Shown here: positions 1 through 64,000 of the stretch, one piece after another | How positions within the stretch are numbered: the first letter of the stretch is position 1 | Layout: each line of letters opens with the position of its first letter | Assembly: GCF_009827405.1 (NCBI RefSeq) | Contig: NZ_WTYY01000001.1 | Coordinates: 124,001 to 188,000, forward strand | Origin: Alteraurantiacibacter aestuarii | GTDB taxonomy: Bacteria; Pseudomonadota; Alphaproteobacteria; Sphingomonadales; Sphingomonadaceae | DNA: 64,000 nucleotides | Direction of reading: 5' to 3' | Position numbers and translations under genes: made by a program | Notes under the pieces: generated by a model | Told to the model about the DNA's origin: nothing | Databases searched by the model: none | What the model saw: the letters and a program-made list of their open reading frames with translations, nothing else

Positions 1-2314
1 CTTCGGCCAATGTTTCGGCAAGAACGGCCACTATCGGATGAACTCTGCCGACATGTGTGACATTCGGTCTGAGGTCATCAGCAAAACTTATCTTCCTGGT
101 GCCCTTCAGCCCGCGAACGGACAGCTGATCCCGCATTGTTTCGGGCAGCGAATCCAGATGCGCCAGCGTGAAATCTCCTTTGCGTTCCAGCGGAGCCTGC
201 ACTCTTCTCAGCGCCCGATCAGTGAATCGCGCGACCTCTTCCGGCCCGCCGTTCAGTGCCCGCATCCTGCGCCATTCGGGGATCACTTCGTCGGGCTTGA
301 GCGCACCCTGAGCATAACGAGCTCGGCTGGCCTTGGCGCCCTCCGCCGTGTCGCGCCACGCCATCTCGAAGCGCTCAGCCGATGTATCGAAGTCAAAGAC
401 GTACTGGGTTCGCGAGCCATCATTGCGCAGCAGCACAGCCTGCATGAGCGCAGAAGTCACACTATCCTGGTCCTCAGGCATCGGCACATTGACGCCGGTT
501 GCCTTCTCGATCTCCTTGGCCTTGCGGATGATTACATTGAGGACCGCGCCATCGATTGCGCTGTTCTCTCCATACATCATGACTGAGCGGACAATTTCCG
601 CTTGTTGACCGAACCGGTCAACCCGACCTTCGCGCTGTTGGTGACGCGTCGGGTTCCAGCTCAGATCATAATGGACCACAGTATCGAATGCGCTCTGCAG
701 ATTGATCCCTTCTGAAAGGCAATCGGTCGCAACCAGGATGCGCTTGTCATGGGCCTCCAGTGCGGCCACCCGTTCACGCCGCTCGTCGGGGGTCAGAGTC
801 CCGGTCACCACAGCCACTTCGAACTTGGGATATGTCTCGCGCAGAACCTCGCCGAGAGCTTCGGCCGTGGCAATGAATCTGCAAAAGATGACCGGATTTG
901 CGCCCTGCTTCAGCAAGGGCGTAAGTTCTGCCAAAAGAGCGCGGACCTTCGGATCTTCATCGCGCCTTCCATCAAGCCGATGAGCTGTATCGATGAGTCG
1001 GCTGAGAACCGTCTGCTCCTCACTCGCCTCGATCGCCGTAGCCGGCTCAATGTCGCCTTCGTCCATCACACCGTCTTCCGCATCGAACACAACCGGTTCA
1101 ATCGCTGTGGCATCTGAGGTTCCGCTCAACCGATTGGTCAGTGCACTGGCCGCAGCAGCCGGAGATGAGCCCACGCAGCGCATCAGAGCAAGAGTGCCCC
1201 AGAAAGCTAGCCGCCGCGTCTTTTTGTCCGCGCCAGCACGTTCGGTCACTTCAAGACAGTAGTCGAGCACGTCCTCCTGAAAGGTTGCGAAGTCCCCTGA
1301 AAGGGCATATGGAGCCTCCTTGGTTTCGTGACGAGCGAAGGCACGCTTCTCTTCCCAGCTGTCCTGAATGTCCGGCCTGCGGCGTTGGACGAAGTGCTGC
1401 GCCAAGCGCCTGGCATAACGCTCGCGGGCATTGGCATCCCCTGCCTCTGGTCCGCCAGTCAGATCCGCATGGATCAGCCCGAGAAGGCGGTCGTAAGCTG
1501 CAACATCACCGCTATGCGGGGTTGCTGTCAGCAAAAGCAGATGGCGGTCCGGATCAGAGGCGAGAGACTGGAGAAGTTCGAAGCGCTGGTGTTTGCCGCG
1601 CTCTCCCCCAACGCATGTATGTGCTTCATCGACGATAACGAGCGGAGGGCACGCGCGAGCGAAATCATCGCGGCGGCTATCAGCCTTGATATAGTCTAGG
1701 CTGACTACCGTGAATGGATAGGCCTCGAACAGGCTCTGGGAAGTGGGAAGTCCGCGCTCGAGACTGCGCGCTCGCGCTGATGTCACCGCGACCGCATCCA
1801 CATCAAACTTCTCAGCCAGCTCTGTCACCCATTGGTCGACCAGATGCGGCGGACACAGGACCGCAAAACTATCGACTGTCCCGCGGTCGAGCCATTCTCT
1901 CAGGATCAATCCCGCTTCGATCGTCTTTCCGATCCCCACATCATCGGCAATAAGTAGGCGCGCAACCGATTGCTTGAGCGCCACCATCAGGGGGACCAGC
2001 TGATAGGCGCGCGGTTCGACCCCGAGGTGCGCAGCGCTTCTGAACGGACCCGCGCCGCGCCTTAGAGAAAGGCGCAGCGCATCAGCTAGAAGTTGAGCCC
2101 CTTCCTGGGTGTCGAGCCTCTCCGAAGTTGGCGCAGCGAAACTTGCCGGCGTGATTGGCATTGCTTCAAGTGAGGGCGCAATGACCTGAGCATCCGCGTC
2201 CGAGCCGGATAGAGGGCGGATCTTCAGCAAGCCTTCCGAAGGTGAAGGCATGACAATCCACTCGCGGCCCCGCGCCTTCACAAGGTCCCCAGGGGTAAAG
2301 GCGAAACTCTCCAT
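1..2314 (-). CDS. SNF2-family DNA helicase/translocase (C-terminus beyond left edge)
   Basis: About 770 residues are visible, with no stop codon on the minus strand down to base 2; the C-terminus lies outside the window. SNF2 hallmarks are present in order: a Walker A of the form ADDVGIGKT with Lys about 130, a DEAH box about 229-232, a TATPH motif III, and the helicase C signature EGRVDRFGQ about 555-565. SNF2 proteins use ATP to translocate on duplex DNA. The start is fixed by a TGATG junction with the upstream helicase gene (one shared base), so the two are translationally coupled. DrmD of DISARM and DpdE are SNF2 proteins in comparable clusters, but the assignment to such a system is inference. 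What follows downstream is unseen. Confidence 0.85.
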   Translation of the reverse strand, partial: MESFAFTPGDLVKARGREWIVMPSPSEGLLKIRPLSGSDADAQVIAPSLEAMPITPASFAAPTSERLDTQEGAQLLADALRLSLRRGAGPFRSAAHLGVEPRAYQLVPLMVALKQSVARLLIADDVGIGKTIEAGLILREWLDRGTVDSFAVLCPPHLVDQWVTELAEKFDVDAVAVTSARARSLERGLPTSQSLFEAYPFTVVSLDYIKADSRRDDFARACPPLVIVDEAHTCVGGERGKHQRFELLQSLASDPDRHLLLLTATPHSGDVAAYDRLLGLIHADLTGGPEAGDANARERYARRLAQHFVQRRRPDIQDSWEEKRAFARHETKEAPYALSGDFATFQEDVLDYCLEVTERAGADKKTRRLAFWGTLALMRCVGSSPAAAASALTNRLSGTSDATAIEPVVFDAEDGVMDEGDIEPATAIEASEEQTVLSRLIDTAHRLDGRRDEDPKVRALLAELTPLLKQGANPVIFCRFIATAEALGEVLRETYPKFEVAVVTGTLTPDERRERVAALEAHDKRILVATDCLSEGINLQSAFDTVVHYDLSWNPTRHQQREGRVDRFGQQAEIVRSVMMYGENSAIDGAVLNVIIRKAKEIEKATGVNVPMPEDQDSVTSALMQAVLLRNDGSRTQYVFDFDTSAERFEMAWRDTAEGAKASRARYAQGALKPDEVIPEWRRMRALNGGPEEVARFTDRALRRVQAPLERKGDFTLAHLDSLPETMRDQLSVRGLKGTRKISFADDLRPNVTHVGRVHPIVAVLAETLAE

Positions 2315-5300
2315 CAATCTGCTCCAAGTGCTTTCATGAGCTCGGCCGGTGGCGCATCGCCGGGAGCGGCTGGCAGAATGACCAGATCAAGAATTCCATA
2401 GGCGGTCGCCTCTTGGCCGAGCTCTTCGGTCGGTTCGCCCACCACGGCCAGCACATCGCGCGCTGGCCAATAGAAGGGGTAGGTGGCGCCGGCCAATTGC
2501 AGGGATTTTGGTTCCGGCAGGCCCCAACGCCTGAGCGCATCGTTCCACGGATCTTCGTTGTCTTCGTTTGAACTGCTCGACGGTTTTGCTCCGGCCAGAT
2601 CGCAGAAATAGGCGACCACTTCGGCATTGCGGCGATCGATCAATTCATGATCCGGCTGGTTGAAATAGGAAAGAATGCAGCGATAGCAGCCTGCGACACA
2701 TGCGTCCTCGGCCTCGCTGATCTTGTCCGGTTCATACGGCGCCGCGTAATGCATGAGCTTGAGCGCCCGCTGCGCGACCGCTGACATGTTTTCCGGATTA
2801 GAAACCAGCCGGTTCAGTACTCCGGCTCCGCCTTCTGTCGCTTCATAAAGCAGGATTGCATTGCGCAATTCCCGCGTCGGCAGGGGCTCGCCGAGCAGTT
2901 CACCCTCTTCAAGTTCGAATTCGATCTGCACGGCGCGAATAAGCGCATGCTGGAACGTCGCCATCTGTCCCTCATCGAAATTCATCAGAGGCCGAAGCAG
3001 CAGTGCATTCTTCCGGTCCTCGACAATCGGAACGATCCGCTGCGGGCCCGCTTTGGTCGGATCTCCCATACCGTTATCATCATCGCCGTTCGCCGGATCC
3101 TTGAGCCATCGGCCGGTCTGCGGATCTATGAAGAAGCCGAAGATCGATTTCGACTTTCTCCTGCGAAGCCCCTTGTTGATCCGGATCAGCCGCGTTGCCG
3201 GCCCATAGTCCAGATGCAGCAGGCCGCCATTCTGAGAGCCGAGCACCACCGATCGCAGCTGGGCCTTTCCGTTATGCATCGGCCATTGGAAGACAGTCTG
3301 GATTTCAAAACCCCGCCGCTGCCGGTCCTCGTCATTGGCCGTTATCCGGAGCGAAGGAGAAGTCTCGACATTGTCGATCCGGAAAACCGTCTCGATCCGC
3401 TCAACGCCGCCCAGGGAGCTGTTACAAGCATGACAGCGTTCCTGCAGCTCATCGGTATGCGCTGCGCCGCACTCCCCGCACAGAATGAGGATCGACGTCG
3501 CCAGCTTGCCGCTGTCCAGCCGTCCTTCTGCCGGAAGCTTTGCCTTGGTCACCCGGTAAGCTCGGCCTTCGTGATAGATAAGGCTGTTGGGCCCGAATTC
3601 AGCAATGGCCAAAAACCGGGGCCGCTGGAGAACCGAGCTTCGCGCTGCTGGCACAAAGGCATAAAGCGGCAGTCTCGGAAAATTGTATCCAGGCAGGAAA
3701 CCCTCGGTCGCAAGGTAACGGTAGGCATAGAAGTCTGAGCCACTGGACGACTGGCCCCGCTCGAGAATCTCCAGCTCACGAGAGGCATTCCTGTAACGAC
3801 CTGCTGCAGCCGTGCGCTCACCTGGCCTGAGCCCACTCTTTTGCTGAATCTTGTGGGCCCGCTCCTGTTCTTCGCGGGCGCCATTGTGAAGATTGCGCCA
3901 GCGGTCAAAGCTCGCGTCAAAGACAGACAGCGCCTCCTCGTCGGTTTCAGCGACAAAGGCATCTACATCCTCAAGCCATGGCGCATCCTTGATATCGATC
4001 GAGGTCAGCATCGCTTCAATCAACCGGCGCATGGTCGGGCGCGCGGCATGGGAAGCCGAGATCGCTTCCATGCCTTCGCGAATTTCGAGCGCAATCGGCA
4101 TACCAGGCTTGGTCATGTCGAGATTCTCAGGAATCGACGGCTGCAGAGGTACCTTGGCCTTGGCCAGCCACTCGGCCTGCAAATGCGACTTGAGCAGATC
4201 CTCGTTCGCAAGATCGAGCGCAGGCGGCCTAACCACACCTGCGACCAACGCTGCCCGATCTGCGAAGTAATACTGATCATGGGGGGACATGGCTGCGCAG
4301 TAGGTAACCACCAATGCTGCCTGGCCGCTCCTGCCAGCACGGCCCGAGCGCTGCGCATAGTTTGCTGGGGTCGGCGGCACGTTACGGAGAAACACGACGT
4401 TGAGCGCGCTGATATCGACGCCCAGTTCCATGGTCGGCGAACAGAACATGGCTGGGAGAAAATCGGTCGATTCCCCCTGGTCGATCATGCGTTCACGATC
4501 TTCCTGGATGAGCTCCTGATCCGCCTTCTCGTAGCGGAAACGCTCTTCGCGCCATTCACGAACCTCCTGGTCAACCTGCGCAGTATGTTCGCGTGCCTCA
4601 AAGGCATGCGGAAGAGGTCCGCTTTCTGCGAGCATTTGACTCACCTGCAGATAGAGCGCGCGGAAGAAGCGATTTTCGCGCTTTCCGTCATCGCGTTGCT
4701 CCGCGGGAAAGAGTCTCAGCGCTGTCGGAGACACGCGCCAAGCTGGCGCATCGAAACCAGAATTGATGCGTCTGACGAACTGGTGCGCCTCCGCTGCTTT
4801 GATCAGCGTTTGGATCACCTCATCGTAATCCTTGGGCGGAAGCTGTTCTCCCCAGATTGACTTGTCGCGCAGCGCCTTGGCCAGTTTGGTTCGGCTGCCA
4901 GCACGCAGGATCAGGTCTGCCTCAGCCGCCCGCACCTTGGCCTGGCGCGGCGGATCAATCATCAACATGCCGCTTTCGCGCAGGCCTTCCTCTTCTTCTC
5001 TGTCGATGGCCCAGGGGAGCTTGAGATGACTGCGCGAGGATTCCGCCGTCTGCCGGACCCGCATACGGTCGAGCGCATCAGTAGAGACGGCCAGGCCCTG
5101 TCGCATCTGATTGAAGAGGATCTCGAAAAGCTTCTTCCGCTGTTCGGCGCTCAGTCCAGCGAGCAGGGCATTCTCGGCAAACTCTTCATCATCACCCGCC
5201 AAGTCATCCAGTCCCGGGAACGCAGCGCTGATGAGACCCACTTCTTCAAGATTCGGATTGGTATACCGCCATCCTCGCCGGAGATCCGCCCACAGGCGGT

Positions 5301-7464
5301 GAGCGAGAATTTCGGAGAGCGTCTCCTCAGCCTGCTGGCGGTTCGCATAACCCTTGACGTTCGGGTCGAGCATCCAATCGCCTAGACGGCCCGGTTCCTC
5401 GAGATCAAAGCCAAGCGCTTCCCGCACCGCTTCGCCAAACTTGGCAGGCGCCAGCCCTTTGGGTCCGGCATCGCGAACCGCCCGAAGAACAGCCCCGCGC
5501 AGCAGCGTAACAAATATGAAGTCATTGAAGTGACCGGCCTGAAGCGCCGCATCCTGCCTGTTATCGGTAAAGCCGAGCAATTTGCGTGTGTATTCATCGA
5601 GCGATCCGTCTCGTTCCATCCATGCCAGCACAGTTGAAACAATCAGGGTGGTCGCAGAACTTCGCCCCTCGGCTGAAAGACCGGCAAGCTTGTTGATCTC
5701 ACGGGCCTGCTGCGAGGGCTGATGTCCGCAATGCGCGCAAAAGCGATACTTGCCCCTGAAGAACCAGCCAAGGACACCCTCGTCATCGAAAGAGCCATCA
5801 CTCGTTAGCCTTAGAGGAATACCTTCGTGCTTCCCCCTGTGGGTAGATTTCAATCGCTCCTGCCCTGATGCACTCAGCTCCTGCCAGTCATCGGGATAGT
5901 CGGTCACCTCTCCGGAGAAATGAAAGTCCGCGTTGACCGCGGGGACCAGATACCCCGTTTCTGCACCGTCGAGCTCGACATCATCGCCAACGGGCTCATC
6001 AATCGAGCGAGCCAGGACCATGCGCTGGCCGTCCTCGTGGGTGAGAGTGACGCTCAGGTGTTCCTGTCCGCATTCCCGGCAAAAGAAGACCGGATAGAGA
6101 CGCGCCGTCCCATCATCGGGGTGGAATTTCTGACCTTCGAGACAGACCCTTCGATCCTTGGCAGTTTCCAAGGTCACATAGGCCTGCCCCGCGCCAGAAA
6201 TGAAGCGGTGCAGCTTGAAGGCCAGAAATGCACGGGCGCCCGATCCACCGCGCTCGATTTCAGGGCGCCCCATCATCGCGAGCATATTGGCAATGGCGGT
6301 TTCGCATAGATCGAGAGCGAGCCCCGTTTGCTCGGCAATCTTGGCGGAAGCGTCCGGCAGGGTCATCGGTATGCGGCGCCTGAGCTTTTCTCCCTCTTCT
6401 AGGCCAACTTCGGTCTCTATCCAGCATGCAAGCGGATGCTGCTTCAGCTCTTCGTCGGTCAAATCGGCCGGGAGCGGCGCCAGAACCGCGTCATTCAGCT
6501 TCTGACCCAGATTGGTAGCCTTCATAGCCGTTGAGGTTGCTCGTTCTAGCAGTTCGTCGATCACATTGGCCGGTGCGATCGGCTGGCCGAACAGCTTCGT
6601 GGCTACCTCCGCGACAGCTTCGGCCCTCTTCTGATCGTCGGAGGAACTCGACATCGTTGCCGATGTCCCGATGCAGATCATCTCTGATGACGGGCTTAGA
6701 CGCTCCTTCACCCTGCGAACCAGCATGGCGACGTCGGCCCCCTGCCTGCCGCGATAGGTATGCAGCTCGTCAAGGACGAGAAATTCGAGCCCCTGGGCAT
6801 TTCCGATCACCGACTGGTCAAGCTGGCCCTGGCGGGTCATCAAGAGCTCAAGCATCATGAAGTTGGTAAGCAGAATGTCGGGCTTGCTCTGCGCAATCGC
6901 CTCGCGTTCTTCCGCAGTTTCCTGGCCCGTATAGCGAGCGACTGTCGGCTTGAGCTCGTCCTCGACATTTGCTTCAGCGACAAACTTGCGGATTTCCGAG
7001 AGCTGACTGTTTGCCAGCGCATTCATCGGATAGATGATGATTGCCCTTGTCCTCGGAGCCTCGCCAGCACGCTTCGCCCGAACAATTGCGTCAACGATCG
7101 GGACAAAGAAACAGAGCGACTTGCCCGAACCGGTGCCGGTTGTGACGACAAAGCTCTCGCGGTTTCTGGCCTTTACGACCGAGCGTTCCTGATGACGATG
7201 AAGCCGGATTGGCGTGCGCTCGCTTCCGAAGGCGAAGATATCCTGGAGCGCGGGGTCGACAACGCCCTCCACCGACAGCTCGGACATAGTCTTGCCTTGT
7301 TCAAACCGCGGATTGATGGTGATGAGAGGATCCGGCCAGAACTTGCCCTGCTCGTAAAGCGCCGCGATCTGATCGCTGATCTCGGGCGCTCTTATAGATG
7401 AGAATGATCGGGCAAAGGCAGCATATTGATCAACGAGTGAGCGATCCAGATCAAATACGTTCAT
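2314..7464 (-). CDS. Giant DEAD/DEAH helicase with DUF1998-type (MZB-like) C-terminus
   Basis: 1716 residues. The N-terminal helicase core shows Walker A TGTGSGKS (109-116), DELH (232-235), SAT (268-270) and a motif VI QRSGRAGR about residue 1040, so the two RecA lobes are separated by a very long insert. Cys pairs that could bind zinc occur about 464 (CRECG), 578 (CAHCG) and 1329-1346 (CGECG, CHAC). The C-terminal CVAGCYRC about 1588 resembles the DUF1998/MZB domain of Hrq1/YprA-like helicases. In DISARM the helicase (DrmA) and DUF1998 (DrmB) parts are separate proteins; here both sit on one chain, as in DpdJ-like helicases. It is the third gene of the minus-strand operon and is coupled to the SNF2 gene. 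The family call is firm; the defence role is inferred. Confidence 0.85.
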   Translation of the reverse strand: MNVFDLDRSLVDQYAAFARSFSSIRAPEISDQIAALYEQGKFWPDPLITINPRFEQGKTMSELSVEGVVDPALQDIFAFGSERTPIRLHRHQERSVVKARNRESFVVTTGTGSGKSLCFFVPIVDAIVRAKRAGEAPRTRAIIIYPMNALANSQLSEIRKFVAEANVEDELKPTVARYTGQETAEEREAIAQSKPDILLTNFMMLELLMTRQGQLDQSVIGNAQGLEFLVLDELHTYRGRQGADVAMLVRRVKERLSPSSEMICIGTSATMSSSSDDQKRAEAVAEVATKLFGQPIAPANVIDELLERATSTAMKATNLGQKLNDAVLAPLPADLTDEELKQHPLACWIETEVGLEEGEKLRRRIPMTLPDASAKIAEQTGLALDLCETAIANMLAMMGRPEIERGGSGARAFLAFKLHRFISGAGQAYVTLETAKDRRVCLEGQKFHPDDGTARLYPVFFCRECGQEHLSVTLTHEDGQRMVLARSIDEPVGDDVELDGAETGYLVPAVNADFHFSGEVTDYPDDWQELSASGQERLKSTHRGKHEGIPLRLTSDGSFDDEGVLGWFFRGKYRFCAHCGHQPSQQAREINKLAGLSAEGRSSATTLIVSTVLAWMERDGSLDEYTRKLLGFTDNRQDAALQAGHFNDFIFVTLLRGAVLRAVRDAGPKGLAPAKFGEAVREALGFDLEEPGRLGDWMLDPNVKGYANRQQAEETLSEILAHRLWADLRRGWRYTNPNLEEVGLISAAFPGLDDLAGDDEEFAENALLAGLSAEQRKKLFEILFNQMRQGLAVSTDALDRMRVRQTAESSRSHLKLPWAIDREEEEGLRESGMLMIDPPRQAKVRAAEADLILRAGSRTKLAKALRDKSIWGEQLPPKDYDEVIQTLIKAAEAHQFVRRINSGFDAPAWRVSPTALRLFPAEQRDDGKRENRFFRALYLQVSQMLAESGPLPHAFEAREHTAQVDQEVREWREERFRYEKADQELIQEDRERMIDQGESTDFLPAMFCSPTMELGVDISALNVVFLRNVPPTPANYAQRSGRAGRSGQAALVVTYCAAMSPHDQYYFADRAALVAGVVRPPALDLANEDLLKSHLQAEWLAKAKVPLQPSIPENLDMTKPGMPIALEIREGMEAISASHAARPTMRRLIEAMLTSIDIKDAPWLEDVDAFVAETDEEALSVFDASFDRWRNLHNGAREEQERAHKIQQKSGLRPGERTAAAGRYRNASRELEILERGQSSSGSDFYAYRYLATEGFLPGYNFPRLPLYAFVPAARSSVLQRPRFLAIAEFGPNSLIYHEGRAYRVTKAKLPAEGRLDSGKLATSILILCGECGAAHTDELQERCHACNSSLGGVERIETVFRIDNVETSPSLRITANDEDRQRRGFEIQTVFQWPMHNGKAQLRSVVLGSQNGGLLHLDYGPATRLIRINKGLRRRKSKSIFGFFIDPQTGRWLKDPANGDDDNGMGDPTKAGPQRIVPIVEDRKNALLLRPLMNFDEGQMATFQHALIRAVQIEFELEEGELLGEPLPTRELRNAILLYEATEGGAGVLNRLVSNPENMSAVAQRALKLMHYAAPYEPDKISEAEDACVAGCYRCILSYFNQPDHELIDRRNAEVVAYFCDLAGAKPSSSSNEDNEDPWNDALRRWGLPEPKSLQLAGATYPFYWPARDVLAVVGEPTEELGQEATAYGILDLVILPAAPGDAPPAELMKALGAD

Positions 7465-7694
7465 TGTTCACCCGGCCCCACTTTCCCGACAACGTCGTTG
7501 GCTAAAGACTACAAATCCGAAGGCTTGTCGAGCCTGCCGGATACTAAAGAATCACGAAAATCATTGATCAAAAACCATTAAATATAGCCAGCGATCTCCG
7601 AAGCGTGGCCTGGATGAACTAGGATAGGGTAGGGAAATTACTGCGACGGAAGGGATACACCTCCCCCGAATGGCAAGAGAGGATGCTTCATTTT
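7465..7694. other. 230-bp gap inside the helicase operon
   Basis: No convincing gene is seen. The stretch separates the 511-residue protein from the helicase and is AT-richer than its surroundings, especially about 7550-7590 (runs such as aaaaaccattaaatatag). It is long for an intra-operon gap, so an internal minus-strand promoter is possible; I could not identify clear -35/-10 boxes. Confidence 0.4.
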
Positions 7695-9230
7695 TCATGT
7701 GTCAGTAGACTGAAGCTGATCACATTCATGCAAAAGGCTAAGCGCTGTCTCAAGACGATCCGGCGTAGCATTTGGTGAAGTTCCTTGTCCGATGCCTTGA
7801 GCAAGGCGCCAGCCGCCCTCGTCAATAAACAGCCTCAAGCGCAGGATCATTTTCCCGTTCCCTCTCGCATCTTGAAGGCCGCGGCCAACACTCCAATAGG
7901 TGTGCTGTGCAAAGATCCAGCCTTCTAGCAGTCGGGAAATGAATGCGGCCGGCAGCAGATCAGCCCAAGCTTTCCACTCGCGCGCCGCTTTCACTAGCGG
8001 AAGCCGGTCTGGCCTCTCGAATGGTTGAGGTTCGTCTGGCGCCTCAGCAATGCAAAAGCGCAGTGCGCTGATGAGGGCTGTAGCGAGACCTTCCCCATTG
8101 CCGAAGCAGGCCGAGATTCGGTCGAGATGTTCGATCGGATCACTTCCAGGTTCGAATTGCTCAATCCAGGCGAGCGCATCATGTTGTCCAGAATAGCCAC
8201 CGGCCTCATCGAGAAACCTCAATGCCAATTGGCGGGTAGTAAGCGGAGCTTCCTGAAGTTCGCCTTGGCACCAATAGAGGAGTCCCTCGAGTGCCAGGCG
8301 AAGAACCTGTCGCACCTGCATCCGGCGCCACCGCGCGGCGAATGGCAGCAAGTCTTCAGGAAACCCTATTCCATCGGGATTGGCCATTAAGCGGCGGACA
8401 TCGTTTGTGTCATTCACTCCATCGGTATCATGGAGAGCTGCATATCGAACAAGCTCGAGACCCTTGCTCCGCACAGATCTTCCTTCGCCCGCATTGATCC
8501 TGCGCCAAGCCGCTGTTCTCCCTTGCTCGGTGAGCTGATCCATTTGCCATAGTTCACCCCACCGCTTCACATCCTCGAGCTCGACAGTGACTTTCCCAAA
8601 CACATTGAATGCAGGGTGATCCAGCTCTGCTGCCATGCATTCTTCGAATGCATCTAGCGCTTCCTCAAGCGCAGGATCTCCCTCGGGATTTGTCTTATAT
8701 GCGCCGGGTTCCGTGATCGGATTTCCTTCAAGAGAGCTCAGGTCGGCGATCCACCGCATGTTTCTCAAACCCGGCCCATAATTCACAGCGGCAATGAGGC
8801 CTGTCGAGTAGCGCCTGGTATCGCGAAATTTCTCCCAGGCCTTGCCTGAGAAGGTGTAGCTCTCTGTCTGGACGAGGAATGCCAACGCCGAACTGCCCGG
8901 CAAGTCTGTTTCTCGGTCAACTGCGAACTGTGACCAAGCATAAATTGTCTCGATACGATCGACGAAGTCGCGCATATCCTTGACCGAGACCCGCTTATGT
9001 TTGCGGACCAACTGGTTGCAGCGCCGCCAGGCCCAACTCATCAGCAAGTAGGGACGAACATGCCGCGCCACATTATTCAGGCCCGGCAACACCTGATCCA
9101 TCATGTCAAAGTTAATCTGGCGCAATCCTAATGGATCAACGCCGCCGATTTGGACATCGCACTCATCGACGACCTGCGCCTCAGGTGCCTTGCTCGCATT
9201 GTCGATGACTTCTTCAAGCGTGCTCGCCAT
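7695..9230 (-). CDS. Unknown protein of helicase/PLD cluster (DUF6361-like)
   Basis: 511 residues, soluble, without signal peptide or membrane segment. I do not recognise a catalytic motif. Residues 31-72 (VDPLGLRQINFDMMDQVLPG, then a conserved-looking R-P-Y-hydrophobic-W stretch) recall the N-terminus of DUF6361 proteins, which carry D-x-LGI, a 'lFPG' turn and a TRAKYF-W segment; this is from memory and needs a profile search. The middle is rich in Trp and acidic residues. The gene starts one base after the PLD gene stops, so the two are almost certainly co-translated and probably act together. It may be a structural or target-recognition subunit of the putative defence complex. Confidence 0.6.
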   Translation of the reverse strand: MASTLEEVIDNASKAPEAQVVDECDVQIGGVDPLGLRQINFDMMDQVLPGLNNVARHVRPYLLMSWAWRRCNQLVRKHKRVSVKDMRDFVDRIETIYAWSQFAVDRETDLPGSSALAFLVQTESYTFSGKAWEKFRDTRRYSTGLIAAVNYGPGLRNMRWIADLSSLEGNPITEPGAYKTNPEGDPALEEALDAFEECMAAELDHPAFNVFGKVTVELEDVKRWGELWQMDQLTEQGRTAAWRRINAGEGRSVRSKGLELVRYAALHDTDGVNDTNDVRRLMANPDGIGFPEDLLPFAARWRRMQVRQVLRLALEGLLYWCQGELQEAPLTTRQLALRFLDEAGGYSGQHDALAWIEQFEPGSDPIEHLDRISACFGNGEGLATALISALRFCIAEAPDEPQPFERPDRLPLVKAAREWKAWADLLPAAFISRLLEGWIFAQHTYWSVGRGLQDARGNGKMILRLRLFIDEGGWRLAQGIGQGTSPNATPDRLETALSLLHECDQLQSTDT

Positions 9231-9231
9231 G

Positions 9232-11583
9232 TCAGAGCTCCCTCGAAATGATCAGTCTGCGGCAACGGTTTGCACAGCGGGTAAAGCCAAATTGCAGCAA
9301 TTCCTGCGCGTTCCCCGTTGGCAGAACCAAATGACACTTGGGGCATCCAGTGACAGGGTCATCTACGAATTCGATACGCTCTCGCGCTTCAGGATCTTCG
9401 TGCAAGCGTTGAAAGACGGGCCAATGTTCGCTGCCTTCAAGGAGGGGCAGGGCGGGCAATTCGCGGTCGCCCGGACATTCCAACAAGGTGTGAATCTCTT
9501 CACGGTGAGTTCGCACGCTCGCCAACATTTCGCGTGCCTTTTCGAAATCAATGCCTGGCGGAAAGTACACATGAAACGCAGGCAGCCTATCAGCATCAGC
9601 GTTCTCAAGCTGAGACAATAACCCGTTCCTGCGCAGCAAGCGCCGCGCCTTACGTGCAGTATCCGCACTCGGTGAATGGGCGACGCGGACCAGCTCGAGT
9701 GCCAATACATCTTCGGCCAAATCGCCTTCAACAATCTCAGGTAGATCGCGCAGAATCTTATCAAGCCAGATTTTTACCCGGTCGTTCGGTGGCCGAATTC
9801 TGTCGACCAGATAATGGGCGATACCCAACATCATTTCAGCAAAGCGGCCCTCATTTTTCTTTTCAAGCGCTGCATCGAGAAGCTTCGAAAAGGAATCGAT
9901 TGCCTTCTCGTTTGCGCGCTCGTCGCGCGTCATATCTCTTGTGGCGTCCTCAGACAGGCTCTCGCCAGTATCATCGGAAGCCATTGCCTCGGAACGGAAG
10001 GGGCCACGGCTAGAGCGAAAGGCCTTGAGCAAAGCAGCCATTGCCGATTGCCATCCAGCTGATCGCTCGCCGCTTCCCGATGATCCCTTTTCAAGGAAAT
10101 GGGCCCGCTCAATCATATCGGCAGTCACAATCTCGTCCGGCGCTACAAGGGCCTCACCCTTCGTTCCTGCCGCCTTGAACTGTGCTCGCGGCATGCGTGA
10201 AGGGTCCTCGTGGAACCATGCCATTATTGCCGCGACATCCTCAGGCGTCTCAGTCCCAGCCAGAACCGACAAGATCCTCGATGCAGCTTGACCAGCGCGC
10301 TGCATGAGTGCGGCCACTGCGGTAATCATCAAAAAGCCTTCAGCAACCTTATCGTCGGCTTTCAATCTTATGACGACGCGGCCCCTGCTCCAGACTCGTT
10401 CAGCGAGCTGCTCAGCACGCTGCGAAAAAGCCATGTTCTTATCGACTTCAATTTCCCCGAGATCGATGAGTTCACCCTCGATCTCGCAGGTCATACTCGC
10501 TGGGCCAGAGGTCCAGCTTGTTAGGACGGATCCCTGGATTGTTGTGCCAACGAGTTCGGCTGTTAGAATCTGTACCTGCTCTTCGTCGACATTTTGGTCA
10601 TCGTCCTCGATCGCCGAACGAACGGGAGCAGGGCAGTGAGCAATTGACCAAGCCCCATGACGGTTGGGCTCGATCCTTAGGATTCCTGCCTCCATGTTTG
10701 AGCCAAATAAGGCTGCGGACGTTGCGTTCGCGCTTCCTGACAAAAGCAAACGACCATTCCGGCAAAGGATCTCAATCGACTTTGCATGCAGCAGGCGGCT
10801 GTCCGCAGCAAACTTCTGATCTATCTCGACTGGCGCCAATACTTCTTCATTCAGAATTGACCAATTGCCCCCGGCAAACCCTCTTACCGTCCCTGCATCA
10901 TGGACATACCCCGAGACATCGAAGCAATTCAGCAGCTTGCTGAGCCGCGTAACTCCTGCTCCCTTCACATCGTAGAATGGCGACATGAAACAGATACGCT
11001 CTGCTCCGCCCAGTTCGTCCGCTTCTTGCTGAAGCCTCTCGGCGATCGTTCCGGCAGCGTTGTGGACAAGCCGAATTCGGCCGGATCCCGTCTTACCTTG
11101 AGATGCGCGACGCAAGCCATCTGCCGTCTGCGCAATCCTATTCGTCGCCGGCAATCGGATGCGTTCATCGATTTCGAGTAGTTCTAAGAACTCGGCAGCA
11201 TCGGCGATCGCCTCAGGGGCAAAGCTGGGATGCAAATGTTCGACCAATTCAAAGTTTCCGCCCCAACCACCAAAGGTGAGGTTGCCCGATCCGACTAGGA
11301 GGTGGGCGTCACTGTCATTGAGGAAAACAGAGAGTTTGGGGTGGAATACGCCGCCAACCCGCTCGACAGGAAGCAATTCATAGTCGCGGCCAACTAGACG
11401 GGCGCCAAGCTCGGATAATCCGGCACGCACACCTTCCGGGTCAGACAATATTGTAGGATTTCGCGCTCCGCCGCGAATGAGGGCATCGATCACCACTGCC
11501 TCAAAGAACGAGAGGCTCAGAGAATAGGTCGTAAAAAGGACACTATTCCAAGGTGCCGACTTTGCTAGCTCCAATGGGTTCAT
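9232..11583 (-). CDS. Phospholipase D-like nuclease-type protein with C-terminal Cys pairs
   Basis: 783 residues. Two half-motifs of the PLD superfamily are visible: H81-P-K83 followed by GSGN (98-101), and a second H-A-K about 266-268 followed by GSAN about 282-285. The canonical Asp of HxKxxxxD is not obvious, so catalytic competence is uncertain. PLD proteins in defence loci (DrmC, DpdK) are predicted nucleases. The middle is helical and charged. The C-terminus has CPKC and a second Cys pair near residues 745-775 that could bind zinc. This is the first gene of the operon, and the start ATG lies 130 bp from the end of an IS6-family element. It is much longer than DrmC, so it is not a simple orthologue. 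Confidence 0.75.
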   Translation of the reverse strand: MNPLELAKSAPWNSVLFTTYSLSLSFFEAVVIDALIRGGARNPTILSDPEGVRAGLSELGARLVGRDYELLPVERVGGVFHPKLSVFLNDSDAHLLVGSGNLTFGGWGGNFELVEHLHPSFAPEAIADAAEFLELLEIDERIRLPATNRIAQTADGLRRASQGKTGSGRIRLVHNAAGTIAERLQQEADELGGAERICFMSPFYDVKGAGVTRLSKLLNCFDVSGYVHDAGTVRGFAGGNWSILNEEVLAPVEIDQKFAADSRLLHAKSIEILCRNGRLLLSGSANATSAALFGSNMEAGILRIEPNRHGAWSIAHCPAPVRSAIEDDDQNVDEEQVQILTAELVGTTIQGSVLTSWTSGPASMTCEIEGELIDLGEIEVDKNMAFSQRAEQLAERVWSRGRVVIRLKADDKVAEGFLMITAVAALMQRAGQAASRILSVLAGTETPEDVAAIMAWFHEDPSRMPRAQFKAAGTKGEALVAPDEIVTADMIERAHFLEKGSSGSGERSAGWQSAMAALLKAFRSSRGPFRSEAMASDDTGESLSEDATRDMTRDERANEKAIDSFSKLLDAALEKKNEGRFAEMMLGIAHYLVDRIRPPNDRVKIWLDKILRDLPEIVEGDLAEDVLALELVRVAHSPSADTARKARRLLRRNGLLSQLENADADRLPAFHVYFPPGIDFEKAREMLASVRTHREEIHTLLECPGDRELPALPLLEGSEHWPVFQRLHEDPEARERIEFVDDPVTGCPKCHLVLPTGNAQELLQFGFTRCANRCRRLIISREL

Positions 11584-11712
11584 GGCGACGACTTAAGCCT
11601 GGATTAGACTTCGCCGTCAATTTTCTATTGCGCAGATTCGCGCCGTCTTGGTGAGCCTCAGCGACGATGGCCGACCGCTCGTCGGCCTTGAGCTAGGTGC
11701 GACGGCCCGAAC
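11584..11712. other. Short interval between defence operon and IS element, with a possible gene remnant
   Basis: This interval should hold the promoter of the minus-strand helicase operon, but no clear promoter boxes were identified. One plus-strand frame is open from about 11594 into the IS end and reads like protein (it contains RAVLVSLSDDGRPLVGLEL), which suggests the tail of a gene cut by the insertion. I could not name that gene. Confidence 0.3.
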
Positions 11713-12553
11713 GGTCCTGTCAAAGCAAATGCACCTGATTGAAGAGTGAGCGGGCGAGGGTAGGGCATTCGTCATGCCCAGACCTCGCAAACCGGCCAAT
11801 CCGTTCCGCTATTTCAACTCCTCGCCCGAGATCATTCGACTTGTGGTGATGATGTACGTCCGCTTTCCGCTGAGCTTGCGGAACGTGGAAGATCTGCTGT
11901 TCGAACGCGGGATCGACATTTGCCACGAGACGGTACGTCTGTGGTGGAACCGCTTCGGTCCGCTGTTTGCGGCGGACATCCGCCGCCAGCGAGTAAGCCG
12001 GATGAAGGGGTTCCGGCAGTGGCGCTGGCACCTCGATGAGGTGTTCGTAAAGATCAATGGGGAGCGTCCTACCTGTGGCGCGCCGTGGATCACGAGGGTG
12101 AGATCCTGGAGAGCTACGTTACCAGAAAACGTGATAAATCCGCGGCGTTGGCGTTCCTGAAGAAGGCGCTGAAACGTCATGGCAAGACTGAGGTAATCGT
12201 CACCGACGGATTGAAATCCTATCCAGCTGCCATGCGCGATCTTGGCAATCTCGATCGCCGGGAGATGGGGCGGTGGCTCAACAACAGGGCCGAGAATGCA
12301 CACCTTCCATTCCGACGACGAGAGCGAGCGATGTTACGATTTCGACAGATGAAATCGCTTCAGAAGTTCGCCTCGGTTCATGCCAATGTCCACAACCACT
12401 TCAACTTGCAGCGCCATCTTGTCGACAGCCAAACTTACAAGACCTGCCGCTCGGACGCACTGGCTGAGTGGCAGTCGCTCATGGCCTGATCGAAGCGCCA
12501 TCAAGACACGGCTGCGCCGATCGGAGACGAGTTGCGATTAGACTGACAGCACC
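11713..12553 (+). mobile_element. IS6-family insertion sequence, 841 bp (copy A)
   Basis: The element is bounded by imperfect terminal inverted repeats: left ggtcctgtcaaag (11713) and right gactgacagcacc ending at 12553, which reads ggtgctgtcagtc in reverse. Length and transposase agree with the IS6 family. The flanking 8-mers (gcccgaac and ctttgatg) do not match, so no target duplication survives, as expected if IS6 cointegrate or deletion events rearranged the locus. A shortened relative lies at 20585-20765 in the same orientation. Confidence 0.85.
11774..12489 (+). pseudogene. IS6-family DDE transposase, frameshifted
   Basis: The first part (from 11774) encodes the typical N-terminus MPRPRKPANPFRYFNSSPEI and the helix-turn-helix region up to DEVFVKINGER. 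The sequence then shifts frame, and the continuation DHEGEILESYVTRKRDK with the downstream RWLNNRAENAHLPFRRRE block is read one base earlier. The break lies at about 12067-12070, where one base appears to be missing from the codons expected to read R-H-Y-L-W. Unless ribosomal frameshifting restores it, the copy is inactive and depends on a transposase supplied from elsewhere. Confidence 0.85.
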
Positions 12554-12690
12554 CTTTGATGAGCCGGAAATCGCGAGCCAAACCACCAAGTCCCTTCCGT
12601 CGTTTCAACTCATCACCTGAGGTGGTGCTGTCAAACCAAACGTACCTGATTGAAAAGTGTGTGGTTGAGAGCAGGGCTTGGTGATCCTGG
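12554..12690 (+). mobile_element. Nested fragments of other IS6-family elements
   Basis: Directly after copy A, bases 12559-12623 encode the first residues of another IS6-type transposase (MSRKSRAKPPSPFRRFNSSP). This is cut off at 12624 by a new IS end, ggtgctgtcaaacc, followed by sequence parallel to the left end of copy A (cctgattgaaaagtg). A weaker match, ggcactgtcaaacc, occurs at 20520-20533 on the other side of the catabolic cluster. These are remnants of repeated IS6 insertions. Confidence 0.65.
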
Positions 12691-12748
12691 TGATAGGACT
12701 GGTGGCCAAAGTGCGCAGCGGCAAGGCTGGCCGGCAGCCTGCCTGAAG

Positions 12749-13657
12749 TCAGACGTCTTCCAGCTCCCGAACGACTTGCTGGATCAGCCCACGCAGCCAA
12801 GCAAGTCCGGCGTCTCCGCTCCGCGCCGAATGATACTGCGCCACCTCTTGCATTAGAGGAACGGCGACCGGTGATTCAGCAATTGCCAGCGGCAGGATTT
12901 GAGCCATCTGATGGGCGAGCCGCTCGTGCATCAAAGCCAGGCGCCGGGTTCCGGGAAGGAAGTAGGGTACTTGGACGAAAGACGGGGCGATCACCTCGAT
13001 GCGGACAGAAAGGCCCAGCTCCTCCAGCGCGTTCTCGATGAACGTATTGCGCCCGTCGAAACGGACCGCGACGTGGCCGGCATCAGTGAATGCCTCCAGT
13101 GTTACCGGCCCTTGCAGCAGCGGGTTTGTGCTGCAGCCGACCACCACTTGCCGTTCTTCAAAGATCCGGTCGTAGGGATGGCCCTTGGCGGCAAATTCAC
13201 GCGGGGTGAGGAGTAAGTCGAATTCTCCCTTGCCGAGCCGCTCCGAGGTTCCAGTCGTTGGCATGGCAATCTCCAGCCCGACACCTGGAGCGAGCTGCGC
13301 GAGACGTCGCTGGGCCGGCACGAGCAGGACGGTGGATATGTAATCCGACGCAGCGAGGCGGAAGCGGCGAGTCGAAGTGGCCGGATCGAAGGCAGTAGCT
13401 GACGATATCAGGCTGCGAATCCGCAGGAGTTGTTCGCGCACGAGGGGGGCCAGTTGCTCGGCGCCGGCCGTAGGCACCATACCTCGCCCCGATTGCACGA
13501 GCAATTCGTCGCCCAGCGCAAGGCGGAGCCGCTTGAGCGAAGAACTCATCGCCGATTGGGTGACATTGAGCTGTGCAGCCGCACGTGTGACGCTGCGATG
13601 GTCGAGCAAGGCATCGAGCGCCACGAGAAGGTTCAGGTCGAAATTGTCGAATCGCAT
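12749..13657 (-). CDS. LysR-family transcriptional regulator
   Basis: 302 residues. The N-terminal winged helix-turn-helix is clear (NFDLNLLVALDALLDHRSVT, then a QSAMSSSLKRLR recognition segment, residues 4-50), followed by the substrate-binding domain from about residue 90. Many regulators of this NodD/LinR-like group control aromatic degradation genes. It is transcribed away from the adjacent catabolic operon (93-bp divergent gap), the usual arrangement for a LysR regulator and its target. The inducer is presumably the pathway substrate or an intermediate. Its 3' end abuts IS6 fragments, so the LysR gene is the left border of the cassette. Confidence 0.88.
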   Translation of the reverse strand: MRFDNFDLNLLVALDALLDHRSVTRAAAQLNVTQSAMSSSLKRLRLALGDELLVQSGRGMVPTAGAEQLAPLVREQLLRIRSLISSATAFDPATSTRRFRLAASDYISTVLLVPAQRRLAQLAPGVGLEIAMPTTGTSERLGKGEFDLLLTPREFAAKGHPYDRIFEERQVVVGCSTNPLLQGPVTLEAFTDAGHVAVRFDGRNTFIENALEELGLSVRIEVIAPSFVQVPYFLPGTRRLALMHERLAHQMAQILPLAIAESPVAVPLMQEVAQYHSARSGDAGLAWLRGLIQQVVRELEDV

Positions 13658-13687
13658 CCATTAATTATATCTATGAGTAGTGACTAA

Positions 13688-13702
13688 TTCAAAAAATTTG
13701 AA
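13688..13702. promoter_or_regulatory. Candidate LysR operator between the divergent genes
   Basis: A perfect 15-bp inverted repeat, ttcaaa-aaa-tttgaa, lies in the 93-bp gap between the LysR gene and the catabolic operon. It contains the T-N11-A pattern (T at 13689, A at 13701) typical of LysR binding boxes. Position and symmetry support an operator; binding has not been shown. Confidence 0.5.
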
Positions 13703-13750
13703 CAATATGCAGGCGCATGCCATCTCCGCGGTGCAGATGGAGAGGAATCG

Positions 13751-14731
13751 ATGCACAAGTTTTTGGCGGTGATGGCGGCTGGCGCGGTCCTCGGCCTGCA
13801 GCCGGTCGCCGCGCAGGAGGCTGCCCCGGCAGTGACGCCCGCCAGCCAGTGGATCACGCTTGGTACTCATGGCGGCCCCGTGCCGCATCCTGATCGCGCC
13901 GAGCCGGCGAACCTGCTGTTGACAAGCAACGAGGTATACCTGGTTGACGTTGGCGACGGGGCAGCAAACCAGATGGCGCGGGCAGGTGTTCCGCTGGCAC
14001 GGCTGAGCGGCGTGTTCATCAGCCACCTTCACTTCGATCATACTGGCGGGCTGGGCGCGGTGCTGGGGCTGCGTTTCCAGACCGAGGCGCAGAACACCCT
14101 TACGATCTACGGCCCTCCGGGCACGCGTCAGCTTGTCGATGGTTTGATCGCCTCGATGCGGCCCGGCGGAGAAGCCGGTTACGGCGTGCCGGGCGAGGCC
14201 GTCCATGATCCGGCGGCGGGTATCGCGGTTGTAGAATGGCGCGGCGGGGAAACTGCTGTGGTTGGCGGGATGACCGTCCGCAATGTAGAAAACACCCACT
14301 ACAGCTTCACGGCGGATAGCCCGCAATATGGCCGTTACGCTTCGCTGTCGTTTCGCTTCGACCTACCTGACCGGTCGATCCTCTACACCGGCGATACAGC
14401 GCCCAGCGCAGCGGTGGACCAGCTGGGGCAGGGTGCCGACTTGCTGGTGGCCGAGATGATCGACCTTGATGGCCTCCTGAGTGCCATGGGCCCGACCCGC
14501 GGTGACAGCCCCGGCGGCCCACCGTCAATTCTGCTGGAGCACCTGCGCACCCACCACATCACGCCTGCCCAAATTGGCGAAATGGCAGCATTCATGGAAG
14601 TGGGCGAGGTGGTCGTGACGCACCTGGTGATCGGCAACGCCGGGCGCGAAGCCTGGCGCCGCTACGAGGCCGAGATCGGCGAGCATTACGATGGCGTGGT
14701 CACCATCGCACAAGATCTGGACGGGTTCTGA
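13751..14731 (+). CDS. Exported metallo-beta-lactamase-fold hydrolase
   Basis: 326 residues. A Sec signal peptide (residues 1-22, ending PVAAQ) directs it to the periplasm. The zinc-binding signature SHLHFDHTGG lies about residues 90-99; a later GD (TGDTAPS) and a C-terminal THLVIGN match the MBL fold. Closest groups are arylsulfatase-like or ring-opening MBL hydrolases. As first gene of a catabolic operon (3 bases before the monooxygenase gene) it may release the aromatic substrate from an ester, sulfate or lactone precursor outside the cytoplasm. The substrate is unknown. An RBS-like gagagg precedes the start. Confidence 0.8.
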   Translation: MHKFLAVMAAGAVLGLQPVAAQEAAPAVTPASQWITLGTHGGPVPHPDRAEPANLLLTSNEVYLVDVGDGAANQMARAGVPLARLSGVFISHLHFDHTGGLGAVLGLRFQTEAQNTLTIYGPPGTRQLVDGLIASMRPGGEAGYGVPGEAVHDPAAGIAVVEWRGGETAVVGGMTVRNVENTHYSFTADSPQYGRYASLSFRFDLPDRSILYTGDTAPSAAVDQLGQGADLLVAEMIDLDGLLSAMGPTRGDSPGGPPSILLEHLRTHHITPAQIGEMAAFMEVGEVVVTHLVIGNAGREAWRRYEAEIGEHYDGVVTIAQDLDGF

Positions 14732-14734
14732 ACG

Positions 14735-15841
14735 ATGCAGCAGCTAGACATCCTTATCGTTGGCGGCGGAATTGGCGGCCTGACAGCGGCCATCGCGCTG
14801 TGCCGCGACGGGCACCAGGTCACCGTGATCGAACGTGATCCCGACTGGTCGGTCTACGGTGTTGGCATCATCCAGCAAGGCAATGTCTTGCGCGCGATGA
14901 AGCAGCTGGGCCTACTTGATGCCTATCTTTCCGCCTCGGTCGGTTTCGATGCCGTGGCGGTCCACGCGCCAGACGGCACCATGGTGGCGCGCGTGCCTTC
15001 GCCGCGGCTGGTGGAGAACTGTCCGGCCAATGTCGGTATCAGCCGCCGCGCGCTGCAAAAGGTGCTGGCTGACGAAGCACAGGTTGCCGGCGCCCAGATT
15101 CGCCTTGGTGTGACGATCGACCGGCTGGATGACGACGGTGAGGGCGTGGCGGTCGCTTTGTCCGATGACAGCAATGGGCGGTTCGACATAGTAGTCGGCG
15201 CCGATGGTGTCCATTCGCAGACCCGCGGCATGCTGTTTCCGGACCTGGCTGGGCCGGAATTCACCGGGCAGGCGGTGTGGCGCTACAACGTGCCGCGCAG
15301 CGAGGGGCTCGATGCGCTGCACGTTTACAACGGCCCGATTGGTGCAGGCCTAGTGCCGATCAGCGATGATTTGATGTACATGTACCTGACCACGCCCGAA
15401 CCGGAGAACCCGTGGTATCCGACCGAAGGACTAGCCGAGGTGATGCGCGGCAAGGTGCCCGCACCGCTGGCCGGGCTCGCCCAGTATATTACCGAGGACG
15501 AGGGCGTGGTCTACCGCCCGCTCGACGGGCTGATGGTGCGCGGCGCCTGGCACAAGGGGCGCGTCGTCCTGCTGGGTGATGCCGTTCACGCGACGACGCC
15601 GCACCTCGGGCAGGGCGCCGGACTCGCAATCGAGGATGCGCTGGTGCTGGCCGAGGAATTGACGCTGGCCGACACGCCTTCGACCGCTTTCACCGCCTAT
15701 CACAATCGCCGATACGAGCGCTGCGCCTGGATCGTCGACACATCGCTGGCGATCTGCATGGGCCAATTGGGCAAGGGCCCGCCCGTCGACAACGCCAAGG
15801 CGACCGCCGAGATGTTCGGCCTGGTCGCACAACCAATTTAA
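14735..15841 (+). CDS. FAD-dependent aromatic monooxygenase (group A)
   Basis: 368 residues. The N-terminal FAD-binding GGGIGG is at residues 10-15. The second FAD motif, VVLLGDAVHATTPHLGQGAG, lies about 277-296. Together they define the salicylate/3-hydroxybenzoate hydroxylase group, which uses NAD(P)H and O2 to add an OH to a phenolic ring. No membrane or signal sequence is present, so it acts in the cytoplasm. It would prepare a catechol- or hydroquinone-type ring for the dioxygenase encoded next, 11 bases downstream. The exact regiochemistry cannot be read from sequence. Confidence 0.82.
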   Translation: MQQLDILIVGGGIGGLTAAIALCRDGHQVTVIERDPDWSVYGVGIIQQGNVLRAMKQLGLLDAYLSASVGFDAVAVHAPDGTMVARVPSPRLVENCPANVGISRRALQKVLADEAQVAGAQIRLGVTIDRLDDDGEGVAVALSDDSNGRFDIVVGADGVHSQTRGMLFPDLAGPEFTGQAVWRYNVPRSEGLDALHVYNGPIGAGLVPISDDLMYMYLTTPEPENPWYPTEGLAEVMRGKVPAPLAGLAQYITEDEGVVYRPLDGLMVRGAWHKGRVVLLGDAVHATTPHLGQGAGLAIEDALVLAEELTLADTPSTAFTAYHNRRYERCAWIVDTSLAICMGQLGKGPPVDNAKATAEMFGLVAQPI

Positions 15842-15852
15842 GGAGCACAATC

Positions 15853-16755
15853 ATGAGCCGGGTCACCGATATCCGCTACGTCGGTTATGGGGTCGAGGAA
15901 TTCGACAGCGAACGAGCGTTCTATGCCGACAAATGGGGCTTGGTCGAAGTTGCTGCACAGGACGGCATGGCCTGGTTCGCTGCGCAGGGTGATGACGAAC
16001 ACCACGTGGTGCGCTTGCACCGGTCCGACGCCAACCATGTTGAGGTGATCGCACTGGCAGCCGACAGCCGCACGGATGTTGACGCCTTGCATGACAAGGT
16101 CGCTGCGGCCGGCTGCAAGGTGATCCACGAACCGCGCGACCTTGATGCACCGGGCGGCGGTTTCGGCTTCCGCTTCTTTTCACCCGACGGCCTGCCGTTC
16201 GAGATTTCGGCGGACGTGGCAAAAGGCGAAAAGCGCGCGATCGACCGCTGGGAAGGCCTGCCCGTGCGGATCAGCCATATAGTTCTGCATTCGCCCGACC
16301 ATCAGGCGGCGGTGCGGTTTTTCTGCGATTTACTGGGCTTCCGCGTATCGGATTGGCTGGGCGACTTCATGTGTTTCCTGCGGTGCAACTCCGCGCATCA
16401 CCGGCTGGCCGTGCTGCCGGGGCCGCCATGCCTCAACCACGTGGCCTATGACATGACCAATGCCGATGGGATGTTGCGCGGCGTATCGCGCCTGAAACAG
16501 GCGGATATCGATATCCGCTGGGGCCCCGGACGGCACACTGCGGGCGACAATACCTTCAGCTATTTCGTCAGCCCCGGCGGCTTTGTGGTCGAATATACCG
16601 CCGAGCTGGAGGAGGTCGATTTCGAAACGCACGAGGCTCAGGTGCACGCGCCTGGTCCGCGGATCATGGACCAGTGGGGCATCGGCATCGGCGGCCCGCA
16701 GACCATGCCGCACACCGAACCCGACCCGCGCCTGTTCCAACCGGCGGAGGCCTGA
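15853..16755 (+). CDS. Extradiol-type ring-cleavage dioxygenase (VOC superfamily)
   Basis: 300 residues with two VOC modules (about 5-120 and 138-260). The C-terminal module keeps a 2-His-1-Glu set typical of type I extradiol dioxygenases: His about 142 (RISHIVLHSPD), His about 196 (LNHVAYDM) and Glu about 248 (VVEYTAEL). The family cleaves catecholic rings next to the hydroxyls with Fe(II) and O2. Its place between a flavin hydroxylase and an alpha/beta hydrolase fits a meta-cleavage route. An aaggagcac RBS precedes the start. The substrate is unknown. Confidence 0.8.
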   Translation: MSRVTDIRYVGYGVEEFDSERAFYADKWGLVEVAAQDGMAWFAAQGDDEHHVVRLHRSDANHVEVIALAADSRTDVDALHDKVAAAGCKVIHEPRDLDAPGGGFGFRFFSPDGLPFEISADVAKGEKRAIDRWEGLPVRISHIVLHSPDHQAAVRFFCDLLGFRVSDWLGDFMCFLRCNSAHHRLAVLPGPPCLNHVAYDMTNADGMLRGVSRLKQADIDIRWGPGRHTAGDNTFSYFVSPGGFVVEYTAELEEVDFETHEAQVHAPGPRIMDQWGIGIGGPQTMPHTEPDPRLFQPAEA

Positions 16756-16758
16756 CCC

Positions 16759-17913
16759 ATGGCTCTGTTCGAATACTTCCCCAACTACATCTGGAATCTC
16801 TCGGTCGCCATGGCGCTGGAGAGCGGTGGCCAGATCGGCGAGCTGATCGACATGTGCGAGCCAATCCGTGCGGCTGCGGAAAGCGGAGACGCAGGAACGC
16901 CCGACTTCATGCGCCAATGGGTCGCCAAGGCCGAGACGCTGCTCGAACTCGCCGCAGAAGACGAGCAGCGCGGTCGCGGCTTCTCGGCCTCGGACAAGCT
17001 CGAACGCGCGGCCTTGTACCTCTTGGTTGCCGAAAGGATGCAGCAGCAAGGATCAGCGGGGCGGGAGGTGACCTATGCCAAGGCACTCGCTAGCGTCGAA
17101 CGCTCGACCGTGCTCGGTTCGCTCAACCGTGAACGGGTGGAAGTGCCGCTGGCGCAAGGCGTAATGCCCGCGCTGTTCACCCGCGGAGCCGGCGAAGGGC
17201 CGCGCCCGGTGGTGATATATTGCAATGGGCTCGATAGCACCAAGGAACTGCTCTACTGGTCGCGCTTGCCCGAGGCGCTGGCCAGACGCGGCATCTCCAC
17301 TCTCTGCGTAGACCAACCCGGAACCGGTGAAGCCATTCGTCTGCAGGGCCTGCCGGTTGATCCGCATTCGGAAAACTGGGCGAGCAAGGCAGTCGACTGG
17401 CTGGAGGCGCGCGACAATGTCGATCCCGCGCGCATCGGCATGACCGGGATCTCGCTGGGCGGCCATTTTGCGCCGCGTGCGGTCGCTTACGAACCGCGCT
17501 TTGCCTCGGGCGCCGTCTGGGGCGCCAACCACAACTGGCGTGAGGTGCAGGATGCGCGCATCCGGCGCGAGGGCGAGAACCCCGTCCCGCACTACTGGGC
17601 GCATGTGTTCTGGACTTTCGGGGCGAATGACATGGACGATTTCCTCGCCCGGTCAGCGGGGATGAACCTGAACGGCCACATGGACCGGATTGCCGTTCCC
17701 TTCCTGATTACCCACGGAGCGCAGGACCGGCAGATCTCGGTCGACTACGCGCACCAGGCCTACGAGCAACTGGTCAACGCGCCGCGCCGCGAACTCAAGA
17801 TTTTCACGCCGCGCGAAGGCGGGGTGGAGCACGTCGGGGCGGACAACATGTCCTATGCCCGCGACTATATCGCCGACTGGTTTGCCGACACACTGGGAGG
17901 GCAAACCCAATGA
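16759..17913 (+). CDS. Alpha/beta hydrolase, possible C-C bond hydrolase
   Basis: 384 residues with a helical N-terminal extension (about 1-125) followed by an alpha/beta hydrolase core. The nucleophile elbow is GISLGG, with Ser about residue 231, and a likely His near the C-terminus (GGVEHVGADN). The extended N-terminus resembles the 2,6-dihydroxypseudooxynicotine hydrolase/FrsA-like group, which includes a C-C hydrolase. Just after a ring-cleavage dioxygenase it would plausibly hydrolyse the ring-opened dienone. It overlaps the next gene by four bases (ATGA), indicating translational coupling. Confidence 0.75.
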   Translation: MALFEYFPNYIWNLSVAMALESGGQIGELIDMCEPIRAAAESGDAGTPDFMRQWVAKAETLLELAAEDEQRGRGFSASDKLERAALYLLVAERMQQQGSAGREVTYAKALASVERSTVLGSLNRERVEVPLAQGVMPALFTRGAGEGPRPVVIYCNGLDSTKELLYWSRLPEALARRGISTLCVDQPGTGEAIRLQGLPVDPHSENWASKAVDWLEARDNVDPARIGMTGISLGGHFAPRAVAYEPRFASGAVWGANHNWREVQDARIRREGENPVPHYWAHVFWTFGANDMDDFLARSAGMNLNGHMDRIAVPFLITHGAQDRQISVDYAHQAYEQLVNAPRRELKIFTPREGGVEHVGADNMSYARDYIADWFADTLGGQTQ

Positions 17914-18599
17914 TGAAGCTGTGGTTCGCCCCCAATACCTGCGCCCGGGTGACTATGACTGCCCTCGAGGAGATCGGCGAGCCTTTCGAGACAGGGCTGG
18001 TTGCCTTCATGGCGGGCGAGCATCGCCAGCCCGCCTATCTCGCCGTCAATCCATCGGGCAAGGTGCCCGCGCTGGAAACCCCTGACGGGGTGTTGGTGCA
18101 GAACGGCGCCATGCTCACCTATCTCTCCGAAGCTTACCCGCATGCCAATTTGCTCCCGCTCAGCGACGAACCTTTCAAGCGCGCCAGGGTGCGGGCCGAA
18201 CTGTTCCGCTGTTCCAGCGATCTCCACCCGCTGGTGACCCGCTTCGTCATGCCGGTGACCGTTTCGACTGACCCGCAACAGGTGCCGCAAATCCGCGAAA
18301 AGGCACGCGAGCTGGTCACCCAGCAGTTGGCCCCGGTCGAGGCCAGGCTGGCCGCCAGCGAATGGTATTTCGGCGCGTACTGGTCGGTGCTGGATGCCTA
18401 TGTCGCGTGGATCTGGTTCCGCCTGACGGGCAACGGGTTCGATGCTTCTGACTTTCCGGCCATTTCCGCGCATTATGCGTGGGCCATCGCCCGGCCAAGC
18501 GCGCAAGCGGCGCTCGCCCGCGAGGCGGAGGCCGAGCAGGAACTCGATGCGCGCGGCCTGCTGTTCCGTCCGCAATTCGACAAGGGAGCCAAGCCATGA
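17910..18599 (+). CDS. Glutathione S-transferase-family protein
   Basis: 229 residues. The thioredoxin-like N-terminal domain (residues 3-80) carries the NPSGKVPAL block with the cis-Pro and the 'NGAMLTYLSE' segment that binds the gamma-glutamyl part of glutathione; a helical C-terminal domain follows. In ring-cleavage operons such proteins isomerise maleyl-type intermediates (maleylacetoacetate or maleylpyruvate isomerase) or remove ether/halide groups. The nearby fumarylacetoacetase-like gene favours isomerisation, but this is inference. It shares ATGA overlaps with both the preceding and following genes. Confidence 0.8.
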   Translation: MMKLWFAPNTCARVTMTALEEIGEPFETGLVAFMAGEHRQPAYLAVNPSGKVPALETPDGVLVQNGAMLTYLSEAYPHANLLPLSDEPFKRARVRAELFRCSSDLHPLVTRFVMPVTVSTDPQQVPQIREKARELVTQQLAPVEARLAASEWYFGAYWSVLDAYVAWIWFRLTGNGFDASDFPAISAHYAWAIARPSAQAALAREAEAEQELDARGLLFRPQFDKGAKP

Positions 18600-19159
18600 G
18601 CGAACAGCCAGTAAGGCGTATCGTCACGGGTCACGATGCCGAGGGGCGTGCTGTCTTCCTCGAGGACGGCCCGGTGCCGCGCGTCCAACAAATCGGCGGC
18701 GAGCATGGCCCGCTGTTCTTCGAAGTCTGGAATACCCGCGCGACGCCAGCGCCGATTGACCGTGCATCGGGCGAACCGGAAGAGAGCGGCATCCAGCTGA
18801 CCCCGCCGAAGAACGGCACCCGCATCCGCGTGCTCGACATCCCGCCGGACGGGGATAGGCTGGACTACGTCACGACAGAGGAAGCGCAGGCGCATTTTGC
18901 CGAAGTGGGCGCAGGCGATGCATCGTCGCACAGCAGCCGCGGCTCGCGCCACGCGCACATGCACCGGACGGAGACTATCGACTACGGCATCGTGCTCGAA
19001 GGCGAGCTGGTGCTGATCCTCGACGAAGGCGAGACCATCTGCCGCCCCGGCGACATCATTATCCAGCGCGGCACCAACCACGGCTGGGCCAACCGCTCGG
19101 ACCGCAACTGCCGTATCGCCTTCATCCTGATCGACGGCACATTCAAGGAGGGCCTCTGA
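18596..19159 (+). CDS. Cupin-domain protein
   Basis: 187 residues. The start at 18596 is chosen because ATG overlaps the preceding TGA (ATGA). Cupin motif 1 is visible as a His-rich stretch (RHAHMHRTETIDYGIVLEGE), and motif 2 contains PGDIIIQRGTNHGWAN with a His. The fold can bind a metal and may act as a dioxygenase, isomerase or decarboxylase; which applies is unknown. It ends one base into the next gene (TGATG), so it is part of the same coupled set. Two cleavage-type enzymes in one operon (VOC and cupin) may reflect two steps or a broad substrate range. Confidence 0.75.
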   Translation: MSEQPVRRIVTGHDAEGRAVFLEDGPVPRVQQIGGEHGPLFFEVWNTRATPAPIDRASGEPEESGIQLTPPKNGTRIRVLDIPPDGDRLDYVTTEEAQAHFAEVGAGDASSHSSRGSRHAHMHRTETIDYGIVLEGELVLILDEGETICRPGDIIIQRGTNHGWANRSDRNCRIAFILIDGTFKEGL

Positions 19160-20130
19160 TGCGGCTGGCGACCCTTGCAAACGGCACTCCCGACGGCGAG
19201 CTGGTGGTGGTGTCGGCGGACGGCAAGCGTTTTCTTGCTGCCGGGGAACGCTGGCCGAACCTGCTGGCAGCTTTCACCGATTGGCAGAAGGCCGAACCCG
19301 CACTTCGGGCCACGGTCGATGAGGTGGAGCAGGGGGCAGGCGGTAAAATCACCGCACAGACTGCATTTCGCGCTCCCATGCCGCGCGCCTGGCAATGGCT
19401 CGATGGCTCTGTCTTCTCCACCCACGCGCGACTGATGGAGGTCGCCTTCAACACCGACCCGATCGAGAACCAGCGCCCGCTGATGTACCAGGGACAATCG
19501 GATCGCTTCTACGGACCGACCGAGGACGTGCCCTTCGGCTCGGAAGCCGACGGGATCGACTTCGAAGGCGAATTCGGCGTCATTGTCGATCACGTGCCGA
19601 TGGGCTGTACGCCTGCCGAAGCAATGGAGCGCATCCGCCTGTTGGTGCAGATCAACGACTGGTCACTGCGTGCCTACGCCGTGCCCGAGATGAAGACTGG
19701 CTTCGGCTTCATTCTCGCCAAGCCTGCCTGCTCAGTTGCTCCCTTTGCGGTGACGCCGGACGAACTGCACGATGGCTGGCGCGACGGACGGGTGTGTCTC
19801 GATCTGCAGATCGACTGGAACGGCAAGCGGTTCGGCTCGGCCAACGGGCGCGAGATGGATGTCGGCTTCCACGAACTGGTTGCCCAAGCCGCAACCACGC
19901 GCGACCTGGTGGCAGGCACCATCATCGGCTCGGGTACGGTTGCCAATGCCGGCTATGCCGAGGTCGGCTCCAGCTGTATTTCCGAACGCCGCGCGATCGA
20001 GATCATTGCCGACGGCAAGCCGACGACCGGGTTCATGTCCTTCGGCGACCACATCCGTATGGCCGGTGTCGATGCTGCGGGCGGCAAGCCCTTCGGCGCA
20101 ATCGACCAGCAGGTGGTCTGCCGGCCCTGA
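19159..20130 (+). CDS. Fumarylacetoacetate hydrolase-family enzyme
   Basis: 323 residues, the length of bacterial FAH-type proteins. The core shows the metal-binding acidic motif DFEGEFGVIVD (about 134-144) and the VQINDWSLRAY segment followed by a KP-containing block, both characteristic of the fumarylacetoacetase superfamily. These enzymes hydrolyse a C-C bond of fumaryl-type beta-diketones, giving fumarate plus a keto acid. With the GST two genes upstream it forms the common isomerase-hydrolase pair that ends homogentisate- or gentisate-like pathways. No recognisable homogentisate or gentisate dioxygenase is present. Confidence 0.82.
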   Translation: MRLATLANGTPDGELVVVSADGKRFLAAGERWPNLLAAFTDWQKAEPALRATVDEVEQGAGGKITAQTAFRAPMPRAWQWLDGSVFSTHARLMEVAFNTDPIENQRPLMYQGQSDRFYGPTEDVPFGSEADGIDFEGEFGVIVDHVPMGCTPAEAMERIRLLVQINDWSLRAYAVPEMKTGFGFILAKPACSVAPFAVTPDELHDGWRDGRVCLDLQIDWNGKRFGSANGREMDVGFHELVAQAATTRDLVAGTIIGSGTVANAGYAEVGSSCISERRAIEIIADGKPTTGFMSFGDHIRMAGVDAAGGKPFGAIDQQVVCRP

Positions 20131-20174
20131 CCAACAGATTTTACTACGTCCACACCATTGGGAGAGAAGCGATT

Positions 20175-20510
20175 ATGAGACTAATCTACGCAGCAGCACT
20201 TGCAGTCGGCTTGTCTGGCCTGGCCGTCACCCCGGCCCTAGCTCAGGATGATGAAGAAGCCGAAGCGCACCTGCACTATTCGGTAGAAACGACAACGATC
20301 GCCACACTGCTTGACGATCCCGCATCTGCGGAGATCCTCGAACGGCTGATCCCTACGGTCTACGCCAACGACATGTTTCAGACCATGGGCCGCCCCAATA
20401 CCCTGCGCGTCGCCGCCCAGTACGAATCTGCAGTGCTGACCGAAGCGAAGATGGCTGAGATCCAGGCTGCGTTTGACGAATTGGCAGGTGTCAGAACCGC
20501 GGGAGACTAG
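20175..20510 (+). CDS. Small exported protein of unknown function
   Basis: 111 residues. The start at 20175 is preceded by gggagagaagcg (RBS) and gives a clean Sec signal peptide (1-24, ending TPALA-QD). The mature part is acidic and mostly helical, without Cys or a recognised motif (it contains LHYSVETTTIATLLDDPAS). It is the last gene before the IS6 remnant, 44 bp after the FAH gene, and may belong to the operon. It might be a periplasmic binding or chaperone-like partner of the exported MBL hydrolase; this is speculation. Confidence 0.65.
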   Translation: MRLIYAAALAVGLSGLAVTPALAQDDEEAEAHLHYSVETTTIATLLDDPASAEILERLIPTVYANDMFQTMGRPNTLRVAAQYESAVLTEAKMAEIQAAFDELAGVRTAGD

Positions 20511-20584
20511 TCCTGAGGGGGCACTGTCAAACCGGCATTGTCAGGCTAACGTGGCAGCGGCGGGCGACGGCTGCTAGCTGGCTT

Positions 20585-20765
20585 GGTCCTGTCAAAGCAA
20601 ATGCACCTGATTGAAAAGTGAGCGGACGAGGGTAGGGCATTCGTCATGCCCAGACCTCGCAAACCGGCCAATCCGTTCCGCTATTTCAACTCCTCGCCCG
20701 AGATCATTCGACTTGTGGTGATGATATGTCGATCGGAGACGAGTTGCGATTAGACTGACAGCACC
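20585..20765 (+). mobile_element. 181-bp internally deleted IS6-family derivative (copy B)
   Basis: Both ends match copy A at 11713-12553: the left end ggtcctgtcaaagcaaatgc and about 140 bp behind it, and the right 35 bp ending gactgacagcacc. The interior of the transposase gene is missing, with the junction near 20724-20730. A 35-residue stub (from 20646, MPRPRKPANP...) runs through the junction to a stop. With both termini kept, it could still be mobilised in trans, like a MITE. No 8-bp target duplication is visible (gctggctt versus tgctcgaa). Confidence 0.85.
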
Positions 20766-20817
20766 TGCTCGAATTCGCCAGGTATCAAGCCAGCATTTCT
20801 GCTGTCTTGAATTTAAG

Positions 20818-20903
20818 CCTGTTTTGCCAATTAACAGGCCTGTTATGCTGATTAACCGTCCTGTTACGGTCGATTAAATACCCTGTTATGACGAATAACA
20901 GGG
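20818..20903. repeat. Four tandem 21-22 bp imperfect palindromes
   Basis: Units start at 20818, 20839, 20860 and 20882, each reading roughly cctgtta-N7-ttaacagg: cctgttttgccaattaacag(g), cctgttatgctgattaaccg(t), cctgttacggtcgattaaat(a), cctgttatgacgaataacag(g). The outer two are good palindromes; the middle two keep only the left arm and part of the right. One unit equals about two helical turns, so a protein could bind all four on the same face of DNA. Confidence 0.75.
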
Positions 20904-21009
20904 AAAGCGGACATCTAGCCTTTAGGGCACCGAAATATCATCATAAATTCTTCCCGCTGGCGCAAAAACTGACTTCAAAGTGCCTGCTTTGGCCCTGAAA
21001 TTTGCATCT

Positions 21010-21039
21010 TTCCCTGTTAATTCCCTGCATAACAGGGAA
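21010..21039. repeat. Inverted repeat related to the 21-bp array
   Basis: ttccctgtta (21010-21019) and taacagggaa (21030-21039) are perfect 10-bp inverted arms around a 10-bp centre. The arms match the half-site of the array about 110 bp upstream, so the same factor or process may recognise both. Similar ttccctgtta elements are, in my memory, scattered in sphingomonad genomes. Confidence 0.6.
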
Positions 21040-21239
21040 GTCGAGGGAGAGACCGGTCCGCTCCGGACTGCGTCGCGCACCATCACTTCACCCAAGGGCA
21101 TTTGGCACTTTCCCAATCGCTCTGGGTTATCCCTGCACTTGAACGCTGTGCGTCCGGTCAGCCCTGCTGGATAGGCGGCTGCCGCCCTGCCTTCCGCAGA
21201 GCCCTGCCTTCCGCAAGTGCAGTGCCTTCCGCAAGTGCA

Positions 21240-21271
21240 GTGCCGCGCAGCCCGGGGTGGCTGCGCGGCAC
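21240..21271 (-). terminator. Strong hairpin after the EF-hand gene
   Basis: A perfect 13-bp stem (gtgccgcgcagcc / ggctgcgcggcac) with a 6-base loop lies 8 bp beyond the stop of the minus-strand EF-hand gene. No U-tract follows on that strand, so it may act as an mRNA-stabilising hairpin or a weak terminator. Confidence 0.5.
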
Positions 21272-21279
21272 GCGGGGCA

Positions 21280-21930
21280 TCACCAGCCGCGATGGAATTG
21301 CTGCAATTCCCGGACGGTGAGCCGACCATCGTCATTGGCATCGGCGTCGAGATAGTTGAGCTCACCGAAGTTCATGTATTCGGTGCGCGTGACCATGCCG
21401 TCACCATTGCCGTCCATCAGGCGGAAACGCTCGGTCTTGCGGGCCTGGGCACGCTCTTCCATGCGCTGGCGGCGATTTGCCGAATCTCCGCTGCCGGGAC
21501 CCGGCCCGAGGCGGGCTCTCAGAAATTCCTGAAGCGTGAAACCGCCGCTGTTGTCGCTGTCCATCGCGGTGAAGGTCTGGCCATGCCAGCTGCGGAATTC
21601 CGTCTGATCGATAAAGCCGTCATGGTCGCGGTCCTGATCGCGCAGTCTGTCGCGCGTGCCGAGATAGAGTTGGTCACGGTCACGATCCCGGTCACGGTCT
21701 GGCGTATCCAGACGGTCGCGGTCGCGCAGCCGGTCACGGTCCTGATCGGGCACATCCAGCCTGTCCCGCGTCCTGTCCTGATCCATCGTCCCTGTACCGG
21801 GCACACTGGCCGGAGGGCCGCTTTGCTGGCTACCGCCACCGCCACCGCCGCCGCCCTGCGCATAGGCCGGGGACGTGGCCATCGTCGCAATTGCCAGTGT
21901 CAGGCATGCATTCCGAAGAGTAGTTCGCAC
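21280..21930 (-). CDS. Exported EF-hand calcium-binding protein with Asp/Arg repeats
   Basis: 216 residues from a GTG start at 21930, chosen because aaggagcaagatt precedes it and a Sec signal peptide follows (ending SPAYAQ). After a Gly-rich linker comes a low-complexity stretch of alternating Asp and Arg (RDRDRDRD type, about 50-90). Four EF-hand loops follow: DQDRDHDGFIDQ, DSDNSGGFTLQE, DGNGDGMVTRTE and DADANDDGRLTV. Such proteins bind Ca2+ in the periplasm or envelope. The next plus-strand genes encode a MarR regulator and a PQQ dehydrogenase, an enzyme class that itself needs Ca2+, but a functional link is only suggestive. Confidence 0.82.
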   Translation of the reverse strand: MRTTLRNACLTLAIATMATSPAYAQGGGGGGGGSQQSGPPASVPGTGTMDQDRTRDRLDVPDQDRDRLRDRDRLDTPDRDRDRDRDQLYLGTRDRLRDQDRDHDGFIDQTEFRSWHGQTFTAMDSDNSGGFTLQEFLRARLGPGPGSGDSANRRQRMEERAQARKTERFRLMDGNGDGMVTRTEYMNFGELNYLDADANDDGRLTVRELQQFHRGW

Positions 21931-22248
21931 AATCTTGCTCCTTGTTCTGGCACGGTTTGAAAGTGCCAACTCCCTATCGGTGGCGGAAATGGCGGCTTGG
22001 CTATCCAGGCGGAATAGGGATTGTTCCTGATGAGTGGTCGCCTTGCCCTGCCAACACCCCGTCAGTGCGGCCGCCGCCGCCGCCCTGCACATGCAATTGC
22101 GGGACACCACTTTGACACAACGCTTTGACAGGGCGCAGGTAAACCCATTAGAGATAATCATTCTGTTTTTAAGCACTGGCTTTTTTGAACACTGGCGGAG
22201 GGTCGCAAGCTGGACTGGGGTATCCTGGAAAATTCGATCGGGCCGCGT
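21931..22248. other. Divergent intergenic region, EF-hand / MarR
   Basis: 318 bp between divergent starts. Two ttgaca boxes (22112-22117 and 22125-22130) point toward the MarR gene, but no good -10 lies at 16-18 bp; gataat at 22152 is 21 bp away. The plus-strand MarR frame is open well upstream of 22249, so part of this region (from 22210) may be coding. Confidence 0.4.
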
Positions 22249-22650
22249 ATGCGCCTGCTGCGAAACCTGCTGCAGGCGCGCTCGATCGCGGTCAGTGAAC
22301 CCTTTGGCCTGCCAACCGGGTCGCTGACCCTGCTGGCGCTGATCTCCGCCAATCCGCACAGCTCGCAGGCAGAGCTTGCCGCCCAGGCCGGCATTACCGG
22401 CCCCAATGTGGTGGGCATAATCGACGAGCTTGAACGGCGCGATCTGGTGACCCGCGAACGGTCCAGTGTCGACCGGCGACGCAACATGGTGCTGCTGAGC
22501 GAAAAGGGCGAGCGCACGATGCACACGCTGTTCGCCGAAGTCTCCAAGATCGAGGCACCTATTCGCGAGGAACTGGGCGATGAGGATCTGGCGAAATTCA
22601 TCGATTATATCGAGCGCACGCTGGTCGCCCTGACAGAGGGTGAGGGCTGA
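22249..22650 (+). CDS. MarR-family transcriptional regulator
   Basis: 133 residues from the ATG at 22249. The winged helix is clear: SSQAELAAQAGITGPNVVGI (helices 3-4) followed by the wing LVTRERSSVDRRRNMVLLSE. The reading frame extends upstream through LDWGILENSIGPR, which looks like the natural first helix of a MarR protein. A CTG at 22210 with ggagg nine bases before it could be the true start (146 residues). The regulator sits ahead of a PQQ dehydrogenase gene and is a reasonable candidate to control it. Ligands of this family are often phenolic compounds. Confidence 0.82.
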   Translation: MRLLRNLLQARSIAVSEPFGLPTGSLTLLALISANPHSSQAELAAQAGITGPNVVGIIDELERRDLVTRERSSVDRRRNMVLLSEKGERTMHTLFAEVSKIEAPIREELGDEDLAKFIDYIERTLVALTEGEG

Positions 22651-22826
22651 AGCCCGAACGACGGACCCGCCCGAACCGCTCCCCGAACCAACTCCCCGGA
22701 CCAGCGCCCGGCTGGCGCTCTGCCGCTGCCCGATTCATCACAACCTGCCGTACAAGCCCGCTCTTGCAGTGTGAAGCGGAGTGCAACCGCCCACGGCTGC
22801 GCGGGGCCGTGCGATCGAAATTCGCT

Positions 22827-22855
22827 TAGTCTCAATATTCATTTGCCAATATAAT
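22827..22855 (+). promoter_or_regulatory. Candidate promoter of the PQQ dehydrogenase gene
   Basis: A perfect tataat lies at 22850-22855 with a weak -35 (tagtct, 22827-22832) 17 bp upstream, in an AT-rich island of the otherwise GC-rich 296-bp gap between the MarR gene and the dehydrogenase. The weak -35 would fit an activated or derepressed promoter. Confidence 0.4.
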
Positions 22856-22946
22856 CATTCAATGTGTAAGGACTTTGGCCTGCGCACGAGCGAATGAGTC
22901 TGTCTGTTCGTGCAATCGATGCTGATTGACTCGGGAGATCGACCCA

Positions 22947-24896
22947 ATGCGAGCCTATTTGCTCTTGGCAGCGTGTGCCGCCCTGCTGACGCCGGTTCTG
23001 CCTGCGCAAGCCAATGATGCCGAAGCGGCGCCGGGGAACTGGGTCCGCTATGCCCGCGATGCCAGCGGCACGCGTTTCTCCCCGCTCGACCAGATCAATG
23101 TCGCCAATGTCGGGGACCTGCAGCAGGCCTGGAGCGTCCGCTTGCGCCCGGATGGCGGCGGCGGGCTGCTTGGCGGGACCGTGCCGATTGTGGTGGACGG
23201 GATCATGTACCTGCCCACGGGCAATGGCGTGATCGCGCTGGAGGCGCATACGGGCCGCGAGCTCTGGCACCATGTGCCCGATGGGGCGCTGATCCGCCGG
23301 GCTGTATCCTGGTGGCCGGGCGATGGCGCAACCGGCCCGCGCATATTCTATTCCTTCGGATCGGGAATCCGCGCGCTGGATGCGCGCACCGGCGAAGTGG
23401 ACCGGACCTTTGGCGACAATGGCGAGATCCTGTTCGGCGGCACGCCATATTCCTATCCGCCCAGCATCTTTGGCAATGTCATGGTGATCGGCGCCAACAC
23501 GGCGGAAATGCCGCGCGGACCTTCGGGCAATTCACGCGCCTATGATGCGCGGACCGGGCGCAAGCTGTGGGAATTCAACACCGTGCCCCAGCCGGGCGAA
23601 GTGGGCCATGAAACCTGGCTGGACGATGGCTGGCAGGGCCGGTCCGGCACCAATATGTGGATCTGGTACACCACCGCCGATCTGGCGACCAACACCGTGT
23701 ACATGACCATCGGCGGCCCCAGCCCCAACTATTATGGCGGTGACCGGCCCGGCAACAACCTGTTCGGCAATTCGGTGGTGGCGGTCGATCTGGATACGGG
23801 CGCCTACAAATGGCACTTCCAGACCATTCATCACGATCTGTGGGACTGGGACCTGCCGGCCCCGCCGGTGCTGTTCGATGCCCACGTCGATGGCCGCACG
23901 ATCCCGGCGCTGGCCCAGACCGGCAAGCCGGGCCTGATGTATATCCTCAACCGCGAGACGGGTGAACCGATCCACGGCGTGAACGAGATGCGCGTGGCCG
24001 CCGGCGATGTGCCGGGTGAGTGGTATTCTCCCATCCAGCCGATCCCGGTGCGTCCCGCTGCCCTCAGCCGCATGTGGTGGGACCCCAGCGATGTGGTGAC
24101 GGCGCAAGACACCAATGCCGATCATGCGGCGGCCTGCCGTGCGCTGCTTGATTCCTATGGCGGCAGTTTCTTCAATTCCGGGCCGTTCACGCCGTTCTTC
24201 CTGCATGAGGAAGGCGACGAGCCGCGCGCCTCGATCAATCTGCCGCACAATGGCGGATCGAACTGGGGCGGCAGCGCCGCCGATCCGCAGCATGGCATCG
24301 TCTATATCAACACCAGCGAGAGCGGATCGATCGGCTGGATCGAGGGCCGCAATCCGGGCGGCGACTATGGCCGCGGCACCGCCGATTCCTCGCAGCGTTA
24401 CGACCGGGGCAGCCTGGTCGGGCCGGGCGCCTATTCATCCTTCAGCGCGAACTTCGTGGCCGAGGATGGCAGCCGCACCAGCCTGCCCTGCATTCGTCCG
24501 CCTTGGGGCCGCCTGCACGCGGTGGATGCGAACACCGGCAACATCCTGTGGTCCACCCCGCTCGGCACCACGCCGATGCTGCCGGAAGGCAAGCAGGATA
24601 CCGGGTCCAACAACACCTTTGGCGGCCCGATGGCGACAGCGGGCGGCCTGGTGTTCATCGGCGCCACCAGCGATGCCTATTTCCGCGCCTTCGATGCAGC
24701 CAACGGCCAGCAATTGTGGAGCGAGAAGCTTCCCTATGCGCCGCTGACCGTGCCGATGTCCTTCCTGGGCAGCGACGGCCGCCAGTACGTGGCGGTGATT
24801 GCTGCCGGATCGTCGATCGCCGGACCGCCGCCGCGCGGCGAGGACGGGCGCCCGGTCAATGGCGAAGCCCTCATTGCCTTTGCCGTGCCCGAATAG
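22947..24896 (+). CDS. Periplasmic PQQ-dependent dehydrogenase, glucose/quinate dehydrogenase-like
   Basis: 649 residues. The start at 22947 is preferred over an upstream codon because it directly gives a signal peptide (MRAYLLLAACAALLTPVLPA) after gggagat. The protein is an eight-bladed propeller type with repeated G-x-(V/L)-x-A-x-D-x-x-T-G motifs. The HHDLWDWDLPAPPVL segment (about 294-308) matches the catalytic region of membrane glucose/quinate dehydrogenases, but no N-terminal membrane helices are present. It has no haem-binding CxxCH, so electrons must leave via a separate acceptor or quinone. It oxidises an alcohol or polyol in the periplasm; the substrate is unknown. Confidence 0.83.
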   Translation: MRAYLLLAACAALLTPVLPAQANDAEAAPGNWVRYARDASGTRFSPLDQINVANVGDLQQAWSVRLRPDGGGGLLGGTVPIVVDGIMYLPTGNGVIALEAHTGRELWHHVPDGALIRRAVSWWPGDGATGPRIFYSFGSGIRALDARTGEVDRTFGDNGEILFGGTPYSYPPSIFGNVMVIGANTAEMPRGPSGNSRAYDARTGRKLWEFNTVPQPGEVGHETWLDDGWQGRSGTNMWIWYTTADLATNTVYMTIGGPSPNYYGGDRPGNNLFGNSVVAVDLDTGAYKWHFQTIHHDLWDWDLPAPPVLFDAHVDGRTIPALAQTGKPGLMYILNRETGEPIHGVNEMRVAAGDVPGEWYSPIQPIPVRPAALSRMWWDPSDVVTAQDTNADHAAACRALLDSYGGSFFNSGPFTPFFLHEEGDEPRASINLPHNGGSNWGGSAADPQHGIVYINTSESGSIGWIEGRNPGGDYGRGTADSSQRYDRGSLVGPGAYSSFSANFVAEDGSRTSLPCIRPPWGRLHAVDANTGNILWSTPLGTTPMLPEGKQDTGSNNTFGGPMATAGGLVFIGATSDAYFRAFDAANGQQLWSEKLPYAPLTVPMSFLGSDGRQYVAVIAAGSSIAGPPPRGEDGRPVNGEALIAFAVPE

Positions 24897-24934
24897 GGGC
24901 GGGCGCAAACCAATCGACCTGTGGAGAGTTTCTG

Positions 24935-26869
24935 ATGTTATCCAAGACCGCTATCGCCCTGGGCGCGGCGCTGCTCGCATCCACCGCTTATGCCCAGACC
25001 ACCCAGACCACGGTCAGCACGCCCGAAGGCGCGCAGCTGGAAGTGAGCGATGACCTGCACTATCCGCCGGGATCGCTGACGCAGCAGCAGCTGGAAAGCT
25101 CGACCCGCGACCTGTTCGTGCAGGATTCGATGAACGTCTTCCGGCGCTTCCCGCGTGAAGTGACCGCCGACATGGTGCGCTTCTATACTCAGGCGCTGGC
25201 GCTGCGCTCGCTCAATCCGATCCAGCTCACCAGCACGCAGCAGATGATCCTGACAGGTGTCGGCAGCGGCCAGATCAAGCTGTCGGCGGGCCAGCAGGGT
25301 GGCCGCGAATATGCCCTCGACGGTGGACCGCTGGGCGGCACCGGTATTCGCTTTTTCACGCTCACCTATCCCGACATGGCAACCGTGTCGCAGCGCTTTG
25401 CTCAGGCCGGTTTCCCCGTTCCCGACTTTACCCTTATGGCCGATGGCACCCATGCCGCCATGACCGTGGACCCGGGCGGATTTGCCGTGCAGGTGATTGT
25501 CGATCCGGCCAAGCAGGATAATTCCGACGATGGCGTGGGCGTGGGCATCGGTGTTTCCGACCTGGCGCGAAGCCGTGCCTATTACCGCGAATTCGTGGGC
25601 CTGGATGAGCTGGACCCTGTCCAGGACCAGCTGCTGGGGGTGACCAAATATCCCTATCGCCACGGCGAAACCACGCTCTACCTGTATGACGTGGGCGAGG
25701 GCCTGCCAAAGGACACCGGCAGCGCGGGCATCCAGTATGTGATCAGCGATGCGCCGATGGCCGCCGCCAAGGGGGAGCACCGCGGCATTGACGTTCAGAC
25801 CCCGCTCAACCGCCTTGCCGGCTTTGGGCTGGTGACCGTGTGGTTCTACGATCCCGATGGCGTGACGAATTATTTCGCCCAGGTGGGCCGTCCGCGCGGG
25901 GCCGAGGCGGCACCTGTCGCCGCTGTCGATCCGCTGACCATCCTGCCGCCTGTTCCCGATGACTACACGCCCGCCACCACCGCCTGGGGAGATCCCGATC
26001 TGCGCGGCACCTGGCCGATCGATCATCTCAACGGCCTGCCGCTGCAGCGCTCCGCCGAGCAGGGAAATCGCCATTTCCTGACCGAGGCGGAATATGCCGA
26101 GCGCCAGTCGCGCATAGACAGCCTTGCCAGCCGCTATGACAACGAGGAGGCGGCGGATTCGATCGGACAGGGCCACTGGGTGGAGATGGGCGATGGCAGC
26201 AGGCGGACCTCGCTGCTGGTTCTGCCGCAGGATGGCCGCCTGCCGGCGATGACCGAAGAGGGCCTGCGCCGGTCCGCGCAGATGCGGTCGAGCTGGGCGC
26301 GCGGGCAGACGTTCAACTGGGTATCCGATTTCGATAACTGGGATCGCTGCATCACCCGCGGCCTGCCCGCATCGATGATGCCGATGATGTACAATAACGG
26401 CCTGCGCATCTTTCAGGCGCCCGGCATCGTGGCCATCCAGATGGAGATGATCCACGAAGTGCGCATCATCCCGGTCGATGGCCGGGCGACGGTTCCCGTG
26501 CAGATCGAAAACTGGCTTGGCGAAAGCCGCGGCCATTGGGAGGATGCGAACACGCTGGTGGTGGAAACCGGCAATTTCCGCCCCGGCCCTTCGGCCACCA
26601 GCATTGTCACCTCAGGCTCCCCGCCGGAGAACAATACGCCGATCAGCACGCAGGCAAAACTGGTGGAGCGCTTCACCATGACCGGGCCTGACTCGATCGT
26701 TTACGAGACGCATTATTCCGATCCGGTGATCTTCACTCAGCCCTGGGGCACGCGGCTGGATTGGCAGCGCGACGATGAATATCAATTCTTCGAATACGCC
26801 TGCCACGAGGGCAATGTCCAACTGCGCAACTACATCACCGCATCACGCGCGGGAACGGTCGGCAACTAG
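24935..26869 (+). CDS. Exported fusion: VOC-like half plus WGDPDLRG-family half
   Basis: 644 residues from ATG 24935 (preceded by ggagag), with a signal peptide ending AYAQ. Residues about 40-310 look like tandem VOC modules (FFTLTYPDMATVSQRFAQAG, VGVGIGVSDLARSRAYYREF). From about 345 on, the protein belongs to a secreted family marked by AWGDPDLRGTWP, a DRC...GLPASMMP...YNNGLRIFQAPG block and a C-terminal DDEYQFFEYACHEGN. The same second half forms a complete protein at 37948-38988. The second domain's function is unknown to me; it is common beside TonB receptors in sphingomonads. It lies 38 bp after the PQQ gene, probably co-transcribed, and before a terminator. Confidence 0.75.
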   Translation: MLSKTAIALGAALLASTAYAQTTQTTVSTPEGAQLEVSDDLHYPPGSLTQQQLESSTRDLFVQDSMNVFRRFPREVTADMVRFYTQALALRSLNPIQLTSTQQMILTGVGSGQIKLSAGQQGGREYALDGGPLGGTGIRFFTLTYPDMATVSQRFAQAGFPVPDFTLMADGTHAAMTVDPGGFAVQVIVDPAKQDNSDDGVGVGIGVSDLARSRAYYREFVGLDELDPVQDQLLGVTKYPYRHGETTLYLYDVGEGLPKDTGSAGIQYVISDAPMAAAKGEHRGIDVQTPLNRLAGFGLVTVWFYDPDGVTNYFAQVGRPRGAEAAPVAAVDPLTILPPVPDDYTPATTAWGDPDLRGTWPIDHLNGLPLQRSAEQGNRHFLTEAEYAERQSRIDSLASRYDNEEAADSIGQGHWVEMGDGSRRTSLLVLPQDGRLPAMTEEGLRRSAQMRSSWARGQTFNWVSDFDNWDRCITRGLPASMMPMMYNNGLRIFQAPGIVAIQMEMIHEVRIIPVDGRATVPVQIENWLGESRGHWEDANTLVVETGNFRPGPSATSIVTSGSPPENNTPISTQAKLVERFTMTGPDSIVYETHYSDPVIFTQPWGTRLDWQRDDEYQFFEYACHEGNVQLRNYITASRAGTVGN

Positions 26870-26929
26870 GCCCTCCGCCGCGATCATGAGGTAATCCTCC
26901 CAGCGCATGGTGCGCTTGGAACCAACTGA

Positions 26930-26968
26930 AAGGCCCGGATCACGCAAGGTGGTCCGGGCCTTCTTTTT
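26930..26968 (+). terminator. Rho-independent terminator
   Basis: aaggcccggatcac (26930-26943) pairs with gtggtccgggcctt (26949-26962; one G-T pair) and is followed by ctttttg. It closes the PQQ dehydrogenase/VOC-fusion transcription unit. Confidence 0.85.
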
Positions 26969-27023
26969 GTCAGCAGGAAATCGGGCGCAGGAAATCGGTG
27001 GCCCGACCTGACCGAAAACTGGC

Positions 27024-27557
27024 CTAGCGAACGCGGCGAACGCGCAGCCCCTGCTGCCCGTCGAAGCGCATCAGGAAGCTTCCCAGCGATCCGCGATAGA
27101 TGCGGATCTGCGATCCTGCACGCGGCGGTTCGTAGGATATCGGCGCCGCATCGATGAACTGCCACTGCGCGCCGTCTTCCAGCGTGACGAGGTAGATGCC
27201 GGGCAGCACGCGCTCCGCCGCGCTGACCCGCGCCTCCAGTTCCTCAGGGCGGCTGTCGCGGCGCTCCTGTTGCACCTGGGTCAAGGCCTCGGCGCCGAAG
27301 CCCCGCGCCTGAATCTGGCGCATGGGCGATACCGGCGATGCAGGCTGGGCCGCCGCCCCGCCGGGCTGGATATTATTGTCGTAACAGGTGACGCGCGCGC
27401 CGATATCCTCGATCTGCGCGCAGGCCCGCATGATGATGACGATCTGGCGGTAGTTTTCTTCCTGAACCTGCGCCTGAACCTGTGTGGCGGACCCCGCCAG
27501 CAGGCTCGCCGCGGCGATGGCACAGGCCAGGAGAGCTTGACTGGATGCCGCTTTCAT
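27024..27557 (-). CDS. Exported protein of unknown function
   Basis: 177 residues from ATG 27557, which follows aaggtcccc and yields a signal peptide (ending QVQAQ). The mature N-terminus has a conserved-looking RACAQIEDIGARVTCYDNN with two Cys that could form a disulfide. The C-terminal half predicts a beta-barrel-like segment (GIYLVTLEDGAQWQFID, RIYRGSLGSFLMRFD), similar in style to small sphingomonad periplasmic proteins. No catalytic motif is seen. It is downstream of the TonB receptor on the same strand (135-bp gap), so it may be a companion gene. Confidence 0.65.
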   Translation of the reverse strand: MKAASSQALLACAIAAASLLAGSATQVQAQVQEENYRQIVIIMRACAQIEDIGARVTCYDNNIQPGGAAAQPASPVSPMRQIQARGFGAEALTQVQQERRDSRPEELEARVSAAERVLPGIYLVTLEDGAQWQFIDAAPISYEPPRAGSQIRIYRGSLGSFLMRFDGQQGLRVRRVR

Positions 27558-27692
27558 TCCCGGGGACCTTCTCTTCGATCGAGTTGCGGTGAAGGGAGGC
27601 ATGTGGCGGTGTCAGCACCGTGATTGGGAGAGTACCCCACCGCCACATGTTTTACAGGACCAGGAGAGCCTGATTTGGTCCCGTTTGCTGTC

Positions 27693-30600
27693 CTAGAAGT
27701 CGACGTTCACACCCATGTAGAACCGGCGACCGATGGTGTTGTGATAGGAGCTGTAATAGCCACCCGGCAGCGTCCGGTCCCCGGCGACATCGTTCAGCAG
27801 ATAGCCGGCCAGCGGCGGCGCCCGGTTGAACAGATTGTCGATGCCGAAGCGCACGTTCAGATTGTCCGCCAGCACCACGCGGGCGTTGAGGTTGAACAGA
27901 TCGTAGGCCGGCACACCCGCGCGCGTGGCCGGGCCTGCATTCTGGACAGTCGAGGAATCCAGCAGCGAGGGATAATGCTGCCACTGGATGCCGATCGTTG
28001 CCGGACCAACGGAATAGCTGGCGCGGGCCAGCAGCTTCCATTCGAACGGGCTGGACTGCGTGCCGACATCGCCGCCGCCGGTGGTGCCGGTGTAATCGAT
28101 CAACGGGATCACGAACTGGTCAGGCGTGGTCTTGAAGTTGATGACATAGGTGGCGTTGACATTGAGGTTGAGGCGGCCCGGTATGGGGATGCCGACCTCG
28201 TCGAACCTCAGGCCCCAGGTGATGTTGGCATCGATGCCCGAAGTCTCCACCCGGCCAAGGTTGGCATAGTTCACCTCGATCAGCTCGATATTGCCGTTCG
28301 CTTCGTCGCGGCGAATGCGCTGGCAGGCGTCGGTCACTTCATAGCCCGGGTTGAAGATGGGCGAGAAGCACTGGCGCAGAACCGAATCCGCACCCTGCAG
28401 ATCGATGCCATCGGTGATGGTCACGTTGTAATAGTCGATCGCCAGGTTCAGACGGCTGAGCCAGGGGTCCTGCGATGGCGACTGGATCACGCCGCCAATG
28501 GTGTAGGACTTGGCGGTTTCCTCCTGCAACTGGCGGGCGCCCGTTTCCAGCGTCGGGACGCTGAAGCCGCGTTCCGGGAACACGCGATCCGGATCGTTGT
28601 AATAGGCATTGACCGCCTCGGACGTCATGGTCTGCTGGCACAGCGCGAGCACCTGGCTGGCATCGGGGTTGAGATCGGTGTTGGCCGAGTAATTGCCATA
28701 GCCGAACGGTTCGGTCAGCAGCGCGGGCGAACACGGATCGCCGTCGGCTGATGACCGCAGGGCCTGCGTGCGTGCGGTAAACAGTTCGCCAAGGTTTGGC
28801 GCACGGCTGGCCACCTGATAGCCGCCGCGGAACCGCAGCCAGTCAAACGGAGCATATTCACCGTTGATCTTGTAGGTGTGCACCGTGCCGACCGAACGAT
28901 AGTCCGACATGCGATAGCCCAGCTCAAGGTTCAGGGCCTCCGCAAAGGGAATGTCGTTGAGGATCGGGATCAGCAATTCGCCATAGATTTCCTTGACGTT
29001 GGTCTTGCCCTGGGTGCTCGCCTGCGGGAAAATGCCGGCAGTCGTTTCATAGAATGTCGCACCTTCCACGGACGTGGCGTCGGCATGGAAATCGATCGAG
29101 TTTTCGCGATACTGGGCGCCGATTGCGAAGCGCACCTGGCCATAGGGGAGATCGTATAGTCCGCCCTCCAGATTGGCTTCGACATATTCCTGCACCACCC
29201 GGTTTTCCAGCTGCAGGTCTACAGATGTGGCCAGGCGGCAATCGTCCGAATAGGCATCGGGGTTGGTCAGCGGGCTGAGGCCGCTGGTGCAGGTGGCCGT
29301 CGCGCCATAGACGTTGTTTGCCGTGACCGCGAAGTTGCGGCCGAAGTTCGGCGCCAGCATGATCGTCCGCCAGCGCTCGACCGAGACGAAGCCGTACTGA
29401 TCGGTCTTGGCAGTGGTTTCGCCGTGCGAGCCAACGATGTCCCAGTTCATGTCGGTACCGGGTATCGTGCCTTCGAAACCGGCCAACACGTTGAAGGTCT
29501 GGTTGCGGCCTTCGGTGCGGCGCCGGCCAAAGGCGGTGGGGATGGTGTTTACCCGGTAATTGGCGGTTGGCGTGGAACGGCTGTTCAGCAAGGTCGTCAG
29601 GTCCGGCGTCAGCGGATAGACCAGACGGTTGGAACAGCCACCCGTGGCCGGGCAATCCAGGCCATAGGCTCCGCCGGCAAGGAAATCGGGATGGGTATTG
29701 CCATTGCCCAGCAGTGACGATGGAATGCCGAAGGTGGCATTGCCGGTGTAAATCGCATCGTTGTAGGGGATTTCCACGCCGACACTGCCCGACATGGAGT
29801 TGTAGAAGCTGCGCGAAACGGTCTCGGTAATGGCGTAATAGCCTTGCGAGATGAAGCGCACATTGTCGGTAATCTCATACTCGCCCTTGGAATAGATCGA
29901 CCAGCGATCCTGCGGGCTGGAGAGCAATTGATCGGTGAAGTTTTCGTACAGCCTGCCATCGTCCGAGATCTTGCGGAAGAAGCCGTCCAGCTCATCGTTG
30001 TAATTGACCACCACGAAGCGGTCGGACGCGGCATCATAGCCGTTCAGCCACAGCGAATTGTCATCGTTGAGATAGAGCGAGCTGGACTGTGGAACATTGG
30101 TCAGACCATCGGGAATGCCATAGACGCTGTTGTAGGCAGCCTGGCTGGGCAGTCTCCGGTTCGGGAAATCGATGAAGTTCTGCGTGACGCGGATATCCGT
30201 GCCGCCGGTTAGCGGGCTGGTGGCCAGATCGTTGTACCAGCTGCGCGCCAGGCGCTGCACCGGGTTGCGATCATAATGTTCGATGCCCAGGATCACGTTG
30301 CCGCGCCCGTCGTTCAGCGTGGCACCCACCAGGGCGGAGATGGTATATTCGAAACCGTCGCCTTCCTCGGTGATGGAGCCTTGCGCGTCGAGCGCAACAC
30401 CATCGAAATTGTCCTTGAGGATGAAGTTCACCACACCGCCCACGGCGTCTGCGCCATAGGTGGAGGAAGCGCCGCCGGTGATGACCTCGACGCGCTGCAC
30501 GGCGGCAGACGGGATCGAGTTGATGTCGATCACGCCAGAGCCGTTGATCGGGGTGCCGCGGCGTCCGTCGATCAGCACCAGGTTGCGGTTGGAGCCGAGC

Positions 30601-31025
30601 GACCGCAGGCTGACGGTCGAAATGCCCAGCGTGTTGTTGGCATTGGCCTGCAGGCCCTGTGCGTCGAACTGGGTCAGCGCCGGAGTGAACTGCGGCAATT
30701 TGTTGAGATTTGCCTCCAGGTTGACCGCCGCGGATTCCTCCAGCAGGTCCGCATCTACGGTCACGATCGGGCTGGTGGCGGAATAGTCACGGCGCGAAAT
30801 GCGCGATCCGGTCACCACGATGCGGTCACTGCCTGTTGCCGACGATGCCCGGCCCGGTGCGGCTGGCGTCTGGACCGGCAGACCGTCGTCATCCTCGTCC
30901 TCGTCCGATTGCGCCGTTGCCGTTGCCGACGGGCTCTGCGCCATTGCCAGGCCGGGCGCCATGAATACGCCTGCGGTTCCCGCCAAAAGGCACAACTTGA
31001 GCGCCTTCAAATCCAGATTTCTCAT
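27693..31025 (-). CDS. TonB-dependent outer-membrane receptor
   Basis: 1110 residues from ATG 31025, preceded by gggggatgg. Signal peptide (1-30, ending LAMAQ), then an acidic linker, a plug domain (about 65-190, with IVVTGSRISRRDYSA and VEVITGGASSTYGADAVGGV) and a long 22-strand barrel ending in the aromatic residue of GVNVDF. Such receptors import large or scarce molecules using TonB energy. In sphingomonads they commonly serve aromatic or oligomeric substrates. Its neighbours (PQQ dehydrogenases, lignostilbene-type dioxygenase, MarR regulators) suggest a lignin-related ligand rather than iron; the ligand is not determinable here. Confidence 0.9.
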   Translation of the reverse strand: MRNLDLKALKLCLLAGTAGVFMAPGLAMAQSPSATATAQSDEDEDDDGLPVQTPAAPGRASSATGSDRIVVTGSRISRRDYSATSPIVTVDADLLEESAAVNLEANLNKLPQFTPALTQFDAQGLQANANNTLGISTVSLRSLGSNRNLVLIDGRRGTPINGSGVIDINSIPSAAVQRVEVITGGASSTYGADAVGGVVNFILKDNFDGVALDAQGSITEEGDGFEYTISALVGATLNDGRGNVILGIEHYDRNPVQRLARSWYNDLATSPLTGGTDIRVTQNFIDFPNRRLPSQAAYNSVYGIPDGLTNVPQSSSLYLNDDNSLWLNGYDAASDRFVVVNYNDELDGFFRKISDDGRLYENFTDQLLSSPQDRWSIYSKGEYEITDNVRFISQGYYAITETVSRSFYNSMSGSVGVEIPYNDAIYTGNATFGIPSSLLGNGNTHPDFLAGGAYGLDCPATGGCSNRLVYPLTPDLTTLLNSRSTPTANYRVNTIPTAFGRRRTEGRNQTFNVLAGFEGTIPGTDMNWDIVGSHGETTAKTDQYGFVSVERWRTIMLAPNFGRNFAVTANNVYGATATCTSGLSPLTNPDAYSDDCRLATSVDLQLENRVVQEYVEANLEGGLYDLPYGQVRFAIGAQYRENSIDFHADATSVEGATFYETTAGIFPQASTQGKTNVKEIYGELLIPILNDIPFAEALNLELGYRMSDYRSVGTVHTYKINGEYAPFDWLRFRGGYQVASRAPNLGELFTARTQALRSSADGDPCSPALLTEPFGYGNYSANTDLNPDASQVLALCQQTMTSEAVNAYYNDPDRVFPERGFSVPTLETGARQLQEETAKSYTIGGVIQSPSQDPWLSRLNLAIDYYNVTITDGIDLQGADSVLRQCFSPIFNPGYEVTDACQRIRRDEANGNIELIEVNYANLGRVETSGIDANITWGLRFDEVGIPIPGRLNLNVNATYVINFKTTPDQFVIPLIDYTGTTGGGDVGTQSSPFEWKLLARASYSVGPATIGIQWQHYPSLLDSSTVQNAGPATRAGVPAYDLFNLNARVVLADNLNVRFGIDNLFNRAPPLAGYLLNDVAGDRTLPGGYYSSYHNTIGRRFYMGVNVDF

Positions 31026-31738
31026 TATTCCATCCCCCATTCAATTCGCGATGCTCCCACCTAGGAATCGCGATGAATTATGTTTTGAACCGGAACCTGA
31101 ACGATCAGCCCTGCGCCGGACTGGTCTGGCCCGGACTGATCTGGCGTGGTTCCAATTGCCTCTGCTCGCCCTCCCACAGGTGCCACCCGGCATGCCCTTG
31201 AGAGCATGGTGGAAGCCCTGATTTTAGTTCAGATCAAAATCGTATGTATGGAAAATAGATACGTCAAGTAATCCTTTATACAACAACGTTTGCATATGCA
31301 GTTTTTGCGCTCATAAATTTCTAGATATCTGAAAATAAGTGATAAAAAATATCTTCTCCCCAAAGACCGATAACAGACTGGTCCCCGCGCTGCGCGGAAA
31401 TTGGCCAACGCATGACAAAACTTCGAAATATGATTCTTCTAAATATCGGTTTTGTGATCGCAGGCGGATGCCGCCGCGATCACGCCGCAAATGGCGAAAA
31501 TGCGAGGTTTTCCGCGATTGGGGCGGGGCTGTCAGTGGTGCTCGGCGGGCCTCTGGTTGACAAAATCCGCTTGACGATGGCGCAACGCACAAGCAAGCCG
31601 CTCACCTGGCCGGACCGGGCCGACTGCGATCGCAAGGCGGGGAACTGCCGGTTTCGTTGCCACAACAGCCGAAGATCCGAGGAAAATTTGCCCTACCCAT
31701 CGTCGCGCAGCAGTTTTGACCTTTATCGTGAGGGAGAG
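31026..31738. other. Regulatory gap between TonB receptor and MarR gene
   Basis: About 710 bp between divergent genes. It contains an AT-rich patch (about 31220-31370) that likely holds promoters for the receptor. A plus-strand frame is open from 31412 and fuses to the MarR gene, but its codon pattern is not convincing, so I treat it as noncoding. No RNA gene was recognised. Confidence 0.5.
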
Positions 31739-32221
31739 ATGACTCGCGATATCAGCCTGATGATCAAGATGGTCTTGATCGTCCGCGGTTTTCGGAGTCA
31801 GCTTGACGAGAAGTTGCGCAAGATCGGGCAGAGCGCGACGCGCATGGAAGTGCTGGGCGCAATCGTGAACATGCAGGGACCCAAATCCCAGAGCGACCTT
31901 GCCAAGCGGCTGCGGATCGAAGGCGCCACCGTCACGCGGATGGTGGATATGCTGAGCAAGGACGGGTTGGTGGAACGGACCGCCGATCCGCATGATCGTC
32001 GGGTCAACCTGCTGCTGGTGACCCCCAAGGGCGAGCAGGCGCTGGAACAGATCTTCGGCATCTATGACGCCATGCGCGGGCATATCCTGACCGATCTGGG
32101 CATCGAGGACATGGAGGCGATGCACGTCCTGCTCGACAAGATGATGGCGAGACTGGACAGCCCGATGGACCCGCAGGTCAGGATCGAGAGTACGGCCCCC
32201 ATGGATCGCCTGACCGACTAG
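31739..32221 (+). CDS. MarR-family transcriptional regulator
   Basis: 160 residues from ATG 31739 after gagggagag. The winged helix is typical: KSQSDLAKRLRIEGATVTRM then LVERTADPHDRRVNLLLVTP, with the D-R-R wing. The first helix (MIKMVLIVRGFRSQLDEKL) resembles SlyA/MarR N-termini. Flanked by the divergent TonB receptor gene and an alcohol dehydrogenase downstream (125 bp), it probably regulates one of them in response to an aromatic ligand. Confidence 0.85.
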   Translation: MTRDISLMIKMVLIVRGFRSQLDEKLRKIGQSATRMEVLGAIVNMQGPKSQSDLAKRLRIEGATVTRMVDMLSKDGLVERTADPHDRRVNLLLVTPKGEQALEQIFGIYDAMRGHILTDLGIEDMEAMHVLLDKMMARLDSPMDPQVRIESTAPMDRLTD

Positions 32222-32346
32222 GCCACCCGCCGCAAGCTGTTCACCCCGTCATGCGGGCCGTTCCGCATTAAGCGAGTTTGCGTAATTACACCGTAGGCTG
32301 ATCAGGCCAGATTGGCCCGTGACAACGTATTTGCGGGAAGATCACC

Positions 32347-33423
32347 ATGCCACAGCTTATGAAAGCCGCCATCTTCATTGAGCCAGGGCGCATTGTCCTG
32401 GGCGAAAAGCCGGTACCCGATGTTGGGCCGCTCGATGCGCTGATCCGCGTAACCACCACCACCATCTGTGGCACCGATGTGCATATCCTCAAGGGTGAAT
32501 ATCCGGTCGAAAAGGGCCTGACCGTGGGTCATGAACCCGTGGGCGTGATCGAAAAGCTCGGCTCTGCGGTGAGCGGATATAAGGAAGGCCAGCGCGTTAT
32601 TGCCGGGGCGATTACGCCTTCGGGCACGTCCTATGCTTCGCTCTGCGGCTTTCACGCCCAATGCGGCGGGCAGGTCGGTCACGGCTTCAAGCCGATGGGC
32701 GGCTGGCGTTTCGGCAACACGATTGACGGCGCGCAGGCGGAATATCTGCTGGTCCCCGATGCCATGGCCAATCTGGCCCCCGTGCCCGATGGGCTGAGCG
32801 ACGAGCAGGTGCTGATGTGTCCGGATATCATGTCCACCGGCTTCAGCGGTGCGGAATCGGGCAAGGTCCGCATAGGCGATACTGTGGCGGTCTTCGCGCA
32901 GGGTCCGATCGGCCTGTGCGCCACGGCTGGTGCCTTCATGATGGGGGCAACCACGATCATCGCGGTGGAAAGCGTGCCCGCGCGCATGGCAATGGCGCGC
33001 AAGATGGGCGCCACCCATGTGGTGGATTTCAGCAAGGTCGATCCGGTGGACGAGATCCGCCGGATTACCGATGGCCGCGGGGTGGACGTTTCCATCGAGG
33101 CGCTGGGCCTGCAACAGACATTCGAAGGCGCGCTGCGGGTGCTGCGTCCGGGCGGCACGCTGTCATCGCTGGGAGTCTATTCATCGGACCTGTCGATACC
33201 GCTGGATGCCTTTTCCGCCGGGCTGGGAGACAACCGGATCGTCACTACCCTGTGTCCCGGCGGCAAGGAGCGGATGCGCCGCCTGATGGAATCGGTGGCA
33301 TCCGGCCGGGTCGATACCGCCCAGCTGGTGACGCACCACTACCCCCTCGATTCAATCGAGGATGCCTATGAGCTGTTCGCGCACCAGCGTGACGGCGTGC
33401 TGAAAGTTGCGATTCGTCCCTGA
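32347..33423 (+). CDS. Zinc-dependent alcohol dehydrogenase (MDR family)
   Basis: 358 residues. The catalytic zinc ligands follow the Thermoanaerobacter/Clostridium ADH pattern: Cys in ICGTDVH (about 42), His-Glu in VGHEPVG (about 63-64) and Asp in CPDIMSTGF (about 157). The four-Cys structural zinc lobe of liver-type enzymes is not evident. The Rossmann segment has VAVFAQGPIGLCATAGA (GxGxxG variant with GPIG). It interconverts alcohols and aldehydes/ketones with NAD(P)H in the cytoplasm. In this context an aromatic alcohol or aldehyde is plausible. It is convergent with the SnoaL gene. Confidence 0.85.
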   Translation: MPQLMKAAIFIEPGRIVLGEKPVPDVGPLDALIRVTTTTICGTDVHILKGEYPVEKGLTVGHEPVGVIEKLGSAVSGYKEGQRVIAGAITPSGTSYASLCGFHAQCGGQVGHGFKPMGGWRFGNTIDGAQAEYLLVPDAMANLAPVPDGLSDEQVLMCPDIMSTGFSGAESGKVRIGDTVAVFAQGPIGLCATAGAFMMGATTIIAVESVPARMAMARKMGATHVVDFSKVDPVDEIRRITDGRGVDVSIEALGLQQTFEGALRVLRPGGTLSSLGVYSSDLSIPLDAFSAGLGDNRIVTTLCPGGKERMRRLMESVASGRVDTAQLVTHHYPLDSIEDAYELFAHQRDGVLKVAIRP

Positions 33424-33486
33424 AACTGACCCTGAATCCGGGCCTGAAGCCGGGCCTGTACTTGGCCCTGAATCCGGCCCTGAAGC
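33424..33486. repeat. Degenerate short repeats between convergent genes
   Basis: The 63-bp gap consists mostly of repeats of a ccctgaatccgg/gcctgaagccgg unit (about five partial copies). It could form alternative hairpins and may terminate both convergent transcripts, though no U-tract is seen. Confidence 0.4.
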
Positions 33487-34092
33487 CTATTGCGCCGCGC
33501 GCGAGGCCTCTGCCAGGCGGTCCATCACCCGCACGGGGTTTTCCGGTCCGGAATTGCGGCCGGGGATGAATTCGTTGAGGACATTGCGGCGGGTGAACAT
33601 CCAGCGCCCGTCGATGCGCGCCATTTCGTCCTCATACAGGCCGTATGTGCCCATCTTCATCTCGTCACCGGGGCCGTGGTTGGCCATTTCCACCCACAGC
33701 GATCTGGCCCAGGCGCGGTCACCCTCCACGCGAATGGAGGATTGCAGGATCACATGGCGCAGCTTGGCCGCTTCGCCGTCTTCGGTGTGGTAGAACCGCC
33801 CGATCCCTTCGGAGAAATTGCTCACCGCCGTGCGGATGGCATCGCGCCCGCGCGAGACGCCGCTGGCAAATTCCAGCTCCCCATCGGGCGCGAATGTGGC
33901 GATATAGGCATCCCAGTCGAAGTAATCGATGGCGAACAGGTAGCGCGCCATCAGGTCCTCTATCTCGGCCCGGTCCTCGGCGTAGGAGCGCTGGTATTCC
34001 TGTGCGGCGGCAGGCGCGGCAATGGCGCCGAGGCCCGTTGCGGTCATGCCCGTTGCGGCTAGCGCCAGCAGGCTGTTTCTCCAGATTGTCAT
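33487..34092 (-). CDS. Exported SnoaL/NTF2-like protein
   Basis: 201 residues with a signal peptide (ending APAAAQ). The mature part has the SnoaL-like pattern EIEDLMARYLFAIDYFDWDAYIATFAPDGELEF (read in segments, residues 42-75), followed by RGRDAIRTAVSNF and the sheet segment MGTYGLYEDEMARIDGRWMF. The cone-shaped fold serves as dehydratase, isomerase or small-molecule-binding partner. It lies 62 bp after the PQQ/cytochrome dehydrogenase gene and is the last gene of that operon. An exported SnoaL protein beside exported oxidases suggests a periplasmic role on the pathway intermediate. Confidence 0.8.
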   Translation of the reverse strand: MTIWRNSLLALAATGMTATGLGAIAAPAAAQEYQRSYAEDRAEIEDLMARYLFAIDYFDWDAYIATFAPDGELEFASGVSRGRDAIRTAVSNFSEGIGRFYHTEDGEAAKLRHVILQSSIRVEGDRAWARSLWVEMANHGPGDEMKMGTYGLYEDEMARIDGRWMFTRRNVLNEFIPGRNSGPENPVRVMDRLAEASRAAQ

Positions 34093-34154
34093 GTCACCCT
34101 CTCCCTTGAATTTGCCGGTCCTGCATCGGTGGACCCGTATTTGCGATCCCGCTG

Positions 34155-36203
34155 TTAGTGGCTGGCTTCCCAGTCCTCATTGGCGCGGGCGATCAGATAA
34201 TTATGGATGGCGCCTGCCTGTTCGTCGCTCAGGACGTCGGCAAAGCTGGCCATGCCGTTTGCCGCCCGGCTGCCCCCGCGAACGATATCGAGGAAGGCGG
34301 CGTGGGTGGCGGGCGACATGTGCCGCAGGTCCTTCACCCCGCCGCGCGCGCTATTGCCGTGGCAGATCGCGCAATTGGCGCCGTACAGCTGCTCGCCCAG
34401 GGCCACGCTGGCGGCATCGCCTTCCAGCGGCGGCGGCGGGCTGAGTTCGGGCACGACGAAGCTTTCCTCCGGCATCGGGGGAAGCTCCACCGTGCCGCCC
34501 AGCTTGAACACCAGCAGGCGCGGACGGCCCAGGAACAGCTGTGAAAACTGTGCCCGTTCCACATGCGCAAGCCCGCCGCCCCAGCCGGCATTGACGGCGA
34601 TATATTGCACGCCGTCGACCATATAGGTGATGGGCGCGGCAATCGGCACGTTCTGTACCGGCATCTCCCATACCTTCTCACCCGTATCGGCGCGATAGGC
34701 GGCAAAGGTGGTGCCGATGGTGCCCTGGAACACCAGATTGCCTGCGGTGGCGAGCACGCCGCCGCTGCCCTTCTGGGCATAGGGAACGCGCCAGCGCTCG
34801 GTCTGCGTCACCGGGTCCCACGCGGAAAGCCAGCCGGTGGAATGGGCATCGGCATATTCGGCGATCTGGCGGCGGATATCGTCATGGCCGGAAAAGGCCG
34901 TGCCCAGGCCCTGGCCCGGCGTGTAGGTCTCTGCCGCAGCATAGGCCATGTAGGTTTCCGTCACCGGCACATAGACCAGGCCGGTATCGGGGCTGAACGC
35001 CATCGGGTTCCAGTTATGCGCCCCGCCAGCTCCCGGCCCGACCATCACCGGGATAGTGCCATAGCGCGCCTCCGGGTTTTCAATCGGGCGGCCAGTTTCC
35101 ATGTCGATGCCGGTGGCCCAGGTGATCGGGGCGATGGTTTCGGCACTGATCAGCTCCCCCGTTTCCCGGTCCAGCACGTAGAAGAAGCCGTTCTTGGGTG
35201 CTTGCATGATCACGTGGCGCAGGCGTCCCTCGATCTCCAGATCGGCCAGCACCATGTTCTGCGTGGCGGTATAATCCCATTCCTCGCCCGGAGTGGTCTG
35301 GTAGTGCCAGCGGTACTCGCCCGTCTCGGCATCCAGCGCCACGATGCTGGCGAGGTAGAGATTGTCGCCGCCTTCGGGGCTGCGGTATTTGCGCGTCCAC
35401 GGCGATCCATTGCCGGTGCCGATGTAGATCAGGCCCAGCGCCGGATCATAGGACATCGAGTCCCAGACCGTGCCGCCGCCGCCCGATTTCCACCATTCGC
35501 CGCTCCATGTTTCAGCCGCGGTTTCCATCGCTTCATTCTCGAACCCGTCCGCCGGGTTGCCGGGCACGGTGTGCCAGCGCCACAACATGTCGCCGGTCTC
35601 GACATCATAGGCGGAAATATAGCCGCGCGCGCCCATTTCCGCGCCGCCATTGCCGATCAGCACCTTGCCATCATAGACGCGCGGCGCACCGGTGATGGTG
35701 TAGTTCATGGCATTGTTGACAGTGAGGACAGACCACACCACGTCGCCGGTTTTGGCATCCAGCGCGATCAGCCGCCCGTCCAGCGTGGCGAGCAATATCT
35801 TGTCATGCCAGGCGCCAAGCCCGCGCGTCACGATATCGCAGCAGGCCAGCCGCCCGAAGCGCAAGGGAACTTGCGGATCATAGCGCCACAATTGCTCACC
35901 CGTGGCGGCATCATAAGCGGTGGTGATGTTCCACGGTTCGGTGTTGTAGAGCACGCCGTCCAGCACCAGCGGAGTGGCTTCCTGCCCCCGGTCGGTGGTG
36001 AGATCGGCATACCAGGCGAGGCCCAGATCGCCGACATTATCGGCATTGATCTGGTCCATCGGGCTGAAATGCTGTTCATCCCACGTGCGCCCGGTGGAAA
36101 CCCACTGGCCCGGCTCTATGTCGGTTTGCGCATCGGCCAGCGTGCAGCTGGCCAGCAAACCCATCAGCCCCGCCGCAATGGCAGCGCGCATCCCCGAAAT
36201 CAT
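34155..36203 (-). CDS. Quinohemoprotein (PQQ plus cytochrome c) alcohol/aldehyde dehydrogenase
   Basis: 682 residues from ATG 36203, which overlaps the preceding stop (ATGA) and follows aggag. A signal peptide precedes the PQQ propeller. Vicinal Cys (LACCD, about 118-119) form the disulfide typical of quinoprotein alcohol dehydrogenases. The active-site motif is EEWDYTATQN about 305: the residue two after the catalytic Asp is Thr, not Asp, which predicts a Ca2+ rather than a lanthanide enzyme. A C-terminal cytochrome c domain carries CAICH about 611 and a later Met ligand candidate. This is the type II quinohemoprotein layout. Coupling to the dioxygenase gene suggests it oxidises the aldehyde or alcohol made by that enzyme. 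Confidence 0.88.
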   Translation of the reverse strand: MISGMRAAIAAGLMGLLASCTLADAQTDIEPGQWVSTGRTWDEQHFSPMDQINADNVGDLGLAWYADLTTDRGQEATPLVLDGVLYNTEPWNITTAYDAATGEQLWRYDPQVPLRFGRLACCDIVTRGLGAWHDKILLATLDGRLIALDAKTGDVVWSVLTVNNAMNYTITGAPRVYDGKVLIGNGGAEMGARGYISAYDVETGDMLWRWHTVPGNPADGFENEAMETAAETWSGEWWKSGGGGTVWDSMSYDPALGLIYIGTGNGSPWTRKYRSPEGGDNLYLASIVALDAETGEYRWHYQTTPGEEWDYTATQNMVLADLEIEGRLRHVIMQAPKNGFFYVLDRETGELISAETIAPITWATGIDMETGRPIENPEARYGTIPVMVGPGAGGAHNWNPMAFSPDTGLVYVPVTETYMAYAAAETYTPGQGLGTAFSGHDDIRRQIAEYADAHSTGWLSAWDPVTQTERWRVPYAQKGSGGVLATAGNLVFQGTIGTTFAAYRADTGEKVWEMPVQNVPIAAPITYMVDGVQYIAVNAGWGGGLAHVERAQFSQLFLGRPRLLVFKLGGTVELPPMPEESFVVPELSPPPPLEGDAASVALGEQLYGANCAICHGNSARGGVKDLRHMSPATHAAFLDIVRGGSRAANGMASFADVLSDEQAGAIHNYLIARANEDWEASH

Positions 36204-37786
36204 GCAGCATTTGCTCCTGGAATGTCGGACGCATCGGCCCAGAAGCCGTGCACCTGACCCACGCATCTGAACGGCATCTTCACCCGTGCGACCGGCCCCG
36301 CATCCACGTCTGACGTGTCGAACAGCATCAGGTCGGATCGGCCGGCCTCTGCCATGCTGGAGCCAAGACCGATCAGGTAGCCATCGCCTTCCTCGGCATT
36401 CTTGCTGCGCGGCACGAAGGTCATTTCGGACAGTGAATAGCCCGCCACGCTGGCGATCTTGCTGGTGCCTTCGCGGTGGTCGATCAGTGCCCAGCCGCCA
36501 TTGGGGCCGGTCACCTGCAAATATCCCCAGCGATAGGGCAGTGTGTGGAACCGGTCATCCTGACGGCTGAGCACGCCCTGGATTTCCGGGAAGATCGTTT
36601 CGGACTGGAAGCGGTCATTGGTGCGGCTGCCCACGTCCACGGTGAAGCGGCGGATATAGCCGGTGCCCTTCACCGGGTCCCACGGTTCATGCAGGCTGGG
36701 GAAGAAGGGGAACTGGTTGCCCTCGCCGCCGTCCCAGTCGACGGTGATCTTCGTGCCTTCGTTCCAGCCGCCCATCACGTGGGTACAGAACAGGTTGGGG
36801 CCGGTGAACCACTTCAGATCCCGCCCGTCACCGCCGCGCCGCATCACGCCCAGATATGTGGGCAGGCTGCTGTCATAGCGGAAATGCACCCCGCCGGCCG
36901 CGATCTGCGCAGCGTCGGCGGCCATGTTGGTCAGGTACAGCACGATGTAATCCTGCGTGACGCAAAAATCATGCATCATGCCGGCATAGGGCGCTGCCAC
37001 CGTCACCGACCAGAAGATGTTGCCCGCGCGGTCAGCTTCGTAAACGTTGATGTCCTTGGACAGGAAGCCGGTCGCTTCATAGCCAAAGCCAATCAGTCCG
37101 CCGGTCATCGGGTCAACCTTGGGATGGGCGGTGTGGGTCTGGCTCTCCAGCTTGCCGCCGAAGGTATATTCCTCGTCCATCGTGTCCAGCGTCAGCGGGT
37201 CCATATAGACAGGCGGGCTGTCTTCCTTGAACACCAGCAGCTTGCCGTGATGCAGGAACAATTGGGTGTTGGCGGTGCCGCGGTTGAGGCCAGCCACCGA
37301 TGGATCGTCCGTCGACGGGTTGCGGTACATGCCGAACAGGCTGCGGCGCGCCGCGTGCTGCGCCTTCCAGCGAGCATTCCTGGCATAGCGCGTGCGATAA
37401 TCGACATGGCCATTATTGATGCGGAACATCGACACATGCCCCTCACCATCGAAGGGAATGTCGCCCGCGTATTCAGGGGACTTGGGATATTGCGGGTCAG
37501 GCCCGACACGGTAGAACACGCCGTCCAGATCGGTGGGCAGGTGGCCTTCGACTTCGCAATCGAACAGGTCCATCTCGGTGCGGTTGACCGCTCCTGCCGC
37601 GCTGCCGCCGCCGCCAAAGGCACCGCGTTCATCGGGAAAGTCCACTTGCGGAGCTGCCGAGGGCGCTTCCTGCGCCAGTGCCGTGCTGCCCGCGCCAAGC
37701 CCGATCAAGGCCGCGCCCGTGCCCAGCGTCGTTGCGCCCATGAAACCGCGCCGGTCCAGCTGCGGCCCTTTGATAATATCGCTCAT
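36200..37786 (-). CDS. Tat-exported lignostilbene/carotenoid cleavage dioxygenase
   Basis: 528 residues from ATG 37786, preceded by gggaggg. The N-terminus has a twin-arginine signal (DRRGFMGATT, Arg12-Arg13, then a hydrophobic stretch ending ALAQ), so the folded Fe protein should be sent to the periplasm. The four Fe-binding His are present at 221, 272, 336 and 513. Residues that hold the 4-hydroxyl of lignostilbenes in LsdA have counterparts Phe112, Tyr154 and Lys187. The enzyme should split a C=C bond of a phenolic alkene with O2, giving two aldehydes. The gene overlaps the quinohemoprotein gene by ATGA. Family members usually lack signals, so this location is unusual. Confidence 0.85.
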   Translation of the reverse strand: MSDIIKGPQLDRRGFMGATTLGTGAALIGLGAGSTALAQEAPSAAPQVDFPDERGAFGGGGSAAGAVNRTEMDLFDCEVEGHLPTDLDGVFYRVGPDPQYPKSPEYAGDIPFDGEGHVSMFRINNGHVDYRTRYARNARWKAQHAARRSLFGMYRNPSTDDPSVAGLNRGTANTQLFLHHGKLLVFKEDSPPVYMDPLTLDTMDEEYTFGGKLESQTHTAHPKVDPMTGGLIGFGYEATGFLSKDINVYEADRAGNIFWSVTVAAPYAGMMHDFCVTQDYIVLYLTNMAADAAQIAAGGVHFRYDSSLPTYLGVMRRGGDGRDLKWFTGPNLFCTHVMGGWNEGTKITVDWDGGEGNQFPFFPSLHEPWDPVKGTGYIRRFTVDVGSRTNDRFQSETIFPEIQGVLSRQDDRFHTLPYRWGYLQVTGPNGGWALIDHREGTSKIASVAGYSLSEMTFVPRSKNAEEGDGYLIGLGSSMAEAGRSDLMLFDTSDVDAGPVARVKMPFRCVGQVHGFWADASDIPGANAA

Positions 37787-37947
37787 GAAAATCCCTCCCG
37801 CGCGTCCATTCCCTCGCGCTGCGCCAAAATCGCCCGCCAGCGCCGGTTTGACAAGCGCAAATGCCGCCTTTGTGCGGCTTTCCGGGGTTTCTGTCTTTCT
37901 CTGCCCCGTACCTCGCCTGTCTCGGGACGTCTCTGCCTGCTTCTGCT

Positions 37948-38988
37948 TCAGTTTACCGGGGCAGGTTCGCGCGTTCCGCCATTGGCCACGCGCCAGTCGG
38001 CAAAGCGCGGGCTGGTTGCACGCACATAGGCAGGCACGATGGTGTTGCCTTCGTGGCAGGCATATTCGAACGGCTGGTACTCGTCGTCCCGCGTCCACGG
38101 GAAAGCCATCTTGAACCCATCGGTCAACACCACGGGGTCCGTGATCCATGCCTCGTAATAGACCTGGCCCGGCCCGGTCATGGTGAAGTGTTCGGTCACC
38201 TGCAACTGTTCGCTGGTGGGGATGGGGCGGTTGCTTGGTCCCACGATCACCATGGGAGAAAGGCCGTTGAAATGGGTCGTTTCCACAACCAGCGTATTGC
38301 CTTCCCAATGACCGCGCGAATGGCCCAGATAGGTGCGCAGGGTGCCCGGCGGCGGCGCGGCTTCACCAAGGTGGATCACCCGCGTCTCGTGAATCATCTC
38401 CAGATTGATCACCACCACGCCGGGTGCCTGGAATACTCGCAGTCCGTTATTGTAGGGGAAGGGGATCATGGTGGCGGGCAGCCCGCGCGACAGGCACCGG
38501 TCCAGCGAATTGAAATCCTGCGGGCCTTCAAAAACTTCGTTGTTCCAGCTGTCGCGCATCTGTGCGCGCAACGCCTCGCCCGCAGGCGTAAGCGGCGGCA
38601 CGCGGCCATCGGCAGGCTCCACGATCAGCGATGTCTGGCGCAGCGGAACACCGCGTTCAAACCAGTTGCCGCTGCCCAGTACGCCGGCCTCGTCCTCCAC
38701 GTCGGCAAGGCCCGCCAGTTCGCGCGCAGCATCCAGCGACTGGGCGTATTCCTCATCGTTCAGCAGCTTGCGAGAGCCGAAGCGGGCAGGGCGCTGCATC
38801 GGGGTGGAGCCCATGCTTTCCAGCGGATAGGTGCCGCGCAGATCGGGATCGCCCCAAGGCGTGCGCGGGGCCTGCCAATCCGCGGGCGCGGCGGGCGGCA
38901 CACCCACTTCGGCTTCGGTTTGCTGTGCCAGCGCCGGCACAGGAGCCAGCAGCAAGGCGGCCAGCGCCATTTTTGCGAACGGCTTCAT
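37948..38988 (-). CDS. Exported WGDPDLRG-family protein of unknown function
   Basis: 346 residues from ATG 38988, following gggagagaacg. It has a Sec signal peptide (ending PALAQ). The mature protein has the motifs TPWGDPDLRGTYP (about 43-55), LDRCLSRGLPATMIPFPYNN (about 170-190) and DDEYQPFEYACHEGN near the C-terminus. These match the second half of the fusion at 24935-26869. It is probably the first gene of the operon with the exported dioxygenase, 161 bp upstream of it. The function is unknown; conserved Cys and His suggest metal binding or an enzyme role. Confidence 0.75.
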   Translation of the reverse strand: MKPFAKMALAALLLAPVPALAQQTEAEVGVPPAAPADWQAPRTPWGDPDLRGTYPLESMGSTPMQRPARFGSRKLLNDEEYAQSLDAARELAGLADVEDEAGVLGSGNWFERGVPLRQTSLIVEPADGRVPPLTPAGEALRAQMRDSWNNEVFEGPQDFNSLDRCLSRGLPATMIPFPYNNGLRVFQAPGVVVINLEMIHETRVIHLGEAAPPPGTLRTYLGHSRGHWEGNTLVVETTHFNGLSPMVIVGPSNRPIPTSEQLQVTEHFTMTGPGQVYYEAWITDPVVLTDGFKMAFPWTRDDEYQPFEYACHEGNTIVPAYVRATSPRFADWRVANGGTREPAPVN

Positions 38989-39144
38989 CGCGTTCTCTCC
39001 CCTTGATCCTGCTTTTTGCAGGTACACTATCGCAAAGCCGGTGCCTGTAAAGCCGCCGCCTATCCACAGACCCGGCACGGTCCGGTTGAAATGGATTGCC
39101 ACGCAGCTTACCTCGATTGCCTACCCAGAAACACAGGCGATTCC

Positions 39145-40116
39145 ATGACCACCCATAAAACCCGCATGCTCATCATCGGTTCGGGCCCGGCAGGCTATTC
39201 CGCCGCCATCTATGGCGCGCGCGCGGGGATGGAGCCGATTGTGGTGCAGGGCATCCAGCCCGGCGGCCAGCTGACCATCACCACCGACGTGGAGAATTAC
39301 CCCGGCTTTGCCGATGTGATCCAGGGCCCGTGGCTGATGGAACAGATGCAGAAGCAGGCCGAGCATGTCGGCACGCGGATGATGTGGGATACGATCGTGG
39401 ACGTGGACCTCGCCAATGGGTCACCCTTCAAGGCGATCGGTGACAGCGGCGATGAATTTATCGGCGATGTGCTGGTGATCGCCACCGGCGCGCAGGCCAA
39501 GTGGCTGGGTGTTCCGGGAGAGGAAGAGCTGGGCGGCAAGGGCGTTTCCGCCTGCGCCACCTGCGACGGGTTTTTCTATCGCGGCAAGAAAGTGGCAGTC
39601 ATCGGCGGCGGCAATACCGCTGTGGAGGAAGCGCTCTACCTCACCAACCATTCCGACGATGTCACGCTGATCCACCGCCGTGACGAGCTGCGCAGCGAGA
39701 AGATCCTGCAGGACCGGCTGTTCGCGAACGAGAAGATCACCGCGCTGTGGAACAAGTCTGTCGAGCGTTTCGTGCCTGCCGAAAACGGTACTCTGGGCCA
39801 TATCGAGCTGGTCGACACCGTGACCGGAGAGCGCAGCACGCTGGAAGTGGACGGCGCTTTCGTTGCCATCGGCCACGCGCCCGCGACCGAGCTGTTCAAG
39901 GGTAAATTGGAGATCGACGCGGGCGGTTACATCGTCACCCAGCCCGGCACGCCCAAGACCAATATCCCCGGCGTGTTCGCCTGCGGAGACGTGATGGACC
40001 ACACCTATCGCCAGGCCGTGACGGCGGCGGGAACAGGCTGCATGGCCGCGCTGGATGCCGAGCGCTTCCTCGCCTCGCGCGCATTTGCGGACAAGGAAGC
40101 AGTGGCAGCGGAGTAG
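39145..40116 (+). CDS. trxB: Thioredoxin-disulfide reductase
   Basis: 323 residues from ATG 39145. The FAD motif GSGPAGYSAA is at about 13-22, the redox-active CATC at about 143-146 (SACATCDGFF), and the NADPH motif GGGNTAVEEAL follows at about 160. Length and order are canonical for bacterial TrxB. It reduces thioredoxin with NADPH in the cytoplasm. A thioredoxin 2 gene lies about 1 kb further on the opposite strand. Upstream is the divergent WGDPDLRG-family gene. Confidence 0.95.
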   Translation: MTTHKTRMLIIGSGPAGYSAAIYGARAGMEPIVVQGIQPGGQLTITTDVENYPGFADVIQGPWLMEQMQKQAEHVGTRMMWDTIVDVDLANGSPFKAIGDSGDEFIGDVLVIATGAQAKWLGVPGEEELGGKGVSACATCDGFFYRGKKVAVIGGGNTAVEEALYLTNHSDDVTLIHRRDELRSEKILQDRLFANEKITALWNKSVERFVPAENGTLGHIELVDTVTGERSTLEVDGAFVAIGHAPATELFKGKLEIDAGGYIVTQPGTPKTNIPGVFACGDVMDHTYRQAVTAAGTGCMAALDAERFLASRAFADKEAVAAE

Positions 40117-40161
40117 GCTGGCCGCCGGTAATCGCCTTGCTCAGCGCCTCACGGATTGCCG

Positions 40162-40698
40162 CTAGAGCCGCAGGCCTTCGACTATCGCCTCCATCGGGGT
40201 TGCCAGCGCCTCATAAACAAGTTCGCCAACGAACAGGGTGCCAATCACGCCGAAAGCGATCAGCGCGAGGCGCTCCAATGCCCGCCCTGCCCATTTCCAG
40301 TCACTGGGTGTCGACAGCACCAGCAGGACGCGTGGTTTCCTGTCACGTTTCACCAGATCGCGCCGCTCGCCGTTGAGACAGGTCGGCACGCCGGAAATCA
40401 GGCTCTCAATATCCGTCTCTTCGGCCAGTGCCACGCCAAAGCGGTTGCCTTTCGACCATGCCACCACGCCAATCAGAATGTGGTTATGGCGGCGGATTTC
40501 GATGTAATGGCCGCGTGGAGGCGGGTGCTCGCTTTCCGCCATAAGTCCTCTGGCGGACAGATCCTTGATCTGCACGTCGGTCCACTCGCTCTCACCGCGC
40601 AGCCGTCCGTGGAGGCGAACCTTCTTGCGCGGTGAGCGGTTCTTGAAGCCTGGGAATGAAATACGATCCTCCGCACCTGTGTGCGGGGATTGCGACAA
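40162..40698 (-). CDS. PilZ-domain protein with C-terminal membrane helix
   Basis: 178 residues. The PilZ c-di-GMP-binding pattern is visible: an R-rich RSPRKKVRLHG (about 21-31) and DLSARGL (about 46-52; D-x-S-x-x-G). The beta-barrel continues to about 110. A hydrophobic helix (about 145-165, LIAFGVIGTLFVGELVY) could anchor it in the inner membrane. It probably links c-di-GMP level to an envelope process. It stands alone, convergent with trxB, and its target is unknown. Confidence 0.82.
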   Translation of the reverse strand: MSQSPHTGAEDRISFPGFKNRSPRKKVRLHGRLRGESEWTDVQIKDLSARGLMAESEHPPPRGHYIEIRRHNHILIGVVAWSKGNRFGVALAEETDIESLISGVPTCLNGERRDLVKRDRKPRVLLVLSTPSDWKWAGRALERLALIAFGVIGTLFVGELVYEALATPMEAIVEGLRL

Positions 40699-40764
40699 CC
40701 GGCTGAAACGTCTCCCTAAACCGGCCCTCTCGGTTAATACCTAGAGGGCGTCGCCCTGGTGCCC

Positions 40765-40790
40765 GTGCGCACAGGTCGTGCGCACAGGTC
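40765..40790. repeat. Perfect 13-bp tandem duplication
   Basis: gtgcgcacaggtc occurs twice in a row (40765-40777, 40778-40790) just beyond the 3' end of the minus-strand thioredoxin gene. It is probably a replication-slippage duplication without function. Confidence 0.7.
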
Positions 40791-40817
40791 GGCCCGGTTC
40801 ACGTCCCAATGCTGCGA

Positions 40818-41264
40818 TCAGATTTTCAGCGCCTGCCTTGCCCAGCTGACAATTGCGCCTTGGGGCATTGCGCCCGATTGGCGGGCAATTTCCTTGCCCT
40901 TGGAGATGATCGCCAGGGTCGGGATTGAGCGGATCTGGTAGCGCCCGGCAATGGCCTGTTCGGCCTCCGTATCCAGCTTGCCCAGCCTGACATGCGGCTC
41001 CAGCTGCGCCGCCGCCGCCTCGAATGCCGGGGCCATCTGGCGGCACGGGCCGCACCAGCTGGCCCAGAAATCGATCAGCAGGGGAATGTCGCTTTTCACG
41101 CTGTGCGCCGCGAAATTGGCAGAAGTCAGCGTGACCGGATGGCCGGTGAACAGCGCGGAGTGGCACTTGCCGCATTTCCCGCCCGCACCCAGTTTCGCCG
41201 CTGGAACGCGGTTGAGCCCGGCGCAGGATGGGCAGGCAACGATTGTGGCAATCTGGCTGGTCAT
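40818..41264 (-). CDS. trxC: Thioredoxin 2-type protein with zinc-binding N-terminus
   Basis: 148 residues from ATG 41264 (ggagagatcgcc before it). Two Cys pairs at the N-terminus (CPSC and CGKC, about 12-34) form the zinc site that sets TrxC apart from TrxA. The thioredoxin active site WCGPC is about residues 70-74, and the cis-Pro loop RSIPTL follows. It reduces cytoplasmic disulfides and often answers oxidative stress. The gene lies 65 bp downstream of the arogenate dehydrogenase gene. Confidence 0.9.
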   Translation of the reverse strand: MTSQIATIVACPSCAGLNRVPAAKLGAGGKCGKCHSALFTGHPVTLTSANFAAHSVKSDIPLLIDFWASWCGPCRQMAPAFEAAAAQLEPHVRLGKLDTEAEQAIAGRYQIRSIPTLAIISKGKEIARQSGAMPQGAIVSWARQALKI

Positions 41265-41329
41265 GGCGATCTCTCCGCTCCCCGGGCTGGTTTCTATCGA
41301 ATCCTGCAGGTCATTGACAGCGCGCAACC

Positions 41330-42238
41330 CTATTCGTGATCGGCGCGTCCGAAGTCTGGGCGGGGGTCGTCCTGGCCCAGCGCCACGATGGAGCGGCGGA
41401 TGGCGCGGGTGCGGCTGAAGGTGTCGTGCATCATCTCGCCATCACCGGCGCGGATTGCTTCGCGCATCAGGGCAAGGTCGGTCAGGAAGCGGTCGAGCAT
41501 TTCCAGCACCGCGTCCTTGTTGTTGAGGAACACGTCGCGCCACATGGTGGGATCGCTGGCGGCAATGCGGGTGAAATCCCTGAAGCCGCCGGCTGAATAT
41601 TTGATCACTTCGCTGCGCGTCACATCTTCCAGATCGGACGCCGTACCAACGATGGTATAGGCGATCAGATGCGGGATATGGCTGGTCACGGCGAGCACGA
41701 GATCGTGATGCTCGGCATCCATCGTCTCCACCAGCGCGCCCAGGCTTTCCCAGAAATCGACCAGCGAGGCGACCTTTTCCGCGTCTGCTCCGGCGGGCGG
41801 AGTGACGATGCACCAGCGCTGGTGGAACAATGTGGCAAAACCCGCATCCGGCCCGGAGTTTTCCGTACCCGCAACCGGATGGGCGGGAATGATCTGGTGG
41901 TTCGGCAGCGCGGCCACCAGTGCATCGGTAATGCTGCGTTTGGAGGAACCGACATCGCTGATCACCGTATCGGCGGAAAGGCCGGGTTCAATCGCGCGTG
42001 CCGCTTCGCCCATTGCGCCCACCGGCACGCACAGGATTACAAGATCGGCCCCGCGCACAGCCTCTGCGGGATCGTCAAGGACAGTATCGGCCAGCCCGCG
42101 TTCGCGCGCCCTGGCGCGGACATCGGGATCGGCATCGTAGCCGGTGGTCTTCGTGCCCGGCAGTTCGGCACGGACGGCCAGGCCGATGGAACCGCCCAGC
42201 AGGCCAAGACCGATAATGGCAACGTGCGAAAAGCTCAT
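41330..42238 (-). CDS. Prephenate/arogenate dehydrogenase
   Basis: 302 residues. The Rossmann motif [14 protein letters not shown] is at residues 8-21. The TyrA catalytic region includes [11 protein letters not shown] (about 119-129) and the helical C-terminal domain with [13 protein letters not shown]. It converts prephenate or arogenate to the tyrosine precursor using NAD(P)+. The start overlaps the hisC stop (ATGA), so the two are co-translated; in many alphaproteobacteria the neighbouring HisC-type aminotransferase also serves aromatic amino acids. No regulatory ACT domain is present. Confidence 0.88.
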
Positions 42239-43317
42239 TGGGCGGCCTCTGCCATTTCACGCAAGGCGCGTGCAATATCATCCATTTGCTGCGCTGTCCC
42301 GATGGTTATGCGCAAGGCTTGCGGCAGGCCCTGTCCGGGCAGCCAGCGCACGGCATAGCCGCGCTGGGCCAGCCCATCGTGCGCAGCTTCTGCGGTCAGA
42401 TTGCCTTCGAACAGCACCAGCAGGAAATTGGCCTCGCTGGGCACGGCGCGCAATCCGTAGTTCCCCATGGCCTCTATCGCGGTGGCAAAGCGGGCACGCT
42501 CCGCCGTGTTGTGAATGCGGGTGGAGGTCACGAAATCCTGATCGGCCACGGCAGCCGTGGTCACCGCCTGTGCGCCATTATTGATGTTGAACGGTCCGCG
42601 AATGCGGCCCAGCGCGCCGATCAGATCCGCTGCGCCATAGCCCCAGCCCACACGCTCGCCCGCCAGCCCATAGGCCTTGGCAAAGGTGCGCGTGACCAGC
42701 ACGTTGGGATATTGGCCCGCCAGTTCCATGCCCCCGTCATCGTGCGCCGGATCGACATATTCGGCATAGGCCTGATCGATCACCAGCAGCACATCGGCAG
42801 GCAGGCCGGCGTGCAGACGCGCCAGTTCCGCACGCGGCAGATAGGTGCCGGTGGGATTGTTGGGATTGGCGATGAAGACCACCTTTGTGCGATCATTCAC
42901 GCAGCCCAGCAGCGCATCGACATCGGTGCCGAAATCGGCATCGGGCGCTTCCACCGGGGTCGCCCCGCAACGCCGCGCGGCAATTTCATACAGCGAAAAG
43001 CCATAGCGGACATACAGCACTTCATCGCCCGGCCCGGCAAAGGCGCTGGCCGACAGGGTCAGCAATTCACCCGACCCGGTGCCGCACACGATCTGCGCCG
43101 GGTCCATGCCGTGCAGCGCGCCCAACGCCTCGCGCAAGGCGGTGGAATCGGGATCGGGGTAAAGCCACGGCACCTGCGCGTCCGCCCGCGCGGCCAGTGC
43201 CACCGGGCTGCAACCCAGCGGGTTCTCATTGGCAGAGAGTTTCACCAGCGAGCGCCCGTCCGCGCTGCGCGATTTGCCAGGCACGTAGGCATGGATGCCC
43301 GCGATCCATGGCTTCAT
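42235..43317 (-). CDS. hisC: Histidinol-phosphate/aromatic aminotransferase
   Basis: 360 residues from ATG 43317. Fold-type I PLP enzyme: [12 protein letters not shown] (N-terminal motif), [12 protein letters not shown] (about 155), and the Schiff-base Lys in [16 protein letters not shown] (about 218). It transfers the amino group to imidazole-acetol phosphate or to prephenate/phenylpyruvate. Linkage to the arogenate dehydrogenase supports a dual role in His and Tyr/Phe synthesis. It is divergent from metX across 138 bp. Confidence 0.87.
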
Positions 43318-43455
43318 GGCCGGGGCGCTGCTGGCGCCATGCTGTTTACTGTCCCGAGTCACGGCAGCGCCATTAGCGCCTTGCGCCCGCAATTGACAGG
43401 TAGATTGAGAGGCAGATTGACAGCATCGGCGACAAGTCCCAAGTCCGCACCGACC

Positions 43456-44571
43456 ATGGCAACGGCATCGAACTTGACCAGCATCACGCTGGACCGTCAG
43501 TTGGCACTCGATAGCGGCAAGGCGCTCGACAATGTCGAGATCGCCTATGAAACCTATGGCGAGCTGGCGGCGGACAAGTCCAATGCCATCCTGATCTTCC
43601 ACGCGCTGACGGGTGACCAGTTTGTGGCCAAGACCAATCCGCTGACCGGCAAGCCCGGCTGGTGGGAAATCATGGTCGGCCCCGGCAAGCCTATCGACAC
43701 CAATCGCTATCACGTGATCTGTGCCAATGTGATCGGATCGTGCATCGGCTCCACCGGGCCTGCCTCGCTCGCGCCTGATGGCCGGCCCTATGCCATGCGT
43801 TTCCCGGTCATCACCATCCGCGACATGGTGCGCGCGCAGGTGGCGCTGCTCGATGCGCTGGGGATTGAAAGACTGCACGCCGTTGTCGGCGGATCGATGG
43901 GCGGGATGCAGGCGCTCAGCCTGGCGGCCAATTTCCCGGAGCGCACCGACCGCGTACTGGCGATTGCCACCACCGCGCGCCATTCCGCGCAAAACATCGC
44001 CTTTCATGAGGTGGGGCGGCAGGCAATCATGGCCGATCCCAACTGGAACGCGGGCGATTATTACGGCACCGGCGCCAGCCCGGACAAGGGCCTGTCCGTC
44101 GCCCGCATGGCCGCGCATATCACCTATCTTTCCGAAGCCGGCCTGACCGACAAGTTCGGCCGCCGCCTGCAGGACCGTGAGGCCAAGAGCTTTGGCTTCG
44201 ATGCCGATTTCCAGGTGGAAAGCTACCTGCGCTATCAGGGCCTTTCCTTCACCGATCGCTTCGACGCCAACAGCTATCTGTATATCACCCGCGCGATGGA
44301 TTATTTCGACCTGGCGGAGGAGCACGGCGGCGCAAGTTCTTCAGGCAGCCTGGCCGATGCCTTCAGGGGCGCAGGCGACACGCGCTTCTGCGTGGTCAGC
44401 TTCGATACGGACTGGCTGTACCCCACGTCCGAAAGCCGCAACATCGTCCACGCGCTCAACGCCGTGGCCGCGCCGGTCAGCTTTGTGGAGCTGTCCGCGC
44501 CATACGGGCATGACAGCTTCCTGCTGGAATGTCCGGCGCTGGACCGCGTGGTGAAGGGCTTTATCGGATGA
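43456..44571 (+). CDS. metX: Homoserine O-acyltransferase
   Basis: 371 residues from ATG 43456. An alpha/beta hydrolase of the MetX family: [10 protein letters not shown] near the N-terminus, the nucleophile GGSMGG (about residue 146), and C-terminal Asp and His ([20 protein letters not shown]). It activates homoserine by acylation, the first step of direct sulfhydrylation to methionine. Followed by overlapping GNAT and metW genes, the usual metX-metW context of alphaproteobacteria. I searched upstream for a SAM-II riboswitch and saw none. Confidence 0.93.
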
Positions 44572-45008
44572 GCGAACTGCCTGCTGGCTATGAATTGACC
44601 GATGACCAGTCGCGCATCGATGTGGAGGCAACCCATGCCTATCTCGCGCGCTCCTATTGGGCGAAGGGGATTCCGCTGGAAACCGTTCGCCGCGCGCTGG
44701 CCAACAGCCTGTGCGTGGCGGTGCGGCACGCGGATGCGCAGGTGGGCTTTGCCCGGGTCATCACCGATTATGCAACTTTCGCCTGGCTGGCCGATGTCCA
44801 TGTGCTGGAAGACCATCGTGGGCGGGGCCTGTCAAAGGTGATGGTGACAGCCTTGCAGGACCATCCGCTGTTGCAGGGCCTGCGCCGCTGGGGCCTGCAC
44901 ACGCTGGATGCGCAAGACCTGTATGCGCAGCTTGGCTGGCGCTTGCAGGCGAACCCGGGCCGCATGATGGAACGGGTCTTCACCGATCTGTATCCGGTGC
45001 CGGCATGA
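44568..45008 (+). CDS. GNAT-family N-acetyltransferase
   Basis: 146 residues from ATG 44568, overlapping the metX stop by ATGA. The acetyl-CoA-binding motif is [20 protein letters not shown] (Q/R-x-x-G-x-G/A form as RGRGLS, about 82-88). The rest follows the small GNAT fold. The acceptor is unknown. It is wedged between metX and metW with ATGA overlaps on both sides, so it is made together with them and may modify a metabolite or protein of methionine synthesis. Confidence 0.85.
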
Positions 45009-45595
45009 GCGAACTGCGCCCGGACCTCGCCAAGATTGCCAGCCTGGTTCCGCCGGGCGCGCGCGTGCTCGATGTCGGCTGCGGTGAGGGAGACCTGATG
45101 GATGTGCTGCGCCTGCAACGCCAGGTGGACGCGCGCGGCATGGAGATCGATGGCGAGCTGGTGGAGAAATGCGTCAGCCGCGGCCTCAGCGTGGTGCAGG
45201 GCGATGCCGATCGCGATCTGGCCGACTATCCCGATCACGCCTTTGACGTGGCGATCCTGAGCCAGACCTTGCAGACGGCGGAGCGGCCCGATTACCTGCT
45301 CGACCAGCTGCTGCGCATCGGCCAGACGGCCTTCGTCAGCTTCCCCAATTTCGCCTATTGGCGGATGCGCTTCGCGCTATTGTTCCACGGCCGCATGCCG
45401 GTGACGCGTCACCTGCCCGTCAGCTGGTATGAAACGCAGAACATCCACCACGTGACCGTCGACGATTTCCGCCAGCTGATCGCCGACAAGGGTGTGACGG
45501 TGGAAGGATGCTGGTTCTTCGCCGGAGGGCGAGAGATTGGCGGCGGTAATGCGAACTGGCGCGCGGAACATGCGGTTTTTCAGTTGAGCCGGTAG
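45005..45595 (+). CDS. metW: Methionine biosynthesis protein MetW
   Basis: 196 residues from ATG 45005. The class I methyltransferase-like motif VLDVGCGEGDLMDVL is at residues 22-36. The protein contains FPNFAYWRMRFALLFHGRMP (about 107-126), a MetW hallmark, and the PVSWYETQNIHH stretch. MetW works with MetX in homoserine acetylation in several bacteria. It ends the metX unit; the next gene is convergent. Confidence 0.92.
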   Translation: MSELRPDLAKIASLVPPGARVLDVGCGEGDLMDVLRLQRQVDARGMEIDGELVEKCVSRGLSVVQGDADRDLADYPDHAFDVAILSQTLQTAERPDYLLDQLLRIGQTAFVSFPNFAYWRMRFALLFHGRMPVTRHLPVSWYETQNIHHVTVDDFRQLIADKGVTVEGCWFFAGGREIGGGNANWRAEHAVFQLSR

Positions 45596-45607
45596 CCGCT
45601 GACCGAA

Positions 45608-45636
45608 CGTCATGCTGAAACGAGTTCAACATGACG
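45608..45636. repeat. REP-like hairpin between convergent metW and fdhD
   Basis: cgtcatgctgaa (45608-45619) pairs with ttcaacatgacg (45625-45636) with one mismatch. Similar cgtcatgctgaac elements are, from memory, dispersed in sphingomonad genomes. It may also terminate both transcripts. Confidence 0.55.
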
Positions 45637-45654
45637 AAGTGCGGGAGTACGCTG

Positions 45655-46449
45655 CTAGCCAACCTCATTCACACAAATCACACTGTCATCGCGCGCCAGG
45701 CACCACAGGCTCAGTCCCGCCGCCTTGGCCCGCTCCGCCGCCATGCTGGTGGGCAGCGAGATGGTGACCAGCGTGTGCGCTCCGGCGCGGACGGCCTTTT
45801 CGACGATTTCGTAGGAGCAGCGGGCGCTGGAAAGGATGAAGCCGTCTGCCGCGCTTTGTCCCGCCGTGGCCAGAGCGCCGATCAGCTTGTCCATCGCATT
45901 GTGGCGGCCCACGTCCTCGCGCGCTGTCAGGATGGTGCCATCGGGCGTGCAGAAGGCAGCCGCATGGGCGGCGCCGGTGGCCTTGGTCAGTGGCTGGTGA
46001 TCGCGCAATTTGGATAGCGCGGCGAAGATCGCCTGCGGGTCGAGCGCCTTGTGTGCGGGGACCTGGGGCAGTGGCCTGCCCACCGCCTCCAGGTTCTCAA
46101 TCCCGCACAGGCCGCAGCTGCTTTCCGCCACACGGGTGCGCACGCGTTCGGTGAGCTTTTCGATGCCGAGGCCGGACAATTGCGCGCGGCAGATCCAGCC
46201 TGCGTCCACTTCCACCACGTCAAGATCGGTTACGTCTGCGGCGGACTGCGCCAGCCCTTCGGTCAGCGCGAAGCCCAGCGCGAAATCGGCCAGGTCACTC
46301 GGGCTGGCCATCATCACCGCATAGGACAGGCCGTTATATTCCAGCGCCACCGGCACTTCGGGCACAAAGCTGCGCGCGACGGGGTGGCAATGGCCATCCC
46401 TGGTGTATTCAACCGGCTCAGCCGGCGTCGGAATGGCCAACCTCGTCAA
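45655..46449 (-). CDS. fdhD: Formate dehydrogenase sulfurtransferase FdhD
   Basis: About 264 residues. FdhD signatures are CGLCGIENLE (catalytic Cys pair region), TREDVGRHNAMDKLIG and ILSSARCSYEIVEKA. It passes sulfur to the Mo-bisMGD cofactor, needed for formate dehydrogenase activity. The frame is open upstream to 46551, but that part overlaps fdsD; no ATG lies at the junction, so a TTG at 46449 or 46440 is the likely start, inside the end of fdsD. The start is uncertain. It is the last gene of the operon. Confidence 0.88.
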   Translation of the reverse strand: MTRLAIPTPAEPVEYTRDGHCHPVARSFVPEVPVALEYNGLSYAVMMASPSDLADFALGFALTEGLAQSAADVTDLDVVEVDAGWICRAQLSGLGIEKLTERVRTRVAESSCGLCGIENLEAVGRPLPQVPAHKALDPQAIFAALSKLRDHQPLTKATGAAHAAAFCTPDGTILTAREDVGRHNAMDKLIGALATAGQSAADGFILSSARCSYEIVEKAVRAGAHTLVTISLPTSMAAERAKAAGLSLWCLARDDSVICVNEVG

Positions 46450-46693
46450 CCTTGTTGAACTGGGTCGCGCGGGTCTGCGGTGCCGGATCGGCTCCGCGTG
46501 CCAGCTTCTCGATCGCAAGACCGGCAATGGCGGACAGCGCGCTGCGATCATCGGCGAAGATCTGCGCCTTCATCCGGGGGTCCCAGAACTTGTTGATGTG
46601 ATCGGCGGTGGCCAGCACGGCATTGTCATGGCCGATGGCGGCGAAATTCGTCGCGATCTGGTCGGCCATGCGGCGCAGCTTGTTGATGTCCAT
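46418..46693 (-). CDS. fdsD: Formate dehydrogenase delta subunit
   Basis: 91 residues with the small FdsD pattern: MDINKLRRMADQIATNFAAI at the start and HINKFWDPRMKAQIF in the middle. FdsD is an accessory/chaperone-like subunit of soluble NAD+-linked formate dehydrogenase. The start shares one base with the fdsA stop (TAATG). Confidence 0.9.
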   Translation of the reverse strand: MDINKLRRMADQIATNFAAIGHDNAVLATADHINKFWDPRMKAQIFADDRSALSAIAGLAIEKLARGADPAPQTRATQFNKVDEVGHSDAG

Positions 46694-49557
46694 TACTCGG
46701 CTGGCTCCAGTTCTTCGCGGCCCGGTTCATTCGCTATCCGGCGCGCCATCGCGGTCAGATCGGCATACTCTTCCTGCCATTCGCTGGGGCCGTTGGACGG
46801 CGTGACCTGTACGGCGGTGACTTTGTATTCAGGGCAGTTGGTGGCCCAGTCGGAATTGTCCGTGGTCACCACGTTGGCCTGCGTATCGGGGTGGTGGAAG
46901 GTGGTATAGACCACGCCCGGTGCCACGCGATCCGTCACCTGCACGCGCAGTGTGGTTTCACCCGCACGGCTGGCCAGGCGCGCAAAGCTGCCATCGGCAA
47001 GCCCGCGATTTTCGGCATCGGTGGGGTGAATTTCCAGCACATCTTCGCTGTGCCAGATATTGTTGCCGGTGCGCCGTGTCTGCGCGCCGACGTTGTACTG
47101 GGACAGGATGCGGCCGGTAGTCAGCAGCAGCGGGAAGCGCGGGCCGGTCTTCTCATCAGTCGGCACATATTCGGTGACGACGAACTTGCCCTTGCCGCGC
47201 ACGAAGCCGTCCACATGCATGATCGGGCTGCCCTGCGGCGCCTTGTCATTGACCGGCCACTGCAGCGGCTCTCCACTGGTGACGCGTGCCCAGTTCACAC
47301 CTGCAAACGTGGGCGTAAGGCGGGCAATCTCGTCCAGAATCTGGCTGGCGTGGGTGTAAGTCCAGTCACAGCCAATGGCATTGGCGAGCAGCTGGGTCAC
47401 TTCCCAGTCCTCATAGCCATTGGCCGGTTCCATCACCTTTCGCACCGGCTGGATGCGACGTTCGGCATTGGTGAAGGTGCCTTCCTTTTCCAGGAAGGTG
47501 GAACCCGGCAGGAAGACATGCGCGTAATTGGCTGTCTCGTTCAGGAAAAGGTCGTGCACGATCACGCAATCCATCGCGGCAAGGCCGGCGGACACGTGAT
47601 GCGTATCGGGATCGGACTGCAAGATGTCCTCACCCTGGATGTAGATCGCCTTGAAGCTGCCATCGACCGCAGCATCCAGCATGTTGGGAATGCGCAGGCC
47701 GGGCTCGGGATCGAGGATTACGCCCCAATCGTTCTCGAACAGCTCACGCACTTCCTGGCCGGCGATGTGGCGATAGCCGGGCAGTTCGTGCGGGAAGCTG
47801 CCCATGTCGCAGGCGCCCTGCACGTTGTTCTGGCCGCGCAGCGGGTTCACGCCCACGCCGGACCGGCCGATATTGCCGGTCACCATGGCAAGATTGGCAA
47901 TCGCCATCACGGTGGAAGAGCCTTGCGAATGCTCGGTCACGCCCAGGCCGTAATAGATCGCGCCATTGCCGCCGGTGGCGAACAGGCGGGCGGCTTCGCG
48001 CACGATGTGTGCGGGAACCTTGGTCACCGCCTCGAGGAATTCGGGGCTGTGCTTTTCGTCAGCAACGAAACGCGCCCAGTCCTGATATTCGTCCCAGTCG
48101 CAGCGCTCGCGGATGAAGTCTTCTGCGGCGAGGCCTTCGGTCACGATCACATGCGCGATGCTGGTCAGCACGGCGACATTGGTGCCCGGCTGCAGCGGCA
48201 GATGGTGCGCCGCTTCAATATGCGGGCTCTTCACCAGATCGATGCGGCGCGGATCGACCACGATCATCTTGGCACCCTGACGCAGGCGCTTCTTGATGCG
48301 GCTGCCGAACACGGGATGTGCATCCGTGGGGTTGGCGCCGATCACCAGAAACACATCGGTGTCCATCGCGGAATCGAAATCCTGCGTTCCGGCGCTGGTG
48401 CCGAACGTCGTCGACAGGCCATAGCCGGTGGGCGAGTGGCACACACGGGCGCAGGTATCGACGTTGTTTGCGCCAAAACCGGCGCGGATCAGCTTCTGCA
48501 CCAGGAAGGTTTCTTCATTGGTGCAACGGCTGGAGGTGATGCCGCCCAGCGCGCGCGCGCCGTGCTCGGCCTTGATGGCCGTGATCTTGTCGGCAGAGAA
48601 CTGGATCGCCTCTTCCCAGCTGACTTCCTGCCACGGGTCCGAGATATTCTCACGGATCATCGGCTTGGTGATGCGGTCCTTGTGGTTGGCATAGCCCCAA
48701 GCGAAACGGCCCTTCACGCAGGAATGGCCGTGGTTGGCCTTGCCGTCCTTCCACGGAACCATGCGCACCAGCTGCTCACCGCGCATTTCGGCGCGGAACG
48801 TGCAGCCAACGCCGCAATAGGCGCAGGTGGTGACGACGGCGCGTTCCGGCGTGCCGATTTCCTTGACGCTCTTTTCCTGCAGCGTGGCGGTGGGGCAGGC
48901 CTGCACGCAGGCACCGCAGCTGACGCATTCGCTGGACAGGAAATCATCGGTGGTCTGGCCGGCGGAAATCATGCTGGCAAAGCCGCGGCCGTCCACGGTC
49001 AGTGCGAAAGTGCCCTGCACCTCGTCACACGCGCGAACGCAGCGTGAGCAGACGATGCACTTGCTGGGATCGAAGGTGAAATAGGGGTTGGACGTGTCCG
49101 CCTTCTTGGAAAGGTGGTTCGCCCCTTCATAGCCATAACGCACATCGCGCAGGCCGACATTGGCGGCCTGGTCCTGCAGTTCGCAATCATTGTTGGCCGA
49201 GCAGGTCAGGCAATCGAGCGGGTGATCGGAGATATACAGCTCCATCACGCCCTTGCGCAGCTTCTGCAGGCGCGGGGTCTGGGTCTTGACGACCATGCCC
49301 TGGGCGGCGGGGGTGGTGCAGCTGGCGGGAGTTCCGCGCGCACCTTCGATTTCCACCAGGCACAGACGGCACGAGCCGAAGCTCTTCACATTGTCCGTGG
49401 CGCACAGTTTGGGAATGTCGCCGCCCGATTCGGCAGCCGCGCGCATCACGCTGGTACCGGCAGGAACGGTGATCTCGCGGCCATCAATGGTCAGCGTAAC
49501 CGTTTCGTCGGACTTGACCTCGGGTGTCCCGAAATCCTTCTGGCGTTCAAATCCCAT
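46693..49557 (-). CDS. fdsA: NAD-dependent formate dehydrogenase, molybdenum alpha subunit
   Basis: 954 residues. An N-terminal [2Fe-2S] ferredoxin domain (CATDNVKSFGSCRLCLVEIE) is followed by NuoG-like Cys/His (HPLDCLTCSANNDCELQ), two [4Fe-4S] sites (CIVCSRCVRAC, CVSCGACVQACP), the CAYCGVGC cluster and the Mo-bisMGD domain. The Mo-ligand Cys is in CARVCHSPT (about residue 373), where FdhF has selenocysteine, so this is the Cys type. It oxidises formate to CO2 in the cytoplasm and passes electrons via FdsB/FdsG to NAD+. Confidence 0.95.
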   Translation of the reverse strand: MGFERQKDFGTPEVKSDETVTLTIDGREITVPAGTSVMRAAAESGGDIPKLCATDNVKSFGSCRLCLVEIEGARGTPASCTTPAAQGMVVKTQTPRLQKLRKGVMELYISDHPLDCLTCSANNDCELQDQAANVGLRDVRYGYEGANHLSKKADTSNPYFTFDPSKCIVCSRCVRACDEVQGTFALTVDGRGFASMISAGQTTDDFLSSECVSCGACVQACPTATLQEKSVKEIGTPERAVVTTCAYCGVGCTFRAEMRGEQLVRMVPWKDGKANHGHSCVKGRFAWGYANHKDRITKPMIRENISDPWQEVSWEEAIQFSADKITAIKAEHGARALGGITSSRCTNEETFLVQKLIRAGFGANNVDTCARVCHSPTGYGLSTTFGTSAGTQDFDSAMDTDVFLVIGANPTDAHPVFGSRIKKRLRQGAKMIVVDPRRIDLVKSPHIEAAHHLPLQPGTNVAVLTSIAHVIVTEGLAAEDFIRERCDWDEYQDWARFVADEKHSPEFLEAVTKVPAHIVREAARLFATGGNGAIYYGLGVTEHSQGSSTVMAIANLAMVTGNIGRSGVGVNPLRGQNNVQGACDMGSFPHELPGYRHIAGQEVRELFENDWGVILDPEPGLRIPNMLDAAVDGSFKAIYIQGEDILQSDPDTHHVSAGLAAMDCVIVHDLFLNETANYAHVFLPGSTFLEKEGTFTNAERRIQPVRKVMEPANGYEDWEVTQLLANAIGCDWTYTHASQILDEIARLTPTFAGVNWARVTSGEPLQWPVNDKAPQGSPIMHVDGFVRGKGKFVVTEYVPTDEKTGPRFPLLLTTGRILSQYNVGAQTRRTGNNIWHSEDVLEIHPTDAENRGLADGSFARLASRAGETTLRVQVTDRVAPGVVYTTFHHPDTQANVVTTDNSDWATNCPEYKVTAVQVTPSNGPSEWQEEYADLTAMARRIANEPGREELEPAE

Positions 49558-50089
49558 CGTTCTGCTCCATCGCGGCCAAATCGGCCGGGGTGTTTATATT
49601 TGCCGGTGTTGACGCGGTCTTCACGGCCCGCGCGTTCACGGACTTTGCGAAGGCAATCATCGAATGGCGTCCTTCACTCTGGAGGATGGCCTCGACTGCG
49701 CCTGCGTTATCAGTCTTCCAATGGCCGATAACCGGTTGTGTTTCAAGATATGCCGGAGCCGGTGAAAGATCCGACAACAAATCTTGCGGTAATGCGACAG
49801 AATCAACCCCGCAGGTGAGGATTCCATCATAATCATGCTTGTGCGCGTGTCTCAGGCCTGCGGCAATACCGCCCAACGGCCCCATTCCGGCGCGCGGCCA
49901 GTCCGGGATGCATGCGGTATTGCCCGTTTCCGGGCCTGAGTCGCGCCCGGCGATCACCACCTTGTCGCACCATGCGGACAGCGCATCCACCGCGCGGGCG
50001 ATCAGCGTGCGGCCATCCAGATGCGCCACGGCCTTGTCGCTGCCGAAACGGGTGGACAAGCCACCTGCAAGGACAACGCCCAGGATCAT
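49547..50089 (-). CDS. mobA: Molybdenum cofactor guanylyltransferase
   Basis: 180 residues from ATG 50089, sharing TAATG with fdsB. N-terminal GVVLAGGLSTRFGSDKA (LAGGxSxRxGxDK) is the nucleotide-binding signature; GMGPLGGIAAGL and a DSV motif follow. MobA adds GMP to molybdopterin to make the MGD cofactor of FdsA. It ends 11 bp inside the start of fdsA, an uncommon insertion of a cofactor gene within the subunit genes. Confidence 0.9.
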   Translation of the reverse strand: MILGVVLAGGLSTRFGSDKAVAHLDGRTLIARAVDALSAWCDKVVIAGRDSGPETGNTACIPDWPRAGMGPLGGIAAGLRHAHKHDYDGILTCGVDSVALPQDLLSDLSPAPAYLETQPVIGHWKTDNAGAVEAILQSEGRHSMIAFAKSVNARAVKTASTPANINTPADLAAMEQNDGI

Positions 50090-51648
50090 TACTTGGCCGC
50101 GTCCAGCGCGTTGGCGATGGCCGCGGGATCGCCCACGAAGTCTTCCGGCCAGTTGCGCAGCGCGGACATCACCGGATAGGGGGTGAAGCCGCCCAGTGCA
50201 CACAGAGAGCCGAACTTCATCGTCTCGCACAGATCGGTCAGCAGGCCGATTTCCTCAGCAGCGCTGCGGCCTTCGTTCTTGGGTGCATTGTGGATCTGCG
50301 GGGTCATCTCGACACCGTCGCGCTTGCGCCCGCCGGAGCGGATACGCTCGATGATTTCCTGCCCGCGCACTGCGCCAATGCGGCACGGCGTGCACTTGCC
50401 GCAGCTTTCGGCAGAACAGAATTCCATCGCGAAATGGGCCATCTCGCCCATGTCTGCGGTGTCATCGAACACGGTCACACCGGCATGGCCGATCAGCGCG
50501 TCGGCTGCGGTAAAGGCCTCGTAATCGAAGGGAATGTCGAACTGGTCAGGGTGGATATACGCGCCCAGCGGGCCGCCAACCTGCACCGCCTTGACCGGGC
50601 GGCCACTGGCCGTGCCGCCGCCAATATCGTTGACGAGCTCGCCCAGGGTGATGCCGAACGCCACTTCGTACAGGCCGCCATGCTTGATGTTACCGGCCAG
50701 CTGGATCGGCATGGTGCCCTTTGACCGGCCCATCCCGCGCTCCGCATAAGAGGCAGCGCCGCCCTGCATCAGGATATGCGGCACGGCAGCCAGGCTGAGC
50801 ACGTTGTTGACCACGGTCGGGCGGCCAAGGAAGCCTTCCAGCGCGGGCAGTGGCGGCTTGGCGCGCACTTCGCCGCGCTTGCCTTCCAGCGAGTTGAGCA
50901 GCGAGGTTTCCTCACCGCAGACATAGGCACCCGCGCCCACGCGCACTTCGCATTTGAACGGGGCGATGATGTCAGCACACAGCTTCAGCGCCGCATTCAG
51001 CTTGCGGATCGCGTCGGGATATTCGCTGCGCAGGTAGATATAGCCCTGGTCCGCGCCGACGGCTTCACCGGCAATCGCCATGCCTTCGATCAGGGCGAAC
51101 GGATCGCCTTCCATCGCCATGCGATCGGCAAAGGTGCCGCTGTCGCCTTCGTCGGCATTGCAGACGATGTATTTCTTGGGTCCCGGTGCGCCCAGAACGG
51201 TCTTCCACTTGATGCCGGTGGGGAAGCCCGCACCGCCACGGCCACGCAGGCCCGATGCGGTCACTTCCTCGACGATCCTTTCGGCGCCGATCTGGCGGGC
51301 GCGCGTCAGGCCGCTCCAGCCGCCGCTGGCTTCGTAATCTTCCAGCGAAAGCGGACGGGTCTTGCCCGCGCGGGCAAAGGTCAGCCGCGTCTGGCCGGTG
51401 ATGAAGGGATGGGCGGCGATCGGGCCGACGCAGATATCATCCGCGCCGCCATCGGCAATCTCGTCAACACGGCTGAGCGTGACAGGGCCCCAGCCGATGC
51501 CGTTGATCTCTACCAGAGGCTCAAGCCAGTGCATGCCCCAGCTGGACGTGCGGTGCACTTCAAAGCCCTTCTTCTCGAAAGCGGAGGCCAGCGCATCGGC
51601 GCCGCCAGCGCGGGCGAGGGCATCGTCGGAAATCTTGATAATGGTCAT
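50089..51648 (-). CDS. fdsB: Formate dehydrogenase beta subunit (NuoF-like)
   Basis: 519 residues. The NADH/FMN-binding region is GRGGAGFPTGIKWK (about 139-152) and CNADEGDSGTFADR (about 166-179). The [4Fe-4S] motif ESCGKCTPCRIG (about 417-428) matches NuoF/FdsB. It transfers electrons from the cluster chain to NAD+. It overlaps fdsG by ATGA. Confidence 0.94.
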   Translation of the reverse strand: MTIIKISDDALARAGGADALASAFEKKGFEVHRTSSWGMHWLEPLVEINGIGWGPVTLSRVDEIADGGADDICVGPIAAHPFITGQTRLTFARAGKTRPLSLEDYEASGGWSGLTRARQIGAERIVEEVTASGLRGRGGAGFPTGIKWKTVLGAPGPKKYIVCNADEGDSGTFADRMAMEGDPFALIEGMAIAGEAVGADQGYIYLRSEYPDAIRKLNAALKLCADIIAPFKCEVRVGAGAYVCGEETSLLNSLEGKRGEVRAKPPLPALEGFLGRPTVVNNVLSLAAVPHILMQGGAASYAERGMGRSKGTMPIQLAGNIKHGGLYEVAFGITLGELVNDIGGGTASGRPVKAVQVGGPLGAYIHPDQFDIPFDYEAFTAADALIGHAGVTVFDDTADMGEMAHFAMEFCSAESCGKCTPCRIGAVRGQEIIERIRSGGRKRDGVEMTPQIHNAPKNEGRSAAEEIGLLTDLCETMKFGSLCALGGFTPYPVMSALRNWPEDFVGDPAAIANALDAAK

Positions 51649-52073
51649 GCGTTTTCGATCAGTTTGCTGACCGACTGGTTGTCCAGCCGGATATGGAGGT
51701 CATCGCCCACGCGCGCGGCGGGGCCGGCGCTGCACAGGCCGAGGCAATAGACGGTCTTGATCGCCACCCGCTCACCCGCGGCGGCCTTGGCGGCATCGAT
51801 AATCTGCTCGACGCCGCGCGCCTTGCACGCCTCTGCACGGCAGATCTGAACCACCGGGCGCGGATCGGCTGTGGGCGAATAATCGTGATAGAAGCTGACC
51901 ACGCCGTGCACATCGGCGCGCGACAGGTTCAGCCCCTTGGCGATGATCGCTTCGGATTCCGTATCAACGCAGCCGAATTCTTCCTGCACATCGTGCAAGA
52001 TCGGCAGAAGCGGGCCTTCGCGGCGATGATGTTCGGCAATGATCTCACCGATCTTGTGTTCTTTGCTGCTCAC
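51645..52073 (-). CDS. fdsG: Formate dehydrogenase gamma subunit (NuoE-like)
   Basis: 142 residues, starting with GTG at 52073. NuoE-type [2Fe-2S] ligands are in VVQICRAEACKARG and VYCLGLCSAGPAARV. The start overlaps the fghA stop in a GTGA junction, giving direct coupling between formate production and formate oxidation genes. Confidence 0.93.
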   Translation of the reverse strand: MSSKEHKIGEIIAEHHRREGPLLPILHDVQEEFGCVDTESEAIIAKGLNLSRADVHGVVSFYHDYSPTADPRPVVQICRAEACKARGVEQIIDAAKAAAGERVAIKTVYCLGLCSAGPAARVGDDLHIRLDNQSVSKLIENA

Positions 52074-52909
52074 GCTTTGAGCCTTTCAGCATGCCAGGCG
52101 ATATGATCGCCGATGAATGTAGAGACGAAGAAATAGGAATGGTCATAGCCTTCCTGCAGGCGGATGGTGGCGTTCATGCCCGCCTTGCGGACGGCCTCCT
52201 CCAGCAGGTGGGTCTTGAGCTGTTCCTCAAGGAAATTGTCGGCGTGACCCTGATCGACCAGCAGTTCAGGCAGGCGCGCACCGTCTTCGATCAGCGCGCA
52301 GGCATCATATTCGCGCCATGCGGACTTGTCGTCACCGATATAGCCGCCAAGCGCCTTCTGGCCCCACGGGCAGTGGATCGGGCTGACGATGGGAGAAAAG
52401 GCGCTGGTGGACCTGTATTTACCCGGATTGCGCAGCGAAATGGTCAGCGCGCCGTGTCCGCCCATGGAATGGCCGGTGATGCCCTGCCGGTCCATATCGA
52501 CCGGGAAGTGCTTCGCGATGACCTGCGGCAGTTCGTGCTCGACATACTGGCGCATCTGGAAATTCTTGGCCCACGGCTCCTGCACGGCGTTGACGTAAAA
52601 GCCCGCGCCCTTGCCGAAATCATAGCCTTCGTCGTCGGGCACATCGTCACCGCGCGGGGACGTGTCCGGCGCAACAAGGATGATCCCGTGCTCGGCGCAA
52701 TAACGACGATATTCGCCCTTATCCATCACGTTGGCATGGGTGCAGGTGAGGCCGGAAAGATACCACAGCACGGGCAGTTTCGTGCCTGCCACATGTTCGG
52801 GCACATAGACGGCAAAGGTCATCGGCGTGCCGGTCGCTTCGCTGTCATGCGAATAGACGCCCTGCGTGCCGCCGAATGACCGTGCTTCACTGACCGTTTC
52901 GAGTGTCAT
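52070..52909 (-). CDS. fghA: S-formylglutathione hydrolase
   Basis: 279 residues from ATG 52909 (gaagg seven bases upstream). Esterase D family: LPVLWYLSGLTCTHAN, the nucleophile GHSMGGHGAL (Ser about 147) and the His-containing GYDHSYFF near the C-terminus. It hydrolyses S-formylglutathione to formate and glutathione, the second step of glutathione-dependent formaldehyde oxidation, after FrmA. Confidence 0.94.
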   Translation of the reverse strand: MTLETVSEARSFGGTQGVYSHDSEATGTPMTFAVYVPEHVAGTKLPVLWYLSGLTCTHANVMDKGEYRRYCAEHGIILVAPDTSPRGDDVPDDEGYDFGKGAGFYVNAVQEPWAKNFQMRQYVEHELPQVIAKHFPVDMDRQGITGHSMGGHGALTISLRNPGKYRSTSAFSPIVSPIHCPWGQKALGGYIGDDKSAWREYDACALIEDGARLPELLVDQGHADNFLEEQLKTHLLEEAVRKAGMNATIRLQEGYDHSYFFVSTFIGDHIAWHAERLKA

Positions 52910-52919
52910 TGCGATGCCT

Positions 52920-53303
52920 TCAATCAACCTGCTTCAAGACGCACAGCTTGTGGCCGTCCGGGTCGCGCAAATAGGCGAGGTAAAGCTTGCGATCGCCCAG
53001 ATCGCGCACGCCGGGCGGGTCTTCGATGGCGGTGCCGCCAGCGACTACGCCGGCTGCATGCCAGGCATCGGCCTGCTCTGGCGTGTCCACGGCAAAGCCG
53101 ATGGTGCTGCCATTCGCGGCGGTGGCGGGTTCGCCATTGCGCGGACGGGTGACGATGAACACGCCGCCATTGTGGCGATAGGCAACGCGGCCCTTGACCT
53201 CGTCCAGCATGCCTTCGCTGCCGCCCAGGGCGGTGAAGGTGGCGTCATAGAACGCCTTGGCCCTGGCCAGATCGTTGGTGCCGATCATGTGGTGACTATA
53301 CAT
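52920..53303 (-). CDS. VOC-family protein, copy 1 of 3
   Basis: 127 residues from ATG 53303. A single glyoxalase-like module: MYSHHMIGTNDLARAKAFYD at the start and KLYLAYLRDPDGHKLCVL at the end. About half of the positions look shared with the next two genes. The substrate is unknown; it may act on a glutathione adduct, given its place between frmA and fghA. Confidence 0.83.
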   Translation of the reverse strand: MYSHHMIGTNDLARAKAFYDATFTALGGSEGMLDEVKGRVAYRHNGGVFIVTRPRNGEPATAANGSTIGFAVDTPEQADAWHAAGVVAGGTAIEDPPGVRDLGDRKLYLAYLRDPDGHKLCVLKQVD

Positions 53304-53308
53304 TGGAA

Positions 53309-53695
53309 TCAATCCTCCACATTGGTGGTGAAAGCACACAGCTTGTTACCGGTGGGATCGCGCAGATAAGCGCCGTAGAGCTTGTTCTCGGCCATGTCGC
53401 GGCGACCGGGAGGGCCATCGCACGTTCCGCCATGGGCAAGGCCCGCGGCATGCCATGCGTCGACTTCGGCCTGGTTCTTCGCGCCGAGCCCGATCGTCCC
53501 GCCATTGGCAAATGTGGCCGGCTTACCATCGCGCGGCGGGCCGACAGAGAAAAAGCCATTGGCATAATCGCCGTAATAGGCGCGTTCACCCATCCGGTTG
53601 CCCACAATGCCCAGCGCGCCGAAGGTGGCATCGTAGAATGCGCAAGACGCCTCTGGATCATTGGTCCCGACCACCAGATGGGTGAAGATGCTCAT
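53309..53695 (-). CDS. VOC-family protein, copy 2 of 3
   Basis: 128 residues (MSIFTHLVVGTNDPEASCAF ... KLYGAYLRDPTGNKLCAF). Same fold and length as its neighbours, with 5 bp to copy 1 and 3 bp to copy 3. Shared VDAWHAAGLAHGGT and GGTIGLGAK segments show that the three arose by tandem duplication. Confidence 0.83.
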   Translation of the reverse strand: MSIFTHLVVGTNDPEASCAFYDATFGALGIVGNRMGERAYYGDYANGFFSVGPPRDGKPATFANGGTIGLGAKNQAEVDAWHAAGLAHGGTCDGPPGRRDMAENKLYGAYLRDPTGNKLCAFTTNVED

Positions 53696-53698
53696 GAA

Positions 53699-54079
53699 TC
53701 AGCGCGGGCCGACGTTGGCGGTGAAGGCGCAGATCTTGTTGCCATCGGTATCGCGCAGATAGGCGCCATACATGTTGCCCGGGCTGTTCTCACGGAAGCC
53801 CGGTGCGCCATCGTCGGTTCCGCCATTGGCGAGGCCGGCAGCATGCCAGGCATCAACCGCATCGTAGGACGCAGCCTTGAGGCCAAGGGTCGCGCCGTTG
53901 GAAACGCAGGCCGCTTCGCCATTGGCGGGCTTGGCCACCACCAGCGTGCTTTCGGCCGTGGGGAAAACCGTACCATGCGGCAGCGGATGACCTTCCGCGC
54001 CCAGTTCCTTCATTGTCGCGGTATAAAAAGCGCGCGATTTCTCGATATCGTTGGTGCCAAGGAAGACATGGTTGATCAT
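53699..54079 (-). CDS. VOC-family protein, copy 3 of 3
   Basis: 126 residues from ATG 54079 (MINHVFLGTNDIEKSRAFYT ... NMYGAYLRDTDGNKICAF). First of the three tandem VOC genes in transcription order, 171 bp after frmA. The gap may hold a secondary promoter. The function is unknown. Confidence 0.83.
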   Translation of the reverse strand: MINHVFLGTNDIEKSRAFYTATMKELGAEGHPLPHGTVFPTAESTLVVAKPANGEAACVSNGATLGLKAASYDAVDAWHAAGLANGGTDDGAPGFRENSPGNMYGAYLRDTDGNKICAFTANVGPR

Positions 54080-54250
54080 TTCGGGGGCTCTCCTCAATTG
54101 TCATCCCACGCCATGCGCAGGACTCGGTTTATCACATAGCCGAAAACTTCGGCCTTGTGAAATAATCTAGTTACAAATCTTTTCCTTGCCCCTGTTTGTC
54201 AGGAGCAGTGCGGGCGGGACAGGGCCATTGCGCCTGTCCCGCCCTGCAAC

Positions 54251-55363
54251 TCAAAAGACCACGACCGAGCGGATGCTCTCGCCCGCGTGCATCAGGTCGA
54301 AGGCGGTGTTGATCTCCTCCAGGCCCATCACGTGGGTGATCATGGGATCGATCTCGATCTTGCCGGTCATGTACATGTCGACGATCTTGGGCACATCGGT
54401 GCGGCCCTTGGCCCCGCCGAATGCCGTGCCGCGCCAGTTGCGCCCGGTCACCAGCTGGAACGGGCGGGTGCTGATTTCCTTGCCCGCCTCGGCCACGCCG
54501 ATGATGATGCTGGTGCCCCAGCCGCGGTGGCAGGCTTCCAGCGCGGTGCGCATCACTTCGGTATTGCCGGTGGCATCGAAGGTGTAATCCGCGCCGCCAT
54601 CGGTCATGGCGACGATATGCGCGATCGTGTCCTCACGGCTCATGCCCTTGGTGTTGAGGAAGTCGGTCATGCCGAACTTGCGGCCCCATTCCTCACGGTC
54701 GGGGTTGATGTCCACGCCGATGATCTTGTTGGCACCGGCAAGCCGCGCGCCCTGGATCACGTTGAGGCCGATCCCGCCCAGGCCGAACACCACCACATTG
54801 TCACCCACCTGCACCTTGGCGGTGTTGGTGACAGCGCCCACGCCCGTGGTCACGCCGCAGCCGATGTAGCATGCGGACTGGAACGGTGCGTCTTCGCGGA
54901 TCTTGGCCACGGCGATTTCGGGCAGCACGGTGAAGTTCGAGAAGGTCGAACAGCCCATGTAGTGGAAGATCGTCTGGCCCTTGTAGGAAAAGCGGCTGGT
55001 GCCATCAGGCATAAGCCCCTTGCCCTGCGTGGCGCGGATCGCGGTGCACAGGTTGGTCTTGCCCGACAGGCAGCTCTTACACTGGCGACATTCCGGCGTG
55101 TACAGCGGGATCACGTGATCGCCCGGCTTTACCGAGGTTACGCCGCGACCAACTTCGCGCACGATGCCCGCGCCTTCATGGCCCAGCACCGACGGAAAGA
55201 TGCCTTCGGAATCCAGCCCGTCCAGCGTGTAGGCATCGGTGTGGCAGATGCCGGTGGCCATGATTTCCACCAGCACTTCGCCATCCTTCGGCCCTTCAAG
55301 ATCGAGCTCCACGATCTCCAGCGGCTTCTTGGCTTCGAATGCTACGGCTGCACGGGTTTTCAT
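54251..55363 (-). CDS. frmA: S-(hydroxymethyl)glutathione dehydrogenase (class III ADH)
   Basis: 370 residues. Catalytic zinc Cys in [12 protein letters not shown] and His in LGHEGAGIV; structural zinc Cys set in [17 protein letters not shown] (about 89-105). The NAD-binding [13 protein letters not shown] and the class III-specific [12 protein letters not shown] are present. It oxidises the spontaneous formaldehyde-glutathione adduct to S-formylglutathione. As the first gene of the minus-strand operon it leads to fghA and the formate dehydrogenase genes. Confidence 0.95.
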
Positions 55364-55440
55364 TTATCGGAACCTCATTTCGTTACATTTTTTGGCGCAT
55401 TGCCATTGATATGATCCGGCTGTTGTCAGCCGGCGCTCAT

Positions 55441-55472
55441 CGCCGCCCCGCACATCCGTGTGCGGGGCGGCG
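55441..55472 (-). terminator. Strong hairpin after the transporter gene
   Basis: A perfect 13-bp stem (cgccgccccgcac / gtgcggggcggcg) with a 6-base loop lies 12 bp beyond the stop of the minus-strand MFS gene and upstream of frmA. There is no U-tract, but it likely separates the two transcription units. Confidence 0.6.
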
Positions 55473-55484
55473 GTGGGCATTTCT

Positions 55485-56876
55485 CTAGCCAGCCGCTGCA
55501 GCCTTGGCCTGCGCCTCGTCCAGCGCCAGCTCGGCCGCTGCTATATCCGCATCGGCATCGTCGTTGGGCAGGAACCACAGCAGCAGGGCACCCAGCACTG
55601 CGCCTGAACACATGATCAGCGAGACTGTCAGCAGTTCCTCATCGCCCAGCGCCTGAAACAGGAAGCCGGCAATGATCGGCGAGCCCGCTGCGCCCAGACG
55701 GCCAACGCCCAGCACGAAGCCGGTGCCGGTGCCGCGGGCGTAGGCGGGGAAGCCGCGCGCGAACGCTGCATAATAGCCCACGATGGCGGCGTTCAGGAAG
55801 AACATCGTCAGGAAGGCAGCGACGCGCCAGTCCCACAGTGAATCATGGCCAAGGCCGAAGTAAGCCACTGCACCCACGCCGAGCAGCGCGGCGGCAATAG
55901 TCGGTCCCTTGATGTCAAACTGACGCATCACGAAGCCGAACAGGAAGCCGCCCAGCGCGCCGCCGATATTGGCATAGGTCAGGCTGCTGGCCGCATCGGG
56001 CTGGCTGAAGCCAGCACCCGCCACAATCGTGGGAGCAAACTTCAGGATGTAGTAGAAGGTCAGCGTGTGGAACATATAGCCGAATGCCAGCAGCAGGGTG
56101 ATCTTGCGCAGCTTGGGCTTGGCCAGAATGTCGGTCACCTTGGGCTTGGTCCCAGTGTCCTTGATTACCGGCATTGCCGCCACTGCGGACTTGCCGAAAG
56201 CCACCAGCGACTTGTTCATCTTCTCCAGCGCGCCTTCGCGGCGGCTGGCGACGAAATACGCTGGCGTTTCTGGCACCAGCAGCATCACCAGCGGGATCAT
56301 CACGGCGGTTACGACCGAGCCGAACAGGAACACCGCCCGCCAGTCATAATCGACCAGCAGCCAGCCTTGCGCGGCAAAGCCACCGATCACGCCGCCCAGC
56401 GGATAGCCGATGACATACAGCGCCATGGACATGCTGCGACCGGTCTTGCTGGTGACTTCGGCCACCACAGCATTGGTCGCGGCGAGCATGCCGCCGATGC
56501 CAAGCCCGGTGATGAAGCGCCAGATGGTGATTTCCAGAATGGTGTTGGACGAATGCGCAAACCACATGCCGATGGCCATGACCACGAGGCAGGCGAGCAT
56601 GGTCAACTTGCGGCCAAACTTGTCAGCCATGCCGCCCAGAATAACCGAGCCGAAGCCCATGCCGACCAGCTCTGCAGACAGCATGATACCCAGCTCTGCG
56701 CGCTCCACGCCCCAGTCTGCGGCGATGCCCGGTGCCGCAAAGGCACTGGAAAGCACGTCGAACCCATCCAGTGCGTTAAGCAGCACCATCAGGAACACGA
56801 CAATGACTTGCCGCGTCCCCATCGGCGTATCATTCATCACGGCTACAGGGTTGCCCCCGGCAGGTGCTCCGGCCAT
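55485..56876 (-). CDS. MFS aromatic acid transporter (AAHS type)
   Basis: 463 residues from ATG 56876 (gagagagga upstream). About twelve hydrophobic segments. The first helix ends in LNALDGFDVLSSAFA, the DGFD motif of aromatic acid:H+ symporters (PcaK/BenK). The loop 2-3 motif GGMADKFGRKLTML is the MFS signature. It likely imports a lignin-derived aromatic acid. The C-terminal tail is Ala/Asp-rich. It lies 32 bp after the MarR gene and on the same strand, so both may be co-transcribed. Confidence 0.87.
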   Translation of the reverse strand: MAGAPAGGNPVAVMNDTPMGTRQVIVVFLMVLLNALDGFDVLSSAFAAPGIAADWGVERAELGIMLSAELVGMGFGSVILGGMADKFGRKLTMLACLVVMAIGMWFAHSSNTILEITIWRFITGLGIGGMLAATNAVVAEVTSKTGRSMSMALYVIGYPLGGVIGGFAAQGWLLVDYDWRAVFLFGSVVTAVMIPLVMLLVPETPAYFVASRREGALEKMNKSLVAFGKSAVAAMPVIKDTGTKPKVTDILAKPKLRKITLLLAFGYMFHTLTFYYILKFAPTIVAGAGFSQPDAASSLTYANIGGALGGFLFGFVMRQFDIKGPTIAAALLGVGAVAYFGLGHDSLWDWRVAAFLTMFFLNAAIVGYYAAFARGFPAYARGTGTGFVLGVGRLGAAGSPIIAGFLFQALGDEELLTVSLIMCSGAVLGALLLWFLPNDDADADIAAAELALDEAQAKAAAAG

Positions 56877-56908
56877 TCGTTTGGTCCTCTCTCTAATCCT
56901 TGCGGTCT

Positions 56909-57403
56909 TCAATCGTGGATTCGCGCCAGCATTTCCACCAGTTTTTCGATTTCCTGCTCAGTGAAGCGGCTTTTCAGCCATGCCTCATGCGCATCAATGC
57001 ACAGTTTAGCCTGTTCCAGCGCCGCTTCGCCGCCAGCTGTGAGGTAGAGCGCCTGCTTGCGCCCGTCGCTGCTCGACCGCTCCCGCCGCAGGTAATCGCG
57101 GTCCTGCAGGCGGTTGACGATGGTCATGGTGGTGGCGCGGTCCATCCGCAGCAGATTGCCCACGTCGATCTGGGCGATTCCCGGGTGGTCCCCCACCAGC
57201 CACAACATGCTCACCTGCTTCTGGGTCAGCTCCAGATCGGCAAAGGTCTCGGTAAAATGGCGATAGACGGCGCCATGCGCCAGACGGATGTGGAAACCCA
57301 ATATGCCGTGCAGAGCACCAAGCTCCACACCATTGCCCTGGGCCTCATTGCCCTGGGTATCGTCGCCTCCGGAATTGTCATCGATCAATGCAGGCTGCGC
57401 CAA
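56909..57403 (-). CDS. MarR-family regulator, divergent from the lignostilbene dioxygenase
   Basis: 164 residues. The winged helix includes IAQIDVGNLLRMDRATTMTI and the wing DYLRRERSSSDGRKQALYLT. An acidic, Gly-rich N-terminus precedes it. Placed head-to-head with the LsdA-like gene (92-bp gap) and just ahead of the transporter gene, it probably represses both until a phenolic ligand binds. Confidence 0.87.
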   Translation of the reverse strand: MAQPALIDDNSGGDDTQGNEAQGNGVELGALHGILGFHIRLAHGAVYRHFTETFADLELTQKQVSMLWLVGDHPGIAQIDVGNLLRMDRATTMTIVNRLQDRDYLRRERSSSDGRKQALYLTAGGEAALEQAKLCIDAHEAWLKSRFTEQEIEKLVEMLARIHD

Positions 57404-57445
57404 AACGGTGTTCCCATCCCCCCTTAGGCCAGATCAATGGCCGTA

Positions 57446-57473
57446 TTGCCTATTTGTTAGTAGAGCATACAAT
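57446..57473 (+). promoter_or_regulatory. Promoter of the lignostilbene dioxygenase with internal MarR-type operator
   Basis: ttgcct (57446-57451) and tacaat (57468-57473) are spaced by 16 bp. An imperfect inverted repeat, ttgt-N11-acaa (57454-57472), lies between the boxes, where a MarR dimer would block polymerase. The RBS aaggag follows at 57481. Confidence 0.5.
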
Positions 57474-57495
57474 TATGCGCAAGGAGAGGACCCAA

Positions 57496-58983
57496 ATGGC
57501 GCAGTTCCCAGATACCCCGAGCTTCACCGGTTTCAACACGCCCAGCAGGGTGGAGGCCGATATTCGCGACCTTCAGCACACGGGTACGATCCCGGCCGAG
57601 CTGGATGGCGCATTCTTCCGCGTGCAGCCCGATCCGCAGTTTCCGCCCATGCTGGGTGACGATATCGCCTTCAATGGCGACGGCATGATCACCCGCTTTC
57701 ACTTCCACGATGGCCAGTGCGATTTCAAGCAGCGCTGGGCGCATACGGACAAGTGGAAGGCGGAACGGGAGGCGGGCCGCGGCCTGTTCGGCATGTATCG
57801 CAACCCGCTGACCGATGATCCCAGCGTCAAGGGCATGATTCGCTCCACCGCCAACACCAATGCCTGGATCTATGCCGGCAAGTTGTGGGCGATGAAGGAA
57901 GATTCGCCCGCGCTGGTGATGGATCCGGTGACGATGGAGACCGAGGCGTTCGAGACATGGGAAGGCGCGATGAAAAGCCAGACCTTCACCGCCCATCCCA
58001 AGATCGATCCGCACACCGGCAACATGGTCGCCATCGGCTATGCCGCGTCAGGCCTGTGCAGCGACGACGTGTCCTACATGGAGGTCAGCCCCGACGGTGA
58101 ACTGGTGCGCGAGAAGTGGTTCAAGGTGCCTTATTACTGCATGATGCACGACTTCGCGATCACCGAGGATTACCTGGTGCTGCACATCGTGCCTTCAATC
58201 GGATCGTGGGAACGGCTGGAACAGAAGAAGCCGCATTTCGGCTTTGACACCACCATGCCGGTGTACCTGGGCATCATCCCGCGCCGCGATGACCTGAAGG
58301 ATGAGGATATCCGCTGGTTCAAGCGCGACAACTGCTTCGCCAGCCACACGGTCAACGCCTGGCAGGATGGCACCAAGGTGCATTTCATCGTGCCCGAAGC
58401 GAAGAACAACATGTTCCCCTTCTTTCCCGATGTGCACGGCGAACCGTTCAACGGCATGGAAGCGATGAGCAAGCTGACCCGCTGGACCGTGGACATGGCC
58501 AGCAATGGCGAGGATTTCGATTCGATCACTCCGCTGACCGAAACCGCGAGCGAATTCCCGCGCATCGATGACCGCTTCACCGGGGTCAAGAACCGCTACA
58601 CCTGGGGCCTGGAAATGGACATGAAGCGCCCGTGCGAGCTGAAAGGCGGCAGCGCCGGCGGCTTCCTGATGAATTGCCTGTTCCTGAAAGACCTTGAAAG
58701 CGGAGCCGAGCAGCATTGGTGGTGCGGACCCGTATCATCGCTGCAGGAACCGTGCTTCGTGCCGCGCACCAAGGACAGCGCCGAAGGCGACGGCTGGATC
58801 GTGATGCTGGTCAACCGGCTGGAGGAACACCGCACCGATCTGGTGGTGTTCGACGCGCTCGATATCGAGAAGGGTCCGCTGGCGACAATCCAGTGCCCCA
58901 TCCGCCTGCGCTTCGGCCTGCACGGCAATTTCGCCCGCAGCGAAGACATCGGGCTGACGGCAAAGGTGCTGGAAGCGGCTTGA
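57496..58983 (+). CDS. Lignostilbene-alpha,beta-dioxygenase (cytoplasmic)
   Basis: 495 residues from ATG 57496 (aaggagagga before it), no signal peptide. Fe(II)-binding His at 167, 218, 284 and 476. Phe59, Tyr101 and Lys134 fall at exactly the positions described for the substrate pocket of Sphingomonas LsdA, where Tyr and Lys contact the 4-hydroxyl group. Segments such as LFGMYRNPLTDDPSV and YYCMMHDFA are near identical to the LsdA sequence as I remember it. It cleaves the central C=C of 4-hydroxystilbenes (for example lignostilbene) into two aromatic aldehydes such as vanillin. MarR regulation and the neighbouring transporter fit this role. Confidence 0.9.
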   Translation: MAQFPDTPSFTGFNTPSRVEADIRDLQHTGTIPAELDGAFFRVQPDPQFPPMLGDDIAFNGDGMITRFHFHDGQCDFKQRWAHTDKWKAEREAGRGLFGMYRNPLTDDPSVKGMIRSTANTNAWIYAGKLWAMKEDSPALVMDPVTMETEAFETWEGAMKSQTFTAHPKIDPHTGNMVAIGYAASGLCSDDVSYMEVSPDGELVREKWFKVPYYCMMHDFAITEDYLVLHIVPSIGSWERLEQKKPHFGFDTTMPVYLGIIPRRDDLKDEDIRWFKRDNCFASHTVNAWQDGTKVHFIVPEAKNNMFPFFPDVHGEPFNGMEAMSKLTRWTVDMASNGEDFDSITPLTETASEFPRIDDRFTGVKNRYTWGLEMDMKRPCELKGGSAGGFLMNCLFLKDLESGAEQHWWCGPVSSLQEPCFVPRTKDSAEGDGWIVMLVNRLEEHRTDLVVFDALDIEKGPLATIQCPIRLRFGLHGNFARSEDIGLTAKVLEAA

Positions 58984-59008
58984 GTAACCCATTGAGTCAT
59001 TGATTTGT

Positions 59009-59035
59009 GCCCGCGCAGGTTGCACCTGTGCGGGC
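59009..59035 (+). terminator. Hairpin directly before the HAD gene start
   Basis: gcccgcgcaggt and acctgtgcgggc (one G-T pair) form a 12-bp stem around a 3-base loop, and the last stem base touches the ATG at 59036. It may attenuate read-through from the dioxygenase gene or hide the translation start of the HAD gene. Confidence 0.45.
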
Positions 59036-59818
59036 ATGACAACAGACCGCGATCCGCCCACCTTCTGGCTCACCGACATGGATGGCGTCCTTGTGAAAGA
59101 GGGCGAGGCTATTCCCGGTGCGGCTGAATTCATCGCCAGATTGCAGGAGAAGCAGCGCCGCTTCCTCGTGCTGACCAATAATTCCATCTACACCCCGCGC
59201 GATCTGGCGGCGCGGTTGGCGCAGGCCGGGCTGGATGTGCCCGAGGAATCGATCTGGACCAGCGCACTGGCCACTGCCGGCTTTCTGGCGGCGCAGCATC
59301 CCGGCGGCAGCGCCTATGTGATCGGCGAGGCGGGGCTGACCACCGCGCTGCACGATGTCGGCTACACCATGACCGATACCAACCCCGATTACGTGGTGAT
59401 CGGCGAACTGCGGTCCTATTCCTTCGCCGCGATCACCAAGGCGATCCGGCTGATCCAGAAGGGTGCGCGCTTCATCGCCACCAATCCCGATGTCACCAGT
59501 CCATCCCCCGAAGGTCCGCTGCCTGCAACCGGCGCAGCGGCGGCGATGATCACCAAGGCGACGGGTGCGGAGCCATATTTTGTGGGCAAGCCCAACCCGA
59601 TGATGTTCCGCTCCGCCATGAACCGGATCGATGCCCATGCCGGGGCCACCATGATGATCGGGGACCGGATGGATACCGATGTGGTCGCCGGCATAGAGGC
59701 CGGGCTGGAGACGATCCTGGTGCTGACCGGATCGACAAGGAAGGAAGACGTCGCCCGCTTCCCCTATCGCCCCAGCCGCATTCTCAATTCCATTGCCGAC
59801 GTGGTGGAGCTAGTCTGA
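59036..59818 (+). CDS. HAD-superfamily phosphatase (NagD-like)
   Basis: 260 residues from ATG 59036; a TTG at 59000 is an alternative. HAD motifs: LTDMDGVLV (I, nucleophile Asp), LTNNS (II), and [13 protein letters not shown] (IV, about 210); the cap lies between motifs II and III as in the NagD/class IIA group. These enzymes dephosphorylate small phosphates, e.g. sugar or phosphoglycolate-like compounds. No clear RBS precedes the ATG because of the hairpin. Confidence 0.85.
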
Positions 59819-59845
59819 CGAAAATAACACGTACGGGGGGATGAC

Positions 59846-61105
59846 ATGATCGGAATTGGAATGCCGCGGGCAAGGCGGCTGGGGTTTGGTCTGGCAATGC
59901 TGCTGGCCGTTTCGGGATGCGAAGCGCAGCAGGATATCGATAATGCCCCGGTCGAAGCCGCCGCAGACGAGGCCTTTGGCAGCCTGCCACCCTCTGCCGC
60001 CACCATCGCCATGCGCTGGCAATTGCTCAATCCGGACGTCAACAGCTTCACATTTCGCAATACGCAGGATGTCTTCGCCTTCCGCATGGTGGAAGCGCCT
60101 GCGGATACGTGGGAATTGTCGCGCCGCGAAGGTTTCACCATGCCCGCCGCCACGGTTGCGGGCGAGGACGCGGATTACGCTGCATGGGCGGACCGCACAT
60201 TCACCAATGGCTTTATCGTCCTGCGCGATGGCGACGTGGTGTTTGAGGATTACCGCAACCGGATGACGGCAGAAACGCCGCATATTGCCTTTTCCATGTC
60301 CAAGACGCTCACCGCCATGCTGGTGGGGCAGGCGCTGGACCGCGGCGAGATTGCCTCGCTGGATGACCTGGTCAGCACCTATGTGCCGGAGCTTGCGGGC
60401 GGCGCTTACGGGCGGGCGACCATCCGCAACATTCTGGAAATGCGGTCGGGCGCGGATATCCTGGAGCGTTATGATTTCGGCGAAAACCCCAGCCTTGCCG
60501 GGCTGATCCACCAGACTGCGATTGTAGAGAACAAAGCCCGCTTTGCCGATTTCGCCGTTGATCTTGGAAACAGGGCGGAGCCGGGGGCGCAGTTCAACTA
60601 TGCCACGCTCGATACTGCCGTGCTGGGCTGGATGCTGGAGGAGGCAACCGGCCAGAAGCTGGAAGATCTGATGGAAAGCCGCATCTGGCAGCCGATGGGC
60701 GCAGAATTTGACGGCCATTTCCTGGCAGATGGACCTGTGGGTGAAGGTCGCGCGCTCAATGGCATGGGCTTCAATGCGACATTGCGCGATTTTGCCCGGC
60801 TGGGGCAGGTGATGCTGGCTGGTGGCATGGCGGGTGACACGCGCATCCTGCCCGAAGGCTGGGTGGACCAGATGACCGTGATGAAGCCAACCGGCGCGCC
60901 TTTGCCCGGTTATGGCCTGCAGACATGGCAGGTTGATAATGAGCCGGGTGCCTTTGCTGCTGTCGGGTTGGCGGGGCAATATATCTATGTCCACCCGGCC
61001 AGCGGCACGGTCATCGTCAAGCTCAGCTATAACCCGCCAGCGGAACCTGAATGGCTGGATGGCGAGGTTCTGGGCTATTTCGCCCGCGTGGCAAATGCGC
61101 GCTGA
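59846..61105 (+). CDS. Beta-lactamase-family serine hydrolase, lipoprotein
   Basis: 419 residues. A lipobox LAVSGC (about residues 20-25) predicts a lipid-anchored periplasmic protein. The active site has SMSK (Ser-x-x-Lys, about 152-155) and YAT (Tyr, about 252), as in class C beta-lactamase/6-aminohexanoate hydrolase-like esterases. It could hydrolyse an ester or amide in the periplasm. It lies 27 bp after the HAD gene on the same strand. Confidence 0.82.
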   Translation: MIGIGMPRARRLGFGLAMLLAVSGCEAQQDIDNAPVEAAADEAFGSLPPSAATIAMRWQLLNPDVNSFTFRNTQDVFAFRMVEAPADTWELSRREGFTMPAATVAGEDADYAAWADRTFTNGFIVLRDGDVVFEDYRNRMTAETPHIAFSMSKTLTAMLVGQALDRGEIASLDDLVSTYVPELAGGAYGRATIRNILEMRSGADILERYDFGENPSLAGLIHQTAIVENKARFADFAVDLGNRAEPGAQFNYATLDTAVLGWMLEEATGQKLEDLMESRIWQPMGAEFDGHFLADGPVGEGRALNGMGFNATLRDFARLGQVMLAGGMAGDTRILPEGWVDQMTVMKPTGAPLPGYGLQTWQVDNEPGAFAAVGLAGQYIYVHPASGTVIVKLSYNPPAEPEWLDGEVLGYFARVANAR

Positions 61106-61175
61106 TTGGTAATAATGGATTACAAGCGATAACCGATACAGTTAATGAATTGGGGATACTGAGGGGAGTGCGCTC

Positions 61176-61637
61176 ATGATCAAGCCAGAACTGGAATTCG
61201 TTTATGAAGCGGGCGGCGAACTGGAAGCCCCGCGAGAGATCGGGCCGGTGGTGGACGGCACCCGCCGGATCATCCCGATATGCCCCGGCGGATATGTGAA
61301 GGGGCCCAAAATCTCCGGCAAGCTGATGGGCAATTCTGCCGACTGGCAGCTGACCCGGCCAGACGGTGTGACCGTGGCCGATGCCATCTATGCCATAGAG
61401 ACCGACGACGGCGCGCTGATCCAGATCCGCAACAAGGGTCTGCGCCACGGCCCGCCCGAAGTGATGGACCGCCTGCGCCGGGGGGAGGATGTCGATCCGG
61501 CGGAATATTACTTCCGCACCGTGCCAGAATTCATCGCCCCCACAGGCCCCTATGACTGGATGAACCGGTCAATCTTCGTGTGCAGCGGCGCGCGCTATGC
61601 CAATTCAATCAAGCTGTGGGTATGGCGGGTGACCTGA
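61176..61637 (+). CDS. DUF3237-family protein
   Basis: 153 residues. The family pattern is LEFVYEAGGELEAPREIGPV at the start, GPKISGKLMGNSADWQL in the middle and EYYFRTVPEFIAPTGPYDWM near the end. DUF3237 proteins are small beta-barrels, frequently in aromatic degradation clusters, with no established reaction. Convergent with the ThDP enzyme gene (4-bp gap). Confidence 0.82.
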   Translation: MIKPELEFVYEAGGELEAPREIGPVVDGTRRIIPICPGGYVKGPKISGKLMGNSADWQLTRPDGVTVADAIYAIETDDGALIQIRNKGLRHGPPEVMDRLRRGEDVDPAEYYFRTVPEFIAPTGPYDWMNRSIFVCSGARYANSIKLWVWRVT

Positions 61638-61641
61638 CCGT

Positions 61642-63180
61642 TCAGGCGATGCGGATATCCAGCAGCGTCGGGCGGTCTTGCGCAAAACTCCATTGCAGCG
61701 CCTCGTCCAGCGCGTCCACGCTATCCACCAGCCTTGCGGCCAGACCTTGAGCCTCGGCCAGCTTGACGAAATCGAGGCCGGTCAGATCGCAGCCCGGCAC
61801 GTGGTTCATGCCAAACTCGCCGGAAAACCCGGTCAGCGCGGCATAGGCCGAATTGTTCATGATGCAGAAGCTGACATTGGCCGCCTCATCCCGCGCGGTG
61901 AACAGGCCCTGGATCGTGTACATGGCCGCGCCGTCACCCAGAATGGCGATGACCTTGTCATCCTGACCCAGCGCCACGCCCACTGCTGCGGGCAGCGAAT
62001 AGCCAAGCCCGCCGCTGGCGCAGGAATAGAAGCCGCCCTCGCGCGTGATCGGCAGGGTCACATGCTCCGGCCCGCGCGATGTGGGCGCTTCTTCCACCAC
62101 CACGGCATTCTTCGGGCGCAAAGCGGCAATACGCTTGAGCACGTAGGATGAGGTCATTTCCGGCGCAGGGTCGATCAGCTGGTGCGTGGCGCCGGCAAAG
62201 GCGCGCGCGGGCAGGCGCTGCGTCAGCATGGAAAGTCCGGCGCTGATATCGCCCAGTACCCCGCCGCCGCCCGGCAGGTTGGACAGGTGCTTCGGATCAT
62301 CGGACAGCGCCATCAGCGCCGCACCTTCGGGCCAGTGCGGACCGCTGCCCTCCACGTGATAGGTGAACACCGGCGCGCCAGCGACCAGGATCGCATCATG
62401 CGGAGCCAGCGCATCGCGGATCTGATCGCGCCAGGCGTTGAGGAAGCCGGCAAATTGCGGGTGATCTTCGGGGAAAGTCTCCCGCGCGGCATAGGGCGCG
62501 GACCAGACCGACAGGCCGGCTTTTTCGGCCAGCGCGATCGCATTGTCCCACGCGCCGGAATTGGCTGCGGACGTGCCGATCACCAGCGCCGGATTGCGCG
62601 CACCTTCGATCATGGCGGCGATCTTCTCGATACCGGCAGGATCGGGGAAAGTGCGCAGCGACAGGTCGGGCAGGGCGGGCATGTCGCACTCCCGCTCCCA
62701 GTCATCGACCGGGATGGACACGAACACCGGCCCCATCGGCGGGGTAAGCGCCACGGCAAAGGCGCGCGCAAGGGCCAGCGGCACATCCTGCGCGCGGGCA
62801 GGCTCAATCGCGAACTTGACGTAGGGGCGCGGAAATTCGGTCGGCCGCTCCGCCCCAAGGAACGGATCGTATGGCAGGATGGAGCGCGCCTGCTGCCCCG
62901 CCGTCACCACGATCGGGGCGTTGTTCTTGTAGGCGGTGAACAGATTGCCCAGGCTATGGCCGGTGCCTGCGGATGAGTGCAGGTTGACCAGCGCAGGCTT
63001 GCCGCTGGACCGCGCATAGCCATCGGCCATGCCCATCACCACCGCCTCGTTCAGGCCCATCACATAGGGGAAAGGCATGGCCTTGAGCATGGGCAGCTCT
63101 GTGCTGCCGGGATTGCCGAACAGCCGGTCCACCCCGAAATGGGCGAACACGGCGAAGGATGCTTCACGGACATTGGTCAT
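61642..63180 (-). CDS. Benzoylformate decarboxylase-like ThDP enzyme
   Basis: 512 residues. The N-terminal PYR domain begins with VDRLFGNPGSTELPML; Ser26, Glu45 and His68 (NLHSSAGTGH) correspond to catalytic Ser26/Glu47/His70 of Pseudomonas benzoylformate decarboxylase. The ThDP-binding motif GDGAAMYT...NN is near residues 408-435. A His in FTYHVEGSGPHW could replace BFD His281. It is predicted to decarboxylate an aromatic 2-keto acid to an aldehyde. Acetolactate synthase-like alternatives are less likely because the BFD-type GNPGSTELP is intact. It lies 2 bp after the partial MFS gene. Confidence 0.83.
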   Translation of the reverse strand: MTNVREASFAVFAHFGVDRLFGNPGSTELPMLKAMPFPYVMGLNEAVVMGMADGYARSSGKPALVNLHSSAGTGHSLGNLFTAYKNNAPIVVTAGQQARSILPYDPFLGAERPTEFPRPYVKFAIEPARAQDVPLALARAFAVALTPPMGPVFVSIPVDDWERECDMPALPDLSLRTFPDPAGIEKIAAMIEGARNPALVIGTSAANSGAWDNAIALAEKAGLSVWSAPYAARETFPEDHPQFAGFLNAWRDQIRDALAPHDAILVAGAPVFTYHVEGSGPHWPEGAALMALSDDPKHLSNLPGGGGVLGDISAGLSMLTQRLPARAFAGATHQLIDPAPEMTSSYVLKRIAALRPKNAVVVEEAPTSRGPEHVTLPITREGGFYSCASGGLGYSLPAAVGVALGQDDKVIAILGDGAAMYTIQGLFTARDEAANVSFCIMNNSAYAALTGFSGEFGMNHVPGCDLTGLDFVKLAEAQGLAARLVDSVDALDEALQWSFAQDRPTLLDIRIA

Positions 63181-63182
63181 GG

Positions 63183-64000
63183 TCAGATCTGTTCCCCGCC
63201 AGCGCGCGCACGCTCGACCATATTGGCCTCATCCCTGCGGAAGCGCACCAGTACCGCCAGCAGCAGCACGATAATGAATGGCACCACCACGTTGACCGAG
63301 ATGATCGCCTGCGCCAGGTCGCCGCCGTTCTGATCGGCCACGATGCCCACGAAATACGGGCCGAGGCCAAGGCCCAGCAACGTCTGGATGATCATGTAGG
63401 TGGAGAAGGTGATGCCCCGCATGCGCGGCAGCACCAGCCCCAGCATCAGTGCATAGGCAGGCGGCAGCCACAGTGTCAGGATCAGGCTGTAGACGATGAA
63501 GCGCAGGTAGAAATCGCTCACTGTTTCGGCGTTATAGGCCCAGATGCCGAAGAAGGGTGAAATCGCCAGCGACCCCAGCACCAGAAACACCATGCCGCGC
63601 TGGCCCAGCTTATTGGCCAGAAAATCCGACATCGGCCCGGCGGCCAGTGGCCCCAATATGCCAAGTCCGGCCGCCAGCAAGCCGAACTGCACGCCAGCCT
63701 GCGCCTGCGAAAGGCCGAAATCGGTGATCAGCATGGTGGGGGTAAAGGCCATCACGCCGTAATTGATCGCGGTCTGCAATCCACCCACCACCATCAGCAT
63801 GATCAGCGACGGGCTGAGGATCACCTTGTAGGCGGGCAAGTCCTTGAGCTTGAAGCTCTGGAACAGGTTGAGCACCACGAAGGCGCCGAACGCGGCCACG
63901 CCCCATTGCAGCCAGTGCGGATCGATCGCCAGTCCGTAAATATCCAGCGACGGGCGCGGGGAGAAGCTCTGCGTCAGCCGCACCAGCGCAAGGCAGGACA
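63183..64000 (-). CDS. MFS transporter, partial (N-terminus beyond right edge)
   Basis: The last roughly 270 residues are visible; the frame is open to the window end. Six or more hydrophobic segments and an inter-helix GPMSDFLANKLGQRGMV (MFS loop-type motif) support the family. The end is EANMVERARAGGEQI. It is upstream of, and almost contiguous with, the benzoylformate decarboxylase-like gene, so it may import the keto acid used by that enzyme. Confidence 0.8.
   Translation of the reverse strand, partial: SCLALVRLTQSFSPRPSLDIYGLAIDPHWLQWGVAAFGAFVVLNLFQSFKLKDLPAYKVILSPSLIMLMVVGGLQTAINYGVMAFTPTMLITDFGLSQAQAGVQFGLLAAGLGILGPLAAGPMSDFLANKLGQRGMVFLVLGSLAISPFFGIWAYNAETVSDFYLRFIVYSLILTLWLPPAYALMLGLVLPRMRGITFSTYMIIQTLLGLGLGPYFVGIVADQNGGDLAQAIISVNVVVPFIIVLLLAVLVRFRRDEANMVERARAGGEQI

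Follow-up and report, generated by a model that had tools for sequence, protein, structure and literature searches.

The window, by which we mean the whole stretch of 64,000 nucleotides of Alteraurantiacibacter aestuarii DNA that was analysed (G000:C1:124001-188000, from an assembly of 2.24 Mb that is 69.7% complete), carries four minus-strand genes at its left end, and ORF calling confirmed that these are co-directional, as the first-pass annotation had it. In the direction of transcription they encode P0001, a 783-aa PLD-superfamily protein recognised from its motifs and structural model (w9232-11583, w denoting positions in the window); P0002, a 511-aa mostly helical protein, the N-terminal part of which is weakly DUF6361/ZacA-like (w7695-9230); P0003, a 1716-aa YprA-family helicase with a fused MZB/DUF1998 region, assigned by Pfam and by phylogeny (w2314-7464); and P0005, a SNF2/RapA (BrxHII-like) helicase of 929 aa in full (w1-2317, running past the left window edge). 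We refer to the first two genes as module A and to the helicase genes, with those that follow them, as module B. The proposal that the four genes are mostly coupled is borne out within each half, there being 1 bp between the PLD and 511-aa genes and a 4-bp overlap between the two helicase genes, and fails in the middle, where the gap between the 511-aa gene and the helicase gene is 230 bp, so that coupling is partial and does not extend over the whole cluster. A scan of w7300-12000 for promoters and terminators found sites no more frequent than in shuffled sequence.

The operon continues beyond the left window edge, also on the minus strand, with an Eco57I/PglX-type methyltransferase (MTase) ORF of 1288 aa (G000:C1:119665-123531; Pfam, PADLOC) that overlaps the SNF2 gene by 4 bp, a small ORF of 94 aa (G000:C1:119106-119390), and the gene for P0006, a 264-aa HNH_2 nuclease (G000:C1:118315-119109), the start of which is overlapped by the end of the 94-aa ORF by 4 bp. 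The reported absence of a methyltransferase holds for the window itself and is an artefact of the window edge, because the operon runs on into one; the suggestion that further genes of the branch lie to the left was thus well founded. Neither DpdA nor 7-deazaguanine genes were found among the six genes left of the SNF2 gene (Pfam, PADLOC).

Directly after the HNH gene lies a co-directional gene for a 603-aa protein (L002:8327-10138; G000:C1:116327-118138, minus strand), an AAA/NACHT-like ATPase for which the AAA_22 and NPHP3_N matches are both sub-threshold and which has no PADLOC match and no solved relative; its N-terminal stretch resembles, by eye, a PD-(D/E)xK/Mrr nuclease motif, and it is possibly a further defence gene. 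A serine recombinase and a DUF3489 gene (L002:3860-5584 and 5925-6320), left of the defence genes, suggest the left end of a mobile island.

The helicase-methyltransferase operon and ARMADA Type I

As had been described, P0003 combines helicase and DUF1998 parts in a single chain of 1716 residues (Pfam DEAD, Helicase_C and MZB), with five CxxC motifs (residues 462, 576, 1329, 1344 and 1593). Its best PADLOC model is DruE1 (E 4.6e-88), and YprA (6znp, E 2.4e-21) is among the proteins of solved structure to which it is related in sequence. P0005 has a Pfam SNF2-rel_dom domain, with DpdE as its best PADLOC model (E 4.5e-192) and DrmD also matched (E 1.8e-78); Walker A and DExH/DEAH motifs are present in both helicases. 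The MTase matches Eco57I (E 5.1e-21) and DrmMI (E 3.3e-62), and P0006 matches HNH_2 (E 2.5e-9). The MTase reading frame stops early in this genome, its conserved tail lying in another frame: the last 106-109 residues of the relatives L015 and L101 match L002 at approximately 11660-11390 in a different frame, so the 3' end is frame-broken in this assembly, and this copy may be damaged or misassembled.

ARMADA has been defined, in the available text of a recent preprint, by a YprA-like helicase clade together with a BrxHII-like helicase and a PglX-like MTase (Bell et al. 2025 preprint, PMC12458937). The order is generally YprA-BrxHII-PglX in Type I, the architecture of which includes a BrxA-like insert, a beta-barrel zinc module and a MarR-like insert, and BrxHII-PglX-YprA-UvrD in Type II (PMC12458937). 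Module B has the Type I arrangement described there, i.e. YprA with fused DUF1998 first, followed by the BrxHII-like helicase and the PglX-like MTase, the three genes being coupled here by 4-bp overlaps, and strong relatives with the identical order occur in several phyla. The YprA-SNF2-MTase order is seen here and in nine annotated plasmid loci reached through the helicase, with the exceptions that the A. caldus locus has insertions between the genes and that the Deinococcus MTase is two CDS. Hosts of plasmids with this order are Agrobacterium, Croceicoccus, Deinococcus, Roseomonas, Kozakia, Sphingomonas and Nocardioides. At E<=1e-100, helicases like P0003 occur in 6 out of 289 genomes for the class and in 14 out of 398 for the phylum (the window genome counted in each).

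In a helicase tree of 18 rows, in which the branches of DruE and DrmA are long and five of the forks, deeper ones among them, are unsettled, P0003 falls in a seven-row group (100/100) of helicases from YprA-first operons. By contrast, the ARMADA II helicases, taken from Microvirga and from an E. coli plasmid carrying Zorya II, a DruE-type helicase and an ARMADA II island, group with DruE (97/99), apart from P0003. The ARMADA Type II/Druantia III island of E. coli (L127, L130) shares the helicase and MTase families with module B (SNF2 identity of 27% and MTase identity of 26-29%, over the matched parts), and differs in gene order, in its UvrD-type fourth gene and in its separate tree branch. 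Gene order and phylogeny thus fit the assignment of module B to ARMADA Type I, rather than to a distinct system, which had been one of two options considered for the four genes.

Vsr nuclease domain and HNH gene

In the text of the preprint, ARMADA I and II both have a C-terminal Vsr-type nuclease that is predicted to be active (PMC12458937). The corresponding domain of P0003 (approximately residues 1629-1716; w2317-2580, minus strand), which was compared in an alignment of 15 sequences and with the C-terminal sequences of 37 loci, is degenerate, in that the DGPHH loop is absent and the aspartate of the PDF motif is replaced. Five intact C-termini, from Deinococcus, Roseomonas, Nocardioides and two further genomes, keep the DF-Y and DGPHH motifs. 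In the window's helicase and nine others accompanied by an HNH gene the flanking elements are kept, and a nine- or ten-residue block including DGPHH is missing in all ten; the first catalytic aspartate (PDF) is retained in L100 and L107, whereas most of the ten, the window's helicase included, have another residue there. Because the loop is absent and the aspartate replaced, module B is to be seen as a variant of ARMADA Type I, and it differs further in that its operon ends with the small ORF and the HNH gene. What is new in module B is the loss of the Vsr motif and its association with the HNH gene; in the main text of PMC12458937 the term HNH occurs in a reference title only. The HNH gene overlaps the preceding gene by 4 bp in Sphingomonas MM-1, in Paracoccus marcusii and here, which argues that it is a member of the operon in these three loci.

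Among ARMADA loci gathered by helicase similarity, a loosened form of the Vsr pattern (a stricter form missed L085, L086 and L098) was present in 15 and absent in 21 of 36 helicases, L110 and L111 being scored as motif-less while retaining Vsr fragments. The presence of the HNH gene was assigned manually, on the basis of the fetched stretches and of replicon- or genome-wide searches with P0006, two of the genomes so searched being only 69-75% complete. In the 35 loci scored for both features, the HNH gene accompanies 16 of the 20 motif-less helicases and none of the 15 intact ones. The MTase precedes YprA in L085 and L086, which makes their ARMADA type less sure; when both are excluded the HNH gene is found with 0 of 13 intact loci. 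The counts leave out L105, in which HNH was unscored, the Acinetobacter locus L106, in which YprA is split into three ORFs, no Vsr motif is visible by eye and the HNH gene is present, and L126 and L129, which have an intact Vsr motif and no HNH gene within the fetched stretch.

The association is strong when kinship is ignored (Fisher p 1.9e-6). On the 36-row tree, however, four Vsr losses are needed, of which only two bring HNH, and a phylogeny-corrected comparison has two informative pairs only and hence no power; no more than one or two events in evolution underlie the association. In the 18-row tree Hydrogenimonas is placed with the HNH clade (94/96), so a single origin of the exchange is possible. 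Streptomyces L110 and Chlorohelix L111 lack both the Vsr motif and an HNH gene, the latter having a weak HNH match about 100 kb away, and in genome G538 two weak HNH matches lie on other contigs. Two loci lie inside the HNH clade yet are without the gene: in Kozakia (L019) it is absent from the whole plasmid and an IS21 element directly follows the MTase, and in G480 (L083), where there is no HNH match, the ARMADA contig ends inside the MTase. We take the apparent replacement of Vsr by HNH to be a correlation at the level of lineages.

Several ARMADA I operons with HNH carry an extra gene of approximately 620-660 aa between the MTase and HNH genes (L014:26435-28417, L100:12855-14714, L104:26862-28844 and L011:817-2760), annotated as SMC-like in three of them; it has no match in the window's operon.

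The PLD protein and its helical partner

P0001 has two HxK...GSxN...E half-sites (H81/K83/N101/E112 and H266/K268/N286/E298), followed by a middle beta region, a helical region and a C-terminal Cys cluster. The half-site residues do not vary across an alignment of 28 sequences that includes P0001. The Cys pairs attributed to this 783-residue PLD protein correspond to one CxxC motif (C747) together with C770 and C774. The Pfam PLDc_2 match is sub-threshold (23 bits, cut-off 27). The best PDB match of the AF2 model (pLDDT 84.6) is TDP1 (8cw2_B, E 1.2e-9, TMt 0.49), followed by polyphosphate kinase, SauUSI and BfiI. P0001 shares with TDP1 the two-lobed PLD fold, with two HxK...N half-sites of its own, and differs from it in sequence (10-12% identity) and in the additional beta, helical and Cys-rich C-terminal parts. 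There is also a partial PADLOC match to ZacB (E 6.6e-14) and a profile-profile match to ZacB-type proteins (E 8.6e-13), so that P0001 is predicted, in part from its modelled structure, to be a TDP1-like protein with two HKN half-sites and a remote relative of ZacB.

The AF2 model of P0002 is confident (pLDDT 88.3, pTM 0.85) and matches nothing in PDB or BFVD at E<=1e-3, and its sequence has no match to solved structures at E<=0.01; the fold may be new. The description of this protein as DUF6361-like stands only in part. There is no Pfam match, DUF6361 included, and no PADLOC model match; by hhalign, an alignment of P0002 with 25 homologues matched DUF6361 (PF19888) at E 0.0019 and 0.0012, and at 0.0049 with a wider DUF6361 set, whereas seven other families all gave 0.24 or more. 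Of 30 column-shuffled controls one reached 0.0012, the next being 0.094, so the likeness to DUF6361/ZacA stays suggestive. Zac (ZacABC, a PADLOC candidate comprising DUF6361, PLD and helicase proteins, the names ZacA, ZacB and ZacC being those of PADLOC models) is thus the nearest known arrangement, P0001 being a relative of ZacB and its partner weakly ZacA-like. The two differ in that DUF6361 precedes PLD in Zac, whereas here PLD comes first, the proteins are larger and there is no ZacC helicase; no ZacA match to the pair was obtained, and no Zac genes were assigned in 39 pair loci. Mention of ZacABC or DUF6361 was not found in the literature searched.

Loci of the 511-aa protein were collected by tblastn of plasmids (eight records, seven of them used, H8 with 47% cover being left out) and by scanning 84,980 species genomes with a pattern, which gave 31 more, some nearly identical. 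With the window counted, the PLD gene precedes the 511-aa gene in 38 of 39 loci, the exception (L034) being cut by a contig end; in 37 of the 38 the spacing is -20 to +10 bp with the order unchanged, and in R. leguminosarum L010 the PLD gene is broken. In three of the 39 loci ARMADA adjoins the pair: in the window, in Ensifer adhaerens Lc04, where PLD-partner-YprA-SNF2-MTase-HNH lie on one strand, and in Rhizobium gallicum R602, where the pair and ARMADA I are divergent. Some of the pairs sited elsewhere adjoin Zorya, Gabija-, Septu- or restriction-type genes. Of 20 neighbouring proteins selected and scanned against PADLOC, a sample that includes no random-gene background, 11 match defence or candidate models at E ~1e-40 or better (ZorC, ZorD, MkoA-like and MADS-type, both over part only, type I REase, PDC-M26A/B, PDC-S49, PtuA, GajA and a GajB-type UvrD helicase), two are type II methyltransferases and seven have no PADLOC match. 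A ParB-like gene is the commonest shared neighbour in Sphingomonadaceae (9 of 38 loci).

The pair is probably a travelling two-gene cassette and a candidate small defence system of its own, undescribed as far as PADLOC, Pfam and literature searches show. A phage origin was rejected: P0002 was unmatched in 50,697 phage records, and none of 22 pattern matches in viral_contigs was confirmed. In a Caulobacteraceae MAG (L036:1541-6214) the pair is followed by an ARMADA-type HNH gene that is 45% identical to P0006 over the matched part; the contig, of 9.4 kb, carries no ARMADA helicase. In a genome of the same family (L006, G110:C1:3202468-3202626) a remnant of 55 residues with 51% identity to the 511-aa protein is possibly a deletion scar of the pair.

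Relation between the two modules

The locus is best explained, and in our view likely, as two neighbouring modules, an ARMADA Type I operon with an HNH gene and a separate mobile PLD/partner cassette, with the actions proposed below. The single operon of four genes that had been drawn is rejected, because conserved co-occurrence of the four is lacking: 36 of 39 pair loci have no ARMADA helicase in the fetched stretch (several of which end at contig edges), and 33 of the 36 ARMADA loci examined have no pair (with upstream coverage ranging from none to 14 kb). The same counts speak against a composite system, in which the pair would be a true ARMADA accessory supplying a second nuclease and a sensor for the helicases. 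The direct adjacency in the window, E. adhaerens and R. gallicum, the HNH gene that overlaps the pair by 4 bp in L036 and the canonical Zac triple (DUF6361-PLD-DEAD) that precedes ARMADA I in Mesorhizobium AR02 all favour such a system, but the orientation of the pair relative to ARMADA varies and defence islands produce co-location anyway, so that we consider it unlikely. It may also be asked if the window's ARMADA copy has lost its defensive function through decay, of which the dead Vsr domain and the MTase frame break would both be marks. The 3' frame break would accord with decay, as would the 69.7% completeness of the assembly; however, the break may be an assembly error, and loss of the Vsr motif is common to all 18 helicases of one clade in the 36-row tree, so is not local decay, which leaves this explanation improbable.

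The kinship to DISARM and Dpd that had been noticed is real at the level of families, since the SNF2 protein is DrmD/DpdE-like and the MTase DrmMI-like, as in DISARM Class 1, and the helicase is DruE-like; membership of DISARM, Dpd or Druantia is nonetheless rejected on NCBIfam cut-offs and on the tree, and we judge a divergent subtype of any of them very unlikely. P0003 scores 86 of the 800 bits required for DpdJ, and the SNF2 protein, scanned cut at 772 of its 929 aa, scores 284 of 610 bits for DrmD and 190 of 500 for DpdE; the curated cut-offs of both Dpd models are thus missed. P0001 reaches 23.5 bits against DrmC (NF038319, cut-off 133), with ~45 residues matched. The helicase and DUF1998 parts that are separate as DrmA and DrmB in DISARM are fused in P0003, separate drmA/drmB genes being absent, and the tree places P0003 with the YprA-SNF2-MTase operons, not with DruE or DrmA; no Dru partner was seen among the best matches of the neighbouring proteins scanned.

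For the two-module reading, what was observed is which genes are present, how they are ordered and coupled, which motifs are kept or lost and what co-occurs; the biochemical steps, and any anti-phage activity, are inferred from this, for module B by analogy with ARMADA II and DISARM. Phage assays in the text of PMC12458937 cover ARMADA Type II, for which all four genes are needed and cells survive (PMC12458937); most of the motif mutants abolish protection and two only weaken it (PMC12458937). The module B MTase would mark or sense host DNA, the two helicases would load on incoming unmarked phage DNA and translocate along it, and a nuclease would destroy it without the cell being killed. The separate HNH protein may cut in place of the loop-less, helicase-fused Vsr nuclease, and would then be the effector. 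In module A, the most likely reading is of a TDP1-like PLD phosphodiesterase that its constant helical partner either directs or holds back, the two forming a remote Zac-like nuclease/sensor pair that lacks the helicase of Zac; the TDP1-like fold prompts the speculation that protein-linked or blocked ends are attacked.

A more specific form of the two-module reading, to which we give somewhat less than an even chance, proposes an HNH subtype of ARMADA I, with members among the alphaproteobacteria and in Acidithiobacillus, Acinetobacter and Hydrogenimonas, whose gutted Vsr domain has been replaced by HNH in trans. Adjoining it would be a defence system of two genes, not described before, that comprises a TDP1-like phosphodiesterase and a helical protein with a new fold and might act on phage DNA ends that are protein-linked or 3'-blocked. 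Judged from sequence, the locus holds a known defence system, in a variant with HNH, beside an undescribed two-gene candidate. The nuclease swap, if true, points to the cutting protein of ARMADA I and provides natural 'Vsr-dead' helicases for testing, and the PLD/helical pair is a compact candidate of ~3.9 kb, which annotation based on Pfam and PADLOC may miss because their models do not recognise its second protein.

On a plasmid of Mesorhizobium sp. AR02 the DUF6361-PLD-DEAD triple (L104:6152-12209) is followed directly by AbiE-type genes and an operon of the ARMADA I-HNH kind, and on a plasmid of Nocardioides sp. JS614 (L108) DISARM drmA/drmB adjoin ARMADA I, followed by McrBC-type genes.
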